A DNA stretch of 37,606 bases from Pseudomonadales bacterium (lineage in GTDB: Bacteria; Pseudomonadota; Gammaproteobacteria; Pseudomonadales; Alcanivoracaceae), in contig JAKSCQ010000106.1 of NCBI GenBank assembly GCA_022360555.1, forward strand, positions 1 through 37,606, read 5' to 3'. The position numbers and the translations under genes are program-made. This document shows, one piece after another, positions 1-37,606 of this stretch (the first letter of the stretch is position 1; every line of letters begins with the position of its first letter). Below the pieces are notes generated by a model. The model was not told where the DNA came from, did no database searches, and was given only the letters and a program-made list of their open reading frames with translations.

Positions 1-116
1 GCTCCCTTGTCGAGCATGTGACCGATCAGCACGCCGATCCCCAGGCCGATTGGCCCGCCCACCAGCATCCCGAGCAAGCCGAGAATGATCTTGCCGCCCC
101 AGTTGAATTGCATCAT
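1..116 (-). CDS. djlA: Co-chaperone DjlA, N-terminal fragment (runs off the window)
   Basis: Minus-strand translation MMQFNWGGKIILGLLGMLVGGPIGLGIGVLIGHMLDKG resembles the DjlA N-terminal membrane segment ending in GLLIGHMFDK. Confidence 0.75.
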   Translation of the reverse strand, partial: MMQFNWGGKIILGLLGMLVGGPIGLGIGVLIGHMLDKG

Positions 117-123
117 GAATGGT

Positions 124-903
124 TTATTCCGTTGGTCTGAACCAGTACAGACTGGCTGCGGTGTCGCTGGCCGGACGGTATTCCGCACTCACCCAGCCTT
201 CATAGTCCAGTGCATCTATGTGGGCAAACACCGTATCAAAATGGATTTCCCCGGTGCCCGGTTCATGCCGGCCCGGATTATCGGCAAACTGGATATGTCC
301 TATATGGGGACAAAGTCGCGAAAGGGAACGGCACAGATCCCCTTCCATGATCTGCATATGGTACAGGTCATACTGCAGGCGGATATTGTCCCGTCCGGCT
401 GCCTCGATAGCCGCCATGGCCGTGGGCGAGGTATCCAGGAAAAAACCCGGCATATCCACCCGGGAATTGATCGCTTCCACCGTCAGCATGATGCCCCTGG
501 GGGCCAGCAGGTCAGCGGCGAAGCGCAGGTTTTCCACCAGGGTTTCGAACGCCACCTGAAATGGCAGGTCGGCGGGCCGGATACCGGCCAGGCAGTTGAG
601 TCGCTGACAATCCAGCGCTTCGGCGTATTCCATCGCCTGAAAAACCCCTTCGCGGAACTCCTCCACACGGTCGGGCAGGCAGGCAATGCCCCGCTCTCCC
701 CCCTCCCAGTCGCCGGGCGGCAGGTTGAACAGCACCTGCGTCAGCGAATACTCGTGCAACTTGTCCGCCAGGGTCTGCGCTGGCCATTCATAGGGAAACA
801 GGTATTCCACGCCTTCGAAACCGGCATCAGCAGCGGCGGCAAAACGTTCGAGAAAGGGCAGCTCGGTGAACAGCATGGACAGATTGGCGGCAAATTTTGG
901 CAT
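124..903 (-). CDS. hyi: Hydroxypyruvate isomerase family protein
   Basis: 259 aa; MPKFAANLSMLFTELPFLERFAAAADAGFEGVEYLFPYEW and LPPGDWEGGERGIA are typical of Hyi TIM-barrel isomerases. Confidence 0.88.
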   Translation of the reverse strand: MPKFAANLSMLFTELPFLERFAAAADAGFEGVEYLFPYEWPAQTLADKLHEYSLTQVLFNLPPGDWEGGERGIACLPDRVEEFREGVFQAMEYAEALDCQRLNCLAGIRPADLPFQVAFETLVENLRFAADLLAPRGIMLTVEAINSRVDMPGFFLDTSPTAMAAIEAAGRDNIRLQYDLYHMQIMEGDLCRSLSRLCPHIGHIQFADNPGRHEPGTGEIHFDTVFAHIDALDYEGWVSAEYRPASDTAASLYWFRPTE

Positions 904-909
904 CAGGCC

Positions 910-1806
910 CTACTCTTCATCGGCATTACCAAGTCGGACGCCATTGAGCCGCTCCAGTTCCAGCAGCAGGCCGCTGTGATCCACCTCGCCGTTACCGCTG
1001 GCCAGCAGTGACCGGTATTGCTCGAACACCCGTTGGCTCAGCGGCAGGGTCAGCCCCTCTTCCCGGGCTTCATCCAGAATCATGCGCAGGTCCTTGAGCT
1101 GAATCCGCGCCGGCGCCCCGGGTTCGAACTGGCGCTGCAGCATGCGCTCTCCGTGCTGTTCGAGAATCTTGCTGCCGGCAAAGCCGCCCAGCAAGGCCTC
1201 GCGCACCTTTTCCGGGCGGGCGCCCCCCTTGGCTGCCAGCAGCAGGGCTTCCGAGACCGCGCCAATGGTGATGCCAACGATGGCCTGGTTGGCCAGCTTG
1301 GCTAACTGGCCGCTGCCCACCGGGCCGATATGAGTCACCGTGCCCATGGGCTGGAACACCTCGGCCGCGCGCACAAAACTGTCGTCACCGCCGCCCACCA
1401 TGATGGACAGGGTGCCGGCTTCCGCGCCCCGGGTGCCACCGGACACCGGCGCATCCAGATAGCCACCGCCCAGCGTTTCCACCTGGGCGGCGTGACGCCG
1501 CGCCACGCCCGGTTCGATGGAACTCATGTCGATCACCAGCGCCCCCTGGCGCAACTGGCCGATGGCGCCGCTCTGGTATAGCACCTGCTCCACCACCGTG
1601 CCGTTTTCCAGCATGGTGATCACCACATCCGCCTCGGCCACGGCATCCGCCGGGCTGGCAACCACACGGGCACGCTCGGCAAAGGCCTGGGCCTTGGTCG
1701 GCGTCCGGTTCCAGAGTGTCAGGGGGAAGCCGGCATCCAGCAGGCGGGTCACCATGGGGGCGCCCATCAGGCCGATGCCGAGAAAACCGATCCTGGGAAG
1801 AGACAT
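910..1806 (-). CDS. NAD(P)-dependent oxidoreductase, 2-hydroxy-3-oxopropionate reductase / 3-hydroxyisobutyrate dehydrogenase family
   Basis: Start placed at MSLPRIGFLGIGLMGAPMV (Rossmann GxGxMG), not the longer ORF start at 1926; contains DAPVSGGTRGAEAGTLSIMVGG. Confidence 0.88.
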   Translation of the reverse strand: MSLPRIGFLGIGLMGAPMVTRLLDAGFPLTLWNRTPTKAQAFAERARVVASPADAVAEADVVITMLENGTVVEQVLYQSGAIGQLRQGALVIDMSSIEPGVARRHAAQVETLGGGYLDAPVSGGTRGAEAGTLSIMVGGGDDSFVRAAEVFQPMGTVTHIGPVGSGQLAKLANQAIVGITIGAVSEALLLAAKGGARPEKVREALLGGFAGSKILEQHGERMLQRQFEPGAPARIQLKDLRMILDEAREEGLTLPLSQRVFEQYRSLLASGNGEVDHSGLLLELERLNGVRLGNADEE

Positions 1807-1827
1807 GAGAATACCGCTTTGATGCCA

Positions 1828-1992
1828 AGAGCCTGTTTGGAGTCTATACGCAACCCGAAGGGCCGGGCTCCTTTTGCCGCCAGCCCGCGTTTGCTCTTGT
1901 TTATGTAGGGCAACTACACAGCACACTCACAAACACGACCTGGCGACAAAATGAACTCCGGCGCGGTTGCGTATAGACTCCAAACAGGCTCT
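1828..1992. repeat. 165-bp palindromic repeat / MITE-like element with 28-bp perfect terminal inverted repeats
   Basis: AGAGCCTGTTTGGAGTCTATACGCAACC at 1828-1855 is exactly reverse-complemented at 1965-1992. The interior arms are also imperfectly complementary (ttttgccgccagcccgcgtttg versus the reverse complement attttgtcgccaggtcgtgtttg). Confidence 0.8.
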
Positions 1993-2084
1993 AGCGGCGC
2001 ACCATCACGCACCGCCAGAAGATAAACAACAGGGGCCAGCGGCCCCTGCATGACGTTTCCGTGATTATTCCCGATCAGGCGGTA

Positions 2085-4016
2085 TTACACACCCTTTGCC
2101 TGCGACTGGCTGCCGCGCAACCAGAGCACCACCCCCAAGACCACGGCAATGGCCTGGGCCACCACCCCCTGCACCGTAGGGAAGAGCCCCAGCCACTCGA
2201 TGGTCGGCACACCCAGGTAGAAGGCACTGATCACGCCGGCTTCCTGCAAGGCGGCGATGCCCCGTCCCAGCAACACCACCGACAGTACCAGCAGCACCAG
2301 GCTGGTGACGCGGAAGAACAGGCTCAGCGGCAGCTTCATGCCGATCCGGAAGAACAGGAAGCACACCACCGCCAGGGCGGCCACGGCAGCACCGATGCCA
2401 TAGAACAGGTACGGCTGGGTGGCCGGCGTCACCTGGCTCCACAATGCCTGATAGAACAGGATGGTCTCGAAGATTTCCCGGTACACGGAAATGAAGGAAA
2501 CGAAGGTCAGCACCCAGACCGTCCCGCTGCCCAGTGCACTGTCCACCTTGTTGCGGATGTAGCCCAGCCATTTCTCGCTGTTGCTGTTGCTATGCATCCA
2601 GAAACCCACATAGAAGAGAATCAGTGCAGCCAGCACCCCGGCCACCCCTTCGGTCATTTCCCGGGAAGCGCCGCTGAAGGTGATCAGGGTATTGGCGGCA
2701 TACCAGGTGAGGCCGCCGGCGATCAGTGCGGCGACCCAGCCGAAGTGGATATGTCGGCTGGCACGGGTGGCGTTGGCCTTGCGAGTAAAGGTCAGCAAGG
2801 CGGCCACCACCAGCAATGCCTCCAGGCCTTCGCGGAACAGAATGAAGAAACTGGCCGACAGGGTCGCCGCCGGGCTCAGGCCATCGCCGGACAGGGCCTC
2901 GCTGGCCTCGTACAAGCCGGCCTGGGCGGCGGCCACCTTGTCGCTGACTTCCGCGACATCGCGCTGGCGATCAATGGCTTCGCGCACGGCCATGAAGCGG
3001 GCCTCGGCCCGACGCATCAACTCGCCATCCACGGCGGCGAGCTGTTGCTCGATCATTTCGAACCCGTCCAGGTAAGCGGACAAAGCCGCGGCTTTCGCGG
3101 CATCGCGATCACCGGCGCGATAGGCCGACTCGGCTTCTGCCAGCTTGTCATGGCTCAGCGCAATAAAACGGTTCTTGTTGAACAGGGCCGACGGTTCACT
3201 GCGCAGGTAGCCCAACGCGGCGTAGGCCTGGGGCCCCTGTTCCTTGCGCACATCCTCCGGTGCCTGGGCCACCAGGGTATCCAGCGTCAGCGACGCCTTC
3301 ATGCCGGGCACGGTATTGAAGGCCTGCTCCCCGTCTTCCGCCATGGACGGCGTGACCGCCTTTGCCCCCACATAAAACGCCAGCGCCCAGCGGTCTGCTT
3401 CACTCAGGGTATCGCCGTAGGCCGCCATGCCAGTGCCTTCCACCCCCTGGGTAATGGTGGTGTGCAGGCCCAGCAGTGAGCGGCCGTCATAGCGGGCGAC
3501 CTCAGTGAAATCCGTGGGGGCCGGTTCCAGGGCAGCACCGGCAGGGCCGTCGCCGTGCCCTTCCTTGCCGTGGCAGGCCGCGCACTGACTCTGATACAGC
3601 TCAGCGGCCCGGGCCAGGTCCGGCGCGCTTTTGGGCGACACGGGAATGCCGTAGACCGTCACCAGGGTGGCCCGGATCGATTGCGCCAGTTCCTTGATGC
3701 GCGGCTCACCGGCCTTGTCCTGCACCGCCTGCTGCAAGGCATCCGCCTGGGATTGCAGATCCGCCTTGCCATCCGCGGCCGGCAGCCCGGCCACGCCGTC
3801 GGCCAGCAAGGCAGTGAATTCTTCCATTTCGGCGTATTCTTCCGGGCTGACAACCTCGCCATCGACCACGGCATTGATGTAGTCCGCCCCCACATATTCC
3901 ACCAGTTGCACCAGTGCGGTCTGATTGGCGGCAAAAGCAGGCAGGGAGAAAAGGACAAGCACCATCAGGGCGGAGAAAAGGCGCCCTGAGGGTCCGGCAA
4001 GGGAGAAACGACGCAT
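2085..4016 (-). CDS. FTR1 family iron permease with N-terminal cytochrome c domain
   Basis: 643 aa; signal peptide, CAACHG heme motif, FTR1 RExxE motifs REGLE and REIFE, multiple C-terminal TM segments. Confidence 0.9.
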   Translation of the reverse strand: MRRFSLAGPSGRLFSALMVLVLFSLPAFAANQTALVQLVEYVGADYINAVVDGEVVSPEEYAEMEEFTALLADGVAGLPAADGKADLQSQADALQQAVQDKAGEPRIKELAQSIRATLVTVYGIPVSPKSAPDLARAAELYQSQCAACHGKEGHGDGPAGAALEPAPTDFTEVARYDGRSLLGLHTTITQGVEGTGMAAYGDTLSEADRWALAFYVGAKAVTPSMAEDGEQAFNTVPGMKASLTLDTLVAQAPEDVRKEQGPQAYAALGYLRSEPSALFNKNRFIALSHDKLAEAESAYRAGDRDAAKAAALSAYLDGFEMIEQQLAAVDGELMRRAEARFMAVREAIDRQRDVAEVSDKVAAAQAGLYEASEALSGDGLSPAATLSASFFILFREGLEALLVVAALLTFTRKANATRASRHIHFGWVAALIAGGLTWYAANTLITFSGASREMTEGVAGVLAALILFYVGFWMHSNSNSEKWLGYIRNKVDSALGSGTVWVLTFVSFISVYREIFETILFYQALWSQVTPATQPYLFYGIGAAVAALAVVCFLFFRIGMKLPLSLFFRVTSLVLLVLSVVLLGRGIAALQEAGVISAFYLGVPTIEWLGLFPTVQGVVAQAIAVVLGVVLWLRGSQSQAKGV

Positions 4017-4043
4017 AATGAACTCGGTTCAGAAATTAAAAGG

Positions 4044-4065
4044 CGAGTCATTATCATTTAAGTTT
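4044..4065 (-). promoter_or_regulatory. Possible Fur box upstream of the FTR1 gene
   Basis: Minus strand AAACTTAAATGATAATGACTCG contains ATGATAATGA, a partial match to GATAATGATAATCATTATC, 28-49 nt upstream of the predicted start. Confidence 0.4.
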
Positions 4066-4111
4066 GGGCGGGCATCAAGAAAGCGGAAACCCGCTGTTTC
4101 CCCCGCCTGAC

Positions 4112-4780
4112 TCAGCCCACGGTAAAGGCCAGCACCTTGCTGATATGGGCCTGGGGCCAGCCGCTTTCCTGCTGCCAGATATTAAAGGCCGCCTGCGCGG
4201 CACGCTGGTCCCGCTGGCTGGCCGGAGGCTTGTCGATGATGTTATGGGCCTTGAGGGCCGCCACCACATCCCCGGTGGGATACCAGGTATCACGCCCTAC
4301 CATGCGCAGAAAGGCAGCGCCGGAATTGCCACCCAGTTGCTTGCCGCGTTTTTTGAGCAACTGCCACATCCCCACGGTGTCCTCCGCCGGCCAGTCCGCC
4401 AGCCAGTCGCCCACGCTGCCGTATTCCTGTGCCAGATCCTGCACGAACTGGGCATTGTGGCGGATCGCTTTCATCTTGCCCCAGTGACGGATCAACCGGG
4501 TATCCTGCATGCGTTCGTCCAGCATGGTGTCGGGCATCAACACAAGTTTTTCCGGATCGAAACCGAAGAAGGCGTCCTCAAAAGCCGGCCACTTGTTGTC
4601 CACCAGCGAGTGCTTGAGCCCGGCACGGAACACACGCCGCGTCATGGCGGACAGGTAGAAGGCATCGTCGCGGCTGCGCAGGGTGTCGGCGTCCGCCACC
4701 GCCGGCATCTGTGCTTTCACGTTTTTCAGGCTGCCCTTGCGGTTTACCGCCAGGGCCAGTAAATCCTTGAATGGGGTCAC
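4112..4780 (-). CDS. DNA-3-methyladenine glycosylase I family protein
   Basis: 222 aa; SAMTRRVFRAGLKHSLVDNKWPAFEDAFFGFDPEKL and IRHWGKMKAIRHNAQ fit Tag-like HhH glycosylases. Confidence 0.8.
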   Translation of the reverse strand: MTPFKDLLALAVNRKGSLKNVKAQMPAVADADTLRSRDDAFYLSAMTRRVFRAGLKHSLVDNKWPAFEDAFFGFDPEKLVLMPDTMLDERMQDTRLIRHWGKMKAIRHNAQFVQDLAQEYGSVGDWLADWPAEDTVGMWQLLKKRGKQLGGNSGAAFLRMVGRDTWYPTGDVVAALKAHNIIDKPPASQRDQRAAQAAFNIWQQESGWPQAHISKVLAFTVG

Positions 4781-4890
4781 GCTCTGCTCCGGTTGGGTCG
4801 TGTCGCTTGATATACACTAATTTGGCGGCATTGTAGAATCGTCCTCTTGCCCCGGCGAGGGCCGCTTTTAAAGACAGCAATGGGAATGGC

Positions 4891-6120
4891 ATGACAAGCG
4901 ATCAATATCACGTCAATAAATCCGACAAGCTCAAGGGCGTCTGTTACGACATCCGGGGCCCGGTACTGCGCGAAGCCCACCGCCTGGAAGACGAAGGCCA
5001 CCGGGTGATCAAGCTGAACATCGGCAACCCTGCCCCGTTCGGCTTCGAAGCCCCGGAAGAGCTGCTGCAGGACGTGATCAGCAACCTGCCGGAATCCACC
5101 GGCTACTGCCATTCCAAGGGCCTGTTCCCGGCCCGCAAGGCAGTGATGCAGTACACCCAGACCAAAGGCATCGAAGGCGTCACCGTGGACGACGTGATTA
5201 TCGGCAACGGTGTCTCCGAGCTGATCGTCATGGCCATGCAGGCCCTGCTCAACAGCGGCGATGAGGTGTTGCTGCCAGCTCCGGACTACCCGCTGTGGAC
5301 TGCTGCCGTGCGCCTGTCCGGCGGTACTCCGGTGCACTATCTGAGCGACGAGCAGCAGGATTGGCAACCGGCCATTGATGATATCCGCGCCAAGGTCACC
5401 AAGAACACCAAGGCCCTGGTGATCATCAATCCGAACAACCCCACCGGGGCCAACTATGAGCCGGCCATGCTCGAAGAGCTGCTCAAGATTGCCCGGGAAA
5501 ACAACCTGATCGTGTTCGCCGACGAAATCTACGACAAGATTCTCTATGACGGCGAGGAACACACCTCCATCGCCTCCATGGCCGATGACCTGCTTTTCAT
5601 CACCTTCAACGGCCTGTCCAAGAATTACCGCGCCGCGGGTTTCCGGGCCGGCTGGATGGTGATCTCCGGTGCCAAGCACCGGGCAGAAAACTACATCGAA
5701 GGCCTGGACATGCTGGCCAGCATGCGCCTGTGTGCCAACGTGCCCAGCCAGCATGCGATCCAGACCGCGCTGGGGGGCTATCAAAGCATCGGTGATCTGG
5801 TGCTGCCCACGGGGCGCCTGGGACGCCAGCGCGATCTGGCCTGGGAAATGCTCGATTCCATTCCCGGGGTGAGCTGCGTAAAACCCAAATCGGCGCTTTA
5901 CCTGTTCCCGAAACTGGACCCAAAGGTCTTCCCCTTCGAGGATGACGAGGCCTTTGCCCTGGACCTGCTGCGCGAGGAAAAGGTATTGATCGTCCAGGGC
6001 ACCGCGTTCAACTGGCCCAACCCGGACCATTTCCGCGTGGTGTTCCTGCCACGGGTGGATGATCTGGAGGATTCCATCGGCCGCATTGCCCGTTATCTGG
6101 ACCGGGTACGAAAAAAATAA
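4891..6120 (+). CDS. alaA: Pyridoxal phosphate-dependent aminotransferase, AlaA type
   Basis: 409 aa; IRGPVLREAHRLEDEGHRVIKLNIGNPAPFGFEAPEE, NPNNPTGANY, and PLP lysine region FNGLSKNYRAAGFRAGW. Confidence 0.9.
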   Translation: MTSDQYHVNKSDKLKGVCYDIRGPVLREAHRLEDEGHRVIKLNIGNPAPFGFEAPEELLQDVISNLPESTGYCHSKGLFPARKAVMQYTQTKGIEGVTVDDVIIGNGVSELIVMAMQALLNSGDEVLLPAPDYPLWTAAVRLSGGTPVHYLSDEQQDWQPAIDDIRAKVTKNTKALVIINPNNPTGANYEPAMLEELLKIARENNLIVFADEIYDKILYDGEEHTSIASMADDLLFITFNGLSKNYRAAGFRAGWMVISGAKHRAENYIEGLDMLASMRLCANVPSQHAIQTALGGYQSIGDLVLPTGRLGRQRDLAWEMLDSIPGVSCVKPKSALYLFPKLDPKVFPFEDDEAFALDLLREEKVLIVQGTAFNWPNPDHFRVVFLPRVDDLEDSIGRIARYLDRVRKK

Positions 6121-6136
6121 AACATTGGCTTTATCT

Positions 6137-6218
6137 CTGTAGGAGCCGTCTCTCGGACGGCGAAATTCGTTGCCATTATTCAAGTGACAGTTCGCCGTCC
6201 GAGAGACGGCTCCTACAG
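6137..6218. repeat. REPIN-like pair of inverted GTAG-type REP sequences
   Basis: CTGTAGGAGCCGTCTCTCGGACGGCGAA (6137-6164) is perfectly inverted at 6191-6218, with a 26-nt spacer; each half also has its own GCCGTC..GACGGC stem. Confidence 0.85.
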
Positions 6219-6237
6219 TGGCTTCGTAGAGAACCCT

Positions 6238-6747
6238 ATGTCACATCTTCACATCGACGACTTCAGCCACGACGTTGCCCGTATTCTCATGCAGGCCTAC
6301 ATGAGCTTCCCGCGCCCCTGCGCACTCTATGTGGAAGATATTATTGGCCCCACGGAAGTGGACGATGTGGGCCTGCACAGCAGCCGTCACATGGCCTGCC
6401 TGGGCGCCATGCTGTGGCTGGCCGAAGAAGGATTCATTCGCTACGAAGCCACGATTTTCCAGGAAGGTATCGAACAGGCGGTGCTGACCAACAAGACCTT
6501 TGTGCTGCTTACCGCACTTAGTGAACTACGGCTCGATAACACCGACCCGGCCCTGCCCGCCACCGTGAAACACGAAAAGGCCACCTTGGCCGAACAGTTC
6601 CTGCAAGCCATCCGAGCCCAGGATTCGGTGCGCACCACCGCGGTGGTGCGTTATCTGCTGTCACGGCAGCCCGAGCCCGTTGCCGCCGGGGAATTTGCAG
6701 ACATTATTCATAGCGACAGCCCCCTCGCCGAGGAAGACTCACTGTAG
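6238..6747 (+). CDS. Conserved hypothetical protein
   Basis: ATG at 6238 (MSHLHIDDFSHDVARILMQAYMSFPRPCALYVEDIIG). The longer ORF start at 6184 lies in the REP repeat and is unlikely. 169 aa; no domain recognised. Confidence 0.75.
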   Translation: MSHLHIDDFSHDVARILMQAYMSFPRPCALYVEDIIGPTEVDDVGLHSSRHMACLGAMLWLAEEGFIRYEATIFQEGIEQAVLTNKTFVLLTALSELRLDNTDPALPATVKHEKATLAEQFLQAIRAQDSVRTTAVVRYLLSRQPEPVAAGEFADIIHSDSPLAEEDSL

Positions 6748-6768
6748 GAGCACCTCTTGAGGTGCGAA
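6742..6768 (+). repeat. Single GTAG-type REP sequence
   Basis: CTGTAGGAGCACCTCTTGAGGTGCGAA shares the CTGTAGGAGC-hairpin-GCGAA layout with 6137-6164; stem GCACCTC/GAGGTGC. Confidence 0.7.
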
Positions 6769-6817
6769 CCCGGCGCGGTTTTGACGAGTTACGGGCCAGG
6801 TCTTAATCCGACAGGTT

Positions 6818-7753
6818 CTAACCGTTATCCAGTTCCGGCGGGCGGGAATAATGATAATGGATGGTCTTCAACGCCGGCACCCCGGCTTCCTCGAACCCCT
6901 CCGCCCCCGGCAAACGGGAGATGAACTCCGCCCCCGGCAGGTTATCCGCCACACACTGCTCCAACCAGTCATACCCCAGCCAGGGCGCATTCACACAGGC
7001 AAGGATTTCCGCCTCCGGTGCCAGCAGTTTGTGCAGTTTCCTGAGCACCCTGGGGTAATCCTTTTCCACCATGAAGCTGCCCTTCTGAGCGCTGGGAGGG
7101 TCGATCACGATGATGTCATAGCGCCCCAGACTGTGGAGTTTTTTCCAGCTTCGGAAGATGTTGTGCGGCAGGTAATGGACCCGGGCATTCTGAAAACCGT
7201 TGAGCCTGTGATTTTGCTGCCCCAGCTTGAGCGCCGCATCTGACAGGTCGATATTGACCACGGATTCAGCACCACCGGCCAGCGCCGCCACGGAAAAACT
7301 GCAGGTAAAGCTGAACAGGTTGAGAACCTTTTTCCCTTCAGCCCGCTCACGAATCCAGCGGCGACCCGGAGCCATATCCGCGAAAAACCCCAGGTTCTGC
7401 CCGCGCTGGAAGTCCAGCTTGTACGCCAACCCCGCTTCCTCGGCAATCGGGCACTCGGGCAGTTCACCACACACCACCACATTGTCGACCCTGCCATCGT
7501 AGCGGTGCTGGATCACCAGCGTCTCGCAACCCAGTGGCCCCAGCGCGGTTTTCAGGCAAGCTTCCAGGCCAGCCAGCGTATCGTCGTCCTGGGAACGAAA
7601 CACTGTGGCCACCAGGACCGGGACAAAGCGGTCAACCGTCAGCCATTCCAGTTCCGGCAGGGTTTTCCCCCGTCCGTGAAAAAGGCGATGCCGGGACTGT
7701 GAAGAGGGAACCAGATAGGGGGAAAGCAGGTCAGAAAGTTCGGAGGGTTGCAT
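6818..7753 (-). CDS. Class I SAM-dependent methyltransferase (RlmI/RlmK-like rRNA methyltransferase family)
   Basis: Start set at MQPSELSDLLSPY. Contains GQNLGFFADMAPGRRWIRE, KVLNLFSFTCSFSVAALAGGAESVVNIDLS and IVIDPPSAQKGSF. Confidence 0.85.
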   Translation of the reverse strand: MQPSELSDLLSPYLVPSSQSRHRLFHGRGKTLPELEWLTVDRFVPVLVATVFRSQDDDTLAGLEACLKTALGPLGCETLVIQHRYDGRVDNVVVCGELPECPIAEEAGLAYKLDFQRGQNLGFFADMAPGRRWIRERAEGKKVLNLFSFTCSFSVAALAGGAESVVNIDLSDAALKLGQQNHRLNGFQNARVHYLPHNIFRSWKKLHSLGRYDIIVIDPPSAQKGSFMVEKDYPRVLRKLHKLLAPEAEILACVNAPWLGYDWLEQCVADNLPGAEFISRLPGAEGFEEAGVPALKTIHYHYSRPPELDNG

Positions 7754-7870
7754 AGGTCGCTGAGGCTGGTTGATCGGGACGGAGCGTAAGTCGCAAAGTA
7801 TCGCACACCTTGCCTCCCGGCGCCCTGCCCCCATATAGAAGATTCCCTGAGTGATTGGAGACAACCGACG

Positions 7871-8761
7871 ATGATGCGCATCGCGCTTTATCTGCTGACC
7901 AACCTGGCGGTGATCGTGGTCGCCAGTATTACCCTGAGCCTGCTTGGGGTGAATTCCTATTTTGCCGCCAGCGGTTCCGGACTGGACCTGACCAGCCTGC
8001 TGATTTTCAGCGCCGTGTTCGGCTTTGCCGGTTCCCTGATTTCCCTGTTCATTTCCAAGCCCATGGCCAAATGGTCTGCCCGGGTGAAGGTGATCGAGCA
8101 ACCGAACAGCCAGGCCGAGCGCTGGTTGCTGGATACCGTGAAGGAACTGTCCGACAAGGCTGGCATCAAGATGCCGGAAGTGGGTATTTTCCCGGCCCAG
8201 CAGTCCAATGCCTTTGCCACCGGCTGGAACCGCAATGATGCCCTGGTGGCCGTCTCCCAGGGGCTACTCACCCGGTTCCGGCCGGAGGAAGCGCGTGCCG
8301 TGCTGGCTCACGAAATCGGCCATGTGGCCAATGGCGACATGGTCACCCTGAGTCTGGTGCAGGGGGTGGTGAACACCTTCGTCATCTTTGCTGCCCGGGT
8401 CGTGGGCTATGTGGTGGACAGTTTCATGCGCCGCGATGGAGGCGGAGGCCTGGGCTTCGGCTATTACATCGTGGTGATCGTGGCAGAAATCATCTTCGGC
8501 ATCGCCGCCAGCGCGATTGTCATGTGGTTCTCCCGTTTCCGGGAATACCGCGCCGACGAAGCCGGCGCCAACCTGGCCGATCGCCGCAGCATGATTGCCG
8601 CCTTGGAGCGCCTGAAAGCCGAGTCACAGATGCCCAACCAGATGCCGGACACCCTGGTGGCTTTCGGCATCAACTCCGGCCTGGGCAAGGGACTCAAGGC
8701 CCTGTTCGCCTCCCACCCGCCACTGGATGACCGTATTGCCGCGTTGCAGGCAATGAGATAA
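7871..8761 (+). CDS. htpX: Membrane protease HtpX
   Basis: 296 aa; [18 protein letters not shown] (HExxH), [24 protein letters not shown]-terminal TM pair. Confidence 0.96.
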
Positions 8762-8789
8762 CCACGCGCACCAACGCATCACGTTTGAA

Positions 8790-8834
8790 AAAAGAGGCCG
8801 CGCCCAAACCCTGGACGCGGCCTCTTGCTTTTTG
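8790..8834. terminator. Intrinsic terminator, likely bidirectional
   Basis: AAGAGGCCGCG (8792-8802) pairs with CGCGGCCTCTT (8816-8826), followed by a T-rich stretch, between convergent htpX and the ATP-NAD kinase gene. Confidence 0.85.
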
Positions 8835-8876
8835 AACAAAGAAAAGCTTTCTCGCGTAGCTGTCCACTGTTCACTA

Positions 8877-10016
8877 TCAACTGTCAACTGCCTCAGTACT
8901 CACCCGATACAGCACCTGATCCTCATACCCGGTGGTCACCGGCCACAGCCCACACAGTTCGCGGTCAAGATCCGCGTCACCGGTATCCACCACCAGCGGC
9001 CGCCCTTCCAGGGTCTTGAGTTTGGTGCGGGTGGCGAGGACCTGGATATTATCCTTGCCCAGACGGCGTATCAGGTCCGGGCTGAATTGCTGGTTGCCGC
9101 GCCCGAACAGGTGTCCCTGGCCACCGATCACAGTGATCACGGCCTTTGCCGGCTGATCACCAATCAGCGCCAGCAGCTCCCGGGCCCCCAGGTCCTGGCC
9201 CACCACTTCGTGGTTGCGCACCACATCCACGCCCAGCAGGGTGTTGTCCAGCCCCAGTTGCTCCATGACCACCGCCACGGTGGACCCGGACCCCATCAGG
9301 TAGAAGGTGTCGTCTTCCAGGCTGTCAGCCACCCAGGCAGCCACTTCGGTAACCACCAGATCCTCCACTTCCCGACCGCCGCATTTCACCTGTTGCAGGT
9401 AGCGCGCTTCGGCAGGCACCTGCAATTCGCCGTAATGGCGGGCCCGCACCACGCCTTCACGGAAAGCGTCCTCGTCGATATCGCGCACTTCCGCGTCATG
9501 CAGGGCCACCAGTTCTCCGCTGGCCAGTTCCGCCAGCAGGCTGCCCGCAGCTTCCGGGTTGATCGCATAAACCGCCGAATGCATCTTGCAGCCGGCGGGC
9601 ACCCCCAATACCGGCAGGGCAACCCCCACCGCGTCCACCAGATCGCGGGCGGTGCCGTCGCCGCCGGCGAACAGGATCAGTTCGGCGCCGGCGGCCTGCA
9701 ATGCAGCCGCCGCACTGCGTGTATCTTCCGGGCTGCTGGGCATGGCCGACTCCCCCACCACCCGATATGCCAGCCCGGCATCGCGACAGCTTTGCTCGCC
9801 CATCTCGCCAGCCCAGGTAAGCACCCTCAGCCCGGAAACCCCGGCGAGCGGCTTGAGAGCCCGGGTCATGCGTGAGGGGGCCTGGGGTTCTGCGCCACGG
9901 CGCAAGGCTTCCTCGCGAGTGGCCTCACCGTCACTGCCCTTCAGGGCCACACTGCCGCCCAGCCCCGCATAGGGATTCACCAACACACCAAGACACAGAC
10001 TTTGGTCGACTTTCAT
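8877..10016 (-). CDS. ATP-NAD kinase family protein
   Basis: 379 aa; LGVLVNPYAGLGGSVALKGSDG, ELILFAGGDGTARDLVDA, GVPAGCKMHSAVYA. Confidence 0.88.
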   Translation of the reverse strand: MKVDQSLCLGVLVNPYAGLGGSVALKGSDGEATREEALRRGAEPQAPSRMTRALKPLAGVSGLRVLTWAGEMGEQSCRDAGLAYRVVGESAMPSSPEDTRSAAAALQAAGAELILFAGGDGTARDLVDAVGVALPVLGVPAGCKMHSAVYAINPEAAGSLLAELASGELVALHDAEVRDIDEDAFREGVVRARHYGELQVPAEARYLQQVKCGGREVEDLVVTEVAAWVADSLEDDTFYLMGSGSTVAVVMEQLGLDNTLLGVDVVRNHEVVGQDLGARELLALIGDQPAKAVITVIGGQGHLFGRGNQQFSPDLIRRLGKDNIQVLATRTKLKTLEGRPLVVDTGDADLDRELCGLWPVTTGYEDQVLYRVSTEAVDS

Positions 10017-10108
10017 AAAAGGGTCATACCTGGATACAAAAATGACGTTGCCGGCACACGGAGGCCGACCTTAAATTGATACTGATACTGACGAACCGGG
10101 GCTCAGCC

Positions 10109-10282
10109 ATGGATCTGAACAGCCAACAGCCCGACAGGGATTTCCACGGGGCCATCATTGATGAAGACGGTCGGGAAATTCCCATTACCGAAGACATGAT
10201 CCAGCGTGCCTGCCAGCGCCTGGAACAGCACTGGCATTACCCTACCCCGCAATTTCATCGCGCTCAAAAAGCCGGCGCATAA
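10109..10282 (+). CDS. PA1571 family small protein
   Basis: [45 protein letters not shown]; GxIIDxxGREVPITExMIQxAC is the remembered PA1571 family signature. An internal start is preferred over 10076. Confidence 0.75.
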
Positions 10283-11369
10283 TCGCCTGCCACTCGCTCG
10301 CCACCTCTCCCTGGTGTTGCCAGTGGTGCAGCTCGTGGCGCAGCGGATAATGTTTGCGCAGCCCATCGAACGCCCGGCCCGGCTCCTCGTCATTCAGACT
10401 TTCGGCAAGCCTGTGGTGATCTTGCGGCAGCACATAGGCCTGTTGCAGCAGGCCCAGCAAAGAGGATTCGCTGTCCACCGACCCGGCCAGGGTAGCGCTG
10501 TCCTGCTCTGCCCTGGGCAGGCTGCTGTCCAGCCCCTGCCAGTCACAGAACGCCCGGTATAGCATGCGTGTGCCATTGAGCTTGCCTTCCAGGCTGTAAC
10601 CGGCGATGTGCGGTGAACCGAACAGCACCTGCGCCAGCAGCGCCGGCGGCACCGTCGGCTCGCTTTCCCAGACGTCCAGTATGGTTCGCGGGCCCTGGCC
10701 CGACTCCAGCCGGTTCAGTAGTGCGCGGTTGTCGATGACCGGCCCACGACAGGTGTTGATCAGCATCTGCGCCGGGTCAAGCCGCTCAAGGCGTTCGGCG
10801 CCCAGCAGATGCCAGGTGGCATCCTCGCCATCGCGGGTCAGCGGCACATGCAGGCTGATCAGGTCGGCCTGCAATGCCTCGTCCAGAGGCACCAGCGGAC
10901 AAGACACTGTCGGCCCCTGACGGGCCAGTGGCGGGTCGCAGGCCACCACCTCTATGCCCAGGGCAGTCAACCAGTCGGCCACCCGGCTGCCCACATTGCC
11001 CAACCCGACCACCGCCGCCGTTCGGCCTTTCAGTGGGCGCGAGCCAGCGTCCGCGAGCAACAGGGATGCCTGCAGCACGTATTCGGCCACGGCCCGGGCA
11101 TTGCAGCCCGGTGCATGGGCAAAGCGGATGCCCCGGGCAGCCAGGTACTCCAGGTCCACGTGATCGGTACCGATGGTTGCCGAGCCCACAAAACGCACCT
11201 GAGTGCCGTCCAGCAAGGCAGCATCCACCCGGGTCACCGAGCGTACCAGCAGCACCTGTGCCTCACCGATCTGCTCGGCGGTGAGGGTCCGGCCATCAAC
11301 ACGGGTAACCGTGCCCAGGGCCTCGAACGGGGCCAGGCCCGGCATGTTGGCATCGGCGATTATCTGCAT
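10242..11369 (-). CDS. pdxB: Erythronate-4-phosphate dehydrogenase PdxB
   Basis: 375 aa; [89 protein letters not shown]. Confidence 0.96.
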
Positions 11370-11382
11370 GGGTCTCCGTCAG

Positions 11383-12237
11383 TTATCCGTCGGCCAGCAA
11401 CTGCCGGGCGGTGTTGTCCACCGCCAACGCATAGTGCCCGCCGAACAGGTTGAAATGATTCAGCCAGTGATACAGGTCATACACCGGCCAGGGGCGCTGC
11501 TGGTCCCGGTCTGGCTCCCGCCCTTGATAGCCCTCATAGAAGGCCGCCGGCACACGCCCGAACAGATTCAGCATGGCCAGGTCCACCTGCGGGTCGCCAT
11601 GATAACAGGCCGGATCGAAGAACACCGGCTCGCCATTCACCTGGGCCAGGTTGCCCTGCCACAGATCGCCGTGAACCAGGGCGGATCGGGGGCTGGCCGG
11701 TAACCAGTCCGGCAGCCGGGCCATCACCTGTTCCACCCGGTCGCGCACTGCCGTCGGCAGGCTCCGGGCCTGCTGCCATTGCGGCAGCAAGCGCTCATGC
11801 AGAAAGAAATCCGCCCAATCGGCATGATTGCAGTTGCTTTGCGGGGAGCCGCCGATGAAATTGTCCGGGTGACGCCCGAAACCCTCACGGCATTCCACCC
11901 GGTGCAGGCGGGCCAGCGCCTCACCAGCCGCCAGCCAGTGGGCTCTCCCTTGCAGGCTCCTCATGTCCAGATACTCCAGCAGGAGCACCGCTCCCGATGG
12001 CCCCTCCCCAAACCCCACCACCGCCGGGCAACGCAGATGGGGCGCCAACGCCTCCAGACCGGCCTGTTCTGCCCGCAATAACCCGGCACTATCGTGCATT
12101 TTTACGAACCAGCAGCCGGACTCGCTGTCCACCCGGGCACTGAGGGCGGTATCCCCGCCTCCCATAGGCGTCATGCGCAAAGGCCCCGTAATTCCGGCGT
12201 CTGCGAGCGTCTGCCGCACGATTGCTGGCATTTTCAT
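11383..12237 (-). CDS. Fructosamine kinase family protein
   Basis: Start placed at MKMPAIVRQTLADAG. Contains LLLEYLDMRSL, FGRHPDNFIGGSPQSN, ALVHGDLWQGNL, FFDPACYHGDPQVDLAML. Confidence 0.92.
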   Translation of the reverse strand: MKMPAIVRQTLADAGITGPLRMTPMGGGDTALSARVDSESGCWFVKMHDSAGLLRAEQAGLEALAPHLRCPAVVGFGEGPSGAVLLLEYLDMRSLQGRAHWLAAGEALARLHRVECREGFGRHPDNFIGGSPQSNCNHADWADFFLHERLLPQWQQARSLPTAVRDRVEQVMARLPDWLPASPRSALVHGDLWQGNLAQVNGEPVFFDPACYHGDPQVDLAMLNLFGRVPAAFYEGYQGREPDRDQQRPWPVYDLYHWLNHFNLFGGHYALAVDNTARQLLADG

Positions 12238-12429
12238 ATCAAGCAACCCCTGTGACTTGGCTTTTCCGGCCAGGAAATCCTGCCTTGAAGGCCAATAATG
12301 ACCGACCATTGCCCTTGATTTAAGCCATTCTTCTGATTACAACTAGCCAAGGAACCAAAGGAACTTCTGAACAACTCCTTGTATGCCGGACCACCGGCCA
12401 ATAACAACAAAAGAAGCGATCGCCACCCC

Positions 12430-12948
12430 ATGAAAGTATTGCTGCCTGTTTTTGGCGCTCTGGTTGTGAGCCTCGGAGCCGTGGCCCATGCCGCCACAGA
12501 CGACGGTCTGTCCGAGCAGATCCGCCAACTCAAAAGTGAAGCCCTGGACCTGAACCGGGATCTCACCCTGCTCGAGCGGGAGCTGCTTTATGCCAGCCCG
12601 CAGACCAGCATCTTTGTCTCCGTGGACGTGGGCACGCCCATCCGTCTGGTGGATATCAACCTGACCATCGACGGTGAGCATGTGGGCTACCACTTCTATT
12701 CCGACCAGGAATTCGAAGCCCTGACCAAGGGGGGTATCCAGCGGCTCTACACCGGCAACCTCACCAGTGGCCGGCACGTCCTGGAAGCCACCATCACCGG
12801 CTATGACCCCCAAGGCAAGGATTATCAGAAAACCACCACCCATACCTTCACCAAGGGGGCCGGTCGCAAGATGCTGGAAATGCAGGTGGTCGATGACCTG
12901 AACAACCAGCAGCACAAGTTTGAATTCCGTGAATGGAACCAGCAATGA
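12430..12948 (+). CDS. Secreted protein with coiled-coil and beta-domain; first gene of the PMF-machine locus
   Basis: ATG at 12430 gives signal peptide MKVLLPVFGALVVSLGAVAHAA; coil-like QIRQLKSEALDLNRDLTLLERELL, then VDINLTIDGEHVGYHFYSDQE...SGRHVLEATITGYD, PEGA-like in character. Confidence 0.8.
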   Translation: MKVLLPVFGALVVSLGAVAHAATDDGLSEQIRQLKSEALDLNRDLTLLERELLYASPQTSIFVSVDVGTPIRLVDINLTIDGEHVGYHFYSDQEFEALTKGGIQRLYTGNLTSGRHVLEATITGYDPQGKDYQKTTTHTFTKGAGRKMLEMQVVDDLNNQQHKFEFREWNQQ

Positions 12949-14861
12949 TGCCAGCCCCCCTGCAACGGTGGCTGCTTGCGGTATGCCTGACCACCGGAGT
13001 CTCGTCTGTTCAGGCCGCCAAGGTCGAGTTCTTCGACGACATTGATACCGGCCCCCAGCAGCTGGATGTGGAGCAGCATCGCTACCTGGCGTTCGGTGAA
13101 GTCATGTACGACTACTATCGCCAGGCCAACTTCAGCGCCATCAACCAGCTACTGGTCAACCAGCAAAACGACCTGTTCAACCAGGATACGGATTACGCCG
13201 AACTGCTGCTGGGCGATCTCTATGTCACCTATGGCCTGCCCGACAAGGCCGAGGTGATCTTCAACCGGCTGCTGGAAAAGGACATCCTGTCGCGCACCCG
13301 TGCCCAGACCTGGCTGCACAAGGCGGCCCTGCATTACAGGGAAGGGAACCTTGTGGACGCCGCCATGATTCTCGACAGCGACAAGGTGAAGGGCCTGGAG
13401 CCGGATGACGAGGCCCGCCGCCGCCTGATGCTGGCCAATATCACCATGGCGGATGGCGATTTCGCCGGCGCACTGGATTATCTGCACTCCGTCCCCCTGG
13501 ATACCGACGAAGGCCGCTATGCCACCTACAACATGGGCGTGGCACTGATCCGCGGTGGCCACCGGGAACAAGGCATCGAACTGCTCAAATCCCTGCTGTC
13601 CGCCGGAGGCAGCTCCAAACAGGCACTGGCTCTGCGCGACCGGGCCGCCCTGGCTTCCGGCCTGACCGAACTCAAGGAAGGCAATCTGGAAAGCGCTCGT
13701 TCGGACCTGCGTCATGTGCGCAGTGACGGCCCCTTCTCCGAGGACGCCCTACTCGCCCTCGGTCTGGCCAATTACCGGGCCGGTGCTGTCAGGAAAGCCC
13801 TGCCACTGTGGCTGGAGGCCGTGCGCCGCAACAGCAGCCATCCCTCCGTACAGGAAGCCATGATGCTGGCCCCCCGTGCCTATGAAGAACTGGGCGGCCT
13901 GCCCCAGGCCCTTTCCGGCTACCAGTACGCGGCCACCCAATACCGCGAAGCGCTCAAGGATATCCAGCGTGCCATGGAAAACATTGCCCAGTCTGGCTGG
14001 GCAGACGCCCTGCTCCCGGAGGATATCAACGCCAGCGGCCTGTTGCCGGCCAACAGCGACGACATGGCGCAGGGTGGCGAGCTGTCCTACCTGTACAAGC
14101 TGTTTTCCAGCAACACCTTTGCCCAGCGCTTCGAACACTATCGTCAGATCCACCAGATCCTGAACATGGTGGAGCACTGGGAACGGTCATTACCGGCGCT
14201 GCAACAGAGTTATCAGCAGCAACAGGCCAGCCTGTCGCGGAACCTGCCCCATGTGCGCGGTGACCTTACCCATCAGATGACCCGACAGGAAAAACTGGCA
14301 GCAGCCAGCGATTCACTGGCCGCCAGCATTCCCAACTATGTGGACATGAGTGAGCCGGCCAATGTGGCCAACGCCGAGCAGGCCATCATGTGGAAGAAGG
14401 TGGATGCCCTGACCAGCCAATTTGGCCGAATTCCCGGCTCCAGCCACGACAATGCCCTGCGCCTGCGACGGGTTCGCGGCCTGCTTTTATGGGATATTGC
14501 CCACCAGTCGGTGGAACAACGCCAGAAACAGGAGCAAGCTGCCAACCAGCTGCAGGAAGAAAGCCGTATTCTCGCCGAACGAATTGCCGCCGTGAGCCAG
14601 CAAATCCGCGATGCCACGCTGCGCACCCGTGACGATCTTGGCCAGCGGCTGGCCGCACAGAATGCGCGTATCCAACGTATAAAGCAGCAAACAAAAGAAA
14701 CACTGAGCGCACTGGAACGAAGCATGCAGGCCGATGCCCTGGCCCTGTTACGCAGCAACCAGCAGAAACTCGCTGACCAACTGGCGGAAGCCCACCTGGC
14801 CATTGCCCGTCTCAAGGACGCTTCCGTTTCCGGCGCTCAAAAACAGAGGAAAGAATCGTGA
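12945..14861 (+). CDS. Secreted tetratricopeptide-repeat protein with C-terminal coiled coil
   Basis: ATGA overlap with the previous stop; signal peptide MPAPLQRWLLAVCLTTGVSSVQAA; repeated TPR-like helices; long Q/E/R-rich C-terminal coil. Confidence 0.85.
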   Translation: MMPAPLQRWLLAVCLTTGVSSVQAAKVEFFDDIDTGPQQLDVEQHRYLAFGEVMYDYYRQANFSAINQLLVNQQNDLFNQDTDYAELLLGDLYVTYGLPDKAEVIFNRLLEKDILSRTRAQTWLHKAALHYREGNLVDAAMILDSDKVKGLEPDDEARRRLMLANITMADGDFAGALDYLHSVPLDTDEGRYATYNMGVALIRGGHREQGIELLKSLLSAGGSSKQALALRDRAALASGLTELKEGNLESARSDLRHVRSDGPFSEDALLALGLANYRAGAVRKALPLWLEAVRRNSSHPSVQEAMMLAPRAYEELGGLPQALSGYQYAATQYREALKDIQRAMENIAQSGWADALLPEDINASGLLPANSDDMAQGGELSYLYKLFSSNTFAQRFEHYRQIHQILNMVEHWERSLPALQQSYQQQQASLSRNLPHVRGDLTHQMTRQEKLAAASDSLAASIPNYVDMSEPANVANAEQAIMWKKVDALTSQFGRIPGSSHDNALRLRRVRGLLLWDIAHQSVEQRQKQEQAANQLQEESRILAERIAAVSQQIRDATLRTRDDLGQRLAAQNARIQRIKQQTKETLSALERSMQADALALLRSNQQKLADQLAEAHLAIARLKDASVSGAQKQRKES

Positions 14862-17806
14862 AGCGATTTCGTCTGCACGGTCTGGCAGCTGCCATCATGG
14901 CCTTGGGGGGCTGTGCCACTACTGCACCGACCAGCGGCACCCTGGAGCAGCAGGCCCAGTTTGGGGGAACCACCCTGGCGGACCTGGAAAGCACCGACAT
15001 TGTTATCGAAGAACAGCAACTGGAAAGCGCCTCCACCCAGGACGCGCTGGAAAGCTACCGCCAGGCGGCGGAGTTGTTCGACGATCCGGAGCGGCGCGCC
15101 AAGACCCTGCGCCGCATGGCCGATCTGGCCCTCTCCTCCGCCACCGAACAGGACATGAACCAGGCCCGGCTGGAAGACGAAAAGCTGGAGCAGGAAGTGG
15201 ATCAACTGGTCTATGACAACACCATGGATCAGGTGAAAACCTCTGACGACACCGAGCGCAAACTGGCCTTGCTCGATCTGGCCGGCACCATGGCGCCTTC
15301 CGTGGCCGAAGAAGACATCGACTACAACACGGCCATCGCGCTCTATCAGGAACTGCTCAACAGCACCAATGACCCTGATGAACGAGCCGAAGCCTATTAC
15401 CTGCTGTCCAAGGCCTATGCCATGGATGGCGACCTGGACAAGGCCCGCGCCAGCCTGGATGCCCTGGTGGAACAGTACCCTAACAGTGAATGGGCCCTGG
15501 AATCCCAGTTCCGGCGCGGTGAGATGCTGTTCTCCGAAGGCGACTACGAGTACGCCGAGAAAGCCTACGCGGATGTGATCCGCCGCGGCAGCAACAACGA
15601 ATTCTATAACCAGGCGCTCTACAAGCACGGCTGGAGCCATTACAAGCTCGGTGATTATCGCCTGGCCCAGGGCAGCTTCTTCACCCTGCTGGACAACCTG
15701 CACGGCCATAGTGAGCTGAGCAACGACACCAGCATGGAAAGCAAGCTGTTCCATGACACCCAGCGGGTGGTGAGCCTGGCCTTCAGCAACCAGGATGGCG
15801 CCGACTCGGTGAAAGCCTGGTTTGCCCGCAACGGCCACCGGGATTATGAGCCGGACATCTATCGCACCCTTGGTCAGGTGTACCTGAATCAGGAACGTTT
15901 CCGTGACGCGGCGGAGACCTTTGATACCTATGTGCAGGTCTACCCGGATTCCCGGCTGGCACCGGAGTTTTCCAGCCTGCAGATCGACGCTTACCAGCAA
16001 GGCGGCTTTCCCACTCTGGTGTTGCCCGCCAAGGAAAAGTTTGTCGAGCACTACGGGGTGAACAGCGAGTACTGGAACCGCCACCCGGATATCCGCCAGC
16101 AGTATGTGGAACTGCTCAAAGGCCATGTTCTCGACCTGGCCGAATACCACCACGCGCTGGCGCAACAATCGGGCAAACCCACCGATTACCAGGCGCCCGC
16201 ACGCTGGTACAAGGAATACCTGGATACCCCGCCAGTGAGCACGGATCAGGGTGAGGTGAACCATCGGTACGCCGACGTGCTCTATGCCGCCCTGGACTAT
16301 CCGGCAGCCATCACCGAATTCGAGCGCACCGCCTATTCCTACCCGGAATACGCCGAAGCCGGCGACGCCGCCTTCTCTGCCCTGGTGGCCTACCAGCAGA
16401 TTCTCGATGGTGAACTGGACGCCGAAACCGACACGCAGTGGCGCCAGCAGAAAATTGCCAGCAGCCAGAAATACGCCCAGACCTTCGCGCAGCACCCGGA
16501 AGTGCCCAACGTGCTCCACGATACCGCCGAGGACCAGTTGGCACTTAGCGATGTGGAAGGGGCCGTGAAAACCGCCGGTCTGCTGGTCAACCGTCAACCC
16601 CCGCCATCACCGGACATGCTGCGTTATGGCTGGGCAACCATCGCCAACGGCGAATTCGATCTGGGCCGCTTCAAGGTAGCCGAGCTGGCCTACGGCAAAC
16701 TGCTGGCGCTGAACGTGCCGCCGGAACAGCGTACCGAGTACCGCGAAAAATTGGCGGTCAGCATCTACCGGCAAGCGGAACAGCAACAGGAACAAGGCAA
16801 CCTGGATGTGGCCGCCGCCACCTTCCTGCGAGTGGGCCAGACCGTACCGGAAGCCGCCGTCCGCAAGAACGCCGAGTTTGATGCCGCAACCCTCTACATC
16901 AACCAGGGCCGCAGCGCCGATGCCATTCCGGTACTGGAAGCCTTCCGCCAGCGTTACCCGAATGACCCGCTCACCGAGACCATCCCGGACAAACTGGCGG
17001 TGGCCTACGAACAGCAAGGCAACTACACCGCGGCGGCCGGCGAACTGGCCCTGATTGCCGCCAACTACAAAGGCGAGGACGATGAACTGTCCCGTCAGGC
17101 ACTGTGGAGAGCGGCGGAAATGCAGGACCGGGCCAACCAGCCCCAGGCGTCCATCGCCCTGTACAAACAGTACCTTCAGGAGTGGCCTCAGCCCTATGAT
17201 TTCCGTTCGGAAGCCCAGTACCGTCTGGTGGAACTGAGCCGCAAGACCGGAGACAGCGCCCAGGAAACCTACTGGCTAAGACAACTTGTCAGCAGCTACC
17301 AGCAAGCCGGTGGCGGGGCCAGTGATCGGGTCGCCTGGCTGGCTGGCTATGCCAGCTTTACCCTGGCCGAACCCAACTTCCAGGAGTTCAAGCGCATCAA
17401 ACTGAACCAGCCGCTGAAGACTTCCCTGGCGGCCAAGACCGATGTGATGAAGAAAGCACTGGCGGATTATCAGGCCGTGGCCGATATCGGCGTGGCCGAA
17501 TACGCCACCGCCGCCAACTACAAGATCGGCGAGATGTACCGGCTGCTGGCGAAAGACCTGATTAGCTCCGAGCGCCCTGGCGGGTTGGATGAACTGGAGC
17601 TCGAGGAATACACCATGCTGCTGGAGGACAAGGCTTTCCCCTACGAGGACAAGGCCATCGATATCCTGATTGCCAACACCAATCTGGTCAGCGATGACAT
17701 CTACGACCAGTGGGTAAAGAAAAGCTTCGGCGCCCTGGCAGAGCTGATCCCCGGTCGCTATGCGAAGTTCGAACAGGTTGAGAGCTATGTGGACATCATT
17801 TATTAA
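14858..17806 (+). CDS. Large TPR lipoprotein (982 aa)
   Basis: GTGA overlap with the upstream stop; lipobox ALGGC in MKRFRLHGLAAAIMALGGCATT; many TPR-like repeats (e.g. AEAYYLLSKAYAMDGDLDKARASLDALVEQYPNSEWA). Confidence 0.9.
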   Translation: MKRFRLHGLAAAIMALGGCATTAPTSGTLEQQAQFGGTTLADLESTDIVIEEQQLESASTQDALESYRQAAELFDDPERRAKTLRRMADLALSSATEQDMNQARLEDEKLEQEVDQLVYDNTMDQVKTSDDTERKLALLDLAGTMAPSVAEEDIDYNTAIALYQELLNSTNDPDERAEAYYLLSKAYAMDGDLDKARASLDALVEQYPNSEWALESQFRRGEMLFSEGDYEYAEKAYADVIRRGSNNEFYNQALYKHGWSHYKLGDYRLAQGSFFTLLDNLHGHSELSNDTSMESKLFHDTQRVVSLAFSNQDGADSVKAWFARNGHRDYEPDIYRTLGQVYLNQERFRDAAETFDTYVQVYPDSRLAPEFSSLQIDAYQQGGFPTLVLPAKEKFVEHYGVNSEYWNRHPDIRQQYVELLKGHVLDLAEYHHALAQQSGKPTDYQAPARWYKEYLDTPPVSTDQGEVNHRYADVLYAALDYPAAITEFERTAYSYPEYAEAGDAAFSALVAYQQILDGELDAETDTQWRQQKIASSQKYAQTFAQHPEVPNVLHDTAEDQLALSDVEGAVKTAGLLVNRQPPPSPDMLRYGWATIANGEFDLGRFKVAELAYGKLLALNVPPEQRTEYREKLAVSIYRQAEQQQEQGNLDVAAATFLRVGQTVPEAAVRKNAEFDAATLYINQGRSADAIPVLEAFRQRYPNDPLTETIPDKLAVAYEQQGNYTAAAGELALIAANYKGEDDELSRQALWRAAEMQDRANQPQASIALYKQYLQEWPQPYDFRSEAQYRLVELSRKTGDSAQETYWLRQLVSSYQQAGGGASDRVAWLAGYASFTLAEPNFQEFKRIKLNQPLKTSLAAKTDVMKKALADYQAVADIGVAEYATAANYKIGEMYRLLAKDLISSERPGGLDELELEEYTMLLEDKAFPYEDKAIDILIANTNLVSDDIYDQWVKKSFGALAELIPGRYAKFEQVESYVDIIY

Positions 17807-18527
17807 GCCTGCCGCCATGGTGGCGGCAACCGCCCTGCTGCTGGCCGGCTGTGCCAGCAAAGGCGGGCTGGGTCTGGATGGCAGCGCCAGTGGCGGTACC
17901 AGCAAATACGAAGACCAGAAAAGCGGTGGTGCCGCAGCGGACAGTGATGCGGTGCATATTCCGCCGGTCCCCCACGACCCCAAGGTAGAAAAAGTCGCTC
18001 AGCAGGCCATGGCGGAATATGCCCGTGCCCTGAAAACCCGCATGGCAGGCAACAACCAGCAGGCGCTGGTCATGTTTCAGTCGCTGGCAGAGCGCTACCC
18101 GCAACTGTCCGGCCCACCGCTGAACGTGGGGTTGATCTACATGGAACAGGAAAAGTTCGACAAGGCCCGTCAGGCCTTCGAACAGGCCCTGAGCGTCAAC
18201 GAATCCAACCCCTATGCCCATAACGGGCTGGGCCTCGCCCTGCGCGAACAGGGGGAATTCGATGATGCCCGAATTCATTACCAGCGTGCCCTTGCGCTGG
18301 ATCCGAAATATGCCCGCGCCCATTTCAATCTGGCAGTACTGGGCGAGCTGTACCTGCAGGACCTGCATCTGGCGCTGGAGCACTTCCGGGCTTACCAGGA
18401 CCTGCAGAAAGAACCCGACGACAACGTGGCCAACTGGATCGTGGACCTGGAACGCCGGGCCCCTGATGCCCCCAGCCACCCCGTCGCGGAAAATGGTGCA
18501 GGAACCCAAAACGGAGAGATCAACTGA
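17787..18527 (+). CDS. TPR lipoprotein
   Basis: Likely ATG at 17787 (20-nt overlap with upstream ORF); lipobox LLAGC in MWTSFIKPAAMVAATALLLAGCASK; TPRs KFDKARQAFEQALSVNESNPYAHNGLGLALREQGEFDDARIHYQRALALDP. Confidence 0.88.
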   Translation: MWTSFIKPAAMVAATALLLAGCASKGGLGLDGSASGGTSKYEDQKSGGAAADSDAVHIPPVPHDPKVEKVAQQAMAEYARALKTRMAGNNQQALVMFQSLAERYPQLSGPPLNVGLIYMEQEKFDKARQAFEQALSVNESNPYAHNGLGLALREQGEFDDARIHYQRALALDPKYARAHFNLAVLGELYLQDLHLALEHFRAYQDLQKEPDDNVANWIVDLERRAPDAPSHPVAENGAGTQNGEIN

Positions 18528-18814
18528 TGCGATACATGATTGCCTCTCTGGCCTTGGCAGTGGCCATCACCGGCCATGCCGCTGAAGGTGATGAAGGCCC
18601 GTCCACCAATGTAATCGGCTCCCAGGAAGCGCCCACGGTGCTGAACGTGGTGCCCTGGAAAGACCGGGAAGTGAAACTGGAAAAAAAGGACCCGACCTCT
18701 TCCCTGCTCAACCGGGTGCTGGAACCGCTGGACCAGGAAGTGCTGATGCGGGAGATCGAATATCACCAGTTGCTGACACAGGAGCCGGATAACGACGGCC
18801 TGTTCCTGGAATAA
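18527..18814 (+). CDS. Small secreted protein of unknown function in the PMF-machine locus
   Basis: TGATG junction with the upstream gene; signal peptide MRYMIASLALAVAITGHAA; mature part contains TVLNVVPWKDREVKLEKKDPTSSLLNRVLEPLDQEVLMREIEYHQ; no family recognised. Confidence 0.8.
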   Translation: MRYMIASLALAVAITGHAAEGDEGPSTNVIGSQEAPTVLNVVPWKDREVKLEKKDPTSSLLNRVLEPLDQEVLMREIEYHQLLTQEPDNDGLFLE

Positions 18815-18941
18815 GACCATTAAGCCATTGGAACCAGTGCAGATCGGCCTTTTTTCTGATAAAAAAGCTTTTTTTGGGGAAGCCAGCAGTACCTGCTGTG
18901 CCACTTGAATAACACTAATCACGATTTAGCAGGAGACATCC

Positions 18942-19637
18942 ATGCCCACCACCGCCACTGCTGCCGCCCAGAATGCCGGCGTTGTAGAAACGGCTATCAA
19001 GTTTATCCAGGATGGCGGTTTCTTCATGTATCCCATTCTGATCGTTCTGGCACTCGGCCTCGCCCTGTCCCTGGAACGCATCATCTACCTGCAGGCCACC
19101 AAGGCGAAGAACCAGAAGACCTGGAAAGATGTTTACCCGCTGATTGCCAAGGGCCAGTTCCGTCAGGCTCTGGACGTGGTCAGCAGCAGCAACACCGGCA
19201 TGGCCAAGGTCATCGGTTACGGCCTGGAGCGCGCCAAGACCGCCCGTCGTCACGACGACATCGAACTGGCCATGGAAGAAGGCCTGATGGAAGTGATTCC
19301 GCGTCTGGAAACGCGCACCCCCTACATCGCCACCTTTGCCAACATCGCCACCCTGCTCGGCTTGCTGGGTACCATTCTCGGCCTGATCAGCGCCTTTACC
19401 GCCGTTGCCAGCGCCGACCCGGCCCAGAAAGCCGACCTGCTCTCCGCCTCCATTTCCGTGGCCATGAACACCACCGCATTCGGTCTGATTGCCGCGATTC
19501 CCATGCTGCTGGCCTTTGCCTTCATCAACTCCATGACCGGCAAACTGGTCGACAGCATGGAAATGGCCTCGGTGAAATTCGTTAACGTCTTCCGCCAGGT
19601 ATCTGCCCAGCAAGAGCGCAAGAGCGACGGCCAGTAA
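18942..19637 (+). CDS. MotA/TolQ/ExbB proton channel family protein
   Basis: 231 aa; N-terminal TM GGFFMYPILIVLALGLALSLERIIYL and ExbB signature TPYIATFANIATLLGLLGTILGLISAF; AGGAG RBS upstream. Confidence 0.95.
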   Translation: MPTTATAAAQNAGVVETAIKFIQDGGFFMYPILIVLALGLALSLERIIYLQATKAKNQKTWKDVYPLIAKGQFRQALDVVSSSNTGMAKVIGYGLERAKTARRHDDIELAMEEGLMEVIPRLETRTPYIATFANIATLLGLLGTILGLISAFTAVASADPAQKADLLSASISVAMNTTAFGLIAAIPMLLAFAFINSMTGKLVDSMEMASVKFVNVFRQVSAQQERKSDGQ

Positions 19638-19681
19638 GCCGACGTTCCTTGTTTTTTGCCAACCTGGTGTAAGGATCTGGT

Positions 19682-20209
19682 ATGCGATTTCGCAGACGAC
19701 GTTCGCGCGACACCGAGGTGGAACTGAACATCACTGCCTTCCTCAACCTGATGGTAGTGCTGATTCCCTTTCTGCTGATCAACGCGGTCTTTGCGCAGGT
19801 ATCCATCCTGCAGCTCGACCTGCCCGCGGTGAATGACAGCAGTACGCCCTCGGAAGACGACGAAAAAGACAAGCTGATACTCGAGGTGCTGATTTACGGC
19901 GACCGCTATGAAGTGGTGGACCGCAACACCAGCGCTGTCCTGCAGGTACTTGAAAACAAGGGCGATGACTATGACACCGCCGGCCTGCACGAGTATCTGC
20001 TCAAGGTAAAAGAAAAATTCCCAGAGGAAACGGCCATCACCCTGCTGTGTGAGGACGACACCCCCTACGAGGTGATGATCCACACCATGGATGCCGTACG
20101 CTTGTACGACACCGAGCTCAATGGCCAGATCATCAAGAAAGAGCTGTTCCCGAGCATCAGCATCGGTTCAGCCCCGAAAGACAGCAGCAGCCAGGGAGGT
20201 GACGCGTGA
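19682..20209 (+). CDS. ExbD/TolR family biopolymer transport protein (Asn at the usual TM Asp position)
   Basis: 175 aa; DTEVELNITAFLNLMVVLIPFLLINAVFAQVSILQLDLPA aligns with ExbD INVTPFIDVMLVLLIIFMV. Confidence 0.9.
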   Translation: MRFRRRRSRDTEVELNITAFLNLMVVLIPFLLINAVFAQVSILQLDLPAVNDSSTPSEDDEKDKLILEVLIYGDRYEVVDRNTSAVLQVLENKGDDYDTAGLHEYLLKVKEKFPEETAITLLCEDDTPYEVMIHTMDAVRLYDTELNGQIIKKELFPSISIGSAPKDSSSQGGDA

Positions 20210-20706
20210 AAAAATCATCCCGCGCCCGCCGCATGGCACGCCATCATCGAAAACACAAGGCGGTGGCAGCACTCAACCTGACCTCGCTGATGGATATTTT
20301 CACCATCTTGCTGATCTTTCTGCTGGTGAATAACAACAATGCGGCCAAGCTACCCGACAACAAGGATATCCAGCTACCGGAGTCCATTGCCCAGGAGCTG
20401 CCCGAAGATGTACTGACCATCCAGGTCAGCCCCAGGGACATCATTGTCGAAGGCCAGAAGATCGCCGACACGGACAGTGTTCGAAACCAGGAGGAACGCA
20501 CCGTCGCCGCCCTGGTGGAAGAGCTGAACTACCGTGCGGCCCAGGCCCTGAATGTAGCCCCGGAGGAAGAACGCCCCATCATGATCCTTGCCGACCGGGA
20601 CGTACCCTACCTGGTCATCAAGAAACTGATGCGTAGCTGCATGGAAACCCCTTACACCCAGGTCGCCTTTGCTGTCCTGAAGAAGCCAGAGGGGGAAGCT
20701 GAATGA
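20206..20706 (+). CDS. ExbD/TolR family biopolymer transport protein (canonical TM Asp)
   Basis: GTG start overlapping the previous stop (GTGA); AALNLTSLMDIFTILLIFLLV single TM with Asp30. Confidence 0.92.
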   Translation: MKKSSRARRMARHHRKHKAVAALNLTSLMDIFTILLIFLLVNNNNAAKLPDNKDIQLPESIAQELPEDVLTIQVSPRDIIVEGQKIADTDSVRNQEERTVAALVEELNYRAAQALNVAPEEERPIMILADRDVPYLVIKKLMRSCMETPYTQVAFAVLKKPEGEAE

Positions 20707-21683
20707 CGCAGAACAACAAGAATAAACTGCGCATCATGATTGACGGCTCACTGCCCTGGGATAAACAGGAGGGGGAAAACCGGCGCCTTTACGGCTTTGT
20801 CATTGTGCTGCTGATTCTGGCACTGCTGATGATGGTTATCGTAGAGTCCGTCACCATCCCGGAGCCGGACCGCCGTGAGAAGCAGAAAGTGCCAGAACGA
20901 CTGGCCCAGCTCGTCATGGAGAAGAAAAAGGAGCCACCGCCGCCAGAGCCGGAGCCGGAACCCGAACCGGAAGAAGAAAAACCGGAACCCGAGGAAAAAC
21001 CGGAGCCCAAACCCGAACCCGAGCCGGAGCCAAAACCGGAGCCCAAGCCCGAACCCACCGAGGAACGGCGTGAACAGGCCCGTGAAACGGCCCGAGCCAA
21101 ACTCGAGGAAGACCTGGGCGACTCCCTGGCCGGGCTGGACGATATCGGTCCGCTGGTGGAATCCGGCAGCGGCCTGCGCACCGGTGGCGACAGCGAAGCC
21201 AAGGCCGAGCGTGACCTGATCGGCAAGCGTGCCGGCAGCGGCTCCGGCGGCGTCGCGGTGGCCAAGGCCTCCAGTGGCGGCGGCGGTGGCGGCACCCTGT
21301 CCTCTGGTAATGTGGGCAGCAAAAAGGTGGACAGCGACATCGCCAAAGCCGGACAAGCTGCCAGTACCAGCCGCAAGGGTAGCGACGGCAAAAGCCGCCG
21401 TACCCAGGAGCAGCTGCGCCGAGTGTTTGACCGCTATGCGGGCAAATTCAACAGCCAGTACCAGCGTGCCCTGCGCAGCAACCCTGCCCTGCAAGGCACC
21501 GTGGTGCTCCATCTGACCATTGCCCCCAGCGGTGAGGTGCTGGACGTGAAAGTGAAGTCCAGCCAGCTTGGCGATGCCAAACTGGAACGCCGCATCATGC
21601 TGGTGGCCAAACGGATGAATTTCGGCGCCATGGATGTGGAAACCTGGAAAGGGGACTACAAGCTGAACTTCTTCCCGAACTAA
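20703..21683 (+). CDS. TonB-like / AgmX-PglI C-terminal domain energy-transducer protein
   Basis: ATGA overlap; single N-terminal TM LYGFVIVLLILALLMMVIV; Pro/Glu/Lys-rich linker; Gly-rich segment; C-term RRVFDRYAGKFNSQYQRALRSNPALQGTVVLHLTIAPSGEVLDVKVKSSQL. Confidence 0.88.
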   Translation: MTQNNKNKLRIMIDGSLPWDKQEGENRRLYGFVIVLLILALLMMVIVESVTIPEPDRREKQKVPERLAQLVMEKKKEPPPPEPEPEPEPEEEKPEPEEKPEPKPEPEPEPKPEPKPEPTEERREQARETARAKLEEDLGDSLAGLDDIGPLVESGSGLRTGGDSEAKAERDLIGKRAGSGSGGVAVAKASSGGGGGGTLSSGNVGSKKVDSDIAKAGQAASTSRKGSDGKSRRTQEQLRRVFDRYAGKFNSQYQRALRSNPALQGTVVLHLTIAPSGEVLDVKVKSSQLGDAKLERRIMLVAKRMNFGAMDVETWKGDYKLNFFPN

Positions 21684-21694
21684 GGCTTCCCCGA

Positions 21695-21736
21695 ACACAA
21701 AAAAGCCCGGCACCAAAAGGCCGGGCTTTTTTGTGT
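21695..21736. terminator. Bidirectional intrinsic terminator at the end of the PMF-machine locus
   Basis: ACACAAAAAAGCCCGGC (21695-21711) perfectly pairs with GCCGGGCTTTTTTGTGT (21720-21736); 8-nt loop and T tract on either strand. Confidence 0.93.
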
Positions 21737-21789
21737 CGTTTCTCCATCTTCCCCTTCCCTGTTTCTCTATTTCAGCGAAAGGGATTGCT

Positions 21790-22224
21790 TCAGGCCAGTT
21801 TCTCCAGTGCCGCTCTCAACCGTTCCGGAATGGGTACCGGCCGGCCGCTTTCGCGATTCACGAAAACATGAACCACGAAACCTGTCGCCTTGGCGGCGCC
21901 TTCAGCGCCGAACAGCGCCAGCCCATAGCGCACGGAACTGTTGCCCAGCTTGTCCACCTTCATACCGACGGTCAGAGGCTCCGGATAGGCCGCCGCTTCC
22001 AGATAGTCACAGCCGGAACTGACCACATAGGCAATGTGCTCGCCGTCGTGAATATCCAGCCCGCCCTGCTCGATCAGATAGCGGTTGATGGTGGAATCGA
22101 AATAACTGTAATAGACCACATTGTTGATATGGCCGTAGATATCATTATCCCGCCAGCGGCTATCCACCGAACACAGATACCCGTACTCCTCCCGACCGGG
22201 TCGGGCATTCTTGTCGCTCATCAA
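21790..22224 (-). CDS. Acyl-CoA thioesterase, hotdog fold (4HBT/YbgC-like)
   Basis: 144 aa; VDSRWRDNDIYGHINNVVYYSYFDSTINRYL is the 4HBT active-site signature. Confidence 0.9.
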   Translation of the reverse strand: MMSDKNARPGREEYGYLCSVDSRWRDNDIYGHINNVVYYSYFDSTINRYLIEQGGLDIHDGEHIAYVVSSGCDYLEAAAYPEPLTVGMKVDKLGNSSVRYGLALFGAEGAAKATGFVVHVFVNRESGRPVPIPERLRAALEKLA

Positions 22225-23378
22225 TACACTGCCTTGTAGATGGCCAGGGCGTCAGCTTCGGTGACTTCCCGTGGGTTGTTGACCAGCAGACGCTGCTGAA
22301 GCATGGCATCGGCGGCCAGACTCTCCAGGCTGTCCTCGGTGACACCGGCGTCACGCAACCGCACCGGCAAGTCCACCTGATCAATCAGTTTTTCCAGTGC
22401 CGCGATCAGCACACCGGCACCGTCTTCATGGTCGGCAAAGGGCCTGTCGCTGAGAATGGGCGCCAACTCCGCATAAAGTGGTGCGGCCTTCGGCGTGTTA
22501 AAACGCAATACTTCCGGCAGCACCAGCGAGTTACTGAGGCCGTGTGGAATATGGAAATGCCCCCCCAGCGGGTACGCCAGCGCATGCACTGCCGCCACCG
22601 GCGCATTGGCGAAGGCCTGCCCGGCCATCATGGCGCCCAACAGACAGGCTTCACGGGCAGCCAGGTTACTGCCGTCCTGTACCACCGTTACCAGATTGCC
22701 CCCCAGCAGACGCAGCGCCTCGCGGGCGAGCATGTCCGAATAGGGGTTTTTCTTGTGGGCGCTGGTGTAGGCCTCGATGGCATGGACCATGGCATCCACC
22801 CCGGTGGCTGCCGTGACGTGGGGAGGCAGGCCCAATGTCAGCTCTGCGTCCAGCACTGCCAGATCCGGCAGCAGTGACGGGGCAACGACCCCGGCCTTGG
22901 TGGTGGCCCCCGTGGTCACAATGGCCACCGGAGTGACTTCAGAGCCCGTGCCGGCGGTGGTGGGCACCTGAAACAGCGGCAGGCGCGGGCCGGTAGCCAG
23001 GCCCACGCCATAGATATCTTCCAGTGCCTGGGTGGCATCCGGGTGGGACAGCAGCGCCACCAGCTTGGCCACGTCCATGGAGGAGCCGCCGCCGAAACCA
23101 ATGACCAGATCCGCCTGCTCCTTTTTGGCCAGCGCCACGGCATCCAGCACAATGCTGTCGGCCGGATCGGCACTGACCTGATCAAAGATACTCAGGGGCA
23201 TACCCGCTTCCCGGAAGCTGTCTTCCACCGGGCCGAGCAACGGTGTACTGCGAATACCGGGGTCGGTAACCAGCAGGACGCGGCTGGCGCCCCTTTCCTG
23301 GCACAACGCCGGCAACCGGCCGGCGGCACCGGCTTCCACCAGCACACGGTGCGTGGTGGCAAACTCAAAACCCACCAT
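22221..23378 (-). CDS. Iron-containing alcohol dehydrogenase
   Basis: Start set at MVGFEFATTHRVLVEAG. Contains GFGGGSSMDVAK, PTTAGTGSEVTPVAIVT, GVDAMVHAIEAYTS and the metal ligand region HALAYPLGGHFHIPHG. Confidence 0.94.
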   Translation of the reverse strand: MVGFEFATTHRVLVEAGAAGRLPALCQERGASRVLLVTDPGIRSTPLLGPVEDSFREAGMPLSIFDQVSADPADSIVLDAVALAKKEQADLVIGFGGGSSMDVAKLVALLSHPDATQALEDIYGVGLATGPRLPLFQVPTTAGTGSEVTPVAIVTTGATTKAGVVAPSLLPDLAVLDAELTLGLPPHVTAATGVDAMVHAIEAYTSAHKKNPYSDMLAREALRLLGGNLVTVVQDGSNLAAREACLLGAMMAGQAFANAPVAAVHALAYPLGGHFHIPHGLSNSLVLPEVLRFNTPKAAPLYAELAPILSDRPFADHEDGAGVLIAALEKLIDQVDLPVRLRDAGVTEDSLESLAADAMLQQRLLVNNPREVTEADALAIYKAVY

Positions 23379-23576
23379 GGTGAATCTCCCTGAAATTCCT
23401 GTCTTGATAGGGCCCAATGCTAGCACAGGGGTGGATGGGGAATGACGCCATGAGACTCGTTATTCACGTCATGGCGGGAGCCGCTGTTACGGACACGGTC
23501 ATGGGGTTTGCGTAATACAAAGGCAGGAATATGCGACACAGAAACGGGCCGGCGCGCAACGCCGGCCCGAAACCTG

Positions 23577-25175
23577 TCAGCCGATAAAGTAGTTGTGGGC
23601 GTTATCGTTGATCTGATCGCTGACGTACTTGGCCAGGGCCTGCACGGTCCACTGGATCGGTGCACTCATGGGTTCGGGAATCAGACTGGAGTCGGCCACG
23701 AACAGGCCCGCCGTGCCGTAAACTTCACCCGTTGGCGCCACCACCGCCTGGTAACGGTCCGCGCCCATCCGGCAGGTGCCGTGGGGACTGAAACTGTTAC
23801 AGCGGAAGGTGTACATGCCTTTGAGTCCGTAATCCACCTGGTCCAGTGCCGCATCCAGTTCGAACACGGAATTGACTTCCAGACTCTGAAAGGTGGGCAT
23901 GAACACTGTCTCCGCCCCACCGGAAAAGAAGATTCGTGCCGCCAGCGCCGCCGACGCTTTCATGCTTTCAAACTCTTCGCGGTTGGGGTTCCAGTGAATG
24001 GTCTTGTCGCCGTTATAGGGGTCCCCCTCCCACTGCACATAACCACGCCCCTGGTCAGTACTGAAGGCGTTCACCCCGGCATAGTACTTGTAATCCTTCA
24101 TGAACTGGATATGTGCCTCACCGGCTTTCATATCCCCCTGGGCCAACAGGGATTCCGGCTCGGCCAGCCCCGAAAAGATGGTGTAGCCGTCGGTATGGGT
24201 GAACTCGTCCACCTGCACCCCGACCAGGGCGCCACGGAAACCGTAGAGCGGTTCCTTGAACTTGCCCAACACCTGGGTAAAAGGCTGAATGGACAGGTTG
24301 CGGCCAAGCTGACCACTGTGATCTTCCACCTGGCTACGCTGCAGGATCAGCGGGCTGTGAATGGCGCCGGCGGCCAGTACCACCATGTCCGCATCCACCT
24401 GCATGTCTGCCACATGGGCGCCGCTGTCCGGATCGGTAATGCGCGCTTCCACGCCCCGGGCCCGGCCGTTGCGGGTGCGCACGCGGATTACCTCGGTGTC
24501 GGAGAAAATCCGTGCGCCGTGGGCAACTGCCCAGGGCAGGTGGGTGACCAGCGAGCTCATCTTGCGATCGGAGGGACATCCCGCCAGGCAGTGACCGGTC
24601 AGCGCACATTGCTTGACGTTACGCTGGGCCGGCTTCCAGGAAAACTGCATTTTCTCGCAGCCCTGGATCACCTTGTGGGCACAGGCATTGATCTCGTGGG
24701 CTTCGTTGATGTGAATCTGCAACTGATCGGCCACACCGTCCAGATAAGGGCGAAATTTTTCCGCCGACAACCCTTCCAGGCCGTAGTCACTGGCCCAGCG
24801 GTCCAACACCTTGTTGCCCGGCTCTTCCATCACGCAGGCACCGATCACGGTGGACCCGCCGATGCAGGCGCCCTGCACAAAGATGATATCCGCGGTGGTG
24901 TTCACCTGGCCGACCTGATCCTGATAGATCCGGGTCATGGTATCGCCCAGGTGTTCGGTAAACTGCGAACTGGGATAGTAACGACCGGCTTCCAGCACCA
25001 GCACATCCCGCCCGGCCTTGGCCATTTCATAGGCAACGGTGGCACCGGCCGCACCGGACCCCACCACCACCACATCGGTTTTCAACGTGAAACGCTTACC
25101 CAGGCTGGCATCCAGTGCCACATCCTTTGCCTGGGTCACGGCTACCCCGTCACGGGCCACACGTACAAAAGCCAT
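23577..25175 (-). CDS. GMC family oxidoreductase (copy 1)
   Basis: Start at MAFVRVARDGVAV. FAD motif VVVGSGAAGATVAYEMAKAGRDVLVLEAG, GGSTVIGACV, ADSSLIPEPMSAPIQWTVQALA. Confidence 0.93.
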   Translation of the reverse strand: MAFVRVARDGVAVTQAKDVALDASLGKRFTLKTDVVVVGSGAAGATVAYEMAKAGRDVLVLEAGRYYPSSQFTEHLGDTMTRIYQDQVGQVNTTADIIFVQGACIGGSTVIGACVMEEPGNKVLDRWASDYGLEGLSAEKFRPYLDGVADQLQIHINEAHEINACAHKVIQGCEKMQFSWKPAQRNVKQCALTGHCLAGCPSDRKMSSLVTHLPWAVAHGARIFSDTEVIRVRTRNGRARGVEARITDPDSGAHVADMQVDADMVVLAAGAIHSPLILQRSQVEDHSGQLGRNLSIQPFTQVLGKFKEPLYGFRGALVGVQVDEFTHTDGYTIFSGLAEPESLLAQGDMKAGEAHIQFMKDYKYYAGVNAFSTDQGRGYVQWEGDPYNGDKTIHWNPNREEFESMKASAALAARIFFSGGAETVFMPTFQSLEVNSVFELDAALDQVDYGLKGMYTFRCNSFSPHGTCRMGADRYQAVVAPTGEVYGTAGLFVADSSLIPEPMSAPIQWTVQALAKYVSDQINDNAHNYFIG

Positions 25176-25185
25176 AATTCCCCCT

Positions 25186-25782
25186 TCAGGCTCGTGGCAA
25201 CGGTGCATTACCGAGGCGCCGCACGCCCCACACTTCGGTCACCGGGCCATGGTATTCCAGCCCCGGCCAGGTGCGCTCATCACGCCAGTAGTTCAGTGCC
25301 ACCAGCGCCTTGAGCGTGGTCATCAGGCCACGCTCGAAAAACGAGCCTTCCTGCATGGCATTCACATAATCCAGTGCCTTGTCGTCCGGCAGCGAGGTGA
25401 ACCGGCTGAATTTGAAGCTGACCATGGGCCGGTTGTTGAACACCCAGATGCCCAGCCCCAGTAATTCCCGGGTCTGCTCAGGCATGCGCTGGGCCATGGT
25501 ATCCACATTCTGGATGGTGGGAACGACGTCGGTACTGGAAGGCAGGCCATATTGCGAAGCGGGCAGCATGACTTCCGTCAGACGGGTAATGACCTCGACT
25601 TCATCCGGGGTCAGGCTGTGGTATTCAAGGGTTTCCGGCGCCTCACGGCGACCGAACATGCTGGCACAACCACTGGACAGTGCGGCGCCGGCCAGGACAC
25701 TGGTTCGCAGGAATCCGCGGCGGCTGAGTGGCTCCAGACCGGCAAGGAAACCGGGCAATGGCGCACGGTTATTGTTCTTCAT
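25186..25782 (-). CDS. Gluconate 2-dehydrogenase subunit 3-like small subunit (copy 1), Tat signal
   Basis: Start at MKNNNRAPLPGFLAGLEPLSRRGFLRTSVLAGAALSSGC (twin-Arg, lipobox-like LSSGC); located directly upstream of GMC copy 1 on the same strand. Confidence 0.78.
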   Translation of the reverse strand: MKNNNRAPLPGFLAGLEPLSRRGFLRTSVLAGAALSSGCASMFGRREAPETLEYHSLTPDEVEVITRLTEVMLPASQYGLPSSTDVVPTIQNVDTMAQRMPEQTRELLGLGIWVFNNRPMVSFKFSRFTSLPDDKALDYVNAMQEGSFFERGLMTTLKALVALNYWRDERTWPGLEYHGPVTEVWGVRRLGNAPLPRA

Positions 25783-25932
25783 TGAGACCCTCTCCTGGGC
25801 AGGCCCGTCCGTTGTGGCCCTTGTTGTTATTGGTGGAGTGGAGATAGTTTTACTGAGTCTATAACAAACTGTAACAAACGCCAAAGGCTGGCAGGCCGCT
25901 GAATGCTCTCCCCCTCGATTGCTTTGAGCCCT

Positions 25933-26104
25933 GCCATCCCGGCAGGCTGCTGAAAACCCCGGGATGGCGGAGGAAGCGGAAACGTCATCCCGGACTTGCT
26001 CCGGGATCTCCTCCAGCCCGTCGTAACCTGCGGAAATACCCGTATCATCGATTTCGGCAAGGCTCTGCCAGCGGAGGGAGATTCCGGGTCGAGCCCGGAA
26101 TGAC
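25933..26104. repeat. Extragenic inverted-repeat cluster between the two GMC modules
   Basis: gccatcccgg (25933-25942)/ccgggatggc (25959-25968); and cgtcatcccggacttgctccgggatctcc (from 25983) imperfectly inverted as ggagattccgggtcgagcccggaatgac (26077-26104). Confidence 0.7.
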
Positions 26105-26154
26105 CGGGCATGAATAATACGAATGCACGGTGTTACACAGCACTGGCGCCGGGA

Positions 26155-27693
26155 TCAGGCCATTAGCCGGGCGATACGCGTGGCCAGGGCATAGACCGTG
26201 ATCTGCGGGTTCACGATGATGGACGTGGGTAACAGGCTGGCATCGGTCACATACAGGCCGGGCACATCATGGGTTTCGCCATTGGCGGCCACCACGCTGT
26301 TATCCGGGTCGGCGCCCATGCGACAGGTTCCCTGTGGGTGGTAGCTGACCATGCGCAGATGCTGCGGCTGGTTGGCCAGGGAATTCACCAGAGGGTCGAT
26401 ATCCGCTTCGCTGCGAATGATGCGCCGGTCACTGGCCGGCACATAGACCTCCTGCGCCCCGGAGGCCAGGTGCAGCCTGGCGGCTGCCTTCAGGGCACGC
26501 TGCATGGACGGAAAGTCCACATCGCTGAGCTGGTAATCAATCTTCTTGCGCTCCCCGTCCCATTCGATACGGCCCACGTTATGGTCGTGGATCAACGTCA
26601 CCAGGCCCGCCAGATACTTGGCATTGGCCATGTAATCCATGAAGGGCTCCCCGGTGCCCGGCTCCGCCGCCATGGTCAGTTCCACCAACCCGGCGCCACC
26701 ATCTTCCAGCACGAAACCACCCTTGTCCGGGTGCAGGAATTCATCCACATAGACCCCCAGCATGGCTCCCCGCCAGGGGTGGACCGGCTGCGGATAGCGG
26801 GCCGGCACATACAGGGACGGATGGCAGGCGAAATTCTTGCCCACCATGCCGGAACGGTTCGCCAGACCGCTCTTGAGCAGCAACACCGGGGTCTGTACCG
26901 CGCCAGCGGCCACGATCACCCTGGGAGCGGTCACCGTCATGCTGGCGGCCACGGAGCCATCGTGGCGGGTGATGGTCGCCTCCACGCCAGCCGCCCTGCC
27001 CCCTTCGGTCACGATGCGATCCACCCGGGTGTCGGAATAGATCCGTGCGCCGTAGGCGGCTGCCCAGGGCAGATAGGTCACCAGCATGGACTGCTTGCGC
27101 TCGCTCTTGCAGCCGGACAGGCAGTGGCCGGTCAAACCGCACTGGCGGATATTGCGCTTGAGCGGCTTCACCGACCAGCCCAGTTGCCGGGCACCGGCAC
27201 GGATGATCTGGCCGTGCCGGGCGATTTCATGTTCTCCGTTATCGTGAACCGCCAGGTTCTTTTCCACCTCGTCAAAGTACGGAGCCAGTTCACCTTCGGT
27301 CAATTCCGACAGGCCGAAATCCCGTTGCCAGTCCTGCAGAATAAAATCCGGGGTGCGGAAACACACACAGCCATTCACCACCGTGGAGCCACCCACACAG
27401 GCCCCCTGCAGCACCAGCAGGTCGCCGCTGCTGTTGGTCTGGCCACCGTGGTCCTGGTACAGGGTTTCCAGGCTGTCGGTAAAGCGCTCGGTAAACTGTT
27501 CCGACGGAACATAGGGCCCGGCTTCCAGCACCACCACGTTCAGGCCTCGACGAGCCAGCTCGTAGGCACTGACCGCCCCGCCGGCGCCGGAGCCGACAAT
27601 GACCACATCTGCGTCCAGATTCAAACGATCCTGCGTGACATCACTGGCCTGGTGGACATTCAGACCCGAGGCCTGCCATTTCACTTCGCTCAT
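26155..27693 (-). CDS. GMC family oxidoreductase (copy 2)
   Basis: Start at MSEVKWQASGLNVHQASDV. FAD motif VVIVGSGAGGAVSAYELARRGLNVVVLEAG, GGSTVVNGCVCFRTPDF, ACRMGADPDN-type C-terminal region. Confidence 0.93.
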   Translation of the reverse strand: MSEVKWQASGLNVHQASDVTQDRLNLDADVVIVGSGAGGAVSAYELARRGLNVVVLEAGPYVPSEQFTERFTDSLETLYQDHGGQTNSSGDLLVLQGACVGGSTVVNGCVCFRTPDFILQDWQRDFGLSELTEGELAPYFDEVEKNLAVHDNGEHEIARHGQIIRAGARQLGWSVKPLKRNIRQCGLTGHCLSGCKSERKQSMLVTYLPWAAAYGARIYSDTRVDRIVTEGGRAAGVEATITRHDGSVAASMTVTAPRVIVAAGAVQTPVLLLKSGLANRSGMVGKNFACHPSLYVPARYPQPVHPWRGAMLGVYVDEFLHPDKGGFVLEDGGAGLVELTMAAEPGTGEPFMDYMANAKYLAGLVTLIHDHNVGRIEWDGERKKIDYQLSDVDFPSMQRALKAAARLHLASGAQEVYVPASDRRIIRSEADIDPLVNSLANQPQHLRMVSYHPQGTCRMGADPDNSVVAANGETHDVPGLYVTDASLLPTSIIVNPQITVYALATRIARLMA

Positions 27694-28328
27694 GCCTGAC
27701 TCCCCCGGCTGGAATCGGAGGCCGGTGCCTCCGGTAATGGTGCATTGCCCAGATAAGCCAGCCCCCATTTCTCGCTGACCGGACCATCGAAGTCCACCGC
27801 CGGCCAGGTCGCGGCATCCTGCCAATAGGCGCTGTACACCAGTTGCTTGATCACCGATGCCAGGGTCCGCTGGATCACACTGCCCTCCCCCCAGCGATCA
27901 AAGAAGGCGCGGGCGGCCTCATCCTCCAGATCCACAAAACGGCAACCATGGCTGAATACCGCGGCGTTATCGAACAGGCCAAGCCCGGTGCCCAGCTCCT
28001 TTCGGGTGGTTGGGTCCAGATAAGAAAGCGTGCGTTGAACATTGCGCACCACCGGCACCTGGTCGCTGTTCAACAACCTGGTACCCGCGACCGGCAACAG
28101 TACCTGCCTGGCGCGATCAAAAAGGTGGTATTCGGTATCGGACAACCCGTTTGCCCAATCCGGAGCCGACTGCGAATCCAGCGGTGACTGGCGCAAGACC
28201 GCAAAGCCGCCAACGGCCACGGCGGCTACCCCCGCAGCGCCCGTCAGGCCCCACTTCAGAAAACGCCGGCGGGCCATGCCCCGCTGCCAGAACGCCGCCA
28301 CGCGGCGGGCCTGGAACTGGCTGTTCAT
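27690..28328 (-). CDS. Gluconate 2-dehydrogenase subunit 3-like small subunit (copy 2), Tat-like signal
   Basis: MARRRFLKWGLTGAAGVAAVAVGGF twin-Arg region; overlaps GMC copy 2 by 4 nt (ATGA); ends GLAYLGNAPLPEA, like GVRRLGNAPLPRA of copy 1. Confidence 0.78.
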   Translation of the reverse strand: MNSQFQARRVAAFWQRGMARRRFLKWGLTGAAGVAAVAVGGFAVLRQSPLDSQSAPDWANGLSDTEYHLFDRARQVLLPVAGTRLLNSDQVPVVRNVQRTLSYLDPTTRKELGTGLGLFDNAAVFSHGCRFVDLEDEAARAFFDRWGEGSVIQRTLASVIKQLVYSAYWQDAATWPAVDFDGPVSEKWGLAYLGNAPLPEAPASDSSRGSQA

Positions 28329-28521
28329 AAGCTGTCCTCAACGCAATATTCAATGGTCTTTGAAGCTAATGAAAAGCCCACATGAATACAATATGTTTAC
28401 CCTGACAGCCGAGCTTGACCGGACAGTACAATTGCCCGTCATGGCGGGTGTTGGTGCAAGGCCCGGGAGTGACGTTAAAGCTCGGCTCGCAAGGCAAAGG
28501 GCCGGTTTCCGCTGAAGCCAT

Positions 28522-28539
28522 CGCTTTGCAAGCAAAGCG
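28522..28539. repeat. Small hairpin in a 420-bp noncoding gap
   Basis: CGCTTTGC-AA-GCAAAGCG, 8-bp perfect stem. Confidence 0.5.
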
Positions 28540-28749
28540 TCAACGTGGGTAATAAGGGCTGTCATACCGAGGTTATTCGCTGCGCTCACCCCTTCGGGGC
28601 TTGCCTTCGGCAATGATGCGCCGCACTTGTGTCTCGATATCTCCTTCCGGCTCGCTAAGCGCACTGCCGGCGGGTGGAGCTTGCGGGTAAACCCGAGATG
28701 TCGATCTACAAACCGGCGGGGATGGGCTAATGACCGTTTCCGCCCTGCG

Positions 28750-29664
28750 TCAGGGGTCGGAGTTGTGGTCCACGGAGACCTTCGGCCCCACGGCAACCGG
28801 GTCCTGATGGATGATGACGTCGGCGGCGGGAAAGGCCTCCTGAATACGGGCCTGGATATTGACGGCAAGATCATGGGCTTCCAGCAAACTCAGATTCTGG
28901 TCCATATCCACATGGAGCTGGATAAACTGGGTCCGCCCGGACTGCCGGGTGCGCAGGTCATGGAACCCCAGCGCCTTCGGATGGCCTGCCACGATGGAGC
29001 CGATGACATTGCGCACATCGCCGGGAATTTCCCGGTCCAGCAGCAACTGCACCGATTCATAGCCAATCCGCCAGGCGCTGATCAGGATAAACAGGGCAAT
29101 CACCAGACCCACCGTGCCATCCAGCCACAGAAAACCGAACTGACTCACTACCAGCACCAGGATGATGCCCACATTCACCGCCAGGTCGGACAGGTAATGC
29201 AGCGAGTCCGCCTCGATGGCCGTGGAGCCGGTTTCCCTGACCACGTATTTCTGCAGCAACAGCAGCCCGAAAGTGACGATGATGGAAAACACCATAACCA
29301 CGATCCCGATGGTGTTCTGCTCAATGGGCTGCGGGTCCATGAGCTTGCTGACGGATTGCTGCACCAGAAACAGGGACGAGCCGGCGATGAACACCGCCTG
29401 CCCCAACCCGGCCAGCGCTTCCGCCTTGCCGTGGCCGAAACGGTGCTCTTCATCCGGGGGCACCAGCGAATAGCGAATGGCAAAGAAATTGATCAGGGAC
29501 GCCAGCGAGTCCATCACCGAGTCCACCAGCGACGCCAGCAGGCTCACCGAACCGGTCAGCATCCAGGCCACCGCCTTGGCGGCGATCAACAGCAGCGCCG
29601 TCAGTACCGACGCCAGGCCGGCCAGTAGCAGCAGGCGATGTTCGCGGGGGCTCTCCGAACGCAT
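28750..29664 (-). CDS. Cation diffusion facilitator family transporter (FieF-like)
   Basis: 304 aa; SLVDSVMDSLASLINFFAIRYSLVPPDEEHRFGHGKAEALAGL, EADSLHYLSDLAVNVGI. Confidence 0.93.
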   Translation of the reverse strand: MRSESPREHRLLLLAGLASVLTALLLIAAKAVAWMLTGSVSLLASLVDSVMDSLASLINFFAIRYSLVPPDEEHRFGHGKAEALAGLGQAVFIAGSSLFLVQQSVSKLMDPQPIEQNTIGIVVMVFSIIVTFGLLLLQKYVVRETGSTAIEADSLHYLSDLAVNVGIILVLVVSQFGFLWLDGTVGLVIALFILISAWRIGYESVQLLLDREIPGDVRNVIGSIVAGHPKALGFHDLRTRQSGRTQFIQLHVDMDQNLSLLEAHDLAVNIQARIQEAFPAADVIIHQDPVAVGPKVSVDHNSDP

Positions 29665-29682
29665 AAACGATTCCGTCGTGGA

Positions 29683-30462
29683 TTACTGTTTGGGTAGGTA
29701 GCGGAGCGGATCCACGGGCTTGCCCTCCTTGCGGATCTCAAAATGAAGCTGGGTCCGATAGGTGCCGCTGGATCCCATGGAGGCAACCTGCTGACCGGCT
29801 TTTACCGCATCCCCTTCCTTGACCAGCATCTTGTCATTGTGGGCATAGGCACTTAACCAGCGATCGTTATGCTTGATGATCAGCAAATTGCCGTAACCGG
29901 TCAGGCCGCTGCCCCGGTATACCACCCGACCATCCGCCGCGGCCGCCACCGGGCTGTTAGCACGCCCGGCAATAGCAATGCCCTTGCGACCATGGCTGGA
30001 GGAAGAGAAGGTTTCCACCACCTCCCCTGCCGCCGGCCAGCGCCAGGTAATCGGCCCCACTGTCGCCGTGGCATCGGGCACTGGTTTGGGCGCCGGGGCC
30101 GGTTTCGCGGGCTTGTCCGGCTTGGCCGCGGGCCTGGGGGATGAGGGCTTGGGAGACGCCGGCTTTGTGGATGGCGCGGGTTTCGAAGGCGTGGACGGCG
30201 ACGCCTTCAACGCCAGTGAAATCCGCTGCCCCGGATAGATGGTATAAGGCGCCGGAATATTGTTGGCCCGGGCCAATTCCCGGTAGTCCCAGCCATAGCG
30301 CCAGGCGATGGAATACAGGGTCTCCCCCTTTTTCACATGATGGGTCCCGGAGGTCACCTTGGTCTGGCGGGCTTCCTGGCCATAGATATCAACGACCGGG
30401 GCGAAATTCTTCGCGCTGCAGCCGCTCATCATCAGAACAAGAAGGGTCGCAATCCAACGCAT
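29683..30462 (-). CDS. nlpD: NlpD-like lipoprotein: LysM plus degenerate M23/LytM domain
   Basis: Lipobox MSGC; LysM HHVKKGETLYSIAWRYGWDYRELARANNI; GYGNLLIIKHNDRWLSAYAHNDKMLVKEGDAVKAGQQVASMGSSGT. Confidence 0.92.
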   Translation of the reverse strand: MRWIATLLVLMMSGCSAKNFAPVVDIYGQEARQTKVTSGTHHVKKGETLYSIAWRYGWDYRELARANNIPAPYTIYPGQRISLALKASPSTPSKPAPSTKPASPKPSSPRPAAKPDKPAKPAPAPKPVPDATATVGPITWRWPAAGEVVETFSSSSHGRKGIAIAGRANSPVAAAADGRVVYRGSGLTGYGNLLIIKHNDRWLSAYAHNDKMLVKEGDAVKAGQQVASMGSSGTYRTQLHFEIRKEGKPVDPLRYLPKQ

Positions 30463-30529
30463 CAGTCTGCCAGGTATCCCTCGCCAGTTACTGGATCACC
30501 GCCGCCTGCGCTCAGGCCATCACCGGTAA

Positions 30530-31444
30530 TCACTGCTGTGAATTTTGCGCAACATTATGCACCGGGGATACACGATACAGTAGCCACACCAGCAACGCCG
30601 CTACCGCCACCATGACCACGGCCAGTAACAGCTGGGCATTCTGCCCGGTGGCCGCACTGTAACCCGAGGGGGTCAGCCATTGGTCGCCCAGTCCGTCCGG
30701 GCCGGTAATTCGCCACGGCCACAACTTCAGCAGCGAGCCCGCCATGAACCCCGCCAGTAACGCCATTACCGTGTCGTGAAAACGGTGCAATGTCCACTTC
30801 AGGACATGCACGAAACTCAGCAGACCCACCGCACACCCGGCCAGGAAAGCAAACAGAAGCAGCAGGTCGGCCTGTTTCACAGCTTCCAGCACGGGCTGGT
30901 ACATGCCCAGTAAAAGAAGAATAAAACTGCCGGAAATGCCCGGCAGGATCATGGCGCAGATGGCCAGCATGCCACTGAAGAAAAACACCCAGGCGCCATC
31001 ACCCGCGGACGACAGGCCTGGCGCCAGTCCGATCGCCACGGCCACCGCCGTGCCGATGACAAAGGCACTGATCTGGGTCGCTCCCCGTTGTTTCAGTGGC
31101 TGCAATACCAGAAAGATGCTGGCCAGGATCAGGCCGCAGAAAAAGGCCCAGACCGGCACGGGATGGGTTGCCAGCAGCCAGACGATCAGCCGGGCCAGCA
31201 AGGCGATGCTGGTCAGGATGCCGGCCAGCAACGTCAGCAGAAAGGTCAGGTTGGATTCGCGCCAGAAAGCGACAAAGCCCTGCTCACGCCAGACGCGCAG
31301 CAAGCGCGGACCAAAGCCCCCCAGGGTATCGATCAACTCTTCGTAGATACCGGTAATCAACGCCAGGGTGCCACCGGAAACGCCCGGCACCACATCGGCA
31401 GCGCCCATGGCCATGCCGCGAAAAAATATACCGGGTCGAATCAT
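30530..31444 (-). CDS. DUF368 domain-containing membrane protein (candidate undecaprenyl phosphate translocase)
   Basis: 304 aa polytopic; GMAMGAADVVPGVSGGTLALITGIYEELIDTL is the DUF368 signature; PGISGSFILLLLGMY. Confidence 0.9.
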   Translation of the reverse strand: MIRPGIFFRGMAMGAADVVPGVSGGTLALITGIYEELIDTLGGFGPRLLRVWREQGFVAFWRESNLTFLLTLLAGILTSIALLARLIVWLLATHPVPVWAFFCGLILASIFLVLQPLKQRGATQISAFVIGTAVAVAIGLAPGLSSAGDGAWVFFFSGMLAICAMILPGISGSFILLLLGMYQPVLEAVKQADLLLLFAFLAGCAVGLLSFVHVLKWTLHRFHDTVMALLAGFMAGSLLKLWPWRITGPDGLGDQWLTPSGYSAATGQNAQLLLAVVMVAVAALLVWLLYRVSPVHNVAQNSQQ

Positions 31445-31468
31445 ATTACCCCTGCGTTGTTGATAAGC

Positions 31469-31622
31469 CGCAAGCTACGAGCTTCAAGCTGCAACATGGG
31501 CTAAGGATTGTATTTCATCACCACCAGATTCCGCGCTCCAGACGATTGGGCGCGGTCAATGCTTATTCGCTAAACATTATTCTGGTCGCGCCTTGCAGCT
31601 TGAAGCTTGTCGCTTGTAGCTG
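31469..31622. repeat. Inverted extragenic repeat pair (CAAGCTACGAGCTTCAAGCTGCAA type)
   Basis: cgcaagctacgagcttcaagctgcaa (31469-31494) and ttgcagcttgaagcttgtcgcttgtagctg (31593-31622) are near reverse complements around about 98 nt. Confidence 0.7.
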
Positions 31623-31624
31623 CC

Positions 31625-32287
31625 TTATCGCATTACCCCGCGCTGGAATGGCACGAACCGCACCGCATCCAGCGAGCGGGTATGGAACTGGTCGCCTTCG
31701 CGGTCCACCACGGTCAGTATCTGCTGGTGGTCACCGCCCACCGGCATGACCAGGCGGCCGCCGTCGGCCAGTTGTTCAAGCAGGCCTTCGGGAATATCCG
31801 GCCGGGCACAGGCGGCCAAAATGCCGTCGAACGGGGCTTCGGACTTCCAGCCGAAGCCGCCGTCGGCGTGCTTGAGCTGGACCTTGGCCAACCCCAGGCG
31901 CAACAGGCGTTTGCGGGCCTGATCCTGTAAGGGGCGGATGCGTTCCACGGAATAAAGTTCATCACAGAATGGCGCCAGCACCGCCGTCTGATAACCACAG
32001 CCGGTGCCGATTTCCAGTACCTTGCGACGTTTACCGGCTTCCATCAGCAGCTCGGTCATTCGCGCTACTACCCAGGGCTGGGAGATGGTCTGCCCGTGGC
32101 CGATGGGCAGGGCCGTGTCGTCATAGGCCTGGTGCGCCAGGGCTTCTTCGATGAACAGGTGGCGAGGAGTGTTGCGTATGGTTTCCAGAACCCGTTCGTC
32201 CCGGATTCCGCCATCACGCAGGCGCCGCACCAGACGATCCCGGGTCCGGGCGGAGGTCATGCCAATGCCGTTGAGTTGGATATCCAT
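31625..32287 (-). CDS. pcm: Protein-L-isoaspartate O-methyltransferase
   Basis: 220 aa; LPIGHGQTISQPWVVARMTELL, VLEIGTGCGYQTAVLA. Confidence 0.95.
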   Translation of the reverse strand: MDIQLNGIGMTSARTRDRLVRRLRDGGIRDERVLETIRNTPRHLFIEEALAHQAYDDTALPIGHGQTISQPWVVARMTELLMEAGKRRKVLEIGTGCGYQTAVLAPFCDELYSVERIRPLQDQARKRLLRLGLAKVQLKHADGGFGWKSEAPFDGILAACARPDIPEGLLEQLADGGRLVMPVGGDHQQILTVVDREGDQFHTRSLDAVRFVPFQRGVMR

Positions 32288-32305
32288 CTGTACTACTTGT
32301 GCCTT

Positions 32306-33334
32306 CTATGCAGACTGATCCGGCCCGCTGATCAGCTCTGCCATGACTGTCGTGGCAAAAGCGCCTGCAGGTAGCGTAAAGGCCAGCTCCAGGCAATCTT
32401 CCCCTTCCCTTTCATTATACCTGGACCAATGCAGGTCCCGTACCGGCAGGCGAGTGGCACGCCGGCTTTCTTCGACGCCCACGGCACACAGGCCATCAAT
32501 CACCTCACCGTGGGGTGTCAGGATCCGCTGCTCCAGTTCCAGACAAGGGCCAGATGATGCCATGCCCGGTATCCCCGGCAAAGGGGCGGTGGGATGAACC
32601 TCACCACCGGCGATGCGCTGGGCCGAGTCGCCATCGTCATCCGCATGGAATAATCCGCGACTGCCTTCGGGTTGCAGCACATCGCCATCCAGCAGCTGGT
32701 TCCAGCAGGACAGGGTTACCCGTTCGGCCAGCACGCGATTGAACAGGTCGCTACGCACCGCCGACAGCCAGAGACCGCGCAAGGCTTTCTTGCGGGGCGC
32801 TTCGCCTCCCCGCAACCAGTCAGTGCCGCGCTGCAGGTTGCCGGCCCCCCGCCCGAAACGCTGCTCACCGAAATAATTGGGCACGCCCCGGGCGGCAATG
32901 TCTGCCAACTGTTCGGCCAGACGCTCCGTATCGCCGTCCAGTCCGGTAACCCGCAACTGGAAATGATTGGCCCGATGGGTACCACGATTGAGTTTGCGGC
33001 GATGACGGGCCGCCTGCACCAGCCTGAGCCCTTCCGGCCAGTCCGGTGTCGGGTCCTGTTTGCCCGGCAGGTGCAGGCTGAACCACTGGCGGGTGACGGC
33101 GTGCTTGTCCTTGAGGCCACTGTAACCCACAGCCAGCCGGTGAATCCCGGCGTTTTTTGCCAGCCACAGCGCTACATCCTCGGTATTCCAGCCGGTTTTC
33201 TCGATTTCCAGCCACAGGTGCTCGCCCTCGCCTTCGGGGCTGACGTGCATCTGTTCGGTGACGACAAAATCCTGCGGTGACGCCTTCAGTTGGCCTCGAC
33301 AGGCGGGTCCGCCATGGGCACGGGGGAGTATCAC
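32306..33334 (-). CDS. truD: tRNA pseudouridine(13) synthase TruD
   Basis: GTG start at 33334 overlapping the ispF stop (GTGA). [47 protein letters not shown]. Confidence 0.94.
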
Positions 33335-33813
33335 AGGGACTCCAGCAGGACCACGGCCTGGACGGCAATGCCTTCCTTGCGCCCGGTAAAGCCGAGCTTT
33401 TCCGTGGTGGTGGCCTTGGCCGATACCTGGCCCACATCGCAGTCCAGCAGCTCGGCAATACGGGCACGCATGGCGGCAATGTGAGGCGCCAGTTTGGGGG
33501 CCTGGCAAATGACAGTGAGATCCGCATTCCCCAGACGCCAGCCGGCAGCGGTCACGTCCGCGTAGATGGCGGTCAGCAGTTTACCGGAGTCCGCGCCCTG
33601 CCACTGGGGGTCCGTATCCGGAAAATAATGGCCGATGTCACCCAGTGCCAGCGCCCCGAGCAGCGCATCGGACAGGGCGTGCAGGGCCACATCGCCATCC
33701 GAGTGGGCCTTGAGTCCCTGGCTGTGGGGAATGGCTACGCCGCCGAGCATGACATGATCGCCTTCGGTGAAGGCATGGACGTCAAACCCCTGGCCGATTC
33801 GCATCGCCATCAC
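33331..33813 (-). CDS. ispF: 2-C-methyl-D-erythritol 2,4-cyclodiphosphate synthase
   Basis: 160 aa; [50 protein letters not shown]. Confidence 0.97.
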
Positions 33814-34562
33814 AGGCCTCCACTCTCTTCCACTTTACCCACTTCAAACCGGCCCACCTCCAACTGCTCCGCCTCGAACTGGCGGGCCAGATAGAAACGC
33901 GCCAGCGGCAGATCTTCCGGCACGGTAATCTTGATATTGTCACTGTGGCCCGCCACCAGCACCGGGTGAAGGCCCTGGCGTTCCATGGCGGAGGCTTCAT
34001 CGGTGATGCCCGTCAGGTCTTCGCCCAGCGCCTCGTAAAGCGCGGCGGCCCGGAACAACTGCGGGGTCAGCGCCCGCCAGATGGTGTCACGATCCAGGGT
34101 CTTGTCGATATGGCCGTCCGCGGCCTGCTTGATGGTATCCACCACTGGCAGAGCGAGGATGGCACCCTGGTCATCACAAGCATCCAGCAGTTTCTGGATA
34201 TCCGACAGGCGAACCAGCGGCCTGGCCATGTCATGCACCAGCACCCAGGCGTCTTCGCCGCCGTCCATCAGCGCCTGGGCCACGCCGTTTCGCACGGACC
34301 GGGCACGGCTCTCCCCGCCCGTGACCGTGGTCACCCGGGGATGAGACGCCATCGACAGTGTGGGCCACCAGGGATCGTCGTCGGACACCGCGACAATCAC
34401 TTTTTCGATGGGTGCAAAGGACAACAGACGGTTGAGGGTGTGCTCGGCCAGGGTCTTGCCGGCCAGGGACAGATACTGCTTGGGAAAACCCGCGCCCATG
34501 CGCTCGCCGACACCGGCGGCCGGTACCACGGCATAGAGGGGGCCTTGGATCACAGGGTTCAC
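33810..34562 (-). CDS. ispD: 2-C-methyl-D-erythritol 4-phosphate cytidylyltransferase
   Basis: 250 aa; [46 protein letters not shown]. Confidence 0.96.
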
Positions 34563-34918
34563 TCGTTACCCCGGGGTTGTTCGAGAATCAGGAAAAAGGT
34601 TTCGCCGTCGCGGATCATTCCCAGGTCCTTGCGGGCGATTTCCTCCACCGCTTCGGTGCCCTGCTTGAGATCATTCACGTCGGCGGCCATCAGGCGGTTG
34701 CGTTCACTCAGTTTGGCATTGTTTTCCCTGAGCACGGACACGTCCTTTTCCAGGGTGCTCACATGGCGCAGGCTGCCTTCACCAAACCACAGCCGCACCT
34801 GCAGCCCCAGCAACACCAGGGCCAGCAGCGCAATGGTCACCTGGCGGGCGGGAGACAATTCCATTGCCTCCCGCTTCCCGGTGTTCTTTGCTGACTTGCC
34901 GGCCCTGCCCTGTGTCAT
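34559..34918 (-). CDS. ftsB: Cell division protein FtsB
   Basis: Single TM VTIALLALVLLGLQVRLWFGEGSLRHVSTLEKDVSVLRENNAKLSERNRLMAADVNDLKQGTEAVEEIARKDLGMI; ftsB-ispD synteny. Confidence 0.93.
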   Translation of the reverse strand: MTQGRAGKSAKNTGKREAMELSPARQVTIALLALVLLGLQVRLWFGEGSLRHVSTLEKDVSVLRENNAKLSERNRLMAADVNDLKQGTEAVEEIARKDLGMIRDGETFFLILEQPRGNE

Positions 34919-34920
34919 GC

Positions 34921-37104
<2,184 letters not shown>

Positions 37105-37606
37105 TCATTGCGCGGCCTTGTGGGACAGGGCCGCAGCCACATACCCCTTGAACAGCCCATGGCCGTCACGGGGGGTGGAGGTAAATTCCGGGTGGAACTG
37201 GCAGGCCACGAACCAGGGGTGGCCCCCCACTTCGATCACTTCCACCAGCTCCCCATCGTGGGAACGGCCGACGATTTTCAGACCAGCGCCTTCCAGTTGC
37301 GGCAGGTAATTGTTGTTCACCTCATAACGGTGGCGATGGCGCTCGACGATCCGCGTGCTGCCATAGCAATCCGCTGCCCGGCTGCCGGCTTCCAGAATGC
37401 ATTCCTGGCCACCCAGACGCATGGTACCACCCAGGTCGGAGGCCGCCGAACGCTGTTCCTTGTGACCGTCCTCGGTGGTCCATTCGGTGATCAGGCCCAC
37501 CACCGGATCCGGCGTGTCCGGCTTCAGTTCTGAGGAATGGGCCTTTTCAATGCCGGCCACATGGCGGGCGTATTCGATCACCGCCAGTTGCATGCCCAGG
37601 CAGATA
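37105..37606 (-). CDS. pyrG: CTP synthase, C-terminal (glutaminase) fragment, runs off the window
   Basis: [53 protein letters not shown]; pyrG-kdsA-eno order. Confidence 0.96.

Follow-up and report, generated by a model that had tools for sequence, protein, structure and literature searches.

The window analysed here is a stretch of 37,606 nucleotides from a Pseudomonadales bacterium, in which an FTR1 gene on the minus strand ends (3′ end) at 2085, a terminator-like hairpin of FTR1 lies at 2049-2029 and a reductase gene, also on the minus strand, starts with ATG at 1806. Between this 3′ end and hairpin and the reductase start, correctly placed in a preliminary description made from the letters alone, sits a palindrome at 1828-1992. 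The exact inverted termini reported for it are confirmed: the terminal arms (1828-1855 on the plus strand, AGAGCCTGTTTGGAGTCTATACGCAACC, and 1965-1992 on the minus strand, complementary to the left arm) are 28 nt each, pair at 28/28 positions across a spacing of 109 nt and make up the longest perfect inverted repeat within 300 bp found in the window, against a longest repeat of ≤13 bp at this spacing in shuffled windows. The interior is likewise self-complementary and converges on GTAGGGCAACTAC at 1905-1917, close to the centre of the palindrome. On folding, the whole 165 nt gave −95.9 kcal/mol versus −47.2 kcal/mol for dinucleotide shuffles (z −12.4, 0/200). Both the inverted termini and the palindromic interior are far beyond chance. 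No credible gene is present inside 1828-1992, as had been claimed; the longest reductase ORF (910-1926, minus strand) does open at a GTG inside the palindrome, which is an artefact of the 'first start after a stop' rule. An automatic annotation that takes this GTG as the start could make the reductase protein too long. A promoter was also sought within the element and none was found. The FTR1 protein (2085-4016, minus strand) has an N-terminal CxxCH (QCAACHGKEGHGDG) typical of a c-type cytochrome domain.

The copy-number check proposed earlier returned several dispersed copies, with about 4 near-full and at least 5 partial ones in the window's own genome as counted by a single BLAST search against a draft of 339 contigs, and most genomes of the genus also carry it. 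In the draft (G000), C304, C145, C30, C335 and C52 have partial or divergent copies, one of them about 92 bp long (L012:1462-1553). A pattern scan of 84,980 genomes gave, among the matches listed, Thiodiazotropha, Halomonas, Salinicola, Stutzerimonas, Pseudomonas, Porticoccus, Methylonatrum, Ectothiorhodospiraceae and other hosts; the end matches reached about 110 + 106 in one Thiodiazotropha genome and 46 + 44 in HTCC5015, where a control pattern gave 0-2. The scan imposed CAACCCGAAGGGCY...TTTT and required the core CAACCCGAAGGGC, so that the apparent invariance of the core in those loci is partly a matter of selection, whereas the copies from Alcanivoracaceae came from similarity searches. 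Plasmid-borne copies occur in Azotobacter, Pseudomonas and Halomonas. Copies from Methylonatrum and from a betaproteobacterial and a verrucomicrobial MAG have unrelated ends and arms, yet fold into the same four arms, with lengths of 268-272 bp, the latter two being MAG contigs with possible contamination or misbinning. The element is found in many Gammaproteobacteria and has look-alikes beyond them.

The earlier term 'full-length' has to be corrected, as the copy is shorter than the intact members of its family. Intact relatives fall in the tight range of 266-269 bp and consist, in order, of an outer stem, hairpin A, a CC-GAA-GG mini-hairpin (CCCGAAGGG), hairpin B and the outer stem again. 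Most of them match positions 23-165 of the window copy plus a separate inverted piece of the terminus about 95 bp upstream. The window copy runs ...TATACGCAACC straight into CGAAGGGCC... and hairpin A is absent. In full-length relatives hairpin A is preceded by GCAACC (or GCAGCC) and followed by GCAACC; on comparison with L002, L003 and L027 a sole GCAACC remains here (1850-1855, plus strand), followed by the mini-hairpin core CCCGAAGGG (1854-1862, plus strand), which is invariant in 34/34 aligned relatives, and by hairpin B (1863-1964, plus strand) with GTAGGGCAACTAC as its terminal loop stem. Since hairpin A and one GCAACC are missing relative to the full-length relatives, the copy at 1828-1992 (plus strand) is a 165-bp deletion derivative of an element of about 267 bp, and loss of hairpin A by slippage between the GCAACC repeats would be the simplest reading. 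Other rearranged forms were also seen. Comparable decay occurs in Stutzerimonas, where a site that is otherwise empty keeps a relic, TTAGGGTTTGTTGACCCTACCT. Candidatus Thiodiazotropha endolucinida (G057) has 22-bp palindromes TAGGGCCTGTTAACAGGCCCTA (e.g. C2:55625-55646 and C2:74388-74409), deduced from overlapping end matches, which resemble elements collapsed to both ends via the self-complementary GTTAAC. A 533-bp unit with matching ends in A. jadensis T9 (L072:6250-6782) is nearly 2 × 267 bp and is possibly two elements, fused or nested.

The FTR1-reductase locus is present and lacks the element in 16/16 other genomes of the genus. This rules out a leader RNA of the reductase, and with it the case named beforehand as fatal to a mobile element, a single-copy sequence conserved as that leader, as 16 relatives carry the reductase and no element. 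Searches with joined flanks gave clean filled/empty pairs, CCGGC-TAA-[element]-TAA-AGAGTA vs CCGGCTAAAGAGTA, GTCC-TCA-[element]-TCA-GCTCAT vs GTCCTCAGCTCAT and GGC-TA-[element]-TA-GTC vs GGCTAGTC, so that the empty-site check is answered by sister copies. For copies whose ends are of the GGGYCTGTT type, a single TA is present in GGGCGCGGCTA|GTCTACCGA (L153 vs L245) and the flank consensus of 75 copies is YTA|GGG...CCC|TAR. For the GAGCC/GAACC type, to which the window copy belongs, clean duplications are TAA (L029/L254) and TCA (L037/L266), and TTA (L002/L260, L262) and TAA (L034/L271) are obtained if one side has mutated; other pairs (L028, L030, L032 and L003) are messy. The duplication is therefore 3-bp TNA in the window subfamily, a rule resting on these two clean and two nearly clean cases, and 2-bp TA in the GGGYCTGTT subfamily. 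The window copy's own flanks, CAA (1826-1828) and TAG (1992-1994, both plus strand), are not a clean duplication; going by the TNA of its sister copies they would be target-duplication remnants, of which the left one has probably decayed from TNA, and no close empty site alignable to this copy was found.

Over 34 full-length elements and 107 pairs, 85.5% of cells are paired, a percentage that leans towards the pair list, which came from folding the same 34 sequences. The covariation score is 0.455 vs 0.148 in shuffles and ≤0.09 when slid, pairs of the outer stem co-vary across relatives, and two-sided changes number 655 vs 211 in shuffles, which is far outside the bias of the pair list. In the structure predicted by RNAalifold itself, 45/62 pairs show compensatory changes. 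The interior shape is conserved through extensive compensatory change, also where the ends of the copies are unrelated. In several copies the two hairpins can be aligned with each other once hairpin B is reverse-complemented (z to 10.8, L080), so that the element probably arose when one module was duplicated in inverted orientation; in Alcanivorax the same comparison gives a z of about zero. CC-GAA-GG is similar to the d(GCGAAGC) mini-hairpin, which is mentioned as extraordinarily stable in aptamer papers (e.g. PMC4686876); that this likeness matters here is speculation.

Such a very strong fold under RNA parameters, directly upstream of the reductase, could point to an RNA element of the FTR1-reductase region (a leader, a terminator or an RNase III site) whose RNA fold is under selection, and MITEs elsewhere do influence neighbouring mRNAs (PMC2229807). 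We consider this extremely improbable, as the element is dispersed at unrelated loci and absent from the locus in all the congeners, and the fold itself argues the same way: both strands adopt the same layout, mispairs overall are G-T 164 vs A-C 170 with no strand bias, and Rfam has no matching family. Because the strands fold alike and G-T and A-C are nearly equal, nothing points overall to one RNA strand being what is kept, and only hairpin A taken alone has a G-T excess (64 vs 18). The evidence favours a DNA over an RNA feature; thus of the long RNA hairpin or DNA cruciform first envisaged, the strong fold stands and its RNA form is the less supported.

The symmetric mispairs also fit a passive origin of the covariation, in which template switching copies arm onto arm (quasi-palindrome correction, a mechanism established for quasi-palindromes) and the MITE is otherwise ordinary. 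This account addresses the persistence of the shape and does not conflict with a MITE; we regard it as a serious possibility, if somewhat short of an even chance, as it leaves unexplained the constant length, the invariant AACCCGAAGGGC core and the recurrence of one four-armed layout where the arms themselves are unrelated. The four-armed DNA shape may persist through selection or through passive correction.

A transposase with matching terminal repeats, the other search proposed at the outset, was found for the TA subfamily and not in the window's genome. In four hosts, the genome or plasmid that carries the element also has IS5-family genes (NF033580 IS5_3, PF13340 + PF01609) flanked by its own ends, the identity between IS and TA-type element being 18/19 in Halomonas M20 (L199), 18/19 in P. 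ovata F51 (L283), 17/19 in S. stutzeri 95A6 (L205) and 16/19 on the Azotobacter plasmid pAcX50f (L217); in Halomonas and P. ovata the variable part of the ends, GTTGACG or GTTGCCG, agrees as well. The IS427-group ISPsp10 is known to duplicate TA (PMC4133298), and for ISLrh, of the IS1031 subgroup of IS5, the ends are GAACCTGTCTAGTATCT and the 3-bp repeat is TNA (PMC12016507). Six end sequences compared with those of ISLrh matched at 14/17 (L028), 13/17 (L033), 12/17 (window), 12-14/17 (L029) and, more weakly, 10/17 (L034) and 7/17 (L007). The window's genome gave no IS5-type transposase at all, and such transposases were matched in only two of 46 Alcanivoracaceae genomes, none with fitting ends and none of the IS1031 type with the same ends, for which reason the window subfamily is named IS1031-like by its ends and its 3-bp TNA target only, and the element is an orphan in this family, its IS either lost or too divergent for the profiles used. 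An IS630 partner, suggested by the TA target, was rejected, as DDE_3 was present only in Halomonas M20 and its ends do not match. An autonomous copy in Thiodiazotropha or HTCC5015 was rejected too: no 0.8-3 kb unit occurs among the end pairs listed, and the PF01609 genes there have other ends. One PF01609 IS of Thiodiazotropha (L198, 1120-2166) has ends TTAAGGAAACTCTGATTAAGT like those of the Methylonatrum elements (TAGGGAAACACTGATTTATT) and is a possible partner of that end type.

The missing DDE partner in Alcanivoracaceae, taken with the conserved four-armed single-strand fold, might suggest movement by another route, for example with a single-strand (Y1/TnpA-REP-like) transposase or an integron-type recombinase acting on the folded strand. 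We hold this to be very unlikely. The 2- and 3-bp target duplications and the IS5-identical ends are the signature of DDE transposition, and Y1 and integron systems are not known to duplicate their targets. Scattered intergenic insertions with target duplications, in place of cassette arrays, do not fit an integron attC site, and both size and target duplications argue against a REP/REPIN.

With the MITE guess of the preliminary description borne out by dispersed copies, empty sites with duplications and IS5-family ISs sharing the ends in several hosts, we conclude that 1828-1992 is very probably a non-autonomous MITE whose ends an IS5-family transposase recognises, or once recognised, in trans. 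It is short and has no transposase gene (165 bp here, 267 bp typically), is multicopy and dispersed, duplicates its target as judged from sister copies (TAA, TCA, TA) and shares ends with autonomous ISs, at 16-18/19 in the TA subfamily and only in an ISLrh-like manner, at 12/17, in the window subfamily. The dispersal, empty sites, sister-copy duplications, matching IS ends in TA-subfamily hosts and missing hairpin are direct observations; trans-mobilisation itself, the identity of the IS for the window subfamily and slippage as the way in which the hairpin was lost are what we infer. An IS1031-like transposase would act on the ends of the window subfamily to give TNA duplications, and an IS427-like one on the related TA-duplicating subfamily. 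The element would have entered its present site, between the FTR1 terminator and the start of the reductase, in the Alcanivorax lineage, and hairpin A would have been lost afterwards, probably by replication slippage across the hairpin.

MITEs are usually thought to need their ends only. We tentatively propose, as a reading we would put at a little under even, a mobile superfamily defined by structure, in which a hairpin module is inverted and duplicated round the invariant AACCCGAAGGGC mini-hairpin at about 267-272 bp, with a fold selected for mobility or survival and refitted with the ends of different IS5 subgroups. Its end types would be GGGYCTGTT, GARCCTG, GGGAAACACTGAT, GGAGGCTGTCGGG and GTGTCGTGTCTCAC, and its hosts Gammaproteobacteria together with one betaproteobacterial and one verrucomicrobial assembly. 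In the element described here, interior fold and length persist although almost the whole sequence is replaced and the ends differ according to the transposase, and the role of DNA shape in MITE transposition or maintenance becomes a directly testable question. A repeat of marine and symbiotic Gammaproteobacteria that can reach about 100 copies in a single genome is also now named; it was not found described in the literature searched, where literal end strings gave unrelated matches only and Alcanivorax repeats gave nothing relevant, nor in Rfam.

Among known systems, RUP of Streptococcus pneumoniae (PMC2229807) is alike in being small, with no ORF, resident-IS ends, TA duplication and many copies; it differs in being 107 bp and mobilised by IS630-Spn1, whereas the element here is about 267 bp, has IS5 partners and is laid out as two large hairpins plus a mini-hairpin. 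The R0/R2 repeats of P. fluorescens SBW25 (PMC2718517) are also MITE-like with ends identical to a resident IS and hundreds of copies, but are 89 and 110 bp with a simple IR-core-IR build, a distinction drawn from their description and not from sequence. CIR of Caulobacter/Brucella (PMC2229807) similarly has two hairpin arms joined by a linker, yet no 5′-3′ end pairing, in contrast to the perfect outer stem and IS-like ends found here. TIMEs of Pseudomonas (Tn3-derived, about 262 bp; PMC4133298) resemble it in size, fold and the idea of trans-mobilisation, but have 38-bp Tn3-type IRs and 5-6-bp repeats and are usually single copy. Finally, ISLrh (PMC12016507), with ends GAACCTGT..ATCT and TNA, and the ISPa67-annotated or IS427-group ISs, with ends GGGTCTGTTG(A/C)C.TTTC and TA, are full ISs with a transposase, and have the terminal 17-19 bp alone in common with the element.
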